Assembly: GCA_022841825.1 (NCBI GenBank)
Contig: JALHQT010000001.1
Span: 1,178,001-1,242,000, forward strand
Length of the DNA stretch: 64,000 nucleotides
DNA from: Anaerolineae bacterium
GTDB lineage: Bacteria; Chloroflexota; Anaerolineae; Aggregatilineales; Phototrophicaceae
Reading direction: 5' to 3'
Notes under the pieces: generated by a model
The model's input: the letters and a program-made list of their open reading frames with translations, nothing else
Database searches by the model: none
Told to the model about the DNA's origin: nothing
In this document: one piece after another, positions 1 to 64,000 of the stretch
Position numbering within the stretch: the first letter of the stretch is position 1
Layout of the letters: each line of letters opens with the position of its first letter
Made by a program: the position numbers and the translations under genes

Positions 1-362
1 AGCAGTGCCGTCGAGACCGCCGCGCAGCCGCTGGAACGCCCGCTGGCGTTGGGTGCCGTCAGGTCAATGGCGACGGGACCGTTCGCGCCTGCTGCGCCAC
101 GATGGATGTGCGTCACGGTCGCCGGAAGCGCGATGTTGGCGACGGTGATGTCCCAGCAAAACTGTCCTGTCGCAAGATTTGCCGAGAAGGTCGCGCTGGC
201 ACTCCCGTCCGGGTCGCCCTGGTTTGGCGTCCCGCCTGCATTGACTTCATTCGCACCATTCGCGGTTGCAGCAAGATTGATGACATTGTCGGTCGCGCCC
301 GCAGTGGTGACGGCAAGGGCACACAACGCGATGGTGAGTGCAATTCGTATCAGCCGATTCAT
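1..362 (-). CDS. CHRD-domain secreted protein (3' part outside window)
   Basis: The reverse strand opens with ATG at 362 and stays open to the window edge, so only the first 120 residues are visible. Residues 1-23 form a signal peptide (MNRLIRIALTIALCALAV, then small residues). The mature part reads like a CHRD domain: an ANGANEVN strand, GDPDGSASATF, QFCWDITV, then the typical THIHRGAAGANGPV block. CHRD domains occur in chordin and in many bacterial exported proteins; their function is poorly known. It is divergent from the PLP enzyme at 556. The family call rests on the THIHRGAAG block; the C-terminus is unseen. Confidence 0.72.
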   Translation of the reverse strand, partial: MNRLIRIALTIALCALAVTTAGATDNVINLAATANGANEVNAGGTPNQGDPDGSASATFSANLATGQFCWDITVANIALPATVTHIHRGAAGANGPVAIDLTAPNASGRSSGCAAVSTAL

Positions 363-555
363 GTGGATTTGTTCCTCGTGTATTTCAAGCGAAACGTTGT
401 GCAGCTGCATGGATAGATACGGACTCGATACCCGCAAGGAGATGCAAGTGAATCTTGTCTCTCATGGATTTCTTATTTTGAAGTGGTGCTTGGAACAACC
501 GCCGACATGAGGTTCAATTGGGACATCTTATGCTGCTTGATATGGAGCTACGATT

Positions 556-1941
556 GTGATCACCGGACCGACTTTTGAAGAAATGCTGCACCCCAATAAG
601 ATCGACCCCGCCATTCGTGCCCGCGCGCTTGCTGCGCTCACCGCCGCGCCGCTCGACCCGATCAATCTCTACAACATCACCTGGCGTAACCCGGAAAACC
701 ACGTCAATCATGTCGTGCTGCCCAAAGCGCTGACCGGGGTGGACGCCAATATCGTCGTGCTCTACGGCAAGGAGTACCCATCCGGCAGCCACAAAGTCGG
801 CGCGGCATACTCGATCCTGGTCGAAAAAGTCTTGTTCGGCGAAGTCGATCCCAGCGTGCATACCCTCGTCTGGCCCTCGACCGGCAACTATGGCATCGGC
901 GGCGCATGGGTCGGCGGGCGCATGGGCTGCAAGAGCATCGTCGTCCTGCCGGAAGGCATGAGCCGCGAACGCTTCGAACGCATCGAAAGCTACGGCGCGA
1001 GCATCATCAAGACCTATGGCACCGAGAGCAATGTCAAAGAGATCTACGACGAAACCCACCGCCTGCGCCAGGACTCGAACGTGCGCATCATGAACCAGTT
1101 CGAGCAGATGGGCAACTACCGCTTCCACTACCACGTCACAGGCAACACGATAGTCGAGTTGATGGCGGAACTCCACGCCCAGGGTGTCGGCAATGGCAAA
1201 GCGGCGGCATTCGTCTGGGCGATGGGCAGCGGCGGCAGCAACGCAGCCGCAGACCGCCTCAAGCAGGTCTACCCAGACTGTAAACACGTCAGTCTCGAGC
1301 CTATCCAGTGCCCGACGCTCTTCAACAACGGCTATGGCTCACACGAAATCCAGGGCATCGGCGACAAGCACGTCACCTGGATTCACAACGTATGGGGTGT
1401 GGATGCGCTGATGTGCATCGATGACATGAGCTGCGTCCGCGGCTTGCAACTGCTGACCGAACAGATCGGGCGTGACGCCCTGATCACGCGGTATGGCGCG
1501 GACGCGGCGCTGGTGGAGAAGTTGGGACCGCTGTTCGGCATCAGCGGCATCTGTCACATCCTCGGCGCGATCAAGACGGCGAAATACTACGGCTTTGGCA
1601 AGGACGATGTCATCGTGACGGCTGCGACGGACAGTTTCGACCGCTACCCCTCCGAGATGGACAAGCTGCGCGCCAAAGAAGGGGCGCTGGACGAAGCGCG
1701 AGCGGTGGGGCGCATCGAAGGCATCTTCCATGGACAGAAGACCGACTGGATACAGGATGGAACGCGCTTCAACCGCGAACGCTGGCACAACCTGAAGTAT
1801 TACACCTGGGTTGAACAGCAGGGGAAGAGCGTGCACGACCTTGACGCCCAGCGCGATCCGGCATGGTGGGAAGCCCACCAGCACCGCGTCGCCGAAATCG
1901 ACGCACGCCTGACTGAGGTACGAAAGACAATGCAAATCTAG
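556..1941 (+). CDS. PLP-dependent fold-type-II enzyme, cysteine-synthase-like
   Basis: This is a 461-residue member of the tryptophan-synthase-beta/cysteine-synthase superfamily. Lys80 in SGSHKVGAAY is the expected Schiff-base lysine, STGNYG (108-113) matches the substrate loop, and GSGGSNA (224-230) is the glycine-rich phosphate cup. The start is GTG at 556, preceded by GGAG eight bases upstream; the nearby ATG at 543 is out of frame. It is about 150 residues longer than CysK, with a tryptophan-rich C-terminal extension (WHNLKYYTW, AWWEAH), so it is probably not a housekeeping cysteine synthase. The reaction is unknown. SsnA, 2 kb downstream, suggests amino-acid or purine nitrogen catabolism, but this is inference. 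Confidence 0.85.
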   Translation: MITGPTFEEMLHPNKIDPAIRARALAALTAAPLDPINLYNITWRNPENHVNHVVLPKALTGVDANIVVLYGKEYPSGSHKVGAAYSILVEKVLFGEVDPSVHTLVWPSTGNYGIGGAWVGGRMGCKSIVVLPEGMSRERFERIESYGASIIKTYGTESNVKEIYDETHRLRQDSNVRIMNQFEQMGNYRFHYHVTGNTIVELMAELHAQGVGNGKAAAFVWAMGSGGSNAAADRLKQVYPDCKHVSLEPIQCPTLFNNGYGSHEIQGIGDKHVTWIHNVWGVDALMCIDDMSCVRGLQLLTEQIGRDALITRYGADAALVEKLGPLFGISGICHILGAIKTAKYYGFGKDDVIVTAATDSFDRYPSEMDKLRAKEGALDEARAVGRIEGIFHGQKTDWIQDGTRFNRERWHNLKYYTWVEQQGKSVHDLDAQRDPAWWEAHQHRVAEIDARLTEVRKTMQI

Positions 1942-1947
1942 GCTGAG

Positions 1948-1973
1948 GGGCGGACACCATTGGGTTGCCGCCC
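1948..1973. terminator. Candidate stem-loop between convergent genes
   Basis: GGGCGG (1948-1953) pairs with CCGCCC (1968-1973) around a 14-base loop that may fold further. It lies between the stops of two convergent genes. There is no T-tract on either side, so termination activity is uncertain. Confidence 0.3.
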
Positions 1974-1987
1974 TGATGATTCTGGGG

Positions 1988-3295
1988 TCAACCAGTGTCC
2001 ATGGTTGCCCCGGACAATACCCCATCCCTGCCCACTGCGCGGCGGCGGCGCTCGACCACCCCATTGACCGCATATGCGCTCATCGTCGCCATCAGCGGAG
2101 TCAGCATCGTGCGTTCGCGCGTCGTCATGCCGGCAGACTTCACGGCAAGCGTGCCGACGGTGAAGTAAGCGGCAACCAACAGCACGAACCAGAATGCGCG
2201 CCACCTGCGCTCGGACAATAGGAAGAAAAGTCCCAACGCCGCCGACGCCGTGAAAAAGACATTCCACCCCGCTTCTACCCAACCCAGCGTGCCCGAAAAG
2301 CTCCCCTGATTCGGCACCAGCCCATACATGCGCGCAAATCCAACGGGCAGCGTCAAGAGATATTCCAGCGGGTAAGCACGAAAGATGTCAAACGCAACCT
2401 GTTGCAGCGCATCGGTTACGGCGGGCGTCGCCGCCAGATAGCCGTGCATCGACGCCATCGTCGCCGCGTCCGGATCGCGCCCAAGAAGCGCCTCCATACG
2501 TCGATTAACGCTCAGGATGACATCATCCGGGTCGCTGTTGATCGCCAGGCGCTCGACGGCGACCGCGCGATAGTAGACCATCGTATACGCGCTCACAGTC
2601 GAAAACGTCGGATAACCGAAGACCACGCCATTGTGAAAGATCCATCCACCGATCCCAATGACACAGGCAGCAGAAAGCACCAATGCAGCAGCGTAACGGC
2701 GCCCGAACACCAACCAGAATCCAAGCGGAACCCACAGCAGATAAGCCGCGGGGCGCACAAGCGAAGATAGAGCAAGCAGCGCGCCGACCGCAATTCCCAC
2801 CAAGATCTGCCTTGGCGTGGTGCTTTCGTTGGCAAGCGCCAACGCGCCCAGGAACACGAGCGCCAGCAGCATATTGGCGAAGGGTTCAGGACCCAGGAAT
2901 GCCGAAGTCAGTATCGAACCCAGATCAAGCGCCGCGATCACTCCTGCGAGCAGGCTGACGCGCACACTCATGGAAAGTCGCGCCGCCAACAGGAACGTCA
3001 GCGGTGCCAACAGGGACCCGACGACGATGTCCACCAGAAGGACGAGCAGTGATTGATTGCCGAGCAGCCAAACGATCAGCGGATAGAGGAATGGACGCAC
3101 TAAGAAGAGGCTGTTGCTGAAATCCCCGACCGTCGAGATATGATCCGCCCCAATACGATAGAGGGCATAATCTCCCGATTCGAAAGCGGAGAGTTCCGGG
3201 CTGTAACTCAGCGCGAAGATCACAAACCTGACAGCAAGTGCAAGGGCGAACAGCAAAGCCAGGTGGAATCGGCGCGGCAAATGAGTTCGCAACAT
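1988..3295 (-). CDS. Polytopic membrane protein, GT-C/GT39-like glycosyltransferase
   Basis: A hydrophobic protein with about ten predicted membrane spans, of the ArnT/PMT-like GT-C type. These use lipid-linked sugar donors on the outer face of the membrane. Visible hallmarks are the first helix HLALLFALALAVRFVIF, then an acidic loop ending in FESGDYALYR, where GT-C enzymes place catalytic acids, and further helices to the C-terminus. I chose ATG at 3295 (MLRTHLPRRF) because the first helix follows directly. The frame stays open to a GTG at 3436, adding 47 residues of non-membrane character. Divergent from the 3471 gene. Substrate unknown. Confidence 0.7.
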   Translation of the reverse strand: MLRTHLPRRFHLALLFALALAVRFVIFALSYSPELSAFESGDYALYRIGADHISTVGDFSNSLFLVRPFLYPLIVWLLGNQSLLVLLVDIVVGSLLAPLTFLLAARLSMSVRVSLLAGVIAALDLGSILTSAFLGPEPFANMLLALVFLGALALANESTTPRQILVGIAVGALLALSSLVRPAAYLLWVPLGFWLVFGRRYAAALVLSAACVIGIGGWIFHNGVVFGYPTFSTVSAYTMVYYRAVAVERLAINSDPDDVILSVNRRMEALLGRDPDAATMASMHGYLAATPAVTDALQQVAFDIFRAYPLEYLLTLPVGFARMYGLVPNQGSFSGTLGWVEAGWNVFFTASAALGLFFLLSERRWRAFWFVLLVAAYFTVGTLAVKSAGMTTRERTMLTPLMATMSAYAVNGVVERRRRAVGRDGVLSGATMDTG

Positions 3296-3470
3296 CTGGA
3301 AAGCGTCCTGAAGTTCCCTCTGCAACAACGCCTCCAGTATATCGTTCAATCCGCGATCCCACACCGCGCACGACCCCCGTGCGCGCCGCGAACAGACGTC
3401 CCAGCTTTGATGAGTCTGGAGAGCGCCCCCTTTCACAAACTCCTAATACCGGATAAAATTATGAAAGAAT

Positions 3471-4181
3471 ATGGAAAGAGCATTCCTGCAAGTTATGTAT
3501 CCAGAAGACCGAGTATTAGTCGCTGTCATCAATCGGCAGCGCGATTTCAGACTTGCCCGTGACGAACTGTGGTACCGCATTCCGCAGGTACGTATGCCGC
3601 ACGGTATTCATGCGGATTATGTCGCATTTTTCCTGAGCGGAATCCTCAAAGATCAGCCGAGTGGCGTCCACTTCTTCACCAGCCCCGCAGGCATCGAGCT
3701 GCACTATCGCAGGAACCTGCTGCCCAAAGAGGCATCGCATCCTCGCGCTGACGAGACGTATTACCGCATTGCGCTGAATCCGCTCAAAGCAAAGATCCCG
3801 CCGATCCTCAATCCATCGCGCCGCCCTGTCACGTTCATTCATACGACGTGGGATCGATTCGTTCATGCGACACAAATACGCGATCTTTACAGCGACGCCG
3901 ATTACTACGTTGACCGCATCTACCACGCACTGCGCAACCGCGGCGTGGATGCTGATCGTTATTGGGATGCCGAACGCAAAGTAACAGGTCATTCGGCAGG
4001 GCTGCGTATCCTTTGCCAGAACGGGACCGTGGACGCACAGATCGAACCCGGCAGCGATATATTTCTTGACGCGGCGCTGCAAGATGATGTCATCCTGCGA
4101 GAAGTCCTGGACAAGATCGCCCGGCAAGGGGGACCCGTCATGCTGCCCCTCAACAATGATTTGCGACCGCCGGGTGCGTAA
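3471..4181 (+). CDS. Conserved-looking hypothetical protein
   Basis: A 236-residue soluble protein with no signal peptide or membrane helix. I do not recognise the family. It has a charged composition, a central FIHTTWDRFVHATQIRDLY stretch with aromatic and histidine residues, and several arginine-rich segments (YRIPQVRMPHG, HYRRNLLPKE). The ATG at 3471 lies 34 nt from the alternative GTG start of the divergent membrane gene, so the two may share a promoter region. The next gene, ssnA, starts 75 nt downstream on the same strand, so co-transcription is possible. No function is offered. Confidence 0.65.
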   Translation: MERAFLQVMYPEDRVLVAVINRQRDFRLARDELWYRIPQVRMPHGIHADYVAFFLSGILKDQPSGVHFFTSPAGIELHYRRNLLPKEASHPRADETYYRIALNPLKAKIPPILNPSRRPVTFIHTTWDRFVHATQIRDLYSDADYYVDRIYHALRNRGVDADRYWDAERKVTGHSAGLRILCQNGTVDAQIEPGSDIFLDAALQDDVILREVLDKIARQGGPVMLPLNNDLRPPGA

Positions 4182-4256
4182 GAGACGTGCAAACTGCACC
4201 CACGCCCGCTACAATCCAGCCATGATCCTGCTTTCCGCGCGAAGGAAGCCATCCTC

Positions 4257-5594
4257 ATGCTGATTACGAACGGCACGCTTATCACCTGGGGCGCAGCCAA
4301 CCAGGTCATCTCCGACGGCGCAGTGCTGTTGGAAGACGGTCAGATCTCCGATCTGGGCAGCGCGCGCGCGCTGGAGGAAAAGTACCCCACCGTCGAACGC
4401 CTGGACGCGCGCGGACAGCTCATCATGCCTGGTCTCATCTGCGCGCACACACACTTCTACGGGGCGTATGCGCGCGGGATGGCGATCCCTGGCGATCCGC
4501 CGCGCGACTTCCCGGAGATTCTTCGCCGCCTGTGGTGGAATCTCGACAAGGCGCTGGACGCCGACAGTGTGCGAGCCAGCGCGCAGGTCTGCCTCGTCGA
4601 TGCCATCAAACATGGCACCACGACCGTCTTTGATCACCACGCCAGCCCCAACGCCATCGACGGCAGCCTGGACATCATCGCGCGCGAGGTGGAAGATGCA
4701 GGTCTGCGCGCCGTACTCTGTTACGAGGTCAGCGACCGCGATGGTGAGGCGAGAACACAAGCTGGCATCGCCGAGAACCTGCGCTTCATGCGCGAACACA
4801 AAACACATCCACGACTGCGGGGCACGTTTGGCTTACACGCCAGCCTGTCCTTGAGCGACGCAACGCTGCGGCAGGTGGCGACAAGCCTCCATGACGACGA
4901 AGGCGTTCATATCCACGTTGCCGAGCACGAAGCCGACGAAGAAGACAGCATTGCTCAACACGGGCTGAGAGTCCTCCATCGCCTGCGAGCGCTGGGGCTG
5001 CTGCGCCCTCAGACGATTCTCGCCCACTGCGTCCATATCGACGAGGCAGAGCGCGAAGTCATCCGCACGAACGGCTGTTGGGTCACCCATCAGCCGCGCT
5101 CGAACATGAACAATGCTGTCGGCGCGATGGCATTCGATTCGATGATGAATGCCGGAATGCAGGTTTGCATCGGTAATGACGGCTTCAGCAACGCGATGTG
5201 GGAAGAATGGAAAGCAGCATACTTCCTGCACAAGTCAACCCACCGCGATCCTCGCCGTGCCAATGGAGCGCATGTCGCGCAGGCAGGCGCGCTCCACAAT
5301 GCTGCGCTGGCGTCGGCGGCGTTTGGCGTCCCGGTTGGCGCGCTGGCGGTCGGTGCCCGCGCGGACATCATCCTGGTCGATTATCACCCCTTCACACCGC
5401 TCAACAGCGGCAATCTCCCGTGGCACATTCTCTTCGGCTTCGAGCCATCCATGGTAACCACCACGATCTGTCAGGGAAAACTCCTGATGCGCGACCGAGC
5501 GCTGCTGACGATGGACGAGACACAGGTCGCGCGCGACGCGCTGGCGCTCGCACCTGGAGTGTGGGAACGCTATACACGTTTCGCCACAGGTTAA
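4257..5594 (+). CDS. ssnA: SsnA-type putative aminohydrolase (amidohydrolase superfamily)
   Basis: A 445-residue metal-dependent hydrolase of the amidohydrolase superfamily. Metal ligands are visible: His64 and His66 in HTHFYG, then IHVAEH, LAHCVHID and the late aspartate in IGNDGFSN. The overall pattern (MPGLICAHTHFYGAYARGM, DFPEILRRLWW) matches SsnA, known from purine and selenium-linked gene clusters such as E. coli ygeW-ssnA-ygfK. The start is ATG at 4257 behind GAAGGA. The exact substrate of SsnA is not established; a deaminase or ring-opening role on a purine-derived compound is likely. YgeY, its usual cluster partner, is in this window at 63124, but xdh and ygfK are not seen. Confidence 0.87.
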   Translation: MLITNGTLITWGAANQVISDGAVLLEDGQISDLGSARALEEKYPTVERLDARGQLIMPGLICAHTHFYGAYARGMAIPGDPPRDFPEILRRLWWNLDKALDADSVRASAQVCLVDAIKHGTTTVFDHHASPNAIDGSLDIIAREVEDAGLRAVLCYEVSDRDGEARTQAGIAENLRFMREHKTHPRLRGTFGLHASLSLSDATLRQVATSLHDDEGVHIHVAEHEADEEDSIAQHGLRVLHRLRALGLLRPQTILAHCVHIDEAEREVIRTNGCWVTHQPRSNMNNAVGAMAFDSMMNAGMQVCIGNDGFSNAMWEEWKAAYFLHKSTHRDPRRANGAHVAQAGALHNAALASAAFGVPVGALAVGARADIILVDYHPFTPLNSGNLPWHILFGFEPSMVTTTICQGKLLMRDRALLTMDETQVARDALALAPGVWERYTRFATG

Positions 5595-5742
5595 GAAACC
5601 ATGACGTACATCATACGAAAACCATACCATTAGTCCCGACTTTGCCGAAAACGAGTTCATAGGCATACGACCATAATCCAAAAGCACGAAATCTCGTTAG
5701 AATGTTCCATGTGCGACACGCAACCCTCGCTTGGGACACTCA

Positions 5743-6945
5743 ATGGAACAGGAAAGTCTTGTCACCCAAATTGCCCTACTGGCAATTGAAAACTCCGCAA
5801 CCTCCATCGTAGTAACCGACCCAGTGGGCACACTGCTGTATGTCAATCCAATGTTTGAACGGATGACCGGTTACAAAGGGACAGAAGTCGGGGGGCGTCC
5901 CTGTTCCTTTCTTCAGTATGACCCGGATGGTCGTCGAGAAGAACAGCCCGGTCTGAATATCGTGCGACAAGCCATGCGCGACGGCAGAGCGGCGACAACC
6001 CGACTCAGCAATTACCGCAAGTCTGGGGAACGGTTCATTGTCGAACTGACAATCTCACCACTTTTCGATAATCGGGGCGACGTCATTGGGTTCGTTGGGG
6101 TTCAGCAGGACATCACCGAACGGGTACGAGGGGAACAAGCCGTCCTCGAAAATGCCGTCTCTCAGGCGACAATGGACATGCTGCGCGAGATCTTTGGCGA
6201 CTTCAATCATGAGCTGCGCCATCCGCTCAGTCGTATCGGCGTGGCGACACATCTGGTGCGTAAATTTACCGAGGCAGGAAAAGCCGAGCAGGCACTCGAC
6301 GTAACCCGTAACATTGACCATGAAATCGGCATCATGCGCGTCATGCTTGACCGCTTCAGTCATCTGCAAAAACTCTACGGTCGCAAGCGCCATGAACCCC
6401 GACGTGTCGCCATCACGGACATCCTCGAGTCGGAAATCACGATATTTCAAGGACGCCACTCAAACATCACCCTCGAAACAGATTTCGATCCCGATGTGCC
6501 GCAGTTATGGCTTGATGTGGACGAAATTGGCTTGATGACCCGTGAACTGCTCGATAATATGACGGTCCATAATACAAACGCGGTAAAGCGGGTCAGAGTA
6601 AGCCTCGATTGCACACGCGACACGGTCTTCGTACGGTTCACAAACAACGGGCCCCCCATCGCCGAGGACAACGTTCAGCACTTGTTCCGACCGTTCTTCA
6701 GAGGTGACCGATCACGTACTGCCGACGCCACGCGGGTCGGCTTGGGGCTGTCACTCGCCGCGCGCATCGCGGAAATCCACAGCGGTCGGCTGTATCTCGA
6801 AACGACAAATCACCAGGGTTCGACGTTCACTGTCGAACTACCGGTCGAAATGCCCACCATGGATGCCAGCGCTTCATCGGAAACACAATCCAACATCGCG
6901 CTTCTGACCCAAGAGATCGCCAAGCTTGTCGCCGACAGCGATTGA
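5743..6945 (+). CDS. PAS (LOV-like) sensor histidine kinase
   Basis: A 400-residue soluble kinase. Residues 15-127 form a PAS domain closely resembling LOV photosensors: GRPCSFLQ (51-58) keeps the position of the photoactive cysteine (Cys54) and the glutamine, Asn90 sits in NYRKSGERF, and Gln121 in GVQQDITE. Two flavin contacts differ (Pro53, Ser55 for Asn, Arg) and the FWN asparagine is Val100. HisKA follows with His156 in NHELRHPL. The ATPase domain has an N box with Asn272 (ELLDN), a G1 box NNGPPI and a G2 box GLGLSLA. No membrane helix and no adjacent response regulator. ATG 5743 is preferred to TTG 5731. Composition is lower in GC than its neighbours. Confidence 0.88.
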   Translation: MEQESLVTQIALLAIENSATSIVVTDPVGTLLYVNPMFERMTGYKGTEVGGRPCSFLQYDPDGRREEQPGLNIVRQAMRDGRAATTRLSNYRKSGERFIVELTISPLFDNRGDVIGFVGVQQDITERVRGEQAVLENAVSQATMDMLREIFGDFNHELRHPLSRIGVATHLVRKFTEAGKAEQALDVTRNIDHEIGIMRVMLDRFSHLQKLYGRKRHEPRRVAITDILESEITIFQGRHSNITLETDFDPDVPQLWLDVDEIGLMTRELLDNMTVHNTNAVKRVRVSLDCTRDTVFVRFTNNGPPIAEDNVQHLFRPFFRGDRSRTADATRVGLGLSLAARIAEIHSGRLYLETTNHQGSTFTVELPVEMPTMDASASSETQSNIALLTQEIAKLVADSD

Positions 6946-7047
6946 GTGCAGAGAGCAGTGTGACACCGGCATCGCGGCTGTTGCAGCAAACGCAGCTTTG
7001 CGCTTCAATTGGTCGCCATTGTGTGCTTCAAAGAAAGATCCTCGATC

Positions 7048-7716
7048 ATGAATGATGGTTCGACACTCATCACGGTCGCCGTCCTGGGCGGCACTGGCAA
7101 AGAAGGCAGCGGTCTCGCCATGCGCTGGGCACTCAACGGCTACCGTGTCATCATCGGCAGCCGCGATGCCGAACGCGCGGCAGAAAAAGCGAAAGAGTTC
7201 AACAACACGCTTGGTGGTGATTACCTGATTGGCAAAGGCAACCCGGATGCCGCTGCCGAAGCCCAGATCGTTGTCCTCAGCGTGCCGTACAGCGCCCACA
7301 AAGACACGCTGGAAAGTGTCAAGGTGCAGTGTGAGGGCAAGATCGTCGTCGATGTCACCGTTCCACTCCAGCCTCCCAAGGTGCGCACCGTTCACATCCC
7401 GGCGGGCAAAACCGCCGCGCAGGAAACAGCAGCGATCCTCGGCGATGGTGTGCGCGTCGTATCAGCATTTCAGAACGTCAGCGCCGAAAAGATGGGCACG
7501 CCGGACTCTGTCGTCGATTGCGATGTATTGGTCACGGGCGATGACGCCGACGCAAAGACGGAAGTCATCAAGCTGGTTGAAGCAGCCGGGATGCGTGGCG
7601 TAGACGCGGGTCCGCTGGCAAATGCCGCTGCCGCCGAGTCGCTCACGCCTGTGCTGCTGTGGATCAACAAGAAGTACGGCGCTCACGGCGCGGGTATCCG
7701 CATCACGGGAATATGA
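7048..7716 (+). CDS. npdG: NADPH-dependent F420 reductase
   Basis: A 222-residue Rossmann protein that moves hydride between NADP(H) and the deazaflavin F420. VAVLGGTGKEGSGLAMRW is the nucleotide-binding loop, and IIGSR is the NADP-phosphate recognition segment that follows strand 2. The C-terminus has the family block DAGPLANAAAAESLTP. I chose ATG at 7048; the frame extends to a TTG at 7009 with no typical N-terminus. Its stop overlaps the start of cofE (ATGA at 7713-7716), so the two are translationally coupled and support each other's annotation. Confidence 0.9.
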   Translation: MNDGSTLITVAVLGGTGKEGSGLAMRWALNGYRVIIGSRDAERAAEKAKEFNNTLGGDYLIGKGNPDAAAEAQIVVLSVPYSAHKDTLESVKVQCEGKIVVDVTVPLQPPKVRTVHIPAGKTAAQETAAILGDGVRVVSAFQNVSAEKMGTPDSVVDCDVLVTGDDADAKTEVIKLVEAAGMRGVDAGPLANAAAAESLTPVLLWINKKYGAHGAGIRITGI

Positions 7717-8474
7717 TCGGTCTCACGCTGACCGCCCTGCCCGACATCCCGCTCATCGAGCCGGGTGACGACCTGGCGCGCATTGTCTATCACGCTGCTA
7801 AACGAGCGGGCATCACGTTCCTGGACGACGATGTATTGGTCGTCACCAGCAAGGTCGTCTCGAAGGCGGAGGGGCGTCGCGTGTCACTGGCGGAGATTGA
7901 GCCGGGTGACGAGGCGCAGCGGCTGGCGGCGGTCACCCGCAAAGATGCGCGCATGGTCGAGCTGGTGCTGCGCGAAAGCAGCGAGGTCAGCCGCGCCGCG
8001 CCGAACGTGCTGGTCGTGCGCCATCGCCTCGGCTTCGTCTCCGCCAATGCAGGAATTGATCAGTCGAATGTGACGGGCGACGAAGAGACTGCCCTGCTTC
8101 TTCCGCTTGATCCCGATGCCTCCGCTACCCGCATCCGCGCAGGTCTGCAAGAACTGTCAGGGGCGCAGGTCGGCGTCGTCCTCAGCGATTCACACGGGAG
8201 ACCATTCCGGATGGGCAATGTCGGTGCAGCGATTGGCGTGGCAGGCATCCCCGCGCTGCGCGACCTGCGCGGCAGCAGAGACCTGTTCGGGCGCACGCTC
8301 CGGATCACGATTCAGGGCTACGCGGATATGATCGCGTCTGCTGCCGGGCTGGTAAGCGGCGAGGGCGCGGAAGGGCTGCCCGTCATTCACATCCGGGGGC
8401 TGGTCGCGCGCGGCGAGGGAAAGGCGAGCGACCTCAATCGCCCCGCCGAACAGGACCTCTACCGAAGCAGGTGA
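7713..8474 (+). CDS. cofE: Coenzyme F420-0:L-glutamate ligase
   Basis: A 253-residue enzyme that adds glutamate residues to F420-0 using GTP. Diagnostic segments are VLVVTSKVVSKAEGR near residue 45-60, the central SANAGIDQSNV, and VVLSDSHGRPFRMGNVGAAIGVAG, which matches the CofE core. The ATG at 7713 overlaps the npdG stop by four bases. The gene ends immediately before the stop codon of the convergent ABC-F gene, with no bases between. Other F420 genes (cofC, cofD, fbiC) are not in the window. It implies that the host makes and uses F420. Confidence 0.9.
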   Translation: MIGLTLTALPDIPLIEPGDDLARIVYHAAKRAGITFLDDDVLVVTSKVVSKAEGRRVSLAEIEPGDEAQRLAAVTRKDARMVELVLRESSEVSRAAPNVLVVRHRLGFVSANAGIDQSNVTGDEETALLLPLDPDASATRIRAGLQELSGAQVGVVLSDSHGRPFRMGNVGAAIGVAGIPALRDLRGSRDLFGRTLRITIQGYADMIASAAGLVSGEGAEGLPVIHIRGLVARGEGKASDLNRPAEQDLYRSR

Positions 8475-10163
8475 TCAGCGCCGCTTCACTTTCGTCGCCG
8501 CCGCCAGCCGCTTAACCTCGGCACGGCGCGCCTTCTCGATCACGTAATCGCTGTAGCCGCCGTGATACTCGGAGAGCGCGCCGTCCTCGATTTCGAGGAT
8601 GCGGTTGACGATTCGGTCGAGAAAATAGCGGTCATGCGAGATCGCCAGGATCGCGCCCTCGAAATCCTCCAGCGCCGTCTCCATCACATCCGCCGAAGCA
8701 ATGTCCAGATTATTCGTCGGCTCATCCAGCAGGAGCAGATTAGGTCCCTGCAAGACCAGCGCCAGAAGCTGCAAGCGGCTGCGCTCGCCACCGCTCAGGC
8801 TGTGGATCGGCTGCCGCGTTTGATCGTAGGAGAAGGCAAACTTCAGCAGCTTGGCGACCGCCGCGCCTTCCGACATCGGCTGCAAGTCGCGCACGAGGTC
8901 GAGCGGCGTGCGTCGATACCACGCGCCAAGAGTCTCATGCTGCTGCGCGTAATAGCCGACGCGCGTACTGGGACCGACCTTGACCACACCTTCCAGCGGC
9001 AGATGTTCACCCAGGATCAGTTTGAACAGGACTGACTTTCCCGCGCCATTCCTGCCGACCAACCCGACACGCTCGCCATGCTGAATCAGCACATTCAACC
9101 CGATAAACAGCAGGTCACCATCAAAGCCCATCGCCACGTCTTTCAGTTCGACAGCCTTGGTACTTCCGCGTCCGCCTTCGATCTGGAAGTCCATCAGCCG
9201 CCGCTCGCCAACCGCATCGACCAGCTCGCCGCTCGCCTCCATACGCGCCAGCATCTTGCGACGGCTGGCAGCCTGACGAGCATGGCGTTCGCCCAGGTCC
9301 GCCGCTGCCTTCAGCTCCCATTCCTTGATCATCGCTTCGATACGCGCAATGTTCTTCTGCTGCACCGTGTAGATCTGTGCCTGACGAATGCGCCGCAAGT
9401 CGCGTTCGACCGTATAGTTGGAATAATCACCGGGATACAGCGTCAGCCTCCCATCTTCGATCTCGGCGATCTGGCTGATGCAGGCATCGAGCAGGTAGCG
9501 ATCGTGCGACACCAGCACAACCGCCCCGCGCAGGTCGCGGATGAATGACTCCAGCTTCGATTTCGCCATCACGTCGAGATGATGGTCCGGTTCGTCGAGC
9601 AGCAGCACATCGGGCGACCATGCCGCAAGCCGCGCCAGTGCGACCAGCTTGGTCTGACCTCCGCTCAAGGCATCGGTCGGCAGATTGTAATCGGCGCTGC
9701 TGAAGCCGAGGGCAGCAAGGTACTCGCGCACGCGCGCCGCCTGACGCGCAGGGTCAAGCCGGTCATAGCGCAGCAGGATGGCTTCTTGCTCCGCCAGCGT
9801 TGTTTCGAGCGCATCACCGTCGTTATAGACTTCCGGCAGCGCCAGACGTGACTCGACCAACTCAAGTTCTGCGAGTACGTCCGCCAGATCCGGCGACGGC
9901 GCTACCGCAACCTCATACATCGCCCCGACGGGCAGCACGACCTCCTGCGGCAGATAGCCGATGGAGACCCCGCGCGACCGGACAATTGCGCCCCGGGTGA
10001 CCGGCAAAACACCCGCGATGCCCTTCATCAACGTCGATTTACCCGCGCCGTTCGCGCCAACCAAGCCAACCTTGGCACGGTCGTCCAGTGCCCAGCTCAG
10101 ATCACGAAAGATTTCGCGCCCGCCTTGCTGGATCGCCACATTTTGAAGCTGTAGGATTTGCAT
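8475..10163 (-). CDS. ABC-F family ATPase (duplicated ATP-binding cassette)
   Basis: A 562-residue soluble protein with two ATP-binding cassettes and no membrane span, the ABC-F layout of ribosome-associated translation factors. Cassette 1 has GANGAGKS, signature LSGGQTKL and Walker B LLLDEPDHHLD; cassette 2 has GRNGAGKS, LSGGERSRL and LLLDEPTNNLD. A charged linker (residues about 235-305) separates them. DEPDHHLD replaces the usual DEPTNHLD in cassette 1. The start is ATG 10163 (MQILQLQNV); the frame continues upstream but with unrelated sequence overlapping the preceding gene. It follows the membrane gene ending at 10193 by 29 nt, so they may be co-transcribed. Uup/EttA-like subtype not resolved. 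Confidence 0.9.
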   Translation of the reverse strand: MQILQLQNVAIQQGGREIFRDLSWALDDRAKVGLVGANGAGKSTLMKGIAGVLPVTRGAIVRSRGVSIGYLPQEVVLPVGAMYEVAVAPSPDLADVLAELELVESRLALPEVYNDGDALETTLAEQEAILLRYDRLDPARQAARVREYLAALGFSSADYNLPTDALSGGQTKLVALARLAAWSPDVLLLDEPDHHLDVMAKSKLESFIRDLRGAVVLVSHDRYLLDACISQIAEIEDGRLTLYPGDYSNYTVERDLRRIRQAQIYTVQQKNIARIEAMIKEWELKAAADLGERHARQAASRRKMLARMEASGELVDAVGERRLMDFQIEGGRGSTKAVELKDVAMGFDGDLLFIGLNVLIQHGERVGLVGRNGAGKSVLFKLILGEHLPLEGVVKVGPSTRVGYYAQQHETLGAWYRRTPLDLVRDLQPMSEGAAVAKLLKFAFSYDQTRQPIHSLSGGERSRLQLLALVLQGPNLLLLDEPTNNLDIASADVMETALEDFEGAILAISHDRYFLDRIVNRILEIEDGALSEYHGGYSDYVIEKARRAEVKRLAAATKVKRR

Positions 10164-10192
10164 GGTCTTCTCCGCTGTTTCTGCTCGCGCCT

Positions 10193-12454
10193 TCACCCGC
10201 CCACTGTGATCCCAACATCCAATAGCAGTCGATCTCGTCCGTCGGGCAGCAAGAGCGCCGCCCCGCTTTCGGCATGCACCATCTGGATGCTGAGGCGCGC
10301 TTCCGACAACGCGATGGAGTCGAACACCACGAGGTGGTGCGGATCTGATGCGAAGCGTTCCGGTGTCCAACCCAGGGTATGCCCCGCTGCCGGGCGGAAC
10401 GGTTGGCTGACCGCGTAGGCAGTGCTTAACGCAGGATCAACGAGTTGAACAATCGGACGGTAGTTATCGGTGATCGCCTGCTCTGCACGCCAGAACAACT
10501 CGACATTGACCTGATCTACCGGCGATGGACCCACGTCACCCAGTCGATATCCCAGTAACCGGAACAAGCCGCCGAATTCGGCATCCACGCGGGTCGTCAT
10601 CGCGGATGGGGCATCGGGCGGCGACGCAAGGCGGAACGCATTCGTCTGAGGCACAATCCACAGATGGACAAACAGCGCCAGGACAACGCAAAGAGTCATC
10701 CCTGTAATGCCTGCCCTCCACCCCAACACCGACGGCTCGCTCGCCAACACCGCACCTGACTGATGGCGGCGGCTCACCCAAAGCAGCGCTGCTGACAGCA
10801 GCAGAGACGCGAGCGTGACCATCGCTGCAAGCGCCTGCACGGTGGTACCGCGATAGTGGAGGGTCACGTCGTGGTTCCCAGGCGGCAGCGTAATGCGGAT
10901 GAGACCAAGGTCTGGTTCGGGGGTTGAGTCGATCTCCACACCATTGAGCGTCACCACCCAGCCGGGATAGTAGTACTGGCGAAAGTCCGCCGTGCAGACA
11001 TCGTGCGTCAGGAAGCGATAGTTTCGAGTGCCGAGGACCTCATACGAGCCACCAGGGCAATCGAAACGCTGCACGTCGATGTGCAGCGGCTCATCGCGGT
11101 AACGCATCAAGTCCGTCGGTGGATCAAGTGAGATGCGTTCGCCCCAGACGGGGTTGAATTCGTTATAGCTGGTGCTACCCCAGATGTATTCATCCATCTC
11201 CATGCGGATCTCATCAACAGCGGATACCGCGTCCCATGTCAAAAAGCGCTCAGTCGGCACCAACGATGGCAGCGCGCTGGTGAAGACAAGCCCCGCAATG
11301 ACCACCCATGCCGCAGCTCGCCAGCGTATCGGAAACAAAAGCAGCGCAGCGCCTCCGAGCAGTGCCAGGGGCACTACACCGATGCGCAGGAAACGTTCGG
11401 GGAAGCGCAGTTGTGCGAGCAGCGGCATCGTTTCCCAGATTGGGAGCGACACGGGCAGCAGCATAACGGTCACCAACGCGACCGCTCCCGTGAGCAGCAG
11501 TACCAGCCTGCGCTCGCCCCGCATCCACCAGGCGAGAGCGCCGACGACGGCGAGCACACCCCCAACCAGCCCAAAGGTCTTCGGCAGATCGCGCCGCAGG
11601 TCAGTCTGGTCGAAAGCGCCTTGTAGGACAAACAACTGTTCCGGGCGCAGGAAACTGCTCCTGAGGACATCGAACATGTCATTGGTGCCGCGCGCCGCAT
11701 CAATGTAGGGAAGTTCAACCAGCGCAGGCACGACGAAGACCGCTGCCATGCCGATGCCAAGCAGCAACCCGCAGCCCAGAGTCCACACAACTCGTCGCGC
11801 AGATCGCCAGTCCTCACGAAGCTGATTCGCCACCAGCACAACCGCGAACAACCCGGCGAAGAGCGTTGCCATCACCGCAGTCGGCTGATGTGTAAAAAGG
11901 ACAGCGCCGAAAGGCAGCGCGATGACAAGCAGCCCCTTCGGAGAGGGTCTGCGCGCGGCATCAACCATGCCGCGGAAAATCCAGGGCAGGCAAGCCGCTG
12001 CCAGTGTCTGTGGCAGACTTCCCTGTTCCCAGACCTCGAAGAGCCGCGACGGTGCATATGCCCACAGCAGCGCCGCCAGGAGCGCGGCAGAAGTTGGGAG
12101 CAGGCGGCGTGCCAATCGATAGCAACCCAGGCTACCCAACATCCAGGCAAGCGCAGACACCCCGTTGTAGGCGGCTGGTGCATCCGCGCCGAAATATGTC
12201 AACAATGCGCCGGCATAGTAACTGCCCGGCGCATAGAAGTTGAAGATGGGGTAACCATAGCCTAAATGAAAGTATGAAACCCAACGCGGGAAGAGTTCAC
12301 CCTGATCGAGCAGCAGCCGCAGCGCATAGATACGATGGACATGAAAGACGCTGTCAGCGGCGTCGATCACCCCCGCGCCAATGGACGGCAGTATGCCCGC
12401 CAACGGCAGCAGCAGCGCTATCCATGAACCCCAATCGTGACGGTACCCCAACAC
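10193..12454 (-). CDS. Large membrane protein, PTPS-related/YfhO-like, GT-C fold
   Basis: A 753-residue protein. The N-terminal half has about ten membrane spans; the C-terminal half is mostly extracytoplasmic with two more helices (QALAAMVTLASLLLSAALLWV and GMTLCVVLALFVHLWIV). The motifs DAADSVFHVHRIYAL and YHLGYGYPIFNFYAPGSYY are typical of membrane proteins labelled 6-pyruvoyl-tetrahydropterin-synthase-related, which are not pterin enzymes but resemble GT-C/YfhO glycosyltransferases. A GAGGAG lies six bases before the GTG at 12454, so I prefer that start to the TTG at 12481. A role in cell-surface glycan or lipid assembly is inferred from topology only. Confidence 0.75.
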   Translation of the reverse strand: MLGYRHDWGSWIALLLPLAGILPSIGAGVIDAADSVFHVHRIYALRLLLDQGELFPRWVSYFHLGYGYPIFNFYAPGSYYAGALLTYFGADAPAAYNGVSALAWMLGSLGCYRLARRLLPTSAALLAALLWAYAPSRLFEVWEQGSLPQTLAAACLPWIFRGMVDAARRPSPKGLLVIALPFGAVLFTHQPTAVMATLFAGLFAVVLVANQLREDWRSARRVVWTLGCGLLLGIGMAAVFVVPALVELPYIDAARGTNDMFDVLRSSFLRPEQLFVLQGAFDQTDLRRDLPKTFGLVGGVLAVVGALAWWMRGERRLVLLLTGAVALVTVMLLPVSLPIWETMPLLAQLRFPERFLRIGVVPLALLGGAALLLFPIRWRAAAWVVIAGLVFTSALPSLVPTERFLTWDAVSAVDEIRMEMDEYIWGSTSYNEFNPVWGERISLDPPTDLMRYRDEPLHIDVQRFDCPGGSYEVLGTRNYRFLTHDVCTADFRQYYYPGWVVTLNGVEIDSTPEPDLGLIRITLPPGNHDVTLHYRGTTVQALAAMVTLASLLLSAALLWVSRRHQSGAVLASEPSVLGWRAGITGMTLCVVLALFVHLWIVPQTNAFRLASPPDAPSAMTTRVDAEFGGLFRLLGYRLGDVGPSPVDQVNVELFWRAEQAITDNYRPIVQLVDPALSTAYAVSQPFRPAAGHTLGWTPERFASDPHHLVVFDSIALSEARLSIQMVHAESGAALLLPDGRDRLLLDVGITVGG

Positions 12455-12524
12455 AGTGTACTCCTCTGCCAACACATGCAACTGGTGTGCAGTGTGCAGC
12501 AGAAGGCTACACTACGTCCGCTCG

Positions 12525-13733
12525 TTAGCGCAAGAACACTGGCAGCGACTTCAGCCCACGCACGCTGATGGCGTTACGCCACTGCAACTGCGAGGTTGGC
12601 ACGGCGAGCTGCATCTGGGGGAAACGCTCGACCAGCGCACGAAGCGCGATCTTGCCCTCCAGCCGTGCCAATGGTGCGCCCAGGCAGTAGTGGATGCCCA
12701 AGCCAAACGCCAGATGTTTGTTCGGCGTCCGGGTAATATCCAACTGATCCGGATTCGGAAATACAGACTCATCCCGATTCGCCGATGCCAGCGCCAACCA
12801 GACGAAATCACCCTTAGGCATTAACTTCCCGTGTAATTCGACATCTTCGGTAACCACGCGCGGCGAGGCATGCTCGACCGGGCTGCCGTAACGAAGCAGT
12901 TCTTCGACCGCACTGTCCATCAAATCCAGATTCTCGCGCAAACACGCCCTTTGGTCCGGATGCTCAAGCAGTGCCAGCATCCCACTGGCGATGAGGTTGA
13001 CGGTCGTTTCGTGCCCTGCCAGCAGCAGCAAGAAGATCGTCGAGATCATCTCGTCCTCCGTCAGGCGGTCGCCATCCTGTTCGGCGCGCACCAGTTCCGA
13101 AATCAGATCATCCTGCGGCTGCACCCGGCGCTGCGCGATTAGTTGCCGGAAGTAGCGCATCATCCGATACACGATGGGCACAAAGCCGACGACCTGAAGT
13201 GCCCCGGCGCTGCTGACTTCCAGCATCGCGTTACTCCACTTCCTGAAACGCGCGCGGTCCTCCTCTGGGATACCCAACATTTCGGAAATCACCGTAAGCG
13301 GCAAAGGCAGCGCCACGTCTTCGATCAATTCGACATAATTCACCCGCGAACCTGCGCGGTCGAGCAGGTCGTCCGTAATGCGCTGGATGCGTGGACCGAG
13401 CGTTTCGATCATGCGCGGTGTGAATGCCTTGTGTACGAGATCACGCAGGCGACGATGTGCCGGATCGTCTGCCGAGAGCATGTTGCTCCGCATGGCGCGG
13501 AACGCACTTGGCAGCAGCGGCGACTCCATCCAGCTCATCGCATTTCTGACACGGCTCATGTTGGTGGTGAAGCGCGGGTCTTTGAGCGCACTCGCCACAT
13601 CCTCATAGCGCGTGATCATCCACGATTTGCCCGTCATCGGCTGTTGAACAACTGGGACTGGGTCATCACGTCGCAGCGCAGCATAGGTCGGAAACGGATC
13701 GGTTCGGAATGATTGGGACGACAAACTCAGCAT
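12525..13733 (-). CDS. Cytochrome P450
   Basis: A 402-residue soluble bacterial P450. The heme ligand is Cys350 in AFGLGIHYCLGAPLAR. The oxygen-binding I-helix reads LLAGHETTVNL, and the ExxR motif is ELLR in EELLRYGSP. ATG 13733 is preceded by AGGAA eight bases away. It is monocistronic and divergent from the RNA helicase at 13939; no ferredoxin or reductase gene is adjacent, so the electron donor must be encoded elsewhere. Similar CYP107-like enzymes hydroxylate small hydrophobic molecules; the substrate cannot be read from sequence. Confidence 0.95.
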   Translation of the reverse strand: MLSLSSQSFRTDPFPTYAALRRDDPVPVVQQPMTGKSWMITRYEDVASALKDPRFTTNMSRVRNAMSWMESPLLPSAFRAMRSNMLSADDPAHRRLRDLVHKAFTPRMIETLGPRIQRITDDLLDRAGSRVNYVELIEDVALPLPLTVISEMLGIPEEDRARFRKWSNAMLEVSSAGALQVVGFVPIVYRMMRYFRQLIAQRRVQPQDDLISELVRAEQDGDRLTEDEMISTIFLLLLAGHETTVNLIASGMLALLEHPDQRACLRENLDLMDSAVEELLRYGSPVEHASPRVVTEDVELHGKLMPKGDFVWLALASANRDESVFPNPDQLDITRTPNKHLAFGLGIHYCLGAPLARLEGKIALRALVERFPQMQLAVPTSQLQWRNAISVRGLKSLPVFLR

Positions 13734-13938
13734 GAGTACAAATTCCTGCTTCTACACAGATGATCGACTCATCATACCTGCAAAGGCGGCGATGTTCCTG
13801 GGTGATTTCGCCCCCCCCGCCCGCCGCCGATTGACGCAAGCGCGTTCCTCTGCTACCCTGAAGGCAATGGCAAGCAGAATTCCCCATCATCCAATCCCAT
13901 CTTTGGTACGCCTCGTCGATTAACCCAACGGACACCCC

Positions 13939-15285
13939 ATGCAATTTGCAGATTTGAATTTGATCGAGCCGCTGCTGCGCGCTGTGCAGCAGGAAGGCTA
14001 CAACACACCCACGCCGATACAGCAGCAGGCTATTCCGCATGTCCTCGCCGGGCGTGACCTGCTCGGCGCAGCACAGACCGGAACCGGCAAAACCGCAGCT
14101 TTCGCGCTGCCTATCCTCCAGCACCTCGTCCAGAATCCAAAGCCCGAACGCCCGATTCGCGTCCTCGTCCTCGCCCCTACGCGCGAGCTGGCGATGCAGA
14201 TCGGCGAGAGCTTCAGCACATACGGGACGTACACGCCGGTGCGCCAGGTGACGATTTTTGGCGGAGTCGGTCAGCAACCGCAGGTGGAACGCCTGCAGCG
14301 CCGCCCGGAAGTCCTGGTTGCCGCACCGGGTCGCCTGCTCGACCTGATGAATCAGGGCTACGTCAAGCTGAATAAAGTCGAAGTCTTCGTACTCGACGAA
14401 GCTGACCGTATGTTGGACATGGGCTTTATCCATGACGTGCGCAAGGTCGTGGCTGCCCTGCCGAAAGAGCGTCAGACGCTGCTCTTTTCCGCCACTATGC
14501 CCGATGAAATCCGTGATCTGGCGCAGAAGATCCTGCGCGACCCGGTCAGCGTCGCCGTCACGCCTGTCGCCTCGACGGTCGATACGATACAGCAGTCGGT
14601 CTATTTCATCGGCAAGAAAGAAAAGCCCGCGCTGCTGCGTCTCCTGCTGACCGACGCCACGATGCGGCGCGTGATCGTCTTCACACGCACCAAGCACGGC
14701 GCGAATAAAGTGGTCGAGCAGTTGGAACGGGGCGGCATCAAAGCAGCGGCGATTCACGGCAATAAGTCACAGAGTGCGCGTGAACGCGCGCTTGACGATT
14801 TCAAACGCGGGACGAACCGCGTTCTCGTGGCGACCGACATTGCCGCTCGCGGCATCGATGTGGATGACATCACGCATGTGATCAACTACGAGTTCTCGCA
14901 CGAACCGGAAACCTACGTCCATCGCATCGGACGTACGGCACGCGCCGGTGCAAGCGGTATTGCCTACACATTTGTCGATCCGGAAGAAGTGCCGATGCTG
15001 CGCCAGATCGAGAAGCTGATCCGAAAACGCATCCCCGTCGTGGAGACCCCCGCGAACCTGCCTGCCGCCCCGCTCCCGCCGCTGCCAAACGAACCAGAGC
15101 GCGGTGAAACCCGTATGCATGTGTCCAACCGCGCCGGGCAGGGTCAACCCATGCGCTCACAGGCGCAGCCTCAGCGCACACGCACAAGCCAGGCACAGCC
15201 TGGGCGCACAAGCGAGTCGTTCAACGGCGACGCCCCGGCAAACAAACGCCGCCGCCGCCGCACGCGCCGTCCCGCTACACCCTAG
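13939..15285 (+). CDS. rhlE: DEAD-box ATP-dependent RNA helicase, RhlE-like
   Basis: A 448-residue helicase with all core motifs: Q motif ([10 protein letters not shown]), motif I AQTGTGKT (45-52), PTRELA, DEAD ([10 protein letters not shown]), SAT (LFSATMP), motif [12 protein letters not shown] and motif [12 protein letters not shown]. After residue 375 comes a low-complexity, Gln/Arg/Pro-rich tail ending in [10 protein letters not shown], a basic RNA-binding extension. It probably remodels structured RNA in ribosome assembly or decay. ATG 13939 is the only sensible start. The gene ends in a strong perfect hairpin shared with the convergent glnA. The RhlE name is by general similarity; CshA-like is the alternative. 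Confidence 0.92.
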
Positions 15286-15322
15286 AATCAAAAGGACGGG
15301 AGATTTCCCGTCCTTTTGATTC
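15285..15322. terminator. Bidirectional intrinsic terminator, rhlE / glnA
   Basis: A perfect 17-bp inverted repeat (15285-15301 with 15306-15322) around a four-base GATT loop, with A/T-rich outer arms (TCAAAAGG / CCTTTTGA). It supplies T-tracts on both strands and lies exactly between two convergent genes. This is the clearest terminator in the window. Confidence 0.88.
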
Positions 15323-15332
15323 ACGCTACTCG

Positions 15333-16748
15333 TTAGAACAGGTTCCACAGGTACTGATTGTAGACCTCGTGGTGGAACTGGATTTCCGGCACCTTCACGA
15401 TCGTGCCCAGGCGACGCGCACAGCGATCCGCCGATGCCAGCTTGAGCGCGGCAAAACGCTCTGCCACGTCCGCGCCAAACAAGCCCGCCGAGTACTTTGA
15501 CTTCTGGAACAGCGCTACACCGTCGTAGATGTTGTCCGGCAGAATTTCGCCCTGCTTGATCTTGGCGGGAAGTTCCGACTCAAGCCCGGTCTTGAACAGG
15601 CTGAAGACGGTCATGTAGGGGTTGGCGTCCGGCGCGACCGAACGCACTTCGATACGAGCCGAGCGCGAGTTGCCAATCGGGATACGCACCATCGAACCGC
15701 GATCCACCGGCGACGACTTGATTTCGTTCGGCGCTTCAAAGTGCGGGTCGAGGCGGCGGTAGCTGTTGACGCTCGAATTCAGGACGAGACACAGATCCTT
15801 GGCATGGGCAAGGATGCGGTTGACAAAGCCCCAACCCATGTCGCTGATCTTGTCCTTGCCGTTCGGGTCCCAGAACAGGTTCTTGTCGCCCTTCGAGACG
15901 GACATATTGGTATGCATACCGCTGCCATTCACGCCCGTCAGCGGCTTAGGCAGGAAGCTGGCAGTCATCCCCATCTTGTACGCCACCTGGCGGCAGAGCA
16001 GCTTGTAAAGCTGGATCTGGTCGGCGGCGATGCTGGCTTCGGCATAGCTGTAGTTCATCTCGAACTGAGACGGCGCGACTTCGGGGTGATCTTTTTCGTT
16101 CGCGAAGCCAAGCGCGCGCTGGACTTCGGCAGCGGCGTCGATGAAGCTGCGCAGCGGGTCGCCCGGCAGCGAGTGATAGTAGCCGCCCTTGTTCGACATC
16201 TCGAAGCGACCCGTCTCCATGTACGCCTGTTCCGCGTTGGTGCCCAGGAAGAGGAAACCTTCAATTTCGTTGGCGACGTTGCAGATGTACTTCTCTTTCT
16301 TGTACAGTTCAGCGGTGTATGCCTTCAACACCGAACGCATATCCGCGCTGTACGGCGAACCGTCCTTCTCCTGGACTTCCCCAAACACGAGCACCTTACC
16401 GGGACCGAAGAAATCCGAAGGCACCCAGTAGAACGCCGACCAGTCGATACCGAGGCGGAGATCGCTTTCCGACTGCGCGGTGAAACCGCGAATCGACGAG
16501 CCATCGAACGTCAGATTATCCGCACTCTTGAGGAGAAACTTCTTGTCATAGTCCAGCATGTGCAGGCGACCTTCGAGGTCGGTGAAGAGCACGGTGACCG
16601 CCTTAACGCTCTTGGTATCGGCGAGCCACTTCATCCGTTCTTCCTGGATTTTGTCTGCGGCAACGCGGCTGGAGCGCTGTTCTTTCGCCGCCAGGTTCAT
16701 CTCTTCCAACTGATCATACGGAAGTTCGAGGAATTCACGTAGCGCCAT
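15333..16748 (-). CDS. glnA: Type I glutamine synthetase
   Basis: A 471-residue enzyme that makes glutamine from glutamate, ammonia and ATP. Family blocks present: LTFDGSSIRGF, the metal-binding EIEGFLF, HPEVAPSQFEMNY, the ATP-site GVNGSGMHTNMS, and SVNSYRRL. A tyrosine occurs in DNIYDGVALF, at the place where adenylylated enzymes carry NLYDLP, but the context differs, so adenylylation control is doubtful. It is monocistronic, divergent from fabF across a 220-nt gap and convergent with rhlE. No PII, GlnR or ntr gene is nearby. Confidence 0.93.
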   Translation of the reverse strand: MALREFLELPYDQLEEMNLAAKEQRSSRVAADKIQEERMKWLADTKSVKAVTVLFTDLEGRLHMLDYDKKFLLKSADNLTFDGSSIRGFTAQSESDLRLGIDWSAFYWVPSDFFGPGKVLVFGEVQEKDGSPYSADMRSVLKAYTAELYKKEKYICNVANEIEGFLFLGTNAEQAYMETGRFEMSNKGGYYHSLPGDPLRSFIDAAAEVQRALGFANEKDHPEVAPSQFEMNYSYAEASIAADQIQLYKLLCRQVAYKMGMTASFLPKPLTGVNGSGMHTNMSVSKGDKNLFWDPNGKDKISDMGWGFVNRILAHAKDLCLVLNSSVNSYRRLDPHFEAPNEIKSSPVDRGSMVRIPIGNSRSARIEVRSVAPDANPYMTVFSLFKTGLESELPAKIKQGEILPDNIYDGVALFQKSKYSAGLFGADVAERFAALKLASADRCARRLGTIVKVPEIQFHHEVYNQYLWNLF

Positions 16749-16968
16749 GAGATTTGCTAACCACCCTACGAGTACATATCAGAACAAGTGCCTCTATTGT
16801 ACGCATGTCCCAAGAGGTTAAATTTAGCGAAGGTTCACAAGTTGGAATTTGGTGATATTGGCAGGTTTGGACAACGTAAGCCAGCATTTCAGGTCGCATC
16901 CTCGCCTATAGCCTCGTGTTTGATACAATGCTTCCTGTTTATTGCGAAACCCATTAGGAGTTTCTACC

Positions 16969-18216
16969 ATGACCCGACGTGTTGTGGTGACCGGTATGGG
17001 CATGATCAGCCCGTTGGGTCACTCGGTTGAGGAGACTTGGAAACACATCATCGCCGGCAAAAGCGGGGTTGCGCCCATCACGCGCTTCGATGCCAGTGGC
17101 TATAGTGTGCGCATCGCCGCCGAGGTAAAAGACTGGGACCCCGTGCGTTTTGTCGGCGCGAAGGAAGCCCGCCGAACCGACACCTTTCAGCAGTTCATCA
17201 CGGTTGCCGCGAACGAAGCAATCGCCCAGAGCGGCATCCAGGTGAACGATGGCAACCGCACACGCACGGGGGTGATCATTGGCTCGGCGGTTGGCGGAGT
17301 TTCCGCCTACTATGAGCAGGCGATGATGATCTTCGAGACCAAAGACCCCCGCCGCATCTCGCCATTCGGCATCCCAATGTTTATGGTCAACGGTGGCAGT
17401 GACAACGTCGCCATCCAGCTTGGCGCGCAGGGACCCTCGTATACCCCGGTCAGCGCCTGTGCCACCGGTGCCGATTGTATCGGCGTCGCCTTCGACCTTA
17501 TTCGACTTGGGCGCATGGATCAGGCGCTGGCGGGCGCGGGTGAGGCACCGATCTTCCCGATAGGTATTGCAGCCTTTGACCGCACGGGTGCCTGCTCGCG
17601 CGAAAACGATTCCCCGCATCGCGCCGTCCGTCCGTTCGCCAAGAATCGCCCAGGGCTGGTTTTCAGCGAGGGTGCGGCAGTGCTGGCGCTTGAGTCGCTC
17701 GAACATGCCCGCGCGCGCGGAGCGACCATCTACGGCGAAATCGTAGGATATGGCACGAACTCGGATGCCTTCCACATCACCGCCCCTCAACCCGACGGCT
17801 TGGGCGCGGCGAACGCCATCCAGATGGCGCTCGACGATGCGCGCATGACCCCGGAGGAAATTGACTACATCAACGCGCATGGCACGGGCACCGGGCTGAA
17901 CGACGGCATGGAAACAAAAGCCGTGAAACATGTCTTCGGTAAAGACGCCCCTTTTGTGCCGATGAGTTCGACCAAGAGCATGACCGGGCACGCGATGGGC
18001 GCGACCGCAGCCATGGAAGCCATCTTCGCGCTGCTGGCGATTCGCGACAACCTCGCTCCGCCAACCATCAATCTTGATGAAGCAGACCCGGAATGCGATC
18101 TGGATTATGTGCCGAATGTAGCGCGCCAAATGGCGCATGTCGAGACGGTAATGAGCAACTCGTTCGGATTTGGCGGACACAACGTCTCGCTGATCCTGCG
18201 AAAGTTTGCAGGGTAG
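16969..18216 (+). CDS. fabF: Beta-ketoacyl-ACP synthase II
   Basis: A 415-residue condensing enzyme of fatty-acid elongation. The catalytic Cys164 is in SACATGAD, and the two histidines are in NAHGTGTGLND and KSMTGHAMGA. The N-terminus RRVVVTGMGMISPLG is typical. ATG 16969 has AGGAG eight bases upstream; a further upstream in-frame start would lack it. A TACAAT element at 16924-16929 is a plausible -10 box. The rnc gene follows within about ten bases, an order seen in many bacteria where acpP-fabF-rnc form one operon; acpP is not adjacent here. Confidence 0.94.
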   Translation: MTRRVVVTGMGMISPLGHSVEETWKHIIAGKSGVAPITRFDASGYSVRIAAEVKDWDPVRFVGAKEARRTDTFQQFITVAANEAIAQSGIQVNDGNRTRTGVIIGSAVGGVSAYYEQAMMIFETKDPRRISPFGIPMFMVNGGSDNVAIQLGAQGPSYTPVSACATGADCIGVAFDLIRLGRMDQALAGAGEAPIFPIGIAAFDRTGACSRENDSPHRAVRPFAKNRPGLVFSEGAAVLALESLEHARARGATIYGEIVGYGTNSDAFHITAPQPDGLGAANAIQMALDDARMTPEEIDYINAHGTGTGLNDGMETKAVKHVFGKDAPFVPMSSTKSMTGHAMGATAAMEAIFALLAIRDNLAPPTINLDEADPECDLDYVPNVARQMAHVETVMSNSFGFGGHNVSLILRKFAG

Positions 18217-18226
18217 CCGCGTGTCG

Positions 18227-18907
18227 ATGGAAACATTCATCGCACGGAACAAACTGCGCTTCAAGGATTTGACGCTGCTTGAGGAAGCACTTACGCACAG
18301 TTCGTACCTCAACGAGCATCCCGACGCAGGTAAGGACAACGAACGATTGGAATTCCTGGGCGACTCCGTTGTCGCCTACATAGCCACGCTGCTGCTGTTC
18401 GAGCGATTCCCCGACATGCGCGAAGGCGAAATGACACGCCTGCGCGCCGCGCTCGTTCGCGCAGACTCGCTGGCGAGTCTCGCGTCGGAGTGCGGCATTG
18501 GCGAGATGCTGCGCATGGCGCGCGGCGAAGAAGCAGGCGGAGGACGCACGCGCGTGACCATGCTCGGCGATGCATTCGAAGCGGTGGTCGGCGCGCTTTA
18601 TGTCGATCAGGGGCTGGCAGCGGTACGCAAGTGGCTTCTGCCGCGCCTGGAGCGGCAGTTGAGCGATGTCCAGCGAAGGTCGCTGGACAAAGACGCCCGC
18701 AGTCTCCTGCAAGAGATCATCCAGGAGCGGCTTGGGATTACGCCCAGCTATGAGGTGGTCGCCGAGGAAGGACCGGAACACAGCAAGGCATTCACAGTCG
18801 CCGTCAAGTTCGGCGACCGGGTCATCGCCTCAGGCAACGGGCGCAGCAAGCAGTCAGCGTCGCAGGCAGCAGCACAGGCTGCCATGGAGACGATCAACAG
18901 CGAGTAG
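18227..18907 (+). CDS. rnc: Ribonuclease III
   Basis: A 226-residue double-strand-specific endoribonuclease. The signature NERLEFLGDSV supplies catalytic acids; a second acidic patch, LGDAFEAVVGALYVD, completes the metal site. The last 70 residues form a dsRNA-binding domain (LQEIIQERLG, GRSKQSASQAAAQAAM). Possible starts are GTG 18221 and ATG 18227; both are within ten bases of the fabF stop, so translation is probably coupled. It processes rRNA precursors and structured mRNAs. Confidence 0.93.
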   Translation: METFIARNKLRFKDLTLLEEALTHSSYLNEHPDAGKDNERLEFLGDSVVAYIATLLLFERFPDMREGEMTRLRAALVRADSLASLASECGIGEMLRMARGEEAGGGRTRVTMLGDAFEAVVGALYVDQGLAAVRKWLLPRLERQLSDVQRRSLDKDARSLLQEIIQERLGITPSYEVVAEEGPEHSKAFTVAVKFGDRVIASGNGRSKQSASQAAAQAAMETINSE

Positions 18908-18930
18908 GGGCGCACCCGTGTGTGCGCCCC
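18907..18930. terminator. Hairpin after rnc
   Basis: GGGGCGCAC (18907-18915) and GTGCGCCCC (18922-18930) form a perfect nine-base-pair stem with a six-base loop, beginning at the last base of the rnc stop codon. It sits between convergent rnc and msrB. No T-tract follows, so it may stop transcription weakly or protect 3' ends. Confidence 0.55.
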
Positions 18931-18945
18931 GTGCGGGTCGTCCGA

Positions 18946-19347
18946 TTATTCGCTCTTCTCTTGCAGCTTGATCGACACCGAATTGATGCAATAGCGCAGC
19001 CCGGTGGTATCGCGGGGACCATCCTCGAAGACATGTCCCAAATGCCCGCCGCAGCGCGCGCATGAAACCTCTACGCGCACCATGCCATGGCTGCGATCCG
19101 TCGTCAGCGTGACATTGCCTTTGTCCATGACATCCCAGAAGCTGGGCCAACCGCTGCGGCTGTCGAACTTCGTACCGGACTCGAATAAGGGCAGATCACA
19201 GCCCGCGCAGAGATAGGTGCCAGGCGTCTTGGTGTTCACATAATCACCGGTAAAGGCACGCTCTGTCGCATGTTCTCTAAGCACCGAATACTGCTGCGGC
19301 GTTAACTCGGCGCGCCACTCGGCATCCGTCTTATTGATCTTGTCCAC
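18946..19347 (-). CDS. msrB: Peptide-methionine (R)-S-oxide reductase
   Basis: A 133-residue MsrB that reduces methionine-R-sulfoxide in oxidised proteins. Two CxxC pairs (CAGC, CARC) bind zinc, and the catalytic cysteine is in RYCINS. GYVNTKTPGTYLC-type and SGWPSFW segments are family hallmarks. The start is decided by the ribosome site: GGAGGA lies seven bases before GTG 19347, whereas the longer frame from GTG 19362 would place that site inside the gene. It is a single-domain, cytoplasmic form, not fused to MsrA. Confidence 0.93.
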   Translation of the reverse strand: MDKINKTDAEWRAELTPQQYSVLREHATERAFTGDYVNTKTPGTYLCAGCDLPLFESGTKFDSRSGWPSFWDVMDKGNVTLTTDRSHGMVRVEVSCARCGGHLGHVFEDGPRDTTGLRYCINSVSIKLQEKSE

Positions 19348-19415
19348 TGCAATGTCCTCCACTGATTGTCCTTTTCTAAGACGAATTATGCCATCAACGT
19401 CTTACGCTGCGATTA

Positions 19416-22013
19416 CTATCCACCGCCTCCAGCGCCCGCTCCGAGCGTGGGCGCACCCAGTGAGTTGAAATTGCCCGCGAGCAGCGAGAAATCCTGCAGC
19501 GTAATGCCGTTATCCAGATTGAAGTCCGCGCGCGAGTCATAGTTCGTCGCGCCCTGTGCCAGGTTGAAAGTGGTCGCCAGAATCGAGAAGTCGTTCAATG
19601 CGACCTGGTTGTCATTGTTGGCATCCCCCTCCCGCAGCATGCCAAAGGCGACACTGTTCGTGCCGATCGACAGTACGACGGTCACCCTCTCCGCGAGGGA
19701 ACGGACATTCTTGATACGAATTTCATAGCTGCCAGGGGACAACTGCGTGGATGTGTAGCTGAACGCGCCCATCTGGTCTGTCGTCACGGTCTCAGTGATG
19801 ATCGCGCCGCCGCCCGTCGGCATAATCTCCAGGGTCAGTGGGATGCTCCAGCGCGCGTTCGGTGCTGCCGGACGACCTGCGAGCTGCACACTGCCGTTGA
19901 TGGTGATAGTCGGCGGCGGGGTCGTAGTCGATACATTGAGCGTCATGCTGGCTGCGCTTGCAGCGGGTCCCGCCGGGTCAATCGCACTGCCCGTATATGA
20001 ACCGACGACGAAATAGTAGGTCGTACCTGCCGTCGCATCGAACTGTATGGAAGACGTCTGCGCCCCGTTTGCATCGTCATTGCAGGCGACGGAGGCAAAG
20101 CTGCCGGGTGCGCCAGTGAAGAGTCCCAGGACCGTATCGTAGTTGCTGCCCACCGTCGTCGCGGTAACCACCTGATTATACGTCGGCGTGTAACTGAACC
20201 AGACGGTATTCGTCGCCAGCACACAGAGACTGGGTTCGTCGCGTGTCACAAACGCGCCCAGCACAGACTGGGTGTTCGTGTAACTCAGTGTCGTGATAGG
20301 CGTCGGGGTGCCAGGGGTGTCGTTCGGCACCAGTGTGCGCAGCCCCGTGCCCAGCAGTGCCGTATTCGCCTCGACAATGCCCCATCCGGATGCCACATCA
20401 TAGCCCGGCGTATGAGTGTCAAGTGCTGCCTGCATCAGACGCTGACGAACGGCATCCGCCGTCCAACCCGGATTCTGCGACAGGACAAGCCCCGCCACGC
20501 CAGCGACAATGGGCGTCGCGCCGCTGGTACCATTGAAATAAACATAGTCCGCGTTTTCATAGCCATCCGCACCCGTTACGTCAGTCGTCGCCAGGCTGTG
20601 CCCAGGTGCGGTGATACCGACTTCGCTCCCCCAGTTGTTGCCCCATCCCTCAAAGTTGTTGCAGACATTACTGCTCGGCGTCTTCGGCTGTGCACACCAG
20701 TTGCTCGCGCCAACTGCCACGAAGCCAGGCAGCAAAGAGGCTAAACTGGCGGGATACGCAACCTCTGCCTGATAGTTGTTGCCCGCAGCAACCGCAACAA
20801 ATGCCCCCAAGCCGCCACGCCCGTTGAGGACAGCGTTGCGAAAGGCGTTCGTCACGCTGCTGGATGGCGTCTGTCCCCAGCTATTGCTCAAGATCGCCGC
20901 GCCGTTGTTGACCGCCCAGTTGATGGCGTTCGTCGTGATCGACACACTACCGATCAGCTGAACCGTACTGCCGACCAATTCGCTGCGGAAGATGCGGATC
21001 GGCATGATACGACATTGGCGGCACGTCCCGGCAACGCCCAGGTTATTCGCGCTCGAGGCGCCCACGATCCCCGCGACCGCCGTGCCATGCCCATCTTCCT
21101 GACGAGTGATTGCGGTGTCAAACGGGCTGGGATCATTGTCGCCAGTCACCGAATCAAAGGGCGCGACGATCTTCGCTGCCAGATCGGGGTGACCGATTTG
21201 TACACCGTCGTCGAGGACGGCGATGATGATGCTCGAAGATCCCTCGGTGATGCCCCATGCCTGGGTCGCGCGAATATCAGCGCCCGGAGATGAACCGGCG
21301 AATTGCCCGGTATTTTGAAGAAACCATTGAAAGCCAAAGAACGTGTCGTTCGGGACATTCATCCGCGTCGAAACATCGGAGAGTGGTTGTGATTGCGGCT
21401 CGCCGCTGCGATCAAACAGCGTATAGAAGTTCGGCTCGCCATAAAGTGCCACATCTTCTTCCTCGTAGCGATTTGCCATCGCCAGGGCATCCACGCCCGC
21501 TGATCTGATGACGCGCAGAATGTACACGTCCGCGCCAAGCATCCCGACAACCTGGACGCCATTGCGAGCATTATAGGCGTCCACCACATCCCTTGGGGTG
21601 CCCGGTGGAAAACCAGCGATGAATTCATCTGTAACGACCAGATCAAATTCAGCCAAACGATAAACCGGATTCGACCAGATGACGTTGAGATCTCGCGTCG
21701 TCTCGACCGACTGTGCCAGCCGCACCGCACCGTTCGGATCGATGCCCCCTGCGGGCATCAGAACGAAGTTGTCACCCGCAAAGGCGGCAGGGCTGGACAC
21801 AGGTGCTCCATCCAGCAGTTCGCCGAAGCGTGTCTGCGCCTGAGCAATGGCTTCCGGACGTGCGAACTGCACCGCAATCACGTCGGGCACGACTTCTAGC
21901 GGGATACGTTCGCCATCCGCGTAATAGAAACCGTTGAATTGCGCTGAAACGGAGGTCGTAAACAGTGCAGCGAACAGACCAGCCATCAACCCGCGCAAAA
22001 GACGAGAAATCAT
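19416..22013 (-). CDS. Secreted S8 (subtilisin) protease with PPC-like and dockerin-like domains
   Basis: An 865-residue exported serine protease. Residues 1-24 are a signal peptide; 25-240 a prodomain like that of fervidolysin-type subtilases. The catalytic triad is Asp268 (AVLDDGV), His309 (DGHGTAVAG) and Ser497 (GTSGATP). Residues about 565-690 resemble a bacterial pre-peptidase (PPC) beta domain; a carboxypeptidase-like beta module follows. The C-terminus carries two dockerin-like repeats (DANNDNQVALNDFSIL and a second ending in LQDFSLLAGNF), then a Gly-rich tail. ATG 22013 has GGGAG upstream. It probably degrades extracellular protein; the partner for the dockerin module is unknown. Confidence 0.92.
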   Translation of the reverse strand: MISRLLRGLMAGLFAALFTTSVSAQFNGFYYADGERIPLEVVPDVIAVQFARPEAIAQAQTRFGELLDGAPVSSPAAFAGDNFVLMPAGGIDPNGAVRLAQSVETTRDLNVIWSNPVYRLAEFDLVVTDEFIAGFPPGTPRDVVDAYNARNGVQVVGMLGADVYILRVIRSAGVDALAMANRYEEEDVALYGEPNFYTLFDRSGEPQSQPLSDVSTRMNVPNDTFFGFQWFLQNTGQFAGSSPGADIRATQAWGITEGSSSIIIAVLDDGVQIGHPDLAAKIVAPFDSVTGDNDPSPFDTAITRQEDGHGTAVAGIVGASSANNLGVAGTCRQCRIMPIRIFRSELVGSTVQLIGSVSITTNAINWAVNNGAAILSNSWGQTPSSSVTNAFRNAVLNGRGGLGAFVAVAAGNNYQAEVAYPASLASLLPGFVAVGASNWCAQPKTPSSNVCNNFEGWGNNWGSEVGITAPGHSLATTDVTGADGYENADYVYFNGTSGATPIVAGVAGLVLSQNPGWTADAVRQRLMQAALDTHTPGYDVASGWGIVEANTALLGTGLRTLVPNDTPGTPTPITTLSYTNTQSVLGAFVTRDEPSLCVLATNTVWFSYTPTYNQVVTATTVGSNYDTVLGLFTGAPGSFASVACNDDANGAQTSSIQFDATAGTTYYFVVGSYTGSAIDPAGPAASAASMTLNVSTTTPPPTITINGSVQLAGRPAAPNARWSIPLTLEIMPTGGGAIITETVTTDQMGAFSYTSTQLSPGSYEIRIKNVRSLAERVTVVLSIGTNSVAFGMLREGDANNDNQVALNDFSILATTFNLAQGATNYDSRADFNLDNGITLQDFSLLAGNFNSLGAPTLGAGAGGGG

Positions 22014-22220
22014 GGTCGACTCCCGGATAAGTCCATATCACTGAATATTGATGATGGATGCAAGAATGCAGGCACATTATAGCTGCATTACGAGTTTCAT
22101 GGTTCGACAACTCAAGCTGCCAGGACTTAAGTACACGCGTTGACTGTACGACCCCGAATTTGTGCAGCATCTGCACATTCGGACTGGGCAAACATGCTGC
22201 GCCTCCGGCACAATTGCGCC

Positions 22221-23672
22221 ATGATCCAACCGACCACCTCACAGCGCCCGTTCGCCATTTTGCTCTACGCAGCCATCATCGCCTTAGGTAGCGCGTGGAT
22301 GGCGGTGCTGGCTGCTCAATCGCCGGGCACACCCCTCCACGACGAAGTCACCCATTATTTCATCGCGCGCGACTCATGGGAAAATCCGGTCTTCATTCTG
22401 GATGTGTGGGGCAGACCTGGCAACACGCTCTTTTACATGCTGCCCTCGCTCATCAGCCTGGGCGCGCGCCGCTGGTGGGCGGTCATCACCTGCATCATCA
22501 TCACCTTGACCGTCACGCGCAGTGCAGCGCGCCTGGGACTGCGCCAGCTCTGGCTCATCCCGCTTGCGCTTTACATCCAGCCCTGGTTTCTCCAGCTTGG
22601 CTTTACCTCCATCACGCAAATCCCTTTCATGCTCGCGCTCACGCTCGGCATCGATCAATGGATTACCGGGCGGCGGGGTTGGGCATCCCTCCTGTTCGGA
22701 CTCCTGCCGCTCATTCGCCACGAGGGGTTGGCGCTGACCGCTGTGTGGATTGGCTACCTCTGCCTGCTGTGGATGCCATTTGTCTCACGCTTTACGCGCG
22801 CCAGGCGAATGCGCCTATCACGTTCGCTCTTGCTCGCGTTGATCGCCCTGATGCCGATGATGGCCTGGAACGTGCTGCATTACGCGGCGCTAGGACGCCT
22901 CGCATCAGGCAATCTCCTTGAGATTCGCCCGACCGACATTTATGGCAGCGGCGACTGGCTGCATTTCCTCCTGCCCATGGTCGGCAGCGTCGGCATCATC
23001 GTATTCACGCTTGCGATGGGAGGCGCAGCGTGCCTGTGGCGCGAACGGCGAGCAGCGCTCATCTTTACACTGCCTGCGCTCTTCTACTTTGTTACGCATA
23101 CGCTGATCTATCGTTTCGGGCTTTTTGCGAGCGGCGGCTATGTGCTGTTCCTGCTGCCGATGGCACCGACATTCGCGCTGCTCGCTGCGTTCGCCGCCGA
23201 ACGGGTGCCTAGTTGGATTGATAAGCACTTGCCTCAGCAAATGAGTGCACGCAGGCGGCGCGCGGTGAAGCTGACAGGCGTCGGCGCGCTGTATGGTGCA
23301 GCACTGCTCTACAGCGGTGCAGCCATGCTGGCAGTTCGCCCCTGGCAGCTACAACCAAACGAAATTGCCGCGCAGCAGGCTGCGGACTGGTTAGTCGCCA
23401 ACGAGCATGTTGCGACGCCGGTCTACTCCACCCATACGTGGTTCTTCTGGGTCTACGAAGATCGTGGTAATCTCATCATTGCACCGGGCGGGTCGAAACT
23501 TGAGCCATCGGAAGTTCCGCCGGGCGCGTTTATCCTGTGGGACCTCATCTACGGGAATCTCAACGGTATTGACCTGGAGGTCTTGCGGACGACTGACAGC
23601 GGCTTCATCGAAGTTCAGCGCTTTTACCAGGAACAACTGATCCTCTTCCGCAAAGTGGGCGGGAACTCGTAG
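22221..23672 (+). CDS. Polytopic membrane protein, GT-C-like glycosyltransferase
   Basis: About 483 residues with ten or more hydrophobic helices. The first helix (FAILLYAAIIALGSAWMAVLAA) is followed by an outward loop with HDEVTHYFIAR, an acidic motif typical of GT39/PMT-type enzymes. A soluble C-terminal domain (from residue about 390) ends the protein. I chose ATG 22221 (MIQPTTSQRPF); an in-frame ATG at 22194 is possible, while a longer frame from 22140 lies in upstream DNA with no membrane character. The adenosyltransferase gene is convergent, eight bases away. Substrate unknown. Confidence 0.72.
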   Translation: MIQPTTSQRPFAILLYAAIIALGSAWMAVLAAQSPGTPLHDEVTHYFIARDSWENPVFILDVWGRPGNTLFYMLPSLISLGARRWWAVITCIIITLTVTRSAARLGLRQLWLIPLALYIQPWFLQLGFTSITQIPFMLALTLGIDQWITGRRGWASLLFGLLPLIRHEGLALTAVWIGYLCLLWMPFVSRFTRARRMRLSRSLLLALIALMPMMAWNVLHYAALGRLASGNLLEIRPTDIYGSGDWLHFLLPMVGSVGIIVFTLAMGGAACLWRERRAALIFTLPALFYFVTHTLIYRFGLFASGGYVLFLLPMAPTFALLAAFAAERVPSWIDKHLPQQMSARRRRAVKLTGVGALYGAALLYSGAAMLAVRPWQLQPNEIAAQQAADWLVANEHVATPVYSTHTWFFWVYEDRGNLIIAPGGSKLEPSEVPPGAFILWDLIYGNLNGIDLEVLRTTDSGFIEVQRFYQEQLILFRKVGGNS

Positions 23673-23679
23673 CAGATCG

Positions 23680-24234
23680 CTACGCCTCGTCCAGTTTCGA
23701 CCAGACGACATCCGGCACGCCTGCCTGTTGGTTTTCCCAGCGCGCCAGGGTGAAGAAAAAATCGGACAGGCGGTTCAGGTAAGGCAGCACATGCACGCCC
23801 ACTGCTTCTGTTTCGGTCAACTGTGTCACGAGACGTTCGACACGGCGGCAGACCGTCCGCGCAACATGGATCTGCGCCGCTGCTGGCGATCCACCCGGCA
23901 GTATGAAGGCGGTGAGCGGCGGCAGCTCGGAAGTCAGTTGGTCGATACTGAATTCCAGCCAGGCGACCTGCGCAGCATCAACGCGCACAACATAACTCGA
24001 ATTCGCATCCAGCGGCGTCGCCAGGTCTGCGCCAAGATTAAAGAGCTGGTGCTGTATGCGCGTCAGGTAACGATCCGTCGCAGGACTGGGGTGCAGGGCA
24101 CGCGCCAGACCCAGGATCGAATTGAGTTCATCGACCGTGCCATACGCCTCGACACGCAGATGGAATTTGGGCACGCGCCCGCCGCTGAATAGGCTGGTTG
24201 AACCATCATCGCCTGTTTTGGTGTAAATCTTCAC
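23680..24234 (-). CDS. Cob(I)alamin adenosyltransferase, PduO type
   Basis: A 184-residue enzyme that converts cob(I)alamin and ATP to adenosylcobalamin. The N-terminal KIYTKTGDDGSTSLFSGGR is the ATP-binding signature, and the helical core contains EAYGTVDELNS and CRRVERLV, with the family ending LNRLSDFFFTLAR. The frame is open from GTG 24246, but GGAG six bases before GTG 24234 and the usual family N-terminus favour 24234. No cobalamin riboswitch or other B12 gene is visible nearby. It shows that the host can use adenosylcobalamin. Confidence 0.92.
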   Translation of the reverse strand: MKIYTKTGDDGSTSLFSGGRVPKFHLRVEAYGTVDELNSILGLARALHPSPATDRYLTRIQHQLFNLGADLATPLDANSSYVVRVDAAQVAWLEFSIDQLTSELPPLTAFILPGGSPAAAQIHVARTVCRRVERLVTQLTETEAVGVHVLPYLNRLSDFFFTLARWENQQAGVPDVVWSKLDEA

Positions 24235-24401
24235 ACGCTGCTCCACATTTCATGTCTGATACCGCATCATTGTACGTGGAAGCTGCGGCGAAATGAACAT
24301 GCAGGGCGAAATCAACCCCGTTCAAACGGACTACAAATGTTATTTCGTGTGAAGATGGCGTAGACTCTTCGAATGAGCGTTTTCCCCCATTCCGTAAGAC
24401 T

Positions 24402-25247
24402 ATGACCGATCCAGAAACCCTCAAAGCAGCGCGCGTCCTTCTGCGAAGAATCGATGAACATGATCAGGCGGTGGCGCATGAAGAGGGCGCGCAGCGAGAA
24501 AGTCTGAATATCCTCGACGTCGTATTTCATCCAACCAACGCGCTCCCAACACTCAACTATCTCACACCGCGGCGCGGCGCTGCATGGGTCTCAGTCAATG
24601 CCGTAGAACAAGGCATCACCAGACTGGCAGAGCTGGGGCGCGCACCACGCCTGCTCTATTACGAAGGGCTGGTACCGCCAATCTTCAGGCAGACGCTGCA
24701 AGACTTCGGTTTACAATGGGCAGGTGAGAGTCAGATACTCGCAACTACAGATCTCGCTGTGCAGACCGCATCCGTGCAGCGCTATGTGCCCAAACAGGCA
24801 GCAGAGCCACGCGAGCTGGCGCGTTGGTGGAATGCCCGTAGTGAGTTCCTGGCGGGCGGCACTCAGCGGGAGACGGATACCAGCGTTATTCAGCGTATGA
24901 TGCGCCGGGTCACCGATGGTCAGGCGATTTACCTGCTGGTCGAAGACGGCGAAAGCCCGGTCGGAATTGCCAGCCTGCGCGTGCAAAGCGCGCTGCGCAG
25001 CGCCGAAATCAATGCCTTCTTCCTTGCCAGCGACGATCTGGATGCTGCGCGTGCCCTGATGGGCAGTGCGATGGAGTGTGCGGCGCAGCGGGGCTGCGAT
25101 CTCGTCTTCATTGCCGAAGCGCTTAGCAGCAGCGCATGGTTAGACGAGTATGCTTTCACGGCACTCGGCAGCGTTGTCGCTTTCGCGGCACGCATACCCA
25201 ACAAGGCAGATCCCAATGAGCGCGTGGCACAGCTTTTACACCCCTGA
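24402..25247 (+). CDS. Hypothetical protein, possibly acetyltransferase-like C-terminus
   Basis: A 281-residue soluble protein. Residues 130-260 look like a GNAT fold: an acceptor-region helix (PRELARWWNARSEF), then central strands YLLVEDGESPVGIASLRV and AEINAFFLA, and a helix before CDLVFIAEAL. The classical acetyl-CoA P-loop (Q/RxxGxG/A) is not obvious, so activity is uncertain. The last 32 bases overlap the next gene in another frame. It leads a tightly packed three-gene run ending in a methyltransferase, suggesting a shared task. Confidence 0.6.
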   Translation: MTDPETLKAARVLLRRIDEHDQAVAHEEGAQRESLNILDVVFHPTNALPTLNYLTPRRGAAWVSVNAVEQGITRLAELGRAPRLLYYEGLVPPIFRQTLQDFGLQWAGESQILATTDLAVQTASVQRYVPKQAAEPRELARWWNARSEFLAGGTQRETDTSVIQRMMRRVTDGQAIYLLVEDGESPVGIASLRVQSALRSAEINAFFLASDDLDAARALMGSAMECAAQRGCDLVFIAEALSSSAWLDEYAFTALGSVVAFAARIPNKADPNERVAQLLHP

Positions 25248-26007
25248 ATCCGCAAACACGTCCGTCGAGACGACCCTGAAACACTGCCTCTCCGAGGATG
25301 GATACACTGCATATAATCCGTTTGGGTTGATGCCAAGCAAGCCCTACAGGATAACCGTCAGGCTGTTCGTTGCGCCGCCGCGCGGCGGATGGGTGCGCGT
25401 GATCGGCGAAGTCCCGGCAGCGCTGTGCGCCCAGGTCTCCACGACGCAGGCAATCCTGGCTGTTAGCCTGCGCGGTGCGGACGCGGCGATCAACGCCTAC
25501 GCACGCGGCGAGGCGGTGGCGATGGAGGACTGGCTGAGTGCGAACAAGATCGACCTCCAACTCTCCCGTCTGGATGACGCGCCGCCACTCCGGATTGCCG
25601 AGCAGAAGCACATTATCATGGGGTTGGACGACCTGCCAGAAGATGTCCGCAGGATGGCACAAGGGGTCGACACTCAGCAGGCGGCAAAGATGTTCGAGCG
25701 GATGAGCAGCACGCTGATGCGAAAGGCGGGTGGCGATGCGCAGTCGGCGCAGGCGCTTTTGCAGCAGCAGGACGCGCCCGATTGGAACAGCGCGGGCGGC
25801 GGGCGCATTCGGCAGCTTGCGGCAGCGCTGGGCTTGGGTGATGGCTGGCGTGAGCCAGATTTCATCACGCTGCGTGATGCATACCAGGCGTCAGCCCGCA
25901 GACAGCGTCGCCCCGATGCGCCCCTACTGCCGGGCGATGCCGAGGCGCTGGCTGCCGTGCCGGACGCACTGGCGTACACGCCCGTCTTCGTGGGCAAGGA
26001 TACCTAA
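25216..26007 (+). CDS. Hypothetical protein
   Basis: A 263-residue soluble protein that I do not recognise. The N-terminal half is beta-rich (YRITVRLFVAPPRGGWVRVIGEV, AILAVSLRGADAAINAY); the C-terminal half is helical and polar (MFERMSSTLMRKAGG, QALLQQQDAP, then FITLRDAYQASARRQRR). The start is ATG 25216, inside the end of the preceding gene; a longer frame to 25150 would overlap it more. Four bases separate its stop from the methyltransferase start, which indicates co-translation. No function is offered. Confidence 0.6.
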   Translation: MSAWHSFYTPESANTSVETTLKHCLSEDGYTAYNPFGLMPSKPYRITVRLFVAPPRGGWVRVIGEVPAALCAQVSTTQAILAVSLRGADAAINAYARGEAVAMEDWLSANKIDLQLSRLDDAPPLRIAEQKHIIMGLDDLPEDVRRMAQGVDTQQAAKMFERMSSTLMRKAGGDAQSAQALLQQQDAPDWNSAGGGRIRQLAAALGLGDGWREPDFITLRDAYQASARRQRRPDAPLLPGDAEALAAVPDALAYTPVFVGKDT

Positions 26008-26010
26008 GCG

Positions 26011-26574
26011 ATGAGCGCCAAAGACCGCGCCCGATGGGATGCCTTCTATACCGAGCGCAGCAGAGAGGCGCCCCCGGAACCCGACCCACTGCTGCTTTCC
26101 TACACGCCGCCGCTGCTGCCCGGAGAGGGACGGCGTGCGCTCGACGCGGCGGGGGGTCCTGGGCAGAACGCGATCTGGCTGGCGGAACAGGGCTATAACG
26201 TCGATCTGATGGACATCAGCCGCGCGGCGCTGCTGCTTGCACAGGAGGAGGCGCGGCGGCGCGAGGTGCGAACGATCAACTTCTTCCAGGTCGATTTTGA
26301 CGAGGCGCAGCTCCTGCACGAGACCTACGATCTAATCGTCATCATGCGCTTCCTGTCGCAGCCGCTGATGTCGCAGCTTCGCGCGGCGACCCTGCCAGGC
26401 GGGCGCATCCTCTTCGAGACGTTCAATCGCGGGCTGCTCAAGTTCAAGCCAGACTTTAACCCCGCTTACCTGCTCCAGCGCGACGAAGCGTTGGGCTACT
26501 TCTCCGATTGGCGCATCCTGCATCACGCAGAACTCAGCACAACCTCGCAGGTGGTCGCCGTCAAGCCGGAATGA
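26011..26574 (+). CDS. Class I SAM-dependent methyltransferase
   Basis: A 187-residue methyltransferase. Motif I is ALDAAGGPGQNAIWLAEQG, with the acidic end of strand 2 in VDLMDIS and the strand-4 region in YDLIVIMRFL; PGGRILFETF is the motif III-like strand. It resembles TehB/thiopurine-like small-molecule methyltransferases but has no diagnostic target motif. It is the third gene of a compact same-strand run with two unknown proteins. Its stop codon abuts the convergent GT39 gene at 26575. Confidence 0.82.
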   Translation: MSAKDRARWDAFYTERSREAPPEPDPLLLSYTPPLLPGEGRRALDAAGGPGQNAIWLAEQGYNVDLMDISRAALLLAQEEARRREVRTINFFQVDFDEAQLLHETYDLIVIMRFLSQPLMSQLRAATLPGGRILFETFNRGLLKFKPDFNPAYLLQRDEALGYFSDWRILHHAELSTTSQVVAVKPE

Positions 26575-28542
26575 TCACGACCCCGGCTCTACCGTGATCG
26601 TCGCCAGATCCACGTAATCGCCCAGCGTCTCCGCTGTCCCCGCATCGGTGATGATGGCGCGCTCGCCCGTGTCCTCGCGGTACAGCCCAAAGCGAAGGGT
26701 GTAATCGCCGGGGGCAAGTCCGGGCACAATCAGATTATAGAGGTCATAGCCGACTGTGCTGCCAGGCGGTCTATCTGCCTGAAGTACGATTTGACCACTC
26801 GTATCGACAAGATGCAGAAAGACTTTCCAACTGGTTTCATCGGAGCGACTTACGTCGTTCCAGAGCAAAAGTACAGAGACGTTTTGATCGCTAAACGGAT
26901 AGCCAACAAGTTCCCATCCGGACAAAACACGTCCAGCCGCCTGCAGCCAAACCGGATGTTCTAACTCCGACAGATCCGCACCCGCCGGGCTATCAACTAC
27001 AGACGAAGGTCTTCCGCGCGCATGGAACACCCGCACACGGTATCCGCGTATGAAATACTCCTCGGCAAACGTGCCAAGTTCGCGCAACGCGGCATCGGCA
27101 GCCGAATCCTCACTTACGCCATCGACAAGGTAAACCAGTCTGCTCGTCGTAAGCAAGCCCGCAGCTTCACCGTACACTTCAACATTCTCACGCGGCAAAA
27201 CCACAAAATCGCCTTGATAGTAGTACTCAAATGCTGGATCTGTGGTTCCAGCCAAGTCAGCAGCAGCAACAATTACGGCATCTTCGTCATCCAGGCGTAA
27301 GGAGAGATTATGGCTCAATGCGCGCCAGTCAGGTGCTTTGGGATACCGCCCGTCAAAGTAGAAGGCAACTGAGAAAACGCCATACAGCAGGATGACAGCC
27401 GCGAAGTACATCGCCCCCATCATGCCCAGAAAAGACCATGGAGGAAGAGGGCGATGGTATCTGGGCAAAAACCAAAGAACACTCGATGCGGCAATGAGCA
27501 GCAACGCTGGCATAATCGCAAGTAAGTAACGCGCTCGAAAGACATCTAACCGAGTCGCAGCGATAATCAATAACAGCGGCAAAACGACCAGCATAAGCAA
27601 GCTGAGTTTGGATGCACGACTGCCACTTATGACCAGGGTCAAAGCGCTAAACACCAGTAACGGTACCAGTAGGACCCCACATAACCCCAGATCCAGCGCA
27701 GGAGTTCCGGGTATCTGCAACGTCCATTCGCTCACAAATTCAAGAAGTGCATCTAAGCGCGCCCGCTCCGCCGTCCCGCCGTAGCCGCTGCCCGCTAGCC
27801 GGTACGCCTGATAGAGCCAAGGGATGAGCAGCACGCCCATCACTACCGCCGACGCCGCAAACCCGCGCAGCAGCCGCCCGTCCCATCGTCCAACCGCGCT
27901 GTAGCTGTAGGGACGAGGCATGCCTCGTCCGCCGCCTTCTACATCCTCCCGTTTCTCCCTGCCCTGCCACGCCACCCACAGCACGTACAGCCCCTGTACG
28001 ACCAGCATGAATGCTTCGAGGAAGAACACATACAGCGTGATCACCTCGAGGATCACGTACAGCACCCAATCGATGCGCCGGCGTTTGTCCGCCGCGCGCA
28101 CCAGGAGCCACAGCGCGACCGCGCTCAAACCCGCCCAGGGAGCGTAATTGCGCACATCCTGGCTGTGCCAGATCAAGCCTGGATTGACCGCCCACAGGAA
28201 CGCCGCCAGCAGCGCCGCCCAAGCCCCCATGCGCAGCCGCCGCGCCAGCGCATACATCGCCGCCGCACCGAGCAGGTTGAGCAGCGCAGGCAGCATCCGC
28301 ATCGCCAGCTCGCTTTCGCCGACCAGCGACTTCCACGCCCAAAAGCCGAAGAATGTCCCGAACGGATGCGGCTCGATCCAGGCGAGCTGCTGCAAGACCT
28401 CGGATGGCGGAGCAGCCCAGTAGCGCACGGCGAACGCCTCATCGCCGCGCAGCGCCGACGCATCGATGCGGTAGACGCGCAGCGTGAATGCCAGCAGGAG
28501 GATCATTAGAAGCAGGAAATATTGCAGGCGGCGGGTGTTCAA
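26575..28542 (-). CDS. GT39-like membrane glycosyltransferase
   Basis: About 655 residues: ten or more membrane spans, with the hallmark FTLRVYRIDASALRGDEAF, whose acidic loop is typical of GT39/PMT enzymes, then VNPGLIWHSQDVRNYA. An extracytoplasmic beta-rich C-terminal domain (from about residue 390) ends in a jelly-roll-like sequence. The frame extends to a GTG at 28605, but that extension is encoded by an intergenic repeat, so I prefer TTG 28542; ATG 28506 is also possible. The C-terminal half is visibly AT-richer than the N-terminal half. Substrate unknown. Confidence 0.75.
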   Translation of the reverse strand: MNTRRLQYFLLLMILLLAFTLRVYRIDASALRGDEAFAVRYWAAPPSEVLQQLAWIEPHPFGTFFGFWAWKSLVGESELAMRMLPALLNLLGAAAMYALARRLRMGAWAALLAAFLWAVNPGLIWHSQDVRNYAPWAGLSAVALWLLVRAADKRRRIDWVLYVILEVITLYVFFLEAFMLVVQGLYVLWVAWQGREKREDVEGGGRGMPRPYSYSAVGRWDGRLLRGFAASAVVMGVLLIPWLYQAYRLAGSGYGGTAERARLDALLEFVSEWTLQIPGTPALDLGLCGVLLVPLLVFSALTLVISGSRASKLSLLMLVVLPLLLIIAATRLDVFRARYLLAIMPALLLIAASSVLWFLPRYHRPLPPWSFLGMMGAMYFAAVILLYGVFSVAFYFDGRYPKAPDWRALSHNLSLRLDDEDAVIVAAADLAGTTDPAFEYYYQGDFVVLPRENVEVYGEAAGLLTTSRLVYLVDGVSEDSAADAALRELGTFAEEYFIRGYRVRVFHARGRPSSVVDSPAGADLSELEHPVWLQAAGRVLSGWELVGYPFSDQNVSVLLLWNDVSRSDETSWKVFLHLVDTSGQIVLQADRPPGSTVGYDLYNLIVPGLAPGDYTLRFGLYREDTGERAIITDAGTAETLGDYVDLATITVEPGS

Positions 28543-28572
28543 TCGATCAGTATCCGTAGCGTGAAAAGAAGA

Positions 28573-28637
28573 TTCAACCGCGAAGAACGCGAAGACCAGA
28601 ATCACTCTCCGCGCCCCTCGCGTCTTCGCGGTTCAAT
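28573..28637. repeat. Imperfect inverted repeat, CGCGAAG-type intergenic element
   Basis: TTCAACCGCGAAGAACGCGAAG (split here: TTCAACCGCGAA / GAACGCGAAG) at 28573-28594 is matched in inverted orientation by CGCGTCTTCGCGGTTCAA at about 28619-28636. This looks like a short, widespread intergenic palindromic element rather than coding DNA. Related copies occur at 62949-63082. The stretch 28702-28729, just before the next gene, is a low-complexity tandem-like series (CACTCATCACTTGTTACTCG). Confidence 0.6.
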
Positions 28638-28732
28638 ACCTTTGTATTTTACCCAATCCCTTTGCCGATACTCCATATCGTCGGCAACCCGTCACCCCAT
28701 CAGCACTCATCACTTGTTACTCGTCACTTCTC

Positions 28733-29197
28733 TCAATACACCCAGGGGATGAGCTTCTTGACGCGCGTCTTGTAGGCGGCGTATTCGCGGTACTGGCTGC
28801 TTAACATCGTCTCCTCGAATGCCGACTTGCGGTCGAAGAAGACACCGAGCACTACGGTGAGCAGGAGCGCCAGCCAGCTCCACATCACGATGCTCCAGCC
28901 GAGCGCCGCGAAGATCACGCCCGTATAGATGGGATGGCGCACGATACCGAAGACGCCCGTCTGCACAAGCTGTCCGTTTGGAACAGGGCGAGGGAAGATA
29001 CTCAAGCTGCTGCCGAGCTGTGCAATGCCGAGGAAGGCGATGATCAATCCGACTGCGCCGATCAACAAGCCGAGCGGCACCGCCAGCAGCGTCGGCGGTA
29101 CACCCGGCGCGATCAACGGTGAGGCGAACAGCAGCGCAAACAGGACGAGTTGGGCGATGACCCACCCGCGACCGAGGGAGAAGGAAGGTTGGTTCAT
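28733..29197 (-). CDS. Isoprenylcysteine carboxyl methyltransferase (ICMT) family membrane protein
   Basis: A 154-residue membrane methyltransferase-like protein with four predicted spans. The conserved block GIVRHPIYTGVIFAALGW (RHPxYxG) and the late ...EETMLSSQYREYAAYKTRV are family features; bacterial members methylate or modify small molecules or lipids, and the true substrate is usually unknown. ATG 29197 follows AGGAA. The frame continues to an ATG at 29314, nine bases after the ABC gene, with a non-membrane leader. It is last in the ABC exporter gene run. Confidence 0.82.
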   Translation of the reverse strand: MNQPSFSLGRGWVIAQLVLFALLFASPLIAPGVPPTLLAVPLGLLIGAVGLIIAFLGIAQLGSSLSIFPRPVPNGQLVQTGVFGIVRHPIYTGVIFAALGWSIVMWSWLALLLTVVLGVFFDRKSAFEETMLSSQYREYAAYKTRVKKLIPWVY

Positions 29198-29323
29198 AGT
29201 TCTGGCGTTCCTGGTGGAAGAGAATAGGCTGGACGTCGAATTTGGGACGATTTCGTCACACAAACGCTCGGAAATACTATCTCGCAAAGCTGGAACGAGC
29301 ACCACCTCGGACATAGTATACCT

Positions 29324-31153
29324 TCAATCCCCCGTTGCTTCTGCGACCAGCCGCCCTCGCGCGCCTTCCACGTAATCGAGCGATTGGTGGCGGAAGTAGG
29401 TGTTGTAGAGTTCCGCGTAGTGCCCGCCCTGGGTCATCAGTGACTCGTGGTTGCCCTGCTCGATGATGCGCCCCTCACGCAGCACGATGATGCGGTCGGC
29501 GCTGCGCACCGTGCTCAGGCGGTGGGCGATCAGAATCGAGGTGGACTGCTTGAGGATCAGGTCGAGCGCTTCCTGGATTTGCGTCTCGGTGAACGGGTCT
29601 ACGCTCGCCGTCGCCTCGTCGAGGATGAAGATCGCCGGCTTCTGCGCCAGCACACGCAGCAGACTGACGAGCTGCCGCTGCCCCATGCTCAGGCGTCCGC
29701 CGCGCTCGCCCACGTCCGTGTGCAGCCCATCCGGCATCGTCTCCAGCCATTCGCCGCCACCCACGCTGTAAGCGATCTGTTCGACCTCCGCATCGCTCAG
29801 TCCCGGATTGGCGTAGCGGATGTTCTCCATCACTGTGCCGCTGAACAGGAAAGGCTGCTGCGGCACGATGCCAAGCTGACGACGGTAATGATGGATGTCG
29901 AGTTCGCGCAGATCATGTCCATCGACATGGATCGCGCCACGCTGCCATTCATAGAAGCGCGCGATCAGCTTGGCGATGGTGCTCTTGCCAGCGCCAGTAT
30001 GTCCCACGAACGCCACGCTCTCGCCGGGGCGGATCGTCAATGAAAAGTCGTCCAGCACCGCCGCATTCGACGTGTACTCGAACGTCACATGGTCAAAGAC
30101 GATCTCGCCGCGCAGCGCCGCTGGCTTTTCGTCCCCACGCTGCTTGACGACGTTTTCCGCATCGATCAGCGCGAAGACACGCTCGGTCGCCGTCAAGCCC
30201 GTCTGGATCTGTCCCCAGAAAGCGGCGATATTGATGAACGGGAACCAGAAGCGATCGATGCCCTGCACGAACAACCACCATGCCCCCAGTTCAATTGCGC
30301 CAGAGTCCACGATCAGCGCACCGACATAGACGACCGATGCAATCGCGATACCGGCGACGCCATTAAGCACCGGGAAGATCAGCGCGAAGACGCCGCCGCG
30401 GCGCAGGTTAATGCGGTACGACTGGCGATTGACCTCACCAAATTCGTCATAGATCATGGCTTCCTGGCGAAAGTTTTTGGCGACCGCGATGCCCGTCACG
30501 CTCTCTTGGATCGTGTCGTTGACGACTGCCATCGCGCGCGATCCCTGCCGCGTGGCGATGCGCGCCAGATGACGGAAGCCCGTCGTGATCGCGTAGACCA
30601 GCGGAAGCATCAGCATGAGCACGAGCGTGAGCTGCCAGTTGATATTGAGCAGCACCGCGAAAAGTATCACAAATTCGGCGATCTGGCTGATGATGTCTGT
30701 CGCGAACAACAGGACGCTGTAGAGTTCCTGCGTATCGTTCGTGATGCGGCTGACGACCTTCCCAGATTTTTCGTCGTCGTAAAAGCTGAGGTCGCGGTCG
30801 AGCGCCGCAGCGAAGGCATCCTGGCGCAGTTGGCTGATGACGGGTGCCAGCACGCGCGCGACCAGCGCCCGCCGCACATAGAACAGACCGTAATCGAGGA
30901 AGGCGATGAAGAAGAGTGCGCCGATGAAGACCGCCAGTGCGCTGTCGGGCGCGCCCTGCCCCAGCGCCTGCACCGCGCCAGACGTCAGCAGAGGATAGGC
31001 GACGCCCGCGATGGCGAATACCAGCATCCCGCCCGCAATGATCCTCACCTGGCGACGGAATGGCTTAAAGTAGGTGACCAACCGTCGCAAGAGATACATA
31101 TCCCCATATTGGCGGTCGTACTTGTCCGCGCCCAAGCTGCCAAAGAAACCCAT
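29324..31153 (-). CDS. ABC exporter half-transporter (catalytic NBD)
   Basis: A 609-residue type I ABC exporter subunit: six membrane helices (residues about 30-320), then an ATPase domain with Walker A GHTGAGKS, signature LSMGQRQL (a variant of LSGGQ), Walker B FILDEATASVD with catalytic Glu, and the H-loop in IAHRLST. It starts nine bases after the upstream half-transporter (31163-32938). Together they should form a heterodimer like BmrCD or TM287/288, exporting drugs or lipids. A substrate cannot be read from sequence. Confidence 0.93.
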   Translation of the reverse strand: MGFFGSLGADKYDRQYGDMYLLRRLVTYFKPFRRQVRIIAGGMLVFAIAGVAYPLLTSGAVQALGQGAPDSALAVFIGALFFIAFLDYGLFYVRRALVARVLAPVISQLRQDAFAAALDRDLSFYDDEKSGKVVSRITNDTQELYSVLLFATDIISQIAEFVILFAVLLNINWQLTLVLMLMLPLVYAITTGFRHLARIATRQGSRAMAVVNDTIQESVTGIAVAKNFRQEAMIYDEFGEVNRQSYRINLRRGGVFALIFPVLNGVAGIAIASVVYVGALIVDSGAIELGAWWLFVQGIDRFWFPFINIAAFWGQIQTGLTATERVFALIDAENVVKQRGDEKPAALRGEIVFDHVTFEYTSNAAVLDDFSLTIRPGESVAFVGHTGAGKSTIAKLIARFYEWQRGAIHVDGHDLRELDIHHYRRQLGIVPQQPFLFSGTVMENIRYANPGLSDAEVEQIAYSVGGGEWLETMPDGLHTDVGERGGRLSMGQRQLVSLLRVLAQKPAIFILDEATASVDPFTETQIQEALDLILKQSTSILIAHRLSTVRSADRIIVLREGRIIEQGNHESLMTQGGHYAELYNTYFRHQSLDYVEGARGRLVAEATGD

Positions 31154-31162
31154 GTCTCGCCC

Positions 31163-32938
31163 CTATCGACTGGCAACGCCTTCATAGCGCGCGAAAATCC
31201 GACGATAACTCTCACTCGTGTTCAGCAGGTCGTCATGCGCCCCCTGTGCCACCAGCCGCCCTTTGCGTAAAACGACAATATGATCCGCCCAACGGATCTG
31301 AGAAAGGCGGTGGGTGATCAGCACCATCGTCCGCCCCTCGGAAGCAGCATAGATCGCCTGCTGAATCTTGTCCTCGGTCGCGCTGTCAATCGCGCTGGTG
31401 CTGTCGTCGAGGATCAGTATCGGCGGGTTGGTCAGGAATGCACGCGCGATGGCAATGCGCTGGCGCTGCCCGCCGCTCAACGTCACGCCGCGCTGCCCGA
31501 CGACCGTGTCGTACCCCTTCTCGAAACTCATGATAAAGTCATGCGCCTGTGCCTTGCGCGCCGCCGCTTCGACTTCCTCGCGCGTTGCCTCTGGGACACC
31601 AAAGGCGATGTTGTCGGCAATCGAGCGGCTGAAGAGGAAGATGTCCTGCTCAATGATGCTGATCTGCGAACGCAGTGCCGCCAGGCTCCATTCACGAACA
31701 TCGCGCCCATCCACCAGGACGTGCCCCGCATCGACATCGTAAATGCGATTGATCAGCTTGGTCACGGTCGTCTTGCCGCTGCCCGTCTGCCCGACGATGG
31801 CGACCGTCTGTCCAGGCTTAATCGTGAACGACACATCGTATAGAACCTGCTTGCCGCTGGTCGAGTAACCAAAATCGACGTGTTCAAACGTCACCTCGCC
31901 GTGCAGCGTCCCGGAATAGCCTGCTGCGTTCTGGTCGAGATCGGTTTCCGTGTTCATCAGTTGCAGGATGCGTCGCGCGCTGGCGTAGCCCAGCGCCGCC
32001 TGCGAAAATGACTGGATCGATGTGAAGACCGGAAACCCGAACAAAGCGATCTGCCCGACAAACGCAATCACCGAGCCAAGCGGAATTTCGCCCGCGCGAT
32101 ACAGCGCGGTTGACAGCGTAAGCGCGCCGCCCAGCGCCAATCCGAGCAGCAGCACCGCCAGGTAGCGCGCCTCCTGCACGCCGTAACGCTCGACCGCCTG
32201 CCGCACATCGTCCGCGGTCTGCGCGAACGATGCCTTCTCACGTCCTTCCTGGGCGGCACCCTTGACGACCTGAAGCCCGTCGATCGCCTCGGCAGCCTGC
32301 GCATTCAGATGACCAAACGCCTCACGCTGATGCAGCCCGAAGGGTGTAAGCCGCCGCACATACTCCGCCTGAACAAAGACGTAGGCGACCAGAAACAGGA
32401 TGGGGACAATGACCAGCAAGGGATGCAGCAGAAAACCGGCGATCAAGGGTGTGACCAGGAAGAATCCGGAACCGACGATGAGATTGACACCGGGGTTCAT
32501 CATCAGGTTCATCTCGCGCACATCGTTGGTGACGCGCGCCATGATCTCCCCCACCGGCACCGAGTCATGGAATGTCATGCTCTTGCCGAGCAAGCTGGCG
32601 TACAGTTCATCGCGCACATCGCGCTCGATGCGCTGGGCAAACACCTCGGCGGAAAAGTTGCGCACCACCTGAAGCAAAGCGCGCAGGAGCTGCGACAGGA
32701 TAATGGCGACAGCCATATTGCCAACAACCGCCAGAGTATTGGCTTCGCGCCCCTGGAGTGCGCTGAATGCCTGCCCGATGAAGTACGGTACTGTCGCCGC
32801 CAAGCCTGCGTTTGAAAACGCGCCGAGCATCATGGTGACCGCGAAGATCGGGTGACGACGTACATGCGACAGGATGAAGCGCAGCGGGGTACGTCGGTCG
32901 CTTGTAAACGACGTGCGTGCGGTAAATTCAGCAGTCAT
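31163..32938 (-). CDS. ABC exporter half-transporter (degenerate NBD)
   Basis: A 591-residue partner of the exporter at 29324. Its membrane domain (residues about 25-310) precedes an ATPase domain with GQTGSGKT, canonical signature [14 protein letters not shown] and H-loop ITHRLSQ. The Walker B reads [11 protein letters not shown]: the catalytic glutamate is replaced by aspartate. In heterodimeric exporters one composite site is typically non-catalytic in just this way, so the pair is asymmetric. It is the first gene of the exporter run; ATG 32938. Confidence 0.93.
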
Positions 32939-33116
32939 CGAGAAATCCTGGGGAAGGTCTTGCGGTTATAGAGAGCTTCTCTCCATGATACTCCCAGCTT
33001 ACAGACCATATAAAACCAATGCGGACTATTCGGACGCCCCAACGGCATTGCCCGTAGTGGCGAACCTATGTATTCGCCCCTCACCCTTGTGTTCGCCCGC
33101 TTTGCATCTGTGCACA

Positions 33117-34925
33117 TTACGGCATACGCACGTCGCCCAGGTCTATCGCCGCAAGCCCGTCATCCAACATCAGACGACGCTCATCCCACGACTGATAGAC
33201 GATCAGTTGCAAGCGCAGTTCGCCCGGCACATCGGGCGGCAGAACCAGCGCACGTTCATCGATATAGATGCGCCCTGGCTGCATCTGTGATGTCGGGACG
33301 ACTTCGCGCCCGTAGTGATTGATCTGCCCATCGGACTGGGCGATTACAGCCCCGTTGGCATCCTGGAGCTGAAGGCTGATGGAATAGTCCAGTGGGATAG
33401 GCGCGGCATTTTGCCACCAAAGACGCGCATGCAGCGTATCGTCAACCAGCGATGTATCCGCCCCGCGAAAGCCAAGCTGCCCCTCATAGTAGACCGTATC
33501 CGCGTTCGGCGGCGCTTCCATCAACTGCGCCAGGAAACACCAGCCTCGGTCGCAGCGCCCTAGCACCTGCTGAAGTGGGTGCGTCGCCTCCAACGCGCGG
33601 AACTCGTCCTGCACGCCCTCGCCGAACCAACGGTACGTGAGATGCCAGATGCGGCGCGGAAGGTCGCCGCTCAGATCGTAAACGACGTTATCGTACAGGC
33701 TGGGTACCAGATACAATTGCATCTGCCAGTCGAACATCCCTTCCCGCGCTCCCTGGACTTCGCCTTCGATGTAAAGCGCCTCACCCGGCTGCGCCGTCGC
33801 AGACATCGTGCGAAAAATGTCGCGCAGATGGGGTCTATCCGGCAAGGTGGCGAAAAGCCCCAATGCGATCAATACGACGGAACACAGACCGACCGTCCAG
33901 CGCAAGCGCCCCCTGAGCGCCCCGATCCCGGCGGCGGTGGCGAGCGCCAACCCCACTGTTATATAAGCATAGTAACGCGGAGAAAACACCGCTGCGACGG
34001 TATTCATGACCAGCGCCAACGCCGGAACCAGCGCGAACCATGCCGACGCCAACCAGAAGGCAGCGCGTTTTTTCAGCACCAACGCGCCAACGATCAAGAG
34101 TATCGCATACAGGAGCGGCTGCTGAGTGGTCACCAGCAGGATGAAACGATTGAGCGTCTCCAGCGAAGTCGATGTTGTCGTCGCGTTCGTCCCCAACCCG
34201 GTACCGTACGCCGTTCCTGCCTCGACCGCCAGCGCGCGCAGGGTTTGGATCTGTCCGTAGAGGAAGGGCAGCCAGGGTGACCACAGGGCGACACCCACCA
34301 GCGCACCCAGCAAACCCTGACGCAGCAGTTTCTTCCAGGGGCGCAGGGTTGCCAGCGCGTAGAGTGCCTGCGTCAGATACATGAAGGCGAGAAAGTAATG
34401 CACATAAAGCGAAATACCCGCGAGCGCACCCCACAGGATCGCCCAACGTCTGCCTTGCGTTGCTGCGCTGCGCAACCAGCGCCCAAACAGCAGCATACTC
34501 AGCGCGGCGAGGAGCATTGTCGTGGCGTACGGGCGGATCTCCAGCGCGTATGCCAGATGAAACCCATTGGCGAGCAGCAGCCCCATCGCGATTAAACCGA
34601 TGTCCGCCCGCCCAAACCACTCTCGCCCCAGGCGATACGCGACTGCCAGCGTCATCATGCTGAGGAGAATCGCATGAAGCCTGCCCGCATACTCGCTGAT
34701 GCCAACCAGTTGTCGCCAACCCCAGAAGAGGCTGAACCAAAGGGGTGGATGCACATCCTGATAGGTTTGATACCAGATGGTATAGCCGAGGTCATTGCGT
34801 GTCTGGTGATAGACCAGATACTCGTCGCTGTGCATATCGGTCAGCGGGATGACTGCCAGGTAAATGGCAAAACCGAGCATAAGCACGCCGACCGCGATGC
34901 CCCAGACAGGGAAACGTTGGCTCAT
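33117..34925 (-). CDS. GT39-like membrane glycosyltransferase
   Basis: A 602-residue polytopic protein. After the first helix (WGIAVGVLMLGFAIYLAVI) comes DMHSDEYLVYHQTR, an acidic outward loop of GT39 type, and then QTYQDVHPPLWFSLFWGWRQL. About ten helices precede a C-terminal extracytoplasmic domain with beta strands (RLWWQNAAPIPLDYSISLQL). It begins 16 bases after the stop of the receptor-like kinase gene, so both are probably on one message; a link between sensing and surface glycosylation is inference. Confidence 0.76.
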   Translation of the reverse strand: MSQRFPVWGIAVGVLMLGFAIYLAVIPLTDMHSDEYLVYHQTRNDLGYTIWYQTYQDVHPPLWFSLFWGWRQLVGISEYAGRLHAILLSMMTLAVAYRLGREWFGRADIGLIAMGLLLANGFHLAYALEIRPYATTMLLAALSMLLFGRWLRSAATQGRRWAILWGALAGISLYVHYFLAFMYLTQALYALATLRPWKKLLRQGLLGALVGVALWSPWLPFLYGQIQTLRALAVEAGTAYGTGLGTNATTTSTSLETLNRFILLVTTQQPLLYAILLIVGALVLKKRAAFWLASAWFALVPALALVMNTVAAVFSPRYYAYITVGLALATAAGIGALRGRLRWTVGLCSVVLIALGLFATLPDRPHLRDIFRTMSATAQPGEALYIEGEVQGAREGMFDWQMQLYLVPSLYDNVVYDLSGDLPRRIWHLTYRWFGEGVQDEFRALEATHPLQQVLGRCDRGWCFLAQLMEAPPNADTVYYEGQLGFRGADTSLVDDTLHARLWWQNAAPIPLDYSISLQLQDANGAVIAQSDGQINHYGREVVPTSQMQPGRIYIDERALVLPPDVPGELRLQLIVYQSWDERRLMLDDGLAAIDLGDVRMP

Positions 34926-34941
34926 CGTGGCACGCTCACGC

Positions 34942-36993
34942 CTATTCGGATGCTTCTGCTTGACCTGCGTCTGCCGCTGACTCGCGCGTGATGACGTCGC
35001 CGGGCGAAACCAGGAAGCGTTCAGGCAAAGTGGCTCCAGCGAGCAACTTTACAATGGTATCTGACGCCGCTTGGGAGTACAAAGCGCGACCAACATCCAC
35101 GGAGGCACGGATGAAATAGTCATCGGCAATATAATCGCGCGCCAGCGACTCCGCATCAATGCTGGTGATAATGACATCTTCTGGTGCAATCCCATCTGCG
35201 ATGAGCGCGTCGATGGCACCGAACGCCCCAGCGTCGTTGATACTGATGATCGTATCGAACTGCACCCCCTGTTCGAGCAGCGCCTCGACGGATCGGCGTC
35301 CGTTATCTCGCGTCGCGCCGAGGTAACGTCCCACGACCTCGGCATCTGGCGCGGCTTCACGTAACCCAGCCTCCAAACCATCAGCACGCCGGATGATTTG
35401 CGGGAGGTCGGGAAAATCGAGGATGATCGCCCTGCCCTGCCCCTCCCGATCGCGCACCAGAATTTCACCTGCCGCTTCGCCTGCCGCATAACCCATCGCA
35501 AATTCATCGCCTGCGATCAGCACACCGCCATAGCTCTCCATGTCGCCATTCATCAGGACAAGCGGCACGTCGGCAGAATCAATCGCCATCAAGGCATCGT
35601 CCAGCAAATCCGGATCGAGCGGGCAGATGATCATCCCCACGGCACCATCCAGCCGCGCTCGCTCGATCAAGGGGATCTGGCGCGCCTTGTCGCTGTCGGG
35701 ATCATAAGCACGGTACTCCAATCCGTAAGCACGCAGCATATCGCCAATTTCGCGGGTCTGCGTGGCGTGGTACTCGCTGCTGGTGTTGCACGTCACATAG
35801 GCAACGAAACCATCGCTGCCCATCGCTCCCTGAGCAAGCCTGATCTCATCAGGCGAGGGCTGATACACTTCCGCAGAACCGCTCTCCCCCATCAGGACAG
35901 TTGCCCGCCGCAGCGGCACCCCACGACCGGAGAAAGCGACCCAGACCAGCGCAAGCAGGATGAGCACAGAGACCGCTGCCACCCACCCCACGGGTCGCCT
36001 CCACAGCGGACGCGGCGTTGTGATCGTCGAACGCTCATGCGGCAGGGGTTGCGCGAGAATGCTGTCTCCCGATTCGGCGTCGTCAGCCTGTAACGCGGTC
36101 AGCAGGCGCTGCTGGGTGGAGGGTGCATCGTCGGCAGAAAAGCCCGGCAGCACACGCTCTAGCGCCGATTGCAGCGCCAGCATGAACGCGCCCACATTCT
36201 CAAATCGCCCGTCAGGCTGCTTTGCCAGCGCCGTCATGACGACCCCCTCCAGCGCGGGACTCACCTTCTCGTTAATCTCGTGGAGTGGGCGCGGCGTCTT
36301 TTCCAGATGCTGATAGATGATCGAGACGACGTTGCCATCGGTCGAGGTGAAGGGCGGTGACCCACTCAGCATCGTGTAAAGCAGTACGCCAAAGCTATAG
36401 ATATCGGAACGAAAATCGATGGCATCCCCGCGAAGCTGCTCAGGAGACATGAACTGCGGCGTCCCGACGATGGCATTCGATTGCGTCAGTGCTGAACCCT
36501 CAACCACCTTCGCCAGCCCGAAATCCGCCAGATATGCGTTGTTGTGATCGTCGAAGAGGATATTGCCCGGCTTGAGATCGCGGTGGATGATACCCTGTTC
36601 ATGAGCATAGCTTAACCCGCTGCCAATTTGACGGGCAATCGTCAGTGTCTGTTCCAGCGGCAGCGGCTGCCCGCCCATTCGCTGAGTCAGAGTTCCCCCG
36701 CGCAGCAAACGCATCGCCAGATACGCAAGTTCCTCGTTGTGGATGCCGTACGCATACAGCGGAACAATGTGTAAGTGCTCCAGGCTGGCAGCAAGCTCTG
36801 CCTCACGCGCGAAGCGCCGCGCGAACTCATCCTGCTCGGAGCCGACGGTCGCGAGTGTAATGACTTTGAGCGCAACAGGGCGATTGACGGACTGCTGCTG
36901 CGCGCGATACACCAGCGACATTCCGCCGCGCCCGATGCGCTCTTCTATAATGAAATCATCAATTTGGCGACCAACGAGAGATTCCGGCTGCAT
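34942..36993 (-). CDS. Transmembrane Ser/Thr kinase fused to periplasmic-binding-protein domain
   Basis: A 683-residue receptor-type kinase. Residues 13-280 are a Hanks-type kinase: GRGGMSLVY loop, Lys43 in VALKV, Asp139 in HRDLKPGN, DFGLA at 157-161, and SPEQLRG in place of APE. A single helix (about 335-354, VAAVSVLILLALVWVAF) follows a linker. Residues 390-660 resemble a type I periplasmic sugar-binding protein of the RbsB/LacI class (VGMIICPLDPDLLDDAL, VPLVLMNGD, TIISINDAGAFGAIDAL). So an extracellular ligand-binding domain controls a cytoplasmic kinase. ATG 36993 is chosen; upstream residues to 37173 lack kinase character. Confidence 0.9.
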   Translation of the reverse strand: MQPESLVGRQIDDFIIEERIGRGGMSLVYRAQQQSVNRPVALKVITLATVGSEQDEFARRFAREAELAASLEHLHIVPLYAYGIHNEELAYLAMRLLRGGTLTQRMGGQPLPLEQTLTIARQIGSGLSYAHEQGIIHRDLKPGNILFDDHNNAYLADFGLAKVVEGSALTQSNAIVGTPQFMSPEQLRGDAIDFRSDIYSFGVLLYTMLSGSPPFTSTDGNVVSIIYQHLEKTPRPLHEINEKVSPALEGVVMTALAKQPDGRFENVGAFMLALQSALERVLPGFSADDAPSTQQRLLTALQADDAESGDSILAQPLPHERSTITTPRPLWRRPVGWVAAVSVLILLALVWVAFSGRGVPLRRATVLMGESGSAEVYQPSPDEIRLAQGAMGSDGFVAYVTCNTSSEYHATQTREIGDMLRAYGLEYRAYDPDSDKARQIPLIERARLDGAVGMIICPLDPDLLDDALMAIDSADVPLVLMNGDMESYGGVLIAGDEFAMGYAAGEAAGEILVRDREGQGRAIILDFPDLPQIIRRADGLEAGLREAAPDAEVVGRYLGATRDNGRRSVEALLEQGVQFDTIISINDAGAFGAIDALIADGIAPEDVIITSIDAESLARDYIADDYFIRASVDVGRALYSQAASDTIVKLLAGATLPERFLVSPGDVITRESAADAGQAEASE

Positions 36994-37123
36994 ATCAACT
37001 CTAGGTTTTAGGTACACTGACCTCGGTGATGGTAACGTACTTACCGCGCCTTTTTCAAACATTTGTCCACAAGCGCCTTGTTGGCGTGGGTTAAGCGCCC
37101 TGCGAACGCACACCTCAGCCGTG

Positions 37124-37129
37124 TATAAT
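37124..37129 (+). promoter_or_regulatory. -10 box upstream of C39 peptidase
   Basis: A perfect TATAAT lies 37 bases before the ATG at 37166 and upstream of the divergent kinase. No convincing -35 element is found at 17 bases; TGCGAA is the nearest. Confidence 0.45.
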
Positions 37130-37165
37130 GCCCCACACACAAGACGAAACGAGGACTGAGAGCTT

Positions 37166-38209
37166 ATGCGCATTCGGCTTATGCTCGCGCTTCTGTGGTC
37201 ACTGATGGCAATTTCCAGCGCACAGGCGCAAAGCGCCGCGCTGCCAGGCGTGCCATCGGCTTACCAACTGAACGGCGTTGAACACTTCTACCAAACCTGG
37301 AATAACTGCGGACCCGCCACGCTGTCGATGGCGCTCTCGTACTTTGGCTACACAGATGACCAGGCTGTCGCTGCCGCCTGGCTGAAGCCGAATCCGGAAG
37401 ACAAGAACGTCAGCCCCTGGCAGATCGCCGAATATGTCAATGTTCATCTGCCGGGCACCTTGCGCGCACTGGTCCGCGAAGGCGGTACGCTTGACCTTGT
37501 CAAGCTGCTGGTCAGCCAGAATTTCCCCGTCATGCTGGAAGCAGGCTATGACCCGCCCAATGACCCACAGGGCTGGATGGGGCATTATCTCATGGTCTAC
37601 GGTTACGACGATACGCTGGGCGTCCTACGAACGATGGACAGCTTCGAGGGACCCAACTACACCTACGAGTATCCCTACATTGACGAGTTCTGGCGGCACT
37701 TCAACCGCCTTTACATCGTCACCTATCCCATTGAGCGCGAGCAAGAGCTGCTGACTCTGCTGGGCAGCGATGCCGACGCCACGCAGAACCGCATCAACGC
37801 GCTGGAAGCTGCACGGCTGGAAGCGGTCGCCAACCCCGAAGACCCGTTCGCATGGTTCAACATGGGGACGAGTTTCGCAGGCTTGGGCGACTACGAAAGC
37901 GCAGCTATCGCCTATGACCAGGCACGCAACGTCGGCGGTGGGCTGCCCTGGCGTATGTTGTGGTACCAGTTCGGACCCTTCGAAGCGTATTACCAGGTCG
38001 GGCGCTACAACGACATGATCGCCCTCGCGCAGTCGCTCCTGAACGATGGCGGCGGACACCTGATCGAAGAAACGTTCTATTACGGCGCGCTTGCTCGTAT
38101 GGGCTTGGGCGAAACCGAACGTGCACGCACCAATCTTGACCAGGCGATTTTCTTCAATCCCAACTTCACACCTGCCCGGACAGCGCTGGCGCAGCTCAAT
38201 GGCGCGTGA
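37166..38209 (+). CDS. Secreted C39-family cysteine peptidase-like protein with TPR repeats
   Basis: A 347-residue protein. A signal peptide (1-22) is followed by a papain-like C39 domain with Cys48 (NNCGPATLSMAL), His140 (GHYLMVYGYDD) and Asp158 (RTMDSF), the expected triad. Residues 215-345 form TPR-like helical repeats (WFNMGTSFAGLGDYESAAIAYDQA, ALARMGLGETERARTNLDQAIFFNP). C39 domains in exported proteins process peptides or act in cell-surface protein turnover. A GAGGA site precedes the ATG. It is divergent from the kinase gene. Confidence 0.85.
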   Translation: MRIRLMLALLWSLMAISSAQAQSAALPGVPSAYQLNGVEHFYQTWNNCGPATLSMALSYFGYTDDQAVAAAWLKPNPEDKNVSPWQIAEYVNVHLPGTLRALVREGGTLDLVKLLVSQNFPVMLEAGYDPPNDPQGWMGHYLMVYGYDDTLGVLRTMDSFEGPNYTYEYPYIDEFWRHFNRLYIVTYPIEREQELLTLLGSDADATQNRINALEAARLEAVANPEDPFAWFNMGTSFAGLGDYESAAIAYDQARNVGGGLPWRMLWYQFGPFEAYYQVGRYNDMIALAQSLLNDGGGHLIEETFYYGALARMGLGETERARTNLDQAIFFNPNFTPARTALAQLNGA

Positions 38210-38313
38210 AGGTTGACGCGCGGCGAGTCATGAGTGTCTGGCTGTTAAAGGCGCAGACACGCTTGCACGCTGTGCATGTGGCATGAGCAGCCATCGAGAG
38301 TGAATGTAGACGA

Positions 38314-39816
38314 ATGCTCCAGGAAATCCTTGCCTATGTGAGTGTGCTGGTGGTCATTCCGGCGGCGTATCCTCTCGCGCGGGCGTTGCTGGCGCACAGC
38401 CCCATCAGAGATGGTCGCCTATTGGCGTGGACGCTGGCGCTGGCGCTGGGTATCGGGCTCCTCACCCAGATCATGTTCTGGATGGGCGTGCTGCGGCTGC
38501 CCTACAGCACTGCTGGCATCGGCATTCTCTTTCTCGCCACCGTCGTACTGGGCACATGGGTTTCTTCGCGTCTATCTACAAGGGCGAGACCTGCCTCCTC
38601 TATCCCAGTCGCCATTGAGTTAGACGAGCAAGCCGCAGCAACCCCGCCCGCCGCGCGCATCGCACGCCTCACGTATGTCATCAGCGTCGCCATCGTTGGC
38701 GCTGCCATCCTGTTCAACGCGGTCTACTGGCCCTTCACGCGCGATGATGTGGTTGCTCTCTATCATCCGTTTGCGCAGCAGATGGCGCGCGATGCCGAAC
38801 TCATCCCGCTGATCGGCGTCGAGAGCCTGCACCGTATGTATCCGATGAACGTCCCGCTCACATTCACGTTTGCCTACCTGGCTGCCGGGTGGGATCACGA
38901 ATATCTGGCGCGCCTGCTGCCCGCGCTCATGTCTATCGCCTGTCTGACTGCCGCGTTTATCCTGGGGCGCAGGCTGGCGGGCGAAGGCGCAGGCTGGCTG
39001 GCGGCGCTGCTGCTCGCCATCACACCCATGTTCGGGAGCTGGGCATCGACCGGCTATACCGAACTCCCAATGGCGCTTTATCTGACACTGGCGGTGATCT
39101 TTGCCCTGCGGCTCTGGGAAAGCGGGTCGCTCATGGACGCGGCGCTGCTGGGCGTCAGCGTCGGGTTAGCCGCGTGGACAAAGAATACGGCGCTCATCGC
39201 CGTTCCGTCGCTGGTCGTCTGGCTCACTTGGGTGCTCGTCCACAAGCGAGGATCATGGCGTACCGCCCTTGTGGCACTTGCCGCCTGTGCGCTGGTAAGC
39301 ATGCCCTGGTACGTGCGCAACCTGATCGAAGTCGGCAGCCTGCTGCCCGACACCGCCTGGGTCGATCAGGCACGACGCACGCTGGATAGCCTGCTGATTT
39401 TCATCACCCTTCCAAGCAACTTTGGCGTTCCGGGATGGGCAATGCTCGTGGGTGCTGCCTGGGCGATCTGGCAGCTAAGAAAGCCGGTCGCAGCCTATCG
39501 CTGGCTTGCCATCCTGATCTGGGCTGCCCCGTTCTTTGCAGCGTGGTGGCTGTTCGCCAGTTATGATCCACGCTTTCTCGCCTCGATCCTGCCGCTTCAC
39601 GCTGCGCTAGGTGCTGCCGCCTGCCTGCGTGGCTGGGCGCTGCTTCCGCCCACTGCCCAACGCATCGCGGCTCCCACCCTGGCAGTTGTCGCGCTGGGAC
39701 TTGCCATCTACAGCGCTTACTTCATCGTCGAGTATAAAGATGACATCCTGCGCGATCCACTCATGAGCCACGAAGCGAAAATGGCGATTGTCGAGGCACG
39801 TCGCAATAACCGCTAA
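38314..39816 (+). CDS. GT39-like membrane glycosyltransferase
   Basis: A 500-residue polytopic protein with about eleven hydrophobic segments. After two helices and a polar stretch, it reaches WPFTRDDVVALYHPFAQQM, an acidic outward loop like that of GT39 enzymes, then YPMNVPLTFTFAYLAAGWDHEYLARLLPAL. A short C-terminal tail follows. ATG 38314. Its TAA and the TAG of the convergent 39813 gene overlap, so the intergenic region is nil. No neighbour suggests a specific substrate. Confidence 0.74.
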   Translation: MLQEILAYVSVLVVIPAAYPLARALLAHSPIRDGRLLAWTLALALGIGLLTQIMFWMGVLRLPYSTAGIGILFLATVVLGTWVSSRLSTRARPASSIPVAIELDEQAAATPPAARIARLTYVISVAIVGAAILFNAVYWPFTRDDVVALYHPFAQQMARDAELIPLIGVESLHRMYPMNVPLTFTFAYLAAGWDHEYLARLLPALMSIACLTAAFILGRRLAGEGAGWLAALLLAITPMFGSWASTGYTELPMALYLTLAVIFALRLWESGSLMDAALLGVSVGLAAWTKNTALIAVPSLVVWLTWVLVHKRGSWRTALVALAACALVSMPWYVRNLIEVGSLLPDTAWVDQARRTLDSLLIFITLPSNFGVPGWAMLVGAAWAIWQLRKPVAAYRWLAILIWAAPFFAAWWLFASYDPRFLASILPLHAALGAAACLRGWALLPPTAQRIAAPTLAVVALGLAIYSAYFIVEYKDDILRDPLMSHEAKMAIVEARRNNR

Positions 39817-41183
39817 CTTGCCCGCTTCCATACGCCATCAACCAGCCGGAACAGGACTTCCTCCGTCCGGTCGCCTGCTAATGAGCGCACCAACGCCGTC
39901 GCGCGCAGAAGCGGCACGCCGTTCGCATCCAACTCGCGTACGACACCGGTGACAACCCAGGTCTCACCCATGTCTCCTGCCGCATAGCGCGCAAACGCGC
40001 GCTCCTGCGCCAGCGGGTCACTCGTATCGTAAAGCGCCAGGAAACCTGCGTCATTCCTTTCAGCGATCAACCGCGTCTCGACCGTCAGCCGCCAGGTCAG
40101 CAAGTCGCGCCAGTCGAGCGTGATCTCGCTCAGGCTGGCAGCACCCGCTGCGCTCGCCAGCACGCCCATCGAGGCATCCGGTGTCAGCGCGGCGAGCAAG
40201 CGCCCTACTGCCGCCTCGCCATAGGTCTGCGCCAGCGAGTCTATGACGAACGCATTCGTCTCCTGCCCGCTAAAGCGCTTGACCAGCCACGATGTGACAG
40301 CCTGCCGGAGATAGGCAGCATCGGCGTTCGGCAGCGGTACAGACGTTTGTACCGCCCCGACGAGTCGTTCAGCGATCAATGATGCGACCTGAAGCTGCGT
40401 CCCCGGCGCAAAGATGCTGTCCAGGCGTGCCGCGCCTGTAAACGGCGATGGGATGACCAGGCGGTTCCCGTCAAGGCTTGACCAGCCAGGCGCAAGCGTG
40501 TCATCAGGTACGATTTCGACTTCCAGCGAGACTGGCGTCGCACAGGCGAGAATTCCGCACCCGATCTTGAGCCAATCGGGAAGTGTGCTGATGAGCGCGT
40601 CCGCCATCGGCTCATCAACCGCGAAATAGGCTATCGACAGAAGGTCGGTCGTCGCGCTACGCGCTTCTCCCCAGAAGGTGTAATCCGGCGGGACATGTCG
40701 CCAGCCATCGTCATAGCGAAAATAGAACCATGTTCGCGCATAGGGCACACCATCGACGATTTCCTCGACCTGGGCACGACCACGCGCGCTATCCACCACA
40801 GCATCGATGACACGCCCGCTCAGGACGAGATTTGCGTCGATCTTCAGCTGTTGATAGGCATCAAACGCATCCTGCTGCATTTGCAGCCAAAGGGCGCTGT
40901 CACTGCGCTGAATGTTCGTGTAAGTTGGTCGGTCGCCGATGCGCAGCGCCGCCACTTCATTCTCAACGGTGCTGATCAGGCTCTGGCGTATCTGATTATC
41001 CACTTCGCGCAGCCGCCACATGACGACGGCGACGATGCCGCCGCCGATGGCGACCAACGCGAGGATCACGATGATGAGACGGCGCAGGCGGCGCGCGCGT
41101 CGTCTGCGCGCATCCGGGTCTTCACCCATCGTCCGGGTTTGCGCTCGCTCGTTCTCAATCTCCCAGTCGAGCCGAATGCCCAT
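39813..41183 (-). CDS. Membrane-anchored hypothetical protein
   Basis: A 456-residue protein. A basic cytoplasmic segment (ARRRRARRLRR, about residues 24-34) and one helix (LIIVILALVAIGGGIVAVVMW) are followed by about 400 outward residues. The distal part contains two SnoaL/NTF2-like stretches (SLISTVENEVAALRIGDRPTY and AGDMGETWVVTGVVRELDANG), a fold often used as a ligand or interaction module. I cannot assign a function. It starts three bases after the birA stop, so it is probably translated with birA. Confidence 0.65.
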   Translation of the reverse strand: MGIRLDWEIENERAQTRTMGEDPDARRRRARRLRRLIIVILALVAIGGGIVAVVMWRLREVDNQIRQSLISTVENEVAALRIGDRPTYTNIQRSDSALWLQMQQDAFDAYQQLKIDANLVLSGRVIDAVVDSARGRAQVEEIVDGVPYARTWFYFRYDDGWRHVPPDYTFWGEARSATTDLLSIAYFAVDEPMADALISTLPDWLKIGCGILACATPVSLEVEIVPDDTLAPGWSSLDGNRLVIPSPFTGAARLDSIFAPGTQLQVASLIAERLVGAVQTSVPLPNADAAYLRQAVTSWLVKRFSGQETNAFVIDSLAQTYGEAAVGRLLAALTPDASMGVLASAAGAASLSEITLDWRDLLTWRLTVETRLIAERNDAGFLALYDTSDPLAQERAFARYAAGDMGETWVVTGVVRELDANGVPLLRATALVRSLAGDRTEEVLFRLVDGVWKRAS

Positions 41184-41186
41184 CCT

Positions 41187-41939
41187 CTAGACCCCAATCT
41201 CGCCTGCGATGACCTGTTCGAGTGTACCATCGCTCTTGCGGAGGAGCAGACCGCCCTCCGGCGTGACATCTTCCGCCCAACCGCTGCGGACACCCGTCGG
41301 CGTCTGCACGGTCACCTGCGTGCCGAGTGTGACCAGGCGCGCCTTCCAGGTTTCGAAAATTTCGGGCGTGTGAACGTTCGCCAGCCAGTGATCGATGCGC
41401 GCGAGCAGACGCTTGAATGTGTCGAGGCGATCTACGGGTTCCCCCAGGGCGTCAGAGATGCTGATGGCAGTCTCGGCGTACTGCGTCAGGATGAATGGAA
41501 TGTTGACGTTGAGACCGATGCCCAGCACCGCCCCGACCAATCGCTCGCAATCCCACGCCGCCTCCGGCAGCACGCCGCAAATCTTGCGCGCATCAATGCG
41601 CACATCATTGGGCCACTTGATCCCCACCTGTTGTATGCCGTAAGACTCCAGCGTATCGAGCACCGCCAGCGCGCCAACCATCGTCAGGCGTGTCAGATGC
41701 TCGCGCGGGGGATAGGCAATGACCGACAGCAGCAGCCCGCTCCCTGCCGGGGCGTACCAGGGGCGACCGAGCCGTCCCCGCCCGCCATGCTGCTCGTCGC
41801 TGGTGACGACGGAACCCTGCGGCGGATGCTCCGCCAGCCATGCAATCGCGTCGTCGTTGGTGCTTCCGGTCGCCGGGGTATAGCGAACTTGCCGGGGCGC
41901 AAGCGCCTGTGCCAGGAGGTCTTGTGTGAAGTCGTTCAT
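41187..41939 (-). CDS. birA: Biotin--[acetyl-CoA-carboxylase] ligase
   Basis: A 250-residue enzyme that attaches biotin to carboxylases. It has the biotinyl-AMP loop GGRGRLGRPW, the KWPNDVRID motif and the class I C-terminal domain (WAEDVTPEGGLLLRKSDG). There is no N-terminal helix-turn-helix, so it is the monofunctional form that does not repress biotin genes. ATG 41939 (MNDFTQDLL) is chosen; the frame extends to 42080 through DNA overlapping the promoter of the divergent HIT gene. The downstream membrane protein follows with three bases between. Confidence 0.92.
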   Translation of the reverse strand: MNDFTQDLLAQALAPRQVRYTPATGSTNDDAIAWLAEHPPQGSVVTSDEQHGGRGRLGRPWYAPAGSGLLLSVIAYPPREHLTRLTMVGALAVLDTLESYGIQQVGIKWPNDVRIDARKICGVLPEAAWDCERLVGAVLGIGLNVNIPFILTQYAETAISISDALGEPVDRLDTFKRLLARIDHWLANVHTPEIFETWKARLVTLGTQVTVQTPTGVRSGWAEDVTPEGGLLLRKSDGTLEQVIAGEIGV

Positions 41940-42099
41940 GACCCCCATTGTACCAGAGGCGGATGTCTTTGCGTCCGCCGCGCGTTTGGGGTTCAATCGA
42001 ATGAGAAGTGCGAGGTATGTGATGCGAACGAATTGTCTTTTCGCACTGCGCACCACGCACCTGTAAGAAGTTGTGTTCATTTTCTGGATGAGTAACGCG

Positions 42100-42582
42100 A
42101 TGAATCACCTGTGGGCACCCTGGCGCATGGCATATATCAAAGGAGAGCGGACGGTGGTCGATGGATGCATCTTCTGCAAAGCAGCGGAGTCGGATGATGC
42201 CGAGCAGCATATCGTCCATCGTTCGCAGCACGTCTACGTGATCCTCAACCGCTTCCCGTATAACAACGGGCATCTGATGGTCATCCCGTATGCCCATGTC
42301 GCCAGCCAGGAGGCGCTGCCGCCTGAAGCGCTGCTCGACATGATGCAGACGGTCAACCGTGCGCTGGCGGCGCTGCGTAAGGCATATAGCCCGCCTGCCT
42401 TCAACCTGGGTGCCAACCTGGGCACGGCGGCGGGCGCGGGCATTGCCGAGCACTACCACTTCCACATCGTCCCGCGCTGGGCGGGCGATGCCAACTTCAT
42501 GACGGCGGTCGGTGATACGCGCGTCATCCCCGCCAACCTGGAAGACACCTGGCGCGACCTGCGCGCGGCGTGGGACGTGTGA
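42100..42582 (+). CDS. HIT-family protein (Ap4A hydrolase/phosphorylase-like)
   Basis: A 160-residue HIT protein. Hallmarks are MNHLWAPWRMAYI at the N-terminus, Cys residues in GCIFCKA, NRFPYNNGHLMVIPY, and the HIT triad HYHFHIVPRW. These enzymes hydrolyse or phosphorolyse nucleotides such as Ap4A or AMP-amides. Starts at ATG 42088 and 42100 are both possible; 42100 gives the standard family N-terminus. Divergent from birA and convergent with the SDR gene. Confidence 0.9.
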   Translation: MNHLWAPWRMAYIKGERTVVDGCIFCKAAESDDAEQHIVHRSQHVYVILNRFPYNNGHLMVIPYAHVASQEALPPEALLDMMQTVNRALAALRKAYSPPAFNLGANLGTAAGAGIAEHYHFHIVPRWAGDANFMTAVGDTRVIPANLEDTWRDLRAAWDV

Positions 42583-42749
42583 CAGGCTTCTACCGACATT
42601 CCACCTCGATGTTACAGAACTTGCGTGCCTATTCTGGAGATCATGCAGGTCATGTGCTGAAGCCAGTCACAAAACAACCATTGCGCTTTGACCTGTAATG
42701 CACCATGGATCAAGACGAAGTTGTACTGCTGTTTCACTTACGCCAGTCA

Positions 42750-44222
42750 TCATGTTGGACCCTCGGCTCGTTGTGCCAGCTTGTGGATCATGCCGGAGAA
42801 TATCAAGCCATGAAGTGGGTAAAGTCCATACCAGTACAACAGACCAAACAGACCTTTGGGTGCGAAAAATGCTGTTTGGATGAGCTTTGTTCCGCCGCCT
42901 TCGAGTGGCTCTGCCTTAAATTGGAGCCAGGCAAGTCCAGGAACTTTCATCTCAGCTCGCAACCGCAGTAACCTATCAGTCTCCACGGCTTCGACGCGCC
43001 AGAAGTCGAGCGCATCACCGACGCGCACTTCTGTTGGGTGTCGCCGCCCTCGTCGCAGTCCAACTCCACCGACAAGACGATCCAATAGCCCTCTTAAATA
43101 CCATGCCCAATCAAAATACAACCAACCGTTACTACCGCCGAGGCTCGCAAAGGCTTGAAACACGGCACTTGGCGTTGCCTTAACGAATTCCTGCCGCTGT
43201 TCAAGGAACATCCCTTCATGTGTGGTCAAGACTGCTGGTATCGCATCGGGTTGGCTGCTCACCAGCGCATCTGCCCAACTCGTTTCAACTTCGCTGGCTT
43301 TCAGCTTTTCCAGCGCCCGGCTGACCGCTACTGCAAAGGTCACCGGCTGAATGTTCGGGAAGAATTTACGGGCTGTATCGTCACGCACGATAACTTCGTT
43401 ACGCAGTCCCTCAATCAGCGGGCGAGCAATATCGCTCGGGATAGGTGTCACCAAGTGAACCCAGTATGACGAGAGGCGCGGCGTAAGTATCGGTACCGGG
43501 ATCATGTAACGACGCAACCCGCGCGCGTGCGCATAGCCAAACATCATATCCCGATAAGTAATGACCTCTGCTCCACCAATTTCAATGATTTGTCCCGCAC
43601 TCTCCGGAGTATCCAGTGCACTGACCAGATAATCTAGCGTGTCTCGGATGCTAATGGGCTGAATGCGAGTAAAGACCCAACGTGGACAAATCATGATGGG
43701 GACACGCTCGGTCAGATAACGAATCATCTCGAACGACAAGCTGCCCGAACCGACAATCACCCCGGCGCGAAATTCCGTGACTGGCACGGCGCACTCGCGC
43801 AGCGCGTCACCGGTTTGTTGACGTGATCGCAGGTGCGGCGATAGCTCAGTTGCCGATTCACCCAAACCGCCCAGGTAGATAACGCGTTTTACGCCCTGAC
43901 GTTCCGCTGCGGCGCTGAAGTTCCGTGCTGCCCGGATGTCGCGCTCATGAAAGTTCTCCCCGCCCCGCATACTGTGAATGAGGTAATAAGCAACATCAAT
44001 GCCCGCTAGTGCCGCATCCAGCGTATCAGGTTCTAGTACATCACCCCGCACTACATCAACGTGCGCTATCCATGAGCGTCCTTGTAGCCGGACCAAATCG
44101 CGCACCATAACCCGTACTCGATAACCTGCCTCTATTAGCAAAGGCACGAGTCTTCCACCGATATAGCCCGTAACACCCGTTATGAGCACATATTGACCCT
44201 TAGAAGGTGAAATGCCATCCAT
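42750..44222 (-). CDS. NAD(P)-binding SDR-type oxidoreductase with DUF2867
   Basis: A 490-residue protein. The N-terminal extended SDR domain has the dinucleotide loop VLITGVTGYIGGRLVP and the active-site region YLIHSMRGGENF, lacking the classic YxxxK. The C-terminal domain (from residue about 330; EFVKATPSAVFQAFASLGG, WYLRGLLDRLVGGVGLRRGRR) matches DUF2867. Similar proteins are annotated as NAD(P)H-binding or complex-I-assembly-like oxidoreductases; the substrate is unknown. Codon usage and GC content are somewhat lower than neighbours. It sits next to three tRNA genes. Confidence 0.84.
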   Translation of the reverse strand: MDGISPSKGQYVLITGVTGYIGGRLVPLLIEAGYRVRVMVRDLVRLQGRSWIAHVDVVRGDVLEPDTLDAALAGIDVAYYLIHSMRGGENFHERDIRAARNFSAAAERQGVKRVIYLGGLGESATELSPHLRSRQQTGDALRECAVPVTEFRAGVIVGSGSLSFEMIRYLTERVPIMICPRWVFTRIQPISIRDTLDYLVSALDTPESAGQIIEIGGAEVITYRDMMFGYAHARGLRRYMIPVPILTPRLSSYWVHLVTPIPSDIARPLIEGLRNEVIVRDDTARKFFPNIQPVTFAVAVSRALEKLKASEVETSWADALVSSQPDAIPAVLTTHEGMFLEQRQEFVKATPSAVFQAFASLGGSNGWLYFDWAWYLRGLLDRLVGGVGLRRGRRHPTEVRVGDALDFWRVEAVETDRLLRLRAEMKVPGLAWLQFKAEPLEGGGTKLIQTAFFAPKGLFGLLYWYGLYPLHGLIFSGMIHKLAQRAEGPT

Positions 44223-44474
44223 CGTCGTGACCTCAACCAGCTAATCTGCCAGGGCTATAGAAACAAGTGCTGGCACAAGGATGCGCCAGCAAGGAGTGGC
44301 TCGCTTCTCCGATGAAAATCTGGAGCTGGCGGTCCTTGGGAATGGAATACGGAAGTCGCGGCGAAAAATTCTGACGTCTTGACCAGTATAACACGCGTGG
44401 AGGAGCTGCGTGCCGTTTTCATCTAGAGATTGAGATAGGCGACACCTGTCTGCGATCTCGCCTGCAAGCATGGA

Positions 44475-44503
44475 TAGACACGGTGAAGAGTCAGTGGTAA
44501 ACT
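44475..44503 (+). promoter_or_regulatory. Sigma-70-type promoter for tRNA cluster
   Basis: TAGACA (44475-44480) and TAAACT (44498-44503) are separated by 17 bases, ten bases before the tRNA-Pro 5' end. TAAACT matches TATAAT at four of six positions. Its position and spacing fit transcription of all three tRNAs. Confidence 0.55.
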
Positions 44504-44513
44504 ATCCCCAGTC

Positions 44514-44587
44514 CGGGGCGTAGCGAAGCTTGGTATCGCGTTCGGTTTGGGACCGAGAGGTCGTGGGTTCAAATCCCGCCGCCCCGA
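44514..44587 (+). tRNA. tRNA-Pro (anticodon TGG)
   Basis: Acceptor stem CGGGGCG pairs with CGCCCCG, discriminator A44587. Anticodon arm TTCGG-TTTGGGA-CCGAG gives TGG; T arm GTGGG-TTCAAAT-CCCGC is canonical. CCA is not encoded. First gene of the cluster. Confidence 0.95.
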
Positions 44588-44600
44588 CATTAATGAGCCT

Positions 44601-44671
44601 GCGGGTATGGTGTAGTGGTAGCACACGACCCTTCCAAGGTCTTAGCATCGGTTCGAATCCGATTACCCGCT
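44601..44671 (+). tRNA. tRNA-Gly (anticodon TCC)
   Basis: Acceptor GCGGGTA pairs with TACCCGC. Anticodon loop CTTCCAA gives TCC, reading GGA and GGG. 71 bases, 13 bases after tRNA-Pro. One mismatch at the base of the anticodon stem; T arm with GGTTCGAATCC is regular. Confidence 0.94.
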
Positions 44672-44690
44672 CTCCCTTTCCTTCATCCAC

Positions 44691-44762
44691 GGATCCATAG
44701 CTCAACGGCAGAGCACGCGACTCATAATCGCTTGGTTGTAGGTTCGAATCCTACTGGATCCA
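44691..44762 (+). tRNA. tRNA-Met, elongator (anticodon CAT)
   Basis: Acceptor GGATCCA pairs with TGGATCC, discriminator A44762. The anticodon loop CTCATAA carries CAT. The fully paired 1-72 end argues against an initiator. An Ile2 tRNA with lysidine cannot be excluded by sequence alone, but the anticodon arm GCGA/TCGC resembles elongator Met. Confidence 0.9.
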
Positions 44763-44780
44763 TCCCTACAACCCAGCATG

Positions 44781-46136
44781 TCATGCCTCACGGGTGAAGT
44801 GCAGCGCGTTGACACGCTCCGCGATACACGACCCCTGTACTAACCCATTCTCAATCGCCGACCGAAAATGGATGCCACCGTAGATGCGCGACATCGCGGC
44901 TTCCTCCGCGAAGCTGGCGAACGAGGCGAAGCTGCGGTTGGGCAGCCCCCACGTCTCGTGCGTCGCATCGGTAAATGCATAGGCATTCCCGAACATGTAC
45001 GACAGCACAGCAGCGGCGGCGCTCGACTCGACGGAGTGCCCCGACGGATATTCCGGGAAAGGCGGCGTCGTCAGCACGGGTGTCCAGGCTGGATCAATTA
45101 CACGCTGAATATAGGTGATGGGGCGCAGCAGGTTGTACTCGTACTTGGCGTGCCAGCAGCTAATGAACGAATCGGCGAGCGCGATCCCCATCCGTGCGTA
45201 TGCCTCCGCCGCCATTGCCAGCGTAGCATCCTCTCGTTCCAGCACCTGCGTCAGGATGGCGACCGAATGCCCCGACGGCGTCGCCGTGCGGAACGGATCA
45301 TCCGCCCAGAAGCGCGCGATTTCGAGCTGTTCCGCGCTGAGTTCCAGAGAGATGTCGTAGACTTCCCGCGCCTCACGATAGAAGTCTGAGTTTGGCGCTT
45401 CCGAATAGGGGGGAGGCGGAGGCGGCGCGCATTCTGCACCCGATACCAGCGTGAACGGACGATTGTCGCCCCAGCGCGGCTGCATCGCGCGCTGGGGGTT
45501 ACCCTTCGCGCGCGTCGTTGGCTGCCAGATACCCTCCCCGGCGGGCAGCTCAAAATACGCTGGAAAATTGTAACGGTACCCCTCGTGACCACCATCCGTC
45601 AGCGACCATTCGAAGATGGCATCGGCAATCGCGCTGCCGAACGCTTCGGAGCGCGCAAGGGTCTCGGCATCCGTCTCACCTGCAAATGTACTGGCATACC
45701 GCGCGTAAAGAGCGGTCATCTGAGCCTGGTGTTCGTCATGAGCGGTCGGGAAGAGCCGCTGTGTCATCGCCGCGAGTGCGCTGTTAGCGGCAGCACCCCA
45801 GTGATAACGCTGCGCCATGACGGGCTGCGGCAGGTCGATAAGCCCATTCAACTGCCCTGCCAACGACTGGTGTTCCGGCATCCCAGGAACAACCGCTTCG
45901 TAAAGCGTAACGCCAAGGTAACCCAGTGCGCGCGACGCGACAGGCGGCGAGAAGCCCCATGTCCGCCGGATTAAGCTTTGATGCAGTGACGACCAGTCGC
46001 GTGCCAGATCGCTTCTGTAGTCATACGCGGTGGAGTCCGTCATTTGCGCAGATGCAGGCACAGCCGCCGCACCCATCATCCCAACAAGGCAGAAGCAGAC
46101 GAGCGTGCGCAGGATAATCCTGAACATGATGTTCAT
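44781..46136 (-). CDS. Vanadium-dependent haloperoxidase / PAP2-like secreted protein
   Basis: A 451-residue exported protein: signal peptide (1-30), then a helical PAP2/VHPO fold. The phosphate/vanadate-binding motif includes KYEYNLLRPITYI, PEYPSGHSVESSA (P/YPSGH core) and SRIYGGIHFRSAIENG with the late histidine. It has Pro- and Trp-rich loops (ECAPPPPPP; FWADDPFRTATPSGHS carries an additional SGH). It may oxidise halides, or act as an acid phosphatase; which cannot be decided here. Follows the AOC-like gene on the same strand, with a hairpin between. Confidence 0.85.
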   Translation of the reverse strand: MNIMFRIILRTLVCFCLVGMMGAAAVPASAQMTDSTAYDYRSDLARDWSSLHQSLIRRTWGFSPPVASRALGYLGVTLYEAVVPGMPEHQSLAGQLNGLIDLPQPVMAQRYHWGAAANSALAAMTQRLFPTAHDEHQAQMTALYARYASTFAGETDAETLARSEAFGSAIADAIFEWSLTDGGHEGYRYNFPAYFELPAGEGIWQPTTRAKGNPQRAMQPRWGDNRPFTLVSGAECAPPPPPPYSEAPNSDFYREAREVYDISLELSAEQLEIARFWADDPFRTATPSGHSVAILTQVLEREDATLAMAAEAYARMGIALADSFISCWHAKYEYNLLRPITYIQRVIDPAWTPVLTTPPFPEYPSGHSVESSAAAAVLSYMFGNAYAFTDATHETWGLPNRSFASFASFAEEAAMSRIYGGIHFRSAIENGLVQGSCIAERVNALHFTREA

Positions 46137-46166
46137 TCACTTTCATTCAGCAGAGGGACGAAACAG

Positions 46167-46189
46167 GAGATGCCCGCGCTGGGCATCTC
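46167..46189. terminator. Hairpin between AOC-like and VHPO-like genes
   Basis: GAGATGCCC (46167-46175) and GGGCATCTC (46181-46189) form a perfect nine-base-pair stem around GCGCT. On the minus strand it follows the AOC-like stop and precedes the VHPO-like ATG. Only a short T run follows, so it may be an attenuator or mRNA-stabilising stem. Confidence 0.5.
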
Positions 46190-46207
46190 ACGTAGTGATG
46201 CGAGGGA

Positions 46208-46777
46208 CTAGCCCGCCAACTGGAATTCAACGCGCAGGTTGACGCCCATTTTTTCGGTGAAGCCGAGCAGCTCCTGCACCTGCTCACCGCGAGCATCACT
46301 GTATTCTCCCGTGCCGCCCGTCACCGCACGCGTGGCTGGCACGTTGAAATCGGCAACCTCAAAGCCATCGGTCACGACGATGCTGTCGTTGGTGTAGAAG
46401 TTGTACACCTGGGTCGAGACCACCCACACGCCAGTCGTGGTATGTGCGCCTTCGCCGATCATGTAGCCATAGCAGGTCCACTCGCCGAGAACCTGATCCG
46501 GGAATTCGGGCGAACCATCTTCAAGTACGCCGTTGCTGCCGTTAAGCGTGCCAACCGGATAAATGTAGCCTTGCGTGACGAAGGGTGTCCCGTAATCAGG
46601 GTTGCCATCCTCAAACAGATGATCCTGACCGAAGATGAAGCGGGCACCATCTTCGGCAACCTCGAACTGCAACATCCCTGTGCTGTCATCCGACTGTGCT
46701 GCAGCGGGAAAACCCGCCCCGAAGGCGACAAGCAGTGCCAATACGGCGAGAGCCGCCACCAAACGATAGACCTTCAT
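46208..46777 (-). CDS. Secreted allene-oxide-cyclase/dirigent-like barrel protein
   Basis: A 189-residue exported protein. Signal peptide (1-28), then a beta-barrel pattern: FEVAEDGARFIFGQ, TQGYIYPVGTL, GEWTCYGYMI, TTTGVWVVSTQVYNF, VADFNVPATRAVTGGTGEYSDARG and LRVEFQL. The GGTG-Y-ARG block is typical of dirigent or allene oxide cyclase barrels. In plants these act on radicals or oxylipins; bacterial homologues have no established function. A strong GGGGAGGAT lies seven bases before ATG 46777. Its neighbour is a possible peroxidase. Confidence 0.75.
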   Translation of the reverse strand: MKVYRLVAALAVLALLVAFGAGFPAAAQSDDSTGMLQFEVAEDGARFIFGQDHLFEDGNPDYGTPFVTQGYIYPVGTLNGSNGVLEDGSPEFPDQVLGEWTCYGYMIGEGAHTTTGVWVVSTQVYNFYTNDSIVVTDGFEVADFNVPATRAVTGGTGEYSDARGEQVQELLGFTEKMGVNLRVEFQLAG

Positions 46778-46885
46778 GACTTTATCCTCCCCAAATATGG
46801 ATTGTGCTGACCTACCGCGCAGACTGTGTTCTGCGTTCGATATGTCAGTACGTTATCCGTAATCCAGGCAGGCTGTGATCTAACC

Positions 46886-46938
46886 GAGGATAGAAACTGA
46901 GGATTAAATCAAAGATTAGCCGGGGTTAGCGAGGATTA
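46886..46938. repeat. Short direct repeats upstream of AOC-like gene
   Basis: GAGGATAG 46886, GAGGATTA 46899, AAGATTA 46912, GGGGTTAG 46922 and GAGGATTA 46931 recur at spacings of 9-13 bases, near one helix turn. On the minus strand this reads as TAATCCTC-type half sites 110-160 bases before the AOC-like ATG. It looks like a multi-site regulator-binding array. Confidence 0.5.
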
Positions 46939-46946
46939 AGGCCGTG

Positions 46947-47876
46947 TCACACGCTGCGTTTCGCCTCGATGCATACCCAATCGCCCTGCTGCCGCCGCGC
47001 GTAAGGCTCCAGCCCCGTGCTGCGCAGCGCAGCCTCTACATCATCCACCTGCTCGCTCGTTACGCCGCTGAAAATCGCCAGCCCACCAGGACGTACCGTC
47101 TGCCCCAAGCCACCCTCGCACATCATCGTGATGATGCGCGCGATGATATTGACGACGATCACGTCAAAGCGCCGCGCCGACGTGATGACATTCTCCAGGC
47201 TGCCCCGCCCCACCGTGATCTTGTCGCTCACGCCGTTCATGGCGACATTCTCTTCGGCGACTTCGACCGCCACCGCGTCGTTATCGAGCGCCAGCACATG
47301 CGCCGCGCCCAGCTTCGCCGCCGCAATCGCCAGGATGCCGCTGCCTGTGCCCATATCGAGCACGTTAACGTTCGGCTGCGTCAGCGCCTCCAGCGCCTCC
47401 AGACAGAGCTGCGTCGTCGGGTGCGTGCCCGTGCCGAACGCCATCCCTGGATCGAGCGCAAGTTCGACATCCCCTGGCTGCATTTCGACCTCGATCCAGC
47501 GCGGGCGGATGAACAGCCGCTTGCCGATGCGCACGGGGTGATAATGCACCTTCCACGCCTCCGCCCAATCCGCCTCAGCGACGATCTTGTAGGTCGGCAC
47601 GGGCATTGGATACATCATGCTCATGTAGCCAAGCGCGCTTTCCAGCCGCGCCTTCGTCTCCTCCGCCGCGTCATCGACATGGATGTAGGCGCGCAGCGTC
47701 AGCTTATCGGGCGGCGGCACCTCGCCATCGTCGTACATCTCCGGCATGATGCCTTCCTGCTCGATAGCGACCCCCTGGTAGCCGTAACGACTCAGGAGTT
47801 CCGCGACGGCTTCTGCCGCCTCGCCATCCACCTGCATCGACACCTCTATCCACTGTCCTGTTGGCGCACTCGGCAT
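46947..47876 (-). CDS. prmA: Ribosomal protein L11 methyltransferase
   Basis: A 309-residue enzyme that methylates L11. The N-terminal recognition region is QWIEVSMQVDGEAAEAVAELLSRYGY, and the SAM site is VLDMGTGSGILAIAAAKLG, with ALDPGMAFGTGTHPTT before it and NIIARIITMM as the post-I loop. ATG 47876 has AGGATA nine bases upstream; starts at 47909 and 47930 are alternatives, the latter four bases after the PBP2 stop. It is last in the purB-to-prmA same-strand run. Confidence 0.92.
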   Translation of the reverse strand: MPSAPTGQWIEVSMQVDGEAAEAVAELLSRYGYQGVAIEQEGIMPEMYDDGEVPPPDKLTLRAYIHVDDAAEETKARLESALGYMSMMYPMPVPTYKIVAEADWAEAWKVHYHPVRIGKRLFIRPRWIEVEMQPGDVELALDPGMAFGTGTHPTTQLCLEALEALTQPNVNVLDMGTGSGILAIAAAKLGAAHVLALDNDAVAVEVAEENVAMNGVSDKITVGRGSLENVITSARRFDVIVVNIIARIITMMCEGGLGQTVRPGGLAIFSGVTSEQVDDVEAALRSTGLEPYARRQQGDWVCIEAKRSV

Positions 47877-47934
47877 GATTTCGTATCCTATCCAGGGTGT
47901 AGGGGACATGGCATGGCGTGCCACGTCCATTGAA

Positions 47935-50214
47935 TTAAGGCGCGGTCGGCACTTCTGGCGCTGCGTTCTGATCCTCGGCGCGAAGGCGGAAGTAGGCTTC
48001 CATCGTCTCCATGACCATCGGCAGCGCCACGCGCGAGCCTTCGTCGCCGTTGTAGACGAAGCCGATGATCAGGATTTCCGGATTATCGAACGGTGCGAAC
48101 CCCGCAAACCAGGCATGAGCGGGCCAGTTACCTGGCTCACACAACCCGCGTGCATTGGCGATGTTATCGCAGTACTCCGCCGTACCTGTCTTGCCGCCTA
48201 CCTCGACGAAGGGCAGGTTGGCACGTTCAGCGGTACCAACCGTGACCGCCTGCCGCATCCCCTCAAGCAGAATGTTGAGGTTGTCGGTTGTCGAAAATGC
48301 GGGGCGGAAGGATGGATCGAAGCGCAGCGCGTTGCACAAACGATCTCCCCAGGTGTACCCCGCCGGGACGGAGACGCGATAAGCGCGGAAGGTCGTCAGG
48401 TCAGGGTCGGGGTTCACGTCCACTTCGGCGCGGTACGTATCGGGGTTGCAGCGGGTCGGGTTGAAGGTCTCGCTGGTCTCCTCGCAGGAACACGCCAGAC
48501 TGCTGGGTCCGCGCATGATCATGTCTTCGACCGGCAGCAGTGTAATCAGTTCGTCGGGTGCCAGGGCGTCGATGTTCACATTGCGCAGAACAGTCGTCTG
48601 GAATGGGCGCACAATGTTTCGATTGGCGTCAAAAACTTCGCGGATCAGCGTGGGTTGGACGAGTGTACCGCCGTTGACGAGCGAGGAAAGCGCCGTTGCC
48701 ATGTGCAGCGGCGTCGTCTGAATAAAGCCCTGCCCGACCGCGGCATTATAAGTATCACCAGTGCTCCAGTTTTCACCGATGTTGCGGCGCTTCCACTCAG
48801 GATCATTGATCAAGCCGCGATTAAAGAAGGGAAGCTCGACGCCGAGCGGCGAAGCGATACCCATTGACAGCGCATAGCGCCACAGATCGACCGGTCCCAG
48901 CCCGCCCGGACGCAGCGCCTGCGCCGAGACCTCGGTATTTCCGCCGCCGATCTGATAGAAGTAAACGTTACAGCTCTGGGCGATGCCGCGAAGCAGATCG
49001 ACATTGCCATGCCCGCTGTCCAGCCAGCAGACGAAGCGCTGGCGCTGCGCAGGGTCATTTGGCGCGTACCGGTTCTCGATCAATAGATCACCGCGATCGA
49101 CCAGAAAGCTGTTGGGGTTGATGACATTCTCACCGAGCACTCCCGCCGCCGTGATCATCTTCCAAACGGAGCCAGGCGGATACAGCGCCTGCGTCGCCTG
49201 ATTGACCAGCGGGGTCAACGGGTCGGCTTCCAGATCGAGGTAGTACGGGACATCGATCGTGCGCGCGAATCGTGCGTTGTCATAGCTCGGATAGCTGACC
49301 ATCGCCAGCACTTCGCCCGTCTGCGGATTCATCGCAATGATCACGCCGCGTTCAGAGACGATTGCGCCCGCCTCGGAATTCAGAATCGCCAACTGGTTTT
49401 CCAGCGCGACCTGTGCCGCCGCCTGCAAGCGGGCATCAAGCGTCAGGCGCAGACTGAGTCCGGGGTTCGGCTCTGTCCGCTCCACCTCGCGCAGCGGCAG
49501 CCCCGCCACATCAACCTCCCGGACGATGCGCCCGCGTTCGCCCGCCAGAAGGTCTTCCATGTATTGTTCCATGCCAGCGTAGCCGATGCGGTCGAACGCA
49601 GGGTTGTAACCCAGTTCGATCAGACGCAGCTCGTCTTCAGCCGGAATGCGCCCCATGTAACCGATAATGTGCGCGGTGAGATCTCCCGTGGGATACTCGC
49701 GCACCGAAGCAGCATCGACGGTGACGCCAGGAAGGTTGAGACTCTCTTCCAGGATCTGCATCGCCGCCCGCTGTCCCACGTCCTGTGCCACGATGACCGG
49801 TCGATACGGCGCGATACCAGCACCATCCGAAACGATCCACTCGATGCTTTCGCGGAAACTCAAGCCCGCCGACACTGCAATTGCTTCGGTCGGAGCCACG
49901 TCCGTGAGCGCGGAGATCTGATTGTAGATGCGCAGGGTCTCCGCCTGATCGGCGGGCAGCTCTGCGGGTGTGATCAGGACATTGTATGCGGGCACATTGA
50001 TGGCAAGGCTCGCATCGGTGCGGTCAATGATGATCCCGCGCGGCGCGCTCAATGGCAGCTCGTCCAGTCGATTGTCATCAGCGGCGATAATGAATTGCTG
50101 CGCCTGAAGGAACTGCCACTGGACAAGGCGCAGACCAAAGAGCACAAATACGGCGAAGACGACTCCCTGGAACAGAGTCAATCGCCAACCCTGGAACGGA
50201 TCAAGACGACGCAT
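47935..50214 (-). CDS. Penicillin-binding protein 2 (elongasome transpeptidase)
   Basis: A 759-residue class B PBP: one N-terminal helix (LTLFQGVVFAVFVLFGLRLV), a pedestal domain, then the transpeptidase with Ser349 in PPGSVWK, SCN at 414-416 and KTGTAE at 675-680. It cross-links peptidoglycan during side-wall growth with RodA. Between the SxN and KTG motifs, residues about 565-645 form an insertion with several cysteines (ACSC, RC, LC), and more cysteines flank KTG, suggesting disulphides. mreD lies 48 bases upstream. Confidence 0.92.
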   Translation of the reverse strand: MRRLDPFQGWRLTLFQGVVFAVFVLFGLRLVQWQFLQAQQFIIAADDNRLDELPLSAPRGIIIDRTDASLAINVPAYNVLITPAELPADQAETLRIYNQISALTDVAPTEAIAVSAGLSFRESIEWIVSDGAGIAPYRPVIVAQDVGQRAAMQILEESLNLPGVTVDAASVREYPTGDLTAHIIGYMGRIPAEDELRLIELGYNPAFDRIGYAGMEQYMEDLLAGERGRIVREVDVAGLPLREVERTEPNPGLSLRLTLDARLQAAAQVALENQLAILNSEAGAIVSERGVIIAMNPQTGEVLAMVSYPSYDNARFARTIDVPYYLDLEADPLTPLVNQATQALYPPGSVWKMITAAGVLGENVINPNSFLVDRGDLLIENRYAPNDPAQRQRFVCWLDSGHGNVDLLRGIAQSCNVYFYQIGGGNTEVSAQALRPGGLGPVDLWRYALSMGIASPLGVELPFFNRGLINDPEWKRRNIGENWSTGDTYNAAVGQGFIQTTPLHMATALSSLVNGGTLVQPTLIREVFDANRNIVRPFQTTVLRNVNIDALAPDELITLLPVEDMIMRGPSSLACSCEETSETFNPTRCNPDTYRAEVDVNPDPDLTTFRAYRVSVPAGYTWGDRLCNALRFDPSFRPAFSTTDNLNILLEGMRQAVTVGTAERANLPFVEVGGKTGTAEYCDNIANARGLCEPGNWPAHAWFAGFAPFDNPEILIIGFVYNGDEGSRVALPMVMETMEAYFRLRAEDQNAAPEVPTAP

Positions 50215-50262
50215 AGTCGCTTCCTCCGCAAAAACTCACATGTTCAGGGCAAATGTTTGCCC

Positions 50263-50754
50263 CTACGCCTCATCTGCAAATGCCCGCTGGATGAGGCGCA
50301 CAACGAAATAGGCAGGTGCGAGCAGGGCAACATTGTAAATCATCGACGGGAAAATGACATAGCTAATCGTGCTGACGACCGGCGTCGCCAGCCCGACGAA
50401 GACCAGCGCCACCCAAGCGACAACCTTGATGAGCACGGTACCAAGGGCGGCAAACAAGACGACGGTCAGGATACCGACGCCGAACAACTGACGACGCATG
50501 TAATCCACCCCGAAGATCACAATCAGGAAGCAGGCGGTCGTCACCCCTAACGGCAGCGCCGAGAGCAAGTCAAGCGCGATGCCACCCACGAACGCCAGCG
50601 CAATTCCCTCTTCAAGCGGCGCGCGGATGATCCAGAGCAGCACCAGCAGAAACACAAGATCGGGTTCACCACCCAGCACGCGAATCTGCGGGTTGAACGT
50701 CGATTGCATCACTGCCGCGAGCAGCACGAGGATGAGGGATACGACAACGCGCAC
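50263..50754 (-). CDS. mreD: Rod shape-determining protein MreD
   Basis: A 163-residue membrane protein with five hydrophobic segments. The opening VVSLILVLLAAVMQSTF, then DLVFLLVLLWIIRAPLEEGIALAFVGGIALDLLSALPLGV, is typical of MreD. It helps organise the elongation complex with MreC, RodA and PBP2. The start is GTG 50754, six bases after the purA stop. PBP2 follows, as in classic mre clusters, but mreB and mreC are not adjacent. Confidence 0.88.
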   Translation of the reverse strand: MRVVVSLILVLLAAVMQSTFNPQIRVLGGEPDLVFLLVLLWIIRAPLEEGIALAFVGGIALDLLSALPLGVTTACFLIVIFGVDYMRRQLFGVGILTVVLFAALGTVLIKVVAWVALVFVGLATPVVSTISYVIFPSMIYNVALLAPAYFVVRLIQRAFADEA

Positions 50755-50760
50755 TGGCGA

Positions 50761-52230
50761 TCACATCCAGGCGATCAGCGCCTCGCGCTGAGGTCCCGTC
50801 GTTGCCATGAGGGGAGTGCAGCCGAGCGCTTGTGTCAGAAAGGCGATGTATTTCCGCGCCGCTGTTGGCAGGTCATCGAGCCTAGAAACCCCCTGGACTG
50901 CCCGCCCGTCCCACGAAGGCAGGTCGAGATACTGCGGAGTCACCGCGTTGAGATACTCCTGATCCGGGCGATAGGCTGCGACTTCGCCAGTGGCATCGGT
51001 GTAATGAGTACAGACGTGGATCGGTCCATCGGGATAGGCGATGTCGAGATGCGTCAGAATCAGCGCGTTCATGTCGCTGACTTCGGCGAAAAAGCGCAGG
51101 CACGGCAGGTCAACATAAGCGATGTCGCGTGGTCTGCGCGTCGTCGCACCATACTCATGCGCATCTTCGCGGATGCGATGAGCCTCCCACTCCGGCATCT
51201 GCGTGGGCAACCGCCGCGCGCCAACGCTGCTGGTGTAGGTCGCCTTGAGCGCTCCTGCCCGCACCGCGATCTGGCGGGCGTGAATGATGCCCTCAGTCGA
51301 ATGCATGATGCCGTCAAAGGTGGGGTCGCTCGCTGTAATGTCCGGGTACACGCCCCAGCGCGGGTCCAAGCCAATGCCCTGCGCCCCCTCGAACACGAAC
51401 GGAATTGTCTCATCCGCCCAGGTCTGGACGATCAGGGGATGCGCAGCGAAGTCGATGTAGCCGCGCAGTGCCTCCGCCTGCGACACCAGCCGGGCAAGGA
51501 AGACATCCTTGCTGCCGACGGCGATTGGGTCGCCCTGCAATGTCGGCACCTGTGCCTCTGCCAGCGACATGCCCATGCCCCCCATCCACGCCGCATACAG
51601 GTCATAATGACGCGCAAGACGCGCTTTGCCCGCTGGCGTGATCAGGTCGCCCGCCCTTACCGGGTGGCGATAGAGCACATCGGCGTAGGCAGGCGAGATG
51701 CCGCGCCCCGTGCTGCCTTTGCCACCGCTCTCCCATGCGCGCAGTGCGCTCTCGAACGCGCGGTGCGTGTCGAGCGCCAGCACTGCCTGCGCGTCGATCC
51801 TCAGGACGAAGCTGGAGCGCCCGGCGAGCAGCGGTCGGATCGACTCGATCTCTGTGATCAGGTCGCCGGGGTGAATGACCATCCCCTTGCCCAGGACGAC
51901 CGTCGCGCCATCATGCAGTGTTCCGGCGGGGAGCTGATGCAGCGCGATCCGCTGTCCATCGACGATCACCGTATGCCCGGCGTTCGCCCCGCCATTCCAG
52001 CGATAAATGACTGTGTGCCCCGCGCCGGAGCGGGTCATCTGGCTGCACAATTCGTCGACGATACGCCCTTTGCCTTCATCTCCGAAGGCACCGCCCGCAA
52101 CGGCGATGCTGTTTGGGCGCGCGCCGGGTGCCAGCAGCGGGTTGTGCGGAAGTGGGCGATCCACGCCGAACAACTCACCGCGTGAGTAGACCTGATGATA
52201 GAGCTGCGTGATGGTATCGGGGGTCATCAT
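50761..52230 (-). CDS. purA: Divergent adenylosuccinate synthetase
   Basis: About 489 residues, longer than the usual 430. It joins IMP and aspartate with GTP in AMP synthesis. FGDEGKGR supplies the P-loop and the catalytic Asp; NGGANAGHTV, STGRGISPAYAD and FEGAQGIGLD are family motifs. Deviations: GATTRRPRD for GATTGRPRR, and THLD where TKLD recognises guanine. GGAG precedes ATG 52230; ATG 52245 is possible. Its stop is six bases before mreD. The catalytic Asp argues for PurA rather than phage PurZ. Confidence 0.87.
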   Translation of the reverse strand: MMTPDTITQLYHQVYSRGELFGVDRPLPHNPLLAPGARPNSIAVAGGAFGDEGKGRIVDELCSQMTRSGAGHTVIYRWNGGANAGHTVIVDGQRIALHQLPAGTLHDGATVVLGKGMVIHPGDLITEIESIRPLLAGRSSFVLRIDAQAVLALDTHRAFESALRAWESGGKGSTGRGISPAYADVLYRHPVRAGDLITPAGKARLARHYDLYAAWMGGMGMSLAEAQVPTLQGDPIAVGSKDVFLARLVSQAEALRGYIDFAAHPLIVQTWADETIPFVFEGAQGIGLDPRWGVYPDITASDPTFDGIMHSTEGIIHARQIAVRAGALKATYTSSVGARRLPTQMPEWEAHRIREDAHEYGATTRRPRDIAYVDLPCLRFFAEVSDMNALILTHLDIAYPDGPIHVCTHYTDATGEVAAYRPDQEYLNAVTPQYLDLPSWDGRAVQGVSRLDDLPTAARKYIAFLTQALGCTPLMATTGPQREALIAWM

Positions 52231-52344
52231 GGGGTGGCACTCCATGTTAAAAACGGATTATGCCTCACCGATGGGTCGGTGGCAACACAAATCCGAAAGC
52301 TTAACGAACACCCCACTCCGACAAGCCATCTCCTAACGGTTTGT

Positions 52345-53748
52345 TTAATCTAGCAGTCTGCGAATGCGCTCCACCAACGCCTGCGCGCGCTCCGGCGCAT
52401 CGCCGACGTAGCGCGAGGCATCCAGCAGAGCGCGCGCCTGATCGGGTGGAACATGCGCTGTAATCCGCGCGTCACTCACCAGCAGTTCCGCCAGCGGGTT
52501 CGCGTCGCCGCGCTGCACCGCCGCCCACGCCGTCTGCGAATGCTCGCGAATCACCTCATGCAGCGCCTGCCGGTCGCCACCCGCGCGCGCCGCCGCCATC
52601 AACAGGCGCTCGGTCGCCGCGAAGATGCCGTAGCGCGCCAGCGTGCGCTGAATCGCATCGTCGTCAATACGCAGCCCCCGCACGACCCGCTCGCAGCGCA
52701 GCAGCAGCTCGTCGGCGCACAGGAACGCCTGCGGCAGGATGATGCGGCGGTTCGCGCTGTCGTCGAGCGTGCGTTCGAGCAGGTTATCCGCCGCATTGCC
52801 CCAGGCGACACCCGGCAGGCTCGCCAGATAGCGCGCCAGGCTGTCGATGTTTTCGCTGTGGATAGGGTTGCGCTTGAATGGCATCGCAGACGACCCTACC
52901 TGCCCAGATGTGAACGGTTCCGCCCATTCGCCAATCGGCGGTGATTGGAGCAGGCGCACATCGAACGCCAGCTTGTGGATCGTCATCGCCAGCCCCGCCA
53001 GCGCGCTGATGACCACCCAATCCTGGCGGCGAGGATATGTCTGATGGGTGATCGCGAACGCCTCCAAGCCGAGTTCACGCATCACTCGTGCTTCCAGTTC
53101 GGCGGGCGTCATCGTCGTACCCTGAAGCAGCTCGGCATAGCTGGCGCTCGTCCCGACCGCCCCTTTCACGCCTTTACCCCGAACGCTCTCGCGCACCTCG
53201 CGCAGCGCCGCGTAATCCGCCGCCAGGTCCTGCGCATAGAACGCCAGACGATAACCCACCGTCGTCGGCTCGGCGGGCTGGAGATGAGTCCACGCCATGC
53301 AAACGCGATCCGCTTCTGCTCCGATGCGGTCACAAATGGTCAGCAGCAGCGCGCGCAGGCGTTCAAGCAGAACGGCGAGCGATTCGCGGATGCGCAGTGC
53401 GTCGGCGTTGTCCTCGATGTCCATACTGGTCGCGCCCAGATGGATAATGCCGCCGCCGATGCTGCACTGCTCGGCATAGGTCTTAATCTCCGCCATCAGG
53501 TCGTGGCGGATTTCGCGCTCGATGGCGTGCGCGCGTTCGATGTCGATCTGGTCGGCATGTGCGCGCAGATCGGCGAGCTGCGCCTGCGTGACAAATCCCG
53601 CCTCGACCTGCGCAGACGCCAGCGCGACCCAGACCCGCCGCCACAGCCGCCGCTTGTGCACCTCCGACCAGAGGTGGCGAATCTCGTCGCCCCCGTAGCG
53701 CCACGTAAAGGGCGAAAGATGGGTGTCGTGGGTGAAGGTGTCGGACAT
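52345..53748 (-). CDS. purB: Adenylosuccinate lyase
   Basis: A 467-residue fumarase/aspartase-superfamily enzyme acting twice in purine synthesis, before and after IMP. The signature GSSAMPFKRNPIHSEN is complete, with HLGATSMDIEDNAD and QPAEPTTVGYR upstream. The start is ATG 53748 (MSDTFTHDT); ATG 53760 is in frame. It is 114 bases upstream of purA, on the same strand, and divergent from the 8-oxoguanine deaminase, whose ATG is 109 bases away. Confidence 0.94.
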   Translation of the reverse strand: MSDTFTHDTHLSPFTWRYGGDEIRHLWSEVHKRRLWRRVWVALASAQVEAGFVTQAQLADLRAHADQIDIERAHAIEREIRHDLMAEIKTYAEQCSIGGGIIHLGATSMDIEDNADALRIRESLAVLLERLRALLLTICDRIGAEADRVCMAWTHLQPAEPTTVGYRLAFYAQDLAADYAALREVRESVRGKGVKGAVGTSASYAELLQGTTMTPAELEARVMRELGLEAFAITHQTYPRRQDWVVISALAGLAMTIHKLAFDVRLLQSPPIGEWAEPFTSGQVGSSAMPFKRNPIHSENIDSLARYLASLPGVAWGNAADNLLERTLDDSANRRIILPQAFLCADELLLRCERVVRGLRIDDDAIQRTLARYGIFAATERLLMAAARAGGDRQALHEVIREHSQTAWAAVQRGDANPLAELLVSDARITAHVPPDQARALLDASRYVGDAPERAQALVERIRRLLD

Positions 53749-53857
53749 GATCGGCAGCATTCCTATGGAACGGTCAACGCTTCAGATCATAGCACCTGGA
53801 AAGGAAGAAGAAACGCTATACTACATCGTGAGCGATTGTCCAAAGCGGAATGACTCT

Positions 53858-55210
53858 ATGCCCACCACCTTGCTCGCCCACATCCACACCCTCGCCACCA
53901 TGGACGACATGCGCCGCGAACTCCACGACGCCTGGGTCTTCATCCGCGATGGCGTCATCGAAACCGTGGGAAGTCATGCGGACACACCGCCGCCCACTGC
54001 CGATACGCTGCATGATCTGCGCCATCATGTCGTCATTCCGGGGTTGGTCAACACCCATCATCACATGTATCAATCGCTCACGCGCTGCATCGCCCAGGAT
54101 TTGGAGCTGTTCGGCTGGCTGAAGTCGCTCTATCCGATTTGGGCGCGGCTGACGGGCGAGATGGTCTACGTCAGCGCCAAGCTGGCGATGGCGGAACTGA
54201 TGCTCTCCGGCTGCACGACCAGCAGCGATCATCTTTACATCTACCCGAACGATGTGCGCATTGACGACGAAATCCGCGCCGCACAGGAGATTGGCATCCG
54301 TTTCCACGCCGCGCGCGGCTCGATGAGCGTAGGCGAAAGCAAAGGCGGGCTGCCACCCGACCGGGTAGTCGAAGACGAGGGCGCTATCCTGCGCGATACC
54401 CGCCGCGCCATCGAGACCTACCACGACACCTCGCGCTACGCGATGCTGCGTGTCGTGGTCGCGCCCTGTTCGCCCTTCAGCGTCTCGGTCGATCTGATGC
54501 GGGAGGCGGCGGTCCTGGCGCGCAGCTACGGCGTCAGCCTTCACACGCACCTCGCAGAAAACGATAACGATGTAGCCTACAGCCTGGAGACCTTCGGGCA
54601 GCGACCGGGCGTCTGGGCGCAGGATGTCGGCTGGGTCGGCGATGATGTCTGGCATGCCCACTGCGTAAAGCTGGAGCAAAACGAAATAAACCTCTTTGCC
54701 CGTACGGAAACCGGCGTTTGTCACTGCCCATCGAGCAACATGCGCCTCGCCAGCGGCGTTGCACCAGTCCGCGCCATGCGCGACGCGGGTGTCCACGTCG
54801 GCATTGGTGTCGATGGTTCGGCGTCGAACGACAGCGGACATCTCCTCGCCGAGGTGCGCCAGGCGATGCTGCTCCAGCGCATCGGCGGCGACCCGGCGCG
54901 ACTGGGTGCGCGCGAGGCGTTGTGGATGGCGACTCGAAGCGGCGCGCTCGTTCTGGGGCGTGACGACATTGGCGCGATCACCCCCGGCATGGCAGCGGAC
55001 ATCGCAGCCTACCGCATCGACGGCGTCGCCTTCTCAGGCGCGCAGCATGACCCGGTCGGCGGGCTTGCCTTCTGCCAGCCCGCCCATGTCGATCTGCTGC
55101 TGATCCAGGGACGCGCGGTCGTGCAAAGCGGCACGCTGACGACGGTCGATCTGCCGCTGTTGATTGAACGCCATAACGCGCTCTCGCTGCAACTGATACG
55201 CAACGAGTAA
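53858..55210 (+). CDS. 8-oxoguanine deaminase (amidohydrolase superfamily)
   Basis: A 450-residue zinc enzyme that converts 8-oxoguanine to uric acid. Metal ligands: His67 and His69 in NTHHHMYQ, His in LHTHLAEND, HAHCVKL-type WHAHCVKLE, and Asp in GVDGSASND. The LMLSGCTTSSDHLYI and ARGSMSVGESKGGLPPDRVVEDE blocks are characteristic of this clade rather than of cytosine or guanine deaminases. ATG 53858 is chosen over an upstream frame start at 53723, which overlaps purB. TATACT at 53817-53822 may be a -10 box. Confidence 0.9.
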   Translation: MPTTLLAHIHTLATMDDMRRELHDAWVFIRDGVIETVGSHADTPPPTADTLHDLRHHVVIPGLVNTHHHMYQSLTRCIAQDLELFGWLKSLYPIWARLTGEMVYVSAKLAMAELMLSGCTTSSDHLYIYPNDVRIDDEIRAAQEIGIRFHAARGSMSVGESKGGLPPDRVVEDEGAILRDTRRAIETYHDTSRYAMLRVVVAPCSPFSVSVDLMREAAVLARSYGVSLHTHLAENDNDVAYSLETFGQRPGVWAQDVGWVGDDVWHAHCVKLEQNEINLFARTETGVCHCPSSNMRLASGVAPVRAMRDAGVHVGIGVDGSASNDSGHLLAEVRQAMLLQRIGGDPARLGAREALWMATRSGALVLGRDDIGAITPGMAADIAAYRIDGVAFSGAQHDPVGGLAFCQPAHVDLLLIQGRAVVQSGTLTTVDLPLLIERHNALSLQLIRNE

Positions 55211-55277
55211 ACTCGCAGGCATCCCCGTAGGGTAGACTCTCTATAATGGTGCTGTAAGGCGGTATCGGAGGGCGAAG

Positions 55278-56186
55278 ATGACCATCCTACATGAGCTGCT
55301 CAATCACATAACCGACCGCGACGCGACTATCCGCAAACGCAGCGCCTACATCCTGGGCACGGTGGATGAAGTCGCCGCCCTGGAAGTGCTCTATCAGGCG
55401 TACGGCACGGAAGTCGATCCCGACACGAAACAGGCGATTCAGTGGGCGGGCAAGCGGCTGAAAGCAATCCAGGCGACAGGCTACTCAACGCTCGACGCGC
55501 TGATCGCACACTATCGACTGCTCGAACCGGCAGACTCTGCAACCGACAGTGCCGAACAACAAGTCATCGACGACTACAAGCTGCGCGCGCACATGAACAC
55601 GCTGAACAGCGAAAAGCGCAGTGCCGTCGGCAAGACTGCTCTCAGCATGGCGCTGCTGCCACCCATCTTCAGCGCTGGGCGTTTCCTGGCTGGGGGGTTC
55701 ACAGGCGCGGAAATCGGTTCCAAGCTGGATGCGCTGGACGGCAACGCCAGCGACCCGTTGATCAGAAGCATCACCCCTCCGCGCCCAACGCACGAGAGCA
55801 TCGCGCCTGTCATCCAGCGACTGCGCGCGGCGACCGAACCACAGCGCCGCCTTGACCTCGTGCTCGACCTGGCGCAGATCTACAACAATCCTGAGGCGCT
55901 GCCCCACCTCGCGGCATTGTTCGTACGCGATGACGATGAGCGGGTGAGGGAAACAGCGCAGCGCACAGCCAAACTAATCTACTGGAATTCGCTGTATTGG
56001 AACATGCGCGATGACGGAAGTCTCGAACAGGAGATGGCGCGTCGTGCGGCAGTCCGCCCATCGGGCGACAGCCAGCCGCCCGAATCCCAATCCCAGCCAA
56101 CCAGCAGTCACGAGCCGCAGCAGGACATCGCCGAAATTCTGCGCAAAGCAGAAGAGGCGCGCGAACGCCGAAAGCGGGGCAAATAG
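55278..56186 (+). CDS. HEAT-like repeat hypothetical protein
   Basis: A 302-residue soluble protein. The N-terminus (LLNHITDRDATIRKRSAYILGTVDEVAALEVL) and residues about 195-230 (LDLVLDLAQIYNNPEALPHLAAL, DDDERVRETAQRTAK) look like HEAT/PBS-lyase-type helical repeats, used for protein interaction. A small hydrophobic stretch with glycines (ALLPPIFSAGRFLAGGFTGAEIG) interrupts them. The C-terminal 45 residues are polar and charged (Ser/Gln-rich, then EEARERRKRGK). No enzyme motif. It is followed by the Nudix gene 30 bases on. Confidence 0.65.
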   Translation: MTILHELLNHITDRDATIRKRSAYILGTVDEVAALEVLYQAYGTEVDPDTKQAIQWAGKRLKAIQATGYSTLDALIAHYRLLEPADSATDSAEQQVIDDYKLRAHMNTLNSEKRSAVGKTALSMALLPPIFSAGRFLAGGFTGAEIGSKLDALDGNASDPLIRSITPPRPTHESIAPVIQRLRAATEPQRRLDLVLDLAQIYNNPEALPHLAALFVRDDDERVRETAQRTAKLIYWNSLYWNMRDDGSLEQEMARRAAVRPSGDSQPPESQSQPTSSHEPQQDIAEILRKAEEARERRKRGK

Positions 56187-56216
56187 CACCTTGGGCTTCA
56201 TCCGGATTATGCAGGC

Positions 56217-57134
56217 ATGAATTCATCTCCGCTGCGCCTCGGCGTCATGACCGCCGTATTTGACGACGCCGGTCAATTACTGCTGTCCCGCCGCGCAGAC
56301 CTTAATCTATGGTCGCTGCCGGGCGGCAGGCTTGACGCGCGCGAGCCACTCGAACACGCCGCCGCGCGCGAGATCTACGAGGAAACAGGGATCGAAGCAG
56401 CGATTGAATCGCCCCTCGCGCTGTACATGGTCGATGGCTGGCAGCGCATGAACGTCCTTTTTCGCGCACGCGCCATCGGCGGAGGACTGCGCGAACGCAC
56501 GGACGAAACACACGGCAATCGATTCTTCCCACCGCGCGACACCTTCGGCATTTCGACAGGGCACAGCAGCCTGATACTGCGCGACACACTTTCGCCGCAG
56601 CGTCCCACCTTCCGCCTGCTCACCAGCACACGACGTGAGCGCAACGCGATCCGGGCGCAGCTGGGATGGCGCTACGTCTGGAACTTCGCACGCGGCAAAC
56701 CGGAGCCGCGTTATCCCCACTTTAGCGTGAGCGCCATCGCCGTCGTCTGGGACGAAAACTACCGCCGCCTGCTGACGCTCAAACATGGCAGTGGGCGCGC
56801 GCTGCCCCGCGTGATGTGCGGTGGCAAAACAGCCCCCTGGGTACAACTTTCAAATGTCATCGAGCAGGCGGCGGGCGTTCAACCCGAACTGTCGTGGGTT
56901 GGCGTCTGGCAGGATGCGCCGCGCAGTCGTCTGGAGTTCGTCTTCGCCGCGTCCATGTCCGCAACGCCGCTCTTCCGGGGTGGCGAATGGACGAGCGCCC
57001 GCAGCGCCCCGCTGCCCGCCCGCGATGCAGAATTTACGGAGCGCGTCGGGCAGAACTATACAAGCGAGCCGATCTGGGTGATCAACGCACAGGTCGGCGT
57101 TCAGCCAGGCGATACAATTCTCCACCCGCGTTGA
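56217..57134 (+). CDS. Tandem Nudix-fold protein (one active, one degenerate domain)
   Basis: A 305-residue protein. Residues 1-130 are a Nudix hydrolase with the complete box GGRLDAREPLEHAAAREIY then EETGI, so it should hydrolyse a nucleoside-diphosphate-linked compound. Residues 165-295 repeat the fold (SVSAIAVVWDENYRRLLTLKHG, IWVINAQVG) without the Nudix box; CGGKTAPWVQLSNVIEQAAGV sits in its place. The second domain is probably regulatory or ligand-binding. The adenine deaminase gene starts 85 bases downstream. Confidence 0.85.
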   Translation: MNSSPLRLGVMTAVFDDAGQLLLSRRADLNLWSLPGGRLDAREPLEHAAAREIYEETGIEAAIESPLALYMVDGWQRMNVLFRARAIGGGLRERTDETHGNRFFPPRDTFGISTGHSSLILRDTLSPQRPTFRLLTSTRRERNAIRAQLGWRYVWNFARGKPEPRYPHFSVSAIAVVWDENYRRLLTLKHGSGRALPRVMCGGKTAPWVQLSNVIEQAAGVQPELSWVGVWQDAPRSRLEFVFAASMSATPLFRGGEWTSARSAPLPARDAEFTERVGQNYTSEPIWVINAQVGVQPGDTILHPR

Positions 57135-57219
57135 AACTGCTCGCCAGCAGCGAACTCATTGCCAGCCTGCCGCGGCACGATACAATGCAACCATTCGATT
57201 CTGCTTTCGGAGGCTGCTC

Positions 57220-58923
57220 ATGGCGAACGTCGATCTGCTCTCAGTAGCGCGCGGTGATACGCCCGCCAGCCTCGCCCTTCGTAACGCGCGTCTGGTGGAT
57301 GTCTGGGCGGGCGAAATCGTCGAGACGGACATCCTCGTTCAGGGGTCGCAGATCGCTGCGTTGGGTAAGGGGTACGCTGCACAGCGCGAGATCGATCTGC
57401 AAGGGCGCTATGTCTGCCCTGGCTTGATCGACGCGCATGTCCATATCGAGAGCAGCCTGTGCGCACCGCCGGAGTTCGCGCGCGCCATCGTGCCGCATGG
57501 CGTGACAACCGTCGTCACCGACCCGCACGAGATCGCCAACGTGCTGGGCATCGAAGGCATCCGCTACATGCTCGAACGCGCCAAAGGCGGACCGCTCAAC
57601 ATCTACGTCATGATCCCAAGCTGCGTCCCCGCCACGCATATGGAGACCAGCGGTGCGCGCCTGGAAGCGGAAGACCTGGCACCGCTGCTCGATCATCCCT
57701 GGGCGCTCGGTCTGGCGGAAGTCATGAACTATCCCGGCGTCATCTACGGCGACGAGGGGATGCTCGACAAGCTGGAACTCTTCAAGCGCAAAGTCATCGA
57801 CGGGCACTGCCCCGCCCTGACGGGCAAACCGCTCAACGCCTACGTCAGCACGGGCATCGGCAGCGACCACGAATCGACCACGCTCGAAGAAGCGCGCGAA
57901 AAGCTGCGCCTGGGGCTGACGCTCTTCCTGCGCGAAGGCACGACCACGCGCAACCTTCATGCCCTGCTGCCGCTCGTCACGCCGCTCAATCACACGCGCA
58001 TGTGCTTCTGCACCGACGACCGCCAGCCCAACACGCTGATGGACGAGGGCAGCGTCGATGACCATGTGCGCAAGTCCATCGCCTACGGAATCGACCCAAT
58101 CATGGCGATCCGGATGGGCAGCCTCAACACCGCGCAATACTTCCGACTGCATCACCTAGGCGCGGTCGCACCGGGCAAACAGGCGGACATGGTCGTGTTT
58201 TCCGATCTTCACGATTTCCGCGCCGAGATGGTCTTCCGGGCGGGAGATCTCGTCGCGCAGGATGGCGCGATGGTCGCCGACAAACCCCCACAGCGCCCCC
58301 TCTCGCTGCGCCCGTCGATGAACATTGACGTGTCACAGCTCGATCTAAGCATCCCGGCGGCAGGCGCGCAGGTGCGCGCCATCGGCGCGGTCGGCGATCA
58401 GGTTGTGACTGGCAACTGGATCGCGAATGCAAAAGTGGTGAACGGCGAGGCGGTCGCGGACATCGAGAACGACCTGCTCAAGATCGTGGTTGTCGAGCGG
58501 CATCAGGGCACGGGCAACATCGGCAAGGGCTTTATCAAGGGCTTCGGCATCACGCGCGGGGCGCTGGCGGGGACTGTCGCCCATGATCATCACAATCTCG
58601 TCATCATCGGCGCGGATGACGCCAGCATGAAGCGCGCCGCCGCCGAGGTCGCGGCGATGGGCGGCGGGCTGGCGCTGGTGGATGGCGAGACGGTCATGCG
58701 ACTGCCGCTGCCGGTTGCCGGACTGATGACCGAAGCGCCGCTGGCGGAGGTGCGGCGCGATTACGACGCGCTCAACGACCGCGCGAAGGCGATGGGCAGC
58801 ACGCTGCCGGACGCCTTCATGCTGATGAGCTTCATGGGCTTGGAGGTCATCCCATCGCTCAAGCTGACCGATTTGGGACTGGTTGATGTCGAGCAGTTCA
58901 AGCTGGTGGATGTGTTTGCGTAA
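57220..58923 (+). CDS. ade: Adenine deaminase
   Basis: A 567-residue AdeC-type deaminase converting adenine to hypoxanthine and ammonia. The metal site is His73/His75 in DAHVHIESS, with VVTDPHEIANVLG and ...CFCTDDRQPNTLMDEG as further ligand regions, plus the C-terminal DUF-like domain (HDHHNLVIIGADD, LPLPVAGLM). GGAGG lies six bases before ATG 57220. Its last 30 codons occur a second time at 60769-60858 on the far side of an AT-rich islet, so this copy's 3' end may have come with that islet. Confidence 0.95.
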   Translation: MANVDLLSVARGDTPASLALRNARLVDVWAGEIVETDILVQGSQIAALGKGYAAQREIDLQGRYVCPGLIDAHVHIESSLCAPPEFARAIVPHGVTTVVTDPHEIANVLGIEGIRYMLERAKGGPLNIYVMIPSCVPATHMETSGARLEAEDLAPLLDHPWALGLAEVMNYPGVIYGDEGMLDKLELFKRKVIDGHCPALTGKPLNAYVSTGIGSDHESTTLEEAREKLRLGLTLFLREGTTTRNLHALLPLVTPLNHTRMCFCTDDRQPNTLMDEGSVDDHVRKSIAYGIDPIMAIRMGSLNTAQYFRLHHLGAVAPGKQADMVVFSDLHDFRAEMVFRAGDLVAQDGAMVADKPPQRPLSLRPSMNIDVSQLDLSIPAAGAQVRAIGAVGDQVVTGNWIANAKVVNGEAVADIENDLLKIVVVERHQGTGNIGKGFIKGFGITRGALAGTVAHDHHNLVIIGADDASMKRAAAEVAAMGGGLALVDGETVMRLPLPVAGLMTEAPLAEVRRDYDALNDRAKAMGSTLPDAFMLMSFMGLEVIPSLKLTDLGLVDVEQFKLVDVFA

Positions 58924-59007
58924 CTTTATTGGAGAGCAAGTTAGTATCCATGCTCCAGGTTATCAGTATTTGGGGATGGTAGTATATAGCTCTATCAGGG
59001 AACATAC

Positions 59008-59024
59008 CTGTAAAATAGTTACAG
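59008..59024. promoter_or_regulatory. Palindromic operator-like site upstream of islet gene
   Basis: CTGTAA-AATAG-TTACAG is a perfect six-base inverted repeat, 25 bases before the ATG at 59050. A -10-like TAAAAT (59011-59016) lies inside it, so a bound dimer would block transcription. It may be a regulator-binding site for the islet gene. Confidence 0.45.
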
Positions 59025-59049
59025 TGTCGAGAGATTCTAGGATTGCGTC

Positions 59050-60714
59050 ATGCCGCTTCAAATGGACTTTCTGCGCTCGCTTGGATTCACGGACAACCCT
59101 TTTGCACATACCAATGCCGATCAAGAGCAAGACAGGCTACCGACCTACTTCATCCCTCCGCCATACTTCCATGACGTATTCGGCAATCCAGAATACCCTG
59201 ATTCTATCTTCGTGTTTGCGCCACGCGGAGGGGGTAAGTCAGCGCAGAGAATCATGTTAGAAAAGGAGTGCCAAGAAAAGAATGTCCTAGCATTGACTTA
59301 TGATAGCTTTGAATTCCCCAGCGTAACTTCTGCTAAAGAGGTTACACTCGAGGATCATATCGACAGAATTATACGATTTGCGCTTATGGGCCTTATGGTT
59401 ACTTTGACTGATGAGCGTCAGTTGTTAGGCAAGCTAACTCCATCTGACAAGAATATTCTTTTGCGTTTAATCGAACGCTATTTGGCGCATCTCACAGAAC
59501 CGGAATTGGAAAATGTCAAAGACGCCTTAAGGAGCATAAAGGAAAAAGCGGTTCGAATCTGGAATACCTTCTCACCGGTCGCCTCTCCGCTTATGTCCAC
59601 CCTGCTTCGGTTGCTAGGGCTGGAACTAAATGAAATCGGCAAGTTAGATGTCGATAGAAGCAGGACTAAGGACTCAAAGTACGATCTCCAACTCGTAGTG
59701 AACCTCGCGAGAAAACTCGGTTTTCTATCTATCTATGTTCTGGTAGATCGAGTTGATGAAAGCGCATTGACGGGCAATGAGGTCCCTTCTACTTTCGACT
59801 TGATCCGCCCCTTGGTGAAGGATCTGGGACTACTAGAATTTCCTGGCATTGGATTCAAATTCTTCTTGTGGGACAAACTATTGCCCGACTATCAGAAGCT
59901 TGCGCGCCAGGATCGTGTGAAGCACCGCGTTTTGTCTTGGACCGACGAAATGTTACAGGAGATGTGGAGACGTCGACTGAAAGCATTCAGCAATGACAGA
60001 ATTTGGTCACTTAACCACATTTGTGAGTCAACAGAGCCATACAATCCGGACAAACTAGCGCTCATCTTTGCAAATGGATCACCACGTGACATGATACGGA
60101 TTGGCGACAGAGTGATTTCCGAACAGCAAGAAGTCAACTCTAATTTGAGTGTAATATCGGCAACAGCAGTGTACCGCGGATTAGAGGTCTTCTGCCAAGA
60201 GCGATTGGGAGAAGTGGTACGAAACCCGAGAACTGAGAATGAGCTTCGACAAATGGGCACTATGTCACGGCAAGTTGATTATACGATTTCTTATCTCGCA
60301 AATGAGGTCTTTAAGGAAAATCAGGGATCCACACGAAACCGCCTAATGCGATGGCGCAGAGAAGGGCTGGTAGCCGAAGTGGGAAGGATCGATGTTACCT
60401 ATTCACGCCAAAAGCGACCTGTAAAGCTAATAGCCATAAACGATATACGCGTCGCACAAGTAATGTGCGCTAGTCTACCGATCACCGAATTCCTAGATCG
60501 GAAGACCAAGTCTTGCCCTAATTGCCATACCTTGGTTCTCCGCGATTGGGATACAGACGACACAATGGAAGTTTGCCATAAGTGCCGTTACAGCTGGGAT
60601 ACGGAAAGTGTTGACGAAAGAATTCAAGTAGACCTTGACTTCGACGCTGATAGTGCCACTATGGGCGCAAAACCAATTCAGCTAAAGCTGGATTTCAAAG
60701 ATGACTCGGAATAG
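59050..60714 (+). CDS. P-loop ATPase with C-terminal zinc ribbon, islet passenger
   Basis: A 554-residue soluble protein. Walker A-like APRGGGKS (57-64, Lys63), a Walker B-like LVDRVDE (231-237) as in STAND/KAP-type ATPases, and a sensor-like NGSPRDMIR (342-350). Residues about 405-450 resemble a winged helix (NRLMRWRREGLVAEVG). The C-terminus has a zinc ribbon: Cys489/Cys492 and Cys509/Cys512. The N-terminal NPFAHTNADQEQDRL and YFIPPPYF blocks look conserved. Codon usage differs strongly from neighbours, implying transfer. Similar P-loop proteins are scattered and suspected in phage defence; this assignment is inference. ATG 59062 is an alternative start. Confidence 0.82.
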   Translation: MPLQMDFLRSLGFTDNPFAHTNADQEQDRLPTYFIPPPYFHDVFGNPEYPDSIFVFAPRGGGKSAQRIMLEKECQEKNVLALTYDSFEFPSVTSAKEVTLEDHIDRIIRFALMGLMVTLTDERQLLGKLTPSDKNILLRLIERYLAHLTEPELENVKDALRSIKEKAVRIWNTFSPVASPLMSTLLRLLGLELNEIGKLDVDRSRTKDSKYDLQLVVNLARKLGFLSIYVLVDRVDESALTGNEVPSTFDLIRPLVKDLGLLEFPGIGFKFFLWDKLLPDYQKLARQDRVKHRVLSWTDEMLQEMWRRRLKAFSNDRIWSLNHICESTEPYNPDKLALIFANGSPRDMIRIGDRVISEQQEVNSNLSVISATAVYRGLEVFCQERLGEVVRNPRTENELRQMGTMSRQVDYTISYLANEVFKENQGSTRNRLMRWRREGLVAEVGRIDVTYSRQKRPVKLIAINDIRVAQVMCASLPITEFLDRKTKSCPNCHTLVLRDWDTDDTMEVCHKCRYSWDTESVDERIQVDLDFDADSATMGAKPIQLKLDFKDDSE

Positions 60715-60768
60715 AGCCATCTTTAAACTAGTCAGCGTTTTTCGTCTTGAGGCAGACCCACGACATCA

Positions 60769-60858
60769 ATGGGCTTGGAAGTCATCCCCTCGCTCAAACT
60801 GACCGACCTCGGCTTGGTCGATGTCGAGCAGTTCAGGCTGGTGGATGTGTTTGCGTAG
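60769..60858 (+). pseudogene. Orphan 3' end of adenine deaminase
   Basis: Twenty-nine codons and a TAG stop read MGLEVIPSLKLTDLGLVDVE then QFRLVDVFA, identical to the ade C-terminus except Lys to Arg. Upstream sequence has no ade similarity. Its last 26 bases overlap the 3' end of the convergent MFS gene, so the original chromosome probably had ade and the MFS gene tail to tail. It is not translated from any visible start of its own. Confidence 0.85.
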
Positions 60859-62026
60859 CGACCTGCACAGGGGTGCGTGACCAAACCAGGCTGAACACGA
60901 TCAGCAGCCCCAGCAGCAGCGCCACCGCCCCGCTGAAGATCGGGAAGGTGCCCGCCTCCGCCATGGCTCCGGCGATGATCGCCGTCAGCACATACGGGAT
61001 GCGCGTCAGCAGCGCGACGGCGGACAGCGTCGTCGCGCGGGTATTCGACGGTATGCGGTCGTTGATCAAAATCGACGACCATGTCCCCGCCAGCGACCCA
61101 CCCATACGGATAAGGATGAGTGCGCCTAAGCCCCATAGACCCAGCGGCAGCGCACCGCCCGCATAGCCTAAACCAAGCGCGACGGCGAACAGCACCATTC
61201 CACCATGCTCCGGCAGCCTCCGCCGCAGCGCCGGGATCGACCACTGCGCCAGCGCGCTGGCAAGCCCAAGCACCGCAAAGACGACCGCCTGCGCCTGGAC
61301 ATCAAATCCGAAGCCAAGCGCCATCGTCGGCGCAATCAACCCGAACGTGAACAGATAGAATGCGCCGCGCGTCCCCAGAATCAGCGGCAGAAAGCGCCGC
61401 AGCGCAGGCTGTCCCAATTCGCGAAAGCCTGCCAGCATCTGCAGGGCATAGTTACGCAGCGAAAAATGAACCTGATCTTCGACGTGCGGCTCGCGAAGCC
61501 ACAGGCAGGCAATCGCCCCGATGCCGAACGCAATACCCCAGGCATAATGCGGCAGACGTTCATTTACCATATAGAGCCAGCCACCGAGCAGAGAGGCAGT
61601 CACCATAATCGTCAGGTCGATGCTGGTGGCATTCGCCATCACCCGGTCGAAGCGCCCCTCCTGCCCCTGCTCCTTGAGTGAGTCATACGCCAGCGCCTCT
61701 GCCGCACCGGAGAAGAACGCCCAGCCGATCTGTGCGATCCAGAAGCCCACGACCAACACCCAGGTCACATCCGCCGCCCCCATGATCACAAATCCCACGC
61801 TCAGGCAGACGTTCGCCAGGATGACCGTGCGTCGCTTACCGACCAGATCGGAAATCGCGCCCGTCGGCACTTCCATCACCAAGCCGAAAGCGAACGAGAG
61901 CGCATCAACCAGCCCGACCTCGCCAAACGTCATCAGGCGCAGCCAGAAAAAGAGCCAGTTGCCGTTGATGAACGCCGCCGACTGTACCGCCGACATGATG
62001 TAGAAGATGCGAATGTTGCGATTCAT
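60833..62026 (-). CDS. Major facilitator superfamily transporter
   Basis: A 397-residue transporter with about twelve helices. The loop 2-3 MFS motif is seen in GAISDLVGKRRTVILANV, and a second half-repeat carries SILINDRIPSNTRATTLSAVALLTRIPY. No soluble domain. Such proteins with an N-terminal NIRIFYIMSAVQSAAF are usually annotated as drug or unknown-substrate exporters. ATG 62026. Its stop lies inside the orphan ade tail. The divergent GATase1-like gene begins 78 bases away. Confidence 0.85.
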   Translation of the reverse strand: MNRNIRIFYIMSAVQSAAFINGNWLFFWLRLMTFGEVGLVDALSFAFGLVMEVPTGAISDLVGKRRTVILANVCLSVGFVIMGAADVTWVLVVGFWIAQIGWAFFSGAAEALAYDSLKEQGQEGRFDRVMANATSIDLTIMVTASLLGGWLYMVNERLPHYAWGIAFGIGAIACLWLREPHVEDQVHFSLRNYALQMLAGFRELGQPALRRFLPLILGTRGAFYLFTFGLIAPTMALGFGFDVQAQAVVFAVLGLASALAQWSIPALRRRLPEHGGMVLFAVALGLGYAGGALPLGLWGLGALILIRMGGSLAGTWSSILINDRIPSNTRATTLSAVALLTRIPYVLTAIIAGAMAEAGTFPIFSGAVALLLGLLIVFSLVWSRTPVQVATQTHPPA

Positions 62027-62104
62027 GGTTGCCTACCACCAGAGGCTGTGCGTTAGTATATGCCGCAGCACAACTTGACTACATCCGACCAAAGGCTGAC
62101 GACC

Positions 62105-62860
62105 ATGCCCCCCATCCGCGTTCTGCTCGCTGGCGAATCATGGGTCTCCAACAGCACCCACTACAAAGGCTTTGACTTCTTTTCCAGCACCGTCTACGAG
62201 ACGGGCATCGCCTTTCTCGAAAAAGCGCTGCCGCCCGACGAGATCGCGCTCACGCATCTGCCAGGGCATCTCGCGGCGGCACAATTCCCGCTCACGCTGG
62301 ACGAACTGGCGGCATACGATGTCGTCATTCTGAGCGACCTGGGTGCCAACACGCTGCTGCTCCACCCCGAAACCTGGCTGCGCGGGCAGGCGATGCCCAA
62401 CCGCCTCAAGCTCCTCAAGACCTGGGTCGAAGGCGGCGGCGGGCTGGCGATGTGCGGCGGCTACATGTCATTCGCGGGCATGAGCGCCGCGGCGAAGTAC
62501 TACCGCAGCCCGATTGAAGATGCCCTGCCCGTGACGATCTTCCCCTTCGACGACCGCGTGGAGGTTCCCGAAGGCGCGCAGCCCGTCGTAGTCGATACGG
62601 CGCATCCACTGGTCGCGGGTATCAACGGCGAGTTTCCCGCGCTGCTCGGCTACAACGAACTCACGCTCAAGCCGGACGCGCATCTCGTCGCGCGCGTCGG
62701 CGATCACCCGCTGCTGGCGACGCGAGAGGTCGGCGCGGGGCGCACGTTGATCTGGTCGTCGGACATCGGTCCGCACTGGTGCCCGCCGCCCTTCCTGAGC
62801 TGGGATGGCTATGGTGTCCTCTGGCGCAATATCATGCGCTGGCTGGCAAAAGCGATCTAA
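62105..62860 (+). CDS. Class I glutamine-amidotransferase-like protein (GATase1_like)
   Basis: A 251-residue cytosolic protein. Its opening IRVLLAGESWVSNSTHYKGFD, then AYDVVILSDLGANTLLLHP and the closing SDIGPHWCPPPFLSW are characteristic of this putative amidotransferase or ThuA-like family. A nucleophile-like cysteine sits in LAMCGGYMSF, but no classic HxE partner is obvious. Reaction unknown. ATG 62105 is chosen over an in-frame 62060. YgeY follows after a 263-nt gap holding repeats. Confidence 0.78.
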   Translation: MPPIRVLLAGESWVSNSTHYKGFDFFSSTVYETGIAFLEKALPPDEIALTHLPGHLAAAQFPLTLDELAAYDVVILSDLGANTLLLHPETWLRGQAMPNRLKLLKTWVEGGGGLAMCGGYMSFAGMSAAAKYYRSPIEDALPVTIFPFDDRVEVPEGAQPVVVDTAHPLVAGINGEFPALLGYNELTLKPDAHLVARVGDHPLLATREVGAGRTLIWSSDIGPHWCPPPFLSWDGYGVLWRNIMRWLAKAI

Positions 62861-62948
62861 ATCCGCCTGCACACTCGCCCTCGCAGACGTGTACGACCGA
62901 GTCGACTTTGAGCCAGACTGAGAAGCGGCGGCTCGATCTGTCTATTCT

Positions 62949-63082
62949 CCGCGTCCTTTGCGTCTTGGCGGTTCAATCCATAACAACCGCTAAGGTGCCA
63001 TGAACGCCAGGCATATATCGCACGGTGTAAGAGCGGTACATCGGCAGTTTGCGGTTGTCTTTGCTTCCACTTGGCGGTTAAA
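62949..63082. repeat. CGCGTC...GGCGGTTCAA intergenic repeats
   Basis: CCGCGTCCTTTGCGTCTTGG plus CGGTTCAAT (62949-62977) and TTTGCTTCCACTTGGCGGTT (about 63060-63079) are similar direct copies; both resemble the inverted repeat at 28573-28637. They fill most of the 263-nt gap before ygeY. They look like short intergenic palindrome-family elements and have no gene. Confidence 0.5.
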
Positions 63083-63123
63083 TAGCCCATTATTCGCATT
63101 CGCATGAAGGTGATACCTGAATC

Positions 63124-64000
63124 ATGATCGACCAAAGCAAGATTGACGCCATCCAGGCGCGCGTCGCTGCCCAGCGCCCCGCCATCATCAACTTCCTCAA
63201 GGAACTCTGCGCCATCCCCAGCTACGACAGCCAAATCCGCAAGGTCTGCGAACGCACCGAAGCGGAAATGCAGAAGCTCGGCTTTGACGAGGTGTTCTTC
63301 GACAGGATGGGCAATATCGTCGGGCGCATCGGCGATGGACCCAAAAAGCTGCTCTACGACAGCCATCTCGATACCGTCGGCGTCGGCGACCTCGACGCCT
63401 GGGAGTGGGACCCGTTCACGGGCAAGGAGGAGAACGGCGTCTTCTTCGCGCGCGGCGCGTGCGACGAGAAGAACAGCACCCCCGGCATGATCTACGGGCT
63501 GGCGATGGCGCGCGACCTCGGCTTACTCGATGGCTACACCGCTTACTACTTTGGCAACATGGAAGAATGGTGCGATGGCATCGCGCCGCACGCGCTGGTC
63601 GAGGCGGAGGGCATCCGCCCCGATTTGGTCGTGATCGGCGAGCCGACCAAGATGCAGGTCTATCGCGGGCACAAGGGGCGCGTCGAGATGCAGGTGGTCG
63701 CCAAGGGCAAGAGCGCCCACGCCGCCAGCAACTTCCTGGGCGATAACGCCATCTACAAGCTGCTGCCCATCATCGACGCCATCAGCAAGCTCGAACCGCA
63801 ACTCGGCGACGACCCCTTCCTCGGTCACGGGCGCATCACCGTCTCCGACATGCACGTCAAGACACCGAGCATCAACGCCGTGCCCGACGAGGCGCTGATC
63901 TACATCGACCGCCGCATCACGTTCGGCGAGGAGCCGCAGGTGGAGCTTGCACGGATCCAGAAGCTGATCGGCGACCGAACGGACATCCAGGCGTCGATCC
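63124..64000 (+). CDS. ygeY: YgeY-type M20 metallohydrolase (5' part)
   Basis: The first 292 residues of a dizinc M20-family hydrolase; it runs past the window end. Metal ligands: His81/Asp83 in YDSHLDTV, Asp114 in GACDEKNS, Glu147/Glu148 in MEEWCDG, and Glu173 in IGEPTK. The dimerisation-domain start KGRVEMQVVAKGKSAHAA is also seen. It matches the selenium-metabolism-linked hydrolase YgeY, which clusters with ssnA in other bacteria. Its substrate is unproven, perhaps an N-carbamoyl or peptide-like compound from purine breakdown. Confidence 0.87.
   Translation, partial: MIDQSKIDAIQARVAAQRPAIINFLKELCAIPSYDSQIRKVCERTEAEMQKLGFDEVFFDRMGNIVGRIGDGPKKLLYDSHLDTVGVGDLDAWEWDPFTGKEENGVFFARGACDEKNSTPGMIYGLAMARDLGLLDGYTAYYFGNMEEWCDGIAPHALVEAEGIRPDLVVIGEPTKMQVYRGHKGRVEMQVVAKGKSAHAASNFLGDNAIYKLLPIIDAISKLEPQLGDDPFLGHGRITVSDMHVKTPSINAVPDEALIYIDRRITFGEEPQVELARIQKLIGDRTDIQASI

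Follow-up and report, generated by a model that had tools for sequence, protein, structure and literature searches.

Integrative elements are known at the 3'-ends of protein or tRNA genes, as with phage 21 and e14 at icd, and at such attachment sites the homology ends at the stop codon. It is poorly understood how single defence genes travel when no mobile element can be seen. Insertion with long target duplication has been described for restriction-modification genes (Nobusato et al. 2000; PMC3031569, PMC1643837, PMC4978471), and homology-facilitated illegitimate recombination is known from competent species and from E. coli conjugation (PMC3240628). Furthermore, defence hot spots have been reported where variable cargo lies between conserved core genes (PMC10250203), and anti-phage activity of DS-41 has been shown in E. 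coli (DefensePredictor, PMC13092281).

The window analysed here is a stretch of 64,000 nucleotides from contig JALHQT010000001.1 of an Anaerolineae bacterium, where the end of the adenine deaminase gene ade is found on both sides of a small low-GC islet. The features are the following (positions are those of the window):

57220..58923, + strand: ade, adenine deaminase, ORF of 567 aa (NCBIfam TIGR01178, 624.3 bits, cut-off 472.5)
58824..58851, no strand: inverted repeat across the left boundary of the tail repeat, candidate recombinase core; 11-nt arms, 9/11 complementary, 6-nt spacer 58835-58840
58834..58923, + strand: proximal tail copy, part of ade, 79/90 identical to 60769-60858
58924..60768, no strand: low-GC islet, 46.2% GC vs 59.9% for the window
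59050..60714, + strand: P-loop ATPase of the DS41_1_antiphage family, 554 aa (NF053860, 398 bits, cut-off 370)
60759..60786, no strand: distal junction with the same 6-nt spacer (60770-60775), arms 7/11 complementary
60769..60858, + strand: distal tail copy, a repeat of the ade end, 30 codons, TAG stop; it abuts host-like GC (MFS gene, 62%)
60833..62026, - strand: MFS transporter, 397 aa, convergent (PF07690, 74.4 bits, cut-off 33.4)
62060..62860, + strand: GATase1-like protein, 266 aa, flanking gene (PF07090, 328.5 bits, cut-off 27)
63124..64000, + strand: gene that we take to be peptidase-like, cut by the window end; matched downstream of ade in other loci

An earlier note on this DNA had claimed that the last 90 nt of ade recur beyond the low-GC segment, and this is what we found. 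The copies (58834-58922 and 60769-60857) are 89 nt long and 88.8% identical, and together with the stop codons, TAA and TAG, 79 of 90 positions agree. Nine sense codons differ, eight of them synonymously, and the sole amino-acid change is K to R. The flanks of the copies are unlike (11/40 identities on the left, 9/40 on the right). As this is the only same-strand repeat pair at E<=1e-5 in the window (E 3e-26), it is not a product of chance. The distal copy also overlaps the 3'-end of the convergent MFS gene by 26 nt, as had been noted; that the original tail would do the same was not confirmed, because the window is the only one of 108 ade loci where ade lies beside this MFS gene, and a separate comparison of 22 loci does not show that arrangement either.

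The segment between the copies has 1,846 nt and contains one main gene. Its 554-aa product matches NF053860 over the whole profile (1-448 of 448), above the curated cut-off, and also NF047389, ATPase_Sll1717 (104.9 bits, cut-off 75). The gene is single copy in the genome, has the lowest GC among the 48 window ORFs of at least 100 aa and, judging by its family, probably serves in anti-phage defence. The remaining islet ORFs are of 125 aa or less and overlap either this gene or ade; neither the ORF listing nor profile searches gave an integrase in the islet, where the only sizeable ORF is the DS41-family gene. A minus-strand frame that looks like a C-terminus (60732-60768), to the left of the distal tail, had no other match in the loci examined, searched with one motif. 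Neither L079 and L081, two DS41 genes of low GC that stand alone, nor L080 are surrounded by repeats of the gene-tail type, and there were no tail copies in the 13 loci L079-L091.

Regarding the relatives, we searched 154 genomes of the order for the architecture at ade; 114 other genomes gave a tail match, about a dozen of them only through a paralogue of 35-51% identity. The islet is absent at ade from every relative examined, and no donor with ade followed by a DS-41 gene was found. Among 108 ade loci, 85 of them with at least 2 kb downstream, the window alone shows a second ade tail. Of the 108 loci, 30 besides the window have a match to the peptidase-like gene on the downstream side of ade, at 12 to about 1,300 nt in 29 loci and at 2,283 nt in one; in the window the distance is 4,201 nt. 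Only one other genome, G800, repeats the architecture at ade, with a different cargo gene and then a decayed 219-nt ade tail. This repeat starts elsewhere in ade than the 89-nt repeat of the window and extends to the codon that precedes the distal stop. Of the changes between its tails, 20 fall on the downstream one, which also has frameshifts, and 9 on that of ade; 7 are unclear. Five relatives of G800 (21 other loci were checked) have the empty junction, that is, ade followed by m408 and the peptidase, with no insert. A short ade tail in G782 was dropped as a further case, because it lies right at a contig end (contig of 7,594 nt). When the neighbourhood of ade was compared in relatives, as the earlier note had proposed, we found other cargo and empty sites of the G800 type, but no empty ade-MFS junction.

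The same scar was found at three other genes: at parB, where the cargo is HEPN/nucleotidyltransferase, at the 8-oxoguanine deaminase gene, where it is AbiEii, and at a putative multicopper oxidase. Thus, defence or toxin-antitoxin families are the cargo in 3 of the 5 cases. The homology stops at or near the stop codon in 4 of the 5 (G800, the window at -1 nt, and two more at -5 and +4 nt), whereas in the oxidase case it runs 59 nt beyond the stop. The left edge varies, and the repeats measure 89, 219, 85 and 97 nt. Between the copies there are 5 nonsynonymous and 4 synonymous codon differences at parB and 2 and 2 at the oxidase.

The earlier note had further suggested that incoming DNA recombined at the 3'-end of ade and restored it, and that ade might be an integration hot spot. 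The first idea is partly supported, in that the islet looks foreign and is absent at ade in relatives, the tails have changed like working gene ends, and G800 offers a parallel with five empty-site relatives. The likeness to integrative elements at tRNA genes, which the note also drew, is tentative: the islet gave no integrase, the repeats at ade are of unequal length (89 and 219 nt) and only the window has a strong core-like inverted repeat at its junction. A hot spot specific to ade is not supported: the architecture recurs in 1 of 114 other genomes, and without the seed case there is no significant excess at ade (p about 0.14, with rounded denominators). Because the same scar occurs at parB, the deaminase and the oxidase genes, it looks like a rare general mode of insertion rather than a proven ade hot spot.

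The mirror image, a stand-alone gene head, was also seen, in 8 rows and 4 rows of two scans (36-67% identity), among which one nucleotidyltransferase paralogue pair and one adjacent paralogue pair were each seen twice. The head match L101/L050 was read as nucleotidyltransferase paralogues, and a pair on C1 near 1053173 as two adjacent long ORFs. Two tail matches were dropped, L153 (presumably a carbamoyltransferase pair), which is upstream with the pair in another frame, and L249, which is upstream and has 17 aa. One mid-gene copy was found as well (L114, 74% identity).

The reading that we favour, with middling confidence, is that a small gene arrived together with a foreign gene end, through homologous recombination at one side and an illegitimate join at the opposite one. 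The incoming DNA, from a relative, would have carried its own ade 3'-end followed by the DS-41-type anti-phage gene. One end of it would have recombined homologously within ade, and therefore ade would be whole, with the incoming tail; at the other end, an illegitimate join within the previous ade tail would have left 60769-60858 before the MFS gene. In the outcome, ade would have exchanged its tail, and behind it would lie a defence islet of one gene and the displaced native tail, free to decay. Homology ending near the stop is expected if gene versions with different downstream DNA were joined, and a variable left edge is what illegitimate joining would give. The 8 of 9 synonymous changes speak for this, and so do the empty sites and downstream decay of G800. 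The proximal tail has fewer G or C letters than the distal one where the copies differ (4 vs 8 of the 11 sites); on this reading it would be the incoming version, and the distal tail the native one. Codon usage is not diagnostic of the native copy (host log-likelihoods of -29.1 and -30.1), nor do the tails of 28 relatives answer at the 11 sites (108 matches to the proximal copy, 124 to the distal). DNA uptake may have been the route, since the genome has a PF03772 Competence gene, presumably of ComEC type, but 10 of 14 control genomes have PF03772 too. Against the favoured reading count the missing donor and the sliding identity along ade, which showed no recombination breakpoint relative to relatives that are distant. 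The oxidase overrun, the nonsynonymous changes at parB and the oxidase and the gene-head rows also count against it, and it leaves to chance an inverted repeat at the left edge.

An alternative, which we regard as rather unlikely, takes this inverted repeat as a trace of site-specific integration at the 3'-end of ade. The tyrosine recombinase would have acted in trans or have been lost afterwards. The attP would have held the ade tail from the core on, the core being the 6-nt spacer 58835-58840/60770-60775; on this view the element brought the proximal tail, and the native tail is the distal one. Among 20,000 coding sites on the same contig, 0.59% have arms as good as 9/11 (P 0.0059), and the spacer starts 1 nt inside the homology. 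At the distal junction, the left arm is not homologous to ade and yet agrees with the inferred half-site in 7 of 11 positions (P 0.011 with the contig as null, 0.007 with the islet). That the homology ends at the stop codon would fit as well. However, the islet is without an integrase, and the two PF00589 matches of the genome lie elsewhere, one on C4 and the other on C1 at a distance of some 0.87 Mb. Moreover, the strong core-like repeat is found at the window junction only; the edges of the four other cases have arms of 5-7/11, which are the usual null values, and the G800 edge is elsewhere in ade. This spot is mildly palindromic in many ade genes (at least 7/11 in 33 of 75 distinct sites), and viral contigs searched with one degenerate tail pattern gave no match.

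Both tails could also be of one origin, with the distal one decaying, if the insertion made a long target duplication or if ade was duplicated in tandem within the genome and most of the second copy was then lost. In the tail tree the two tails of each genome are indeed sisters, in the window and in G800 (support 0.927 and 0.897), the distal tail of G800 has decayed, the parB and oxidase copies have about as many nonsynonymous as synonymous changes, and long target duplication is a described process for restriction-modification genes (PMC3031569, PMC1643837). Nevertheless, we consider it distinctly unlikely, because the window tails differ almost only synonymously and the two copies have about equal shares of the changes (4 and 3 or 3 and 4, while 3 are unclear), unlike the decay of an unused copy. 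Neither would a random duplication predict the stop of homology at the gene end in most cases, and the second tail is restricted to the window among the 108 ade loci compared. An assembly error or a strain mixture joining two variants is extremely improbable: the assembly has 21 contigs and 2.36% contamination, but a 1.46-Mb contig encloses the junction, no repeat common to the left flanks of the copies could have led to a false join, and G800 has the same architecture, with decay. Finally, it is improbable that small defence and toxin-antitoxin genes of Chloroflexota move as minimal integrase-less cassettes with a short host-gene tail, restoring the 3'-ends of ade, parB and the deaminase gene through a recombinase in trans or a dedicated recombination route.

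A copied gene end that has diverged synonymously and stands next to a single immunity gene lets one movement of a defence gene be read from the sequence. As this kind of footprint is seen at ade, parB and the deaminase with defence or toxin-antitoxin cargo, it provides a simple signature that can be counted genome-wide. It looks like a rare general way to acquire small genes and not a special docking site, and the core-like repeat (P about 0.006) leaves some room for site-specific integration.

Compared with gene-end integrative elements, the locus shares the restored end, the displaced downstream tail, the synonymous differences and the core-like inverted repeat, but it has no integrase that we found, is only 1.9 kb long and does not recur with the same edge. 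With the reported defence hot spots it has in common a variable cargo between conserved genes, but without the seed case there is no sign of a preference for ade over other genes. The NCBIfam family name points to DS-41, a link made by name; the E. coli plasmid homologues are 23% identical to the islet protein, and defence is here a prediction from the family. As in the accounts of insertion with long target duplication, a small immunity module lies between long direct repeats of the target of variable length (89 nt, and 219 nt in G800); in contrast to those accounts, the cargo is DS-41-type and not restriction-modification, 11 of 90 sites are different between the copies, almost always synonymously, and the repeat stops at the stop codon. 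Regarding homology-facilitated illegitimate recombination, the published reports differ from our case, where the product alone is seen. Nevertheless, the non-homologous join at the distal end, with unrelated left flanks and an edge that differs from case to case, agrees with what those reports describe, and one homologous and one illegitimate end would together explain the full gene, the cargo and the leftover tail.

The tail repeat claimed in the earlier note was confirmed: the end of the adenine deaminase gene ade (58834-58922) recurs at 60769-60857 over 89 nt with 88.8% identity, or 79/90 counting the stop codon. The copies differ in nine sense codons, with eight synonymous changes and one K to R, and they end in TAA and TAG, respectively. 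Furthermore, the flanks of the two copies are unrelated (11/40 identical on the left, 9/40 on the right), and this is the sole same-strand repeat pair of the window at E<=1e-5. The DNA between the tails, the islet, spans 1,846 nt with a GC content of 46.2% vs 59.9% for the window, and contains a single sizeable gene, whose GC is the lowest among the 48 window ORFs of at least 100 aa:

59050-60714, ORF call of 554 aa; the remaining islet ORFs have 125 aa or less.

Just left of the distal tail, a minus-strand frame at 60732-60768 ends in what resembles a protein C-terminus. It may be the remnant of a donor gene that faced the cargo gene convergently; a one-motif search of the compared loci gave no other match.

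Regarding the cargo, the 554-aa protein matched NCBIfam NF053860 (DS41_1_antiphage) over the full profile with 398 bits (cut-off 370), as well as ATPase_Sll1717 with 104.9 bits (cut-off 75), and PADLOC 2023 gave a lone match at E 0.03. Judging from its name, the NF053860 family would correspond to DS-41, one of the systems tested in E. coli in the DefensePredictor study, which reports that 42/94 cloned units were protective and that DS-41 homologues extend to Halobacteria (PMC13092281). The islet protein is 23% identical to E. coli plasmid homologues (five records), and it matched neither phage records nor, as a single-protein query, viral contigs. The gene is single-copy in its own genome, and matches above the DS41 cut-off were found in 3/396 genomes of the class and 2/400 of the phylum, this genome being included in both counts. 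The DS41 genes of loci L079 and L081 are also lone and low in GC (35-36%) amid GC-richer neighbours, and there are no gene-tail repeats around them; that of L080 is followed by two further low-GC ORFs.

The host probably belongs to the Anaerolineae of the Chloroflexota, since the nearest named loci come from Chloroflexi, Anaerolineae and Aggregatilineales MAGs. In the nearest relatives compared, ade is 63-73% identical at the protein level. In nearer relatives ade is preceded by a nudix or amidohydrolase gene, and between zero and a few variable genes separate it from a peptidase-like gene downstream. We compared 108 complete-ade loci, including the window and, through two collections, several genomes twice; 85 had at least 2 kb downstream. 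Among them there was no empty junction between ade and the convergent MFS gene, neither DS-41 nor the MFS gene lay near ade except in the window, and a second tail of any strength occurred in the window alone, the tail matches of the others being short or weak. At E<=0.001, a second ade tail was found in this genome alone among 61. In locus L151, the final 21 nt of ade recur exactly about 30 nt past the stop.

To find short tails, we compared the C-terminal 54 aa of ade with 154 genomes of the order. Of these, 115 had a match, which in about a dozen was solely to a paralogue of 35-51% identity; in three genomes, this one, G800 and G782, the match lay in a frame of at most 35 aa. G782 was rejected as a further case; its match lies at a contig end. 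The G800 locus has, 3' of ade, a 516-aa ORF at 51% GC (neighbours about 60%), for which Pfam, NCBIfam and PADLOC gave no match at the thresholds applied, and beyond it a frameshifted tail copy of 219 nt (81%). The ade gene itself has lost the stop codon usual for it, at a position where the tail copy retains one. Downstream of the copy come a membrane-protein-like gene, m408, and a peptidase. The empty site (ade, m408 homologue, peptidase) was found in 5/21 other loci checked (G026, G808, G323, G812 and G799).

The m408 homologues of these five relatives show 35-43% identity, this being the similarity of the G800 gene (L234) to those of L038, L236, L241, L247 and L253, and in four of the five the ade DNA upstream of the tail is 77-82% identical to G800. 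This suggests fast change or replacement of m408.

We also looked for the same scar, that is a gene, cargo and then the repeated gene tail, at other genes. For ORFs of at least 150 aa, we searched for second copies of the C-terminal 50 aa that lie outside any in-frame 100-aa ORF. The scan took in 2,333 ORFs, a number that includes overlaps and duplicate loci, from the window, 1.17 Mb of its contig and the retrieved loci, with an extension to 681 more ORFs in 780 kb of genome G368. Five same-strand downstream tails were obtained, namely those of ade in the window and in G800 and the following three:

L117 (CAKZKT010000050.1), 3636-5803, minus strand: parB tail duplication, 85 nt, 89%, with an 833-nt insert encoding a nucleotidyltransferase and a HEPN protein.
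L130 (VGOB01000070.1), 5400-8407: 8-oxoguanine deaminase tail duplication, 97 nt, 74%, with a 1,527-nt insert encoding DUF6922, AbiEii and one more protein that weakly matches nucleotidyltransferases.
G368:C1:386373-389006: duplication of a putative multicopper oxidase tail together with its terminator-like hairpin, 120 nt, 92.5%; between the tails, a gene for a 185-aa putative membrane protein.

In three of the five scars, we take the cargo to belong to defence or toxin-antitoxin families. Self-comparison of the own contig (1.17 Mb) gave 14 repeat pairs; no gene-tail scar was recognisable in the 9/14 examined, and one pair (160458/162867) was left unclassed. The latter is a 126-nt repeat (G000:C1:160458-160583 and 162867-162992, 71%) flanking 2.3 kb of 43% GC DNA, its copies sitting in short ORFs of opposite orientation. 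Near-identical palindromic repeats of 45-46 nt (158379-158423 and 177259-177304 of the same contig), 18.8 kb apart and enclosing 49% GC DNA, possibly mark an island or the end of a repeat array.

The scar rate was 2/115 for ade against 3/~2,900 for the others (p 0.013, rounded denominators); these rates derive from five scars, and the denominators of the scan overlap. Leaving out the window ade, which was the seed case, p was 0.14, and therefore the earlier suggestion that ade is an integration hot spot is unsupported. Stand-alone gene heads gave 8 rows in the main scan and 4 in that of G368, at 36-67% identity, and both head cases inspected were paralogue pairs; a bias for gene tails is not established. 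In L114 (7380-7529 and 9217-9837, minus strand), an internal 50-aa segment of a 206-aa ORF has a second copy downstream, 74% identical and not part of a long frame.

In four of the five scars the homology ends at the stop codon or within 5 nt of it (window -1, parB +4, deaminase -5, G800 immediately before the distal stop), and in the oxidase it extends 59 nt beyond. The left edge differs from case to case, with repeats of 89, 85, 97 and 219 nt. Such a pattern is expected where two versions of a gene that differ in their downstream DNA were brought together. The main rival explanation is integration by a tyrosine recombinase at the left edge in the window, where ade has an inverted repeat (11-nt arms, 9/11) whose 6-nt spacer begins 1 nt inside the homology, with the appearance expected of a recombinase core; among 20,000 coding sites in the contig, 0.59% did as well over the same search range, and the distal left arm matches at 7/11 (expected frequency 0.7-1.1%). 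However, the same spot is mildly palindromic in many ade genes, the edge arms of the four other scars reach 5-7/11, and the islet is without an integrase, the two PF00589 matches of the genome being distant from it.

Our preferred explanation is a two-ended one: incoming DNA would have joined at one end by homologous recombination and at the other illegitimately, and the proximal tail would be its version. At the 11 differing sites the proximal tail has 4 G+C and the distal one 8, which is weakly consistent with this origin; neither codon usage, nor comparison with the tails of relatives, nor sliding identity told which tail is native. The window copies changed about equally, by 4 and 3 changes, or by 3 and 4 when further outgroups are included, 3 changes being unclear. 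In G800 the downstream, frameshifted copy has 20 vs 9 in the other (7 unclear). The parB copies (4 synonymous, 5 nonsynonymous codon differences) and the oxidase copies (2 and 2) differ as decay would give. In the tail tree, the two ade tails of each genome are sisters (support 0.927 and 0.897), so either the donor was closer than any genome compared or the copies were born in one lineage.

As for known systems, we found no paper on adenine deaminase with a genomic island and integration site, and among the matches listed from the defence hot-spot literature none is about ade by title or abstract opening. Earlier reports describe restriction-modification genes inserted with long, variable target duplications (PMC3031569, PMC1643837, PMC4978471), and another homology-facilitated illegitimate recombination in competent species and by conjugation in E. 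coli (PMC3240628). Judged by these literature searches only, DS-41 carried as an islet between gene tails appears to be new.
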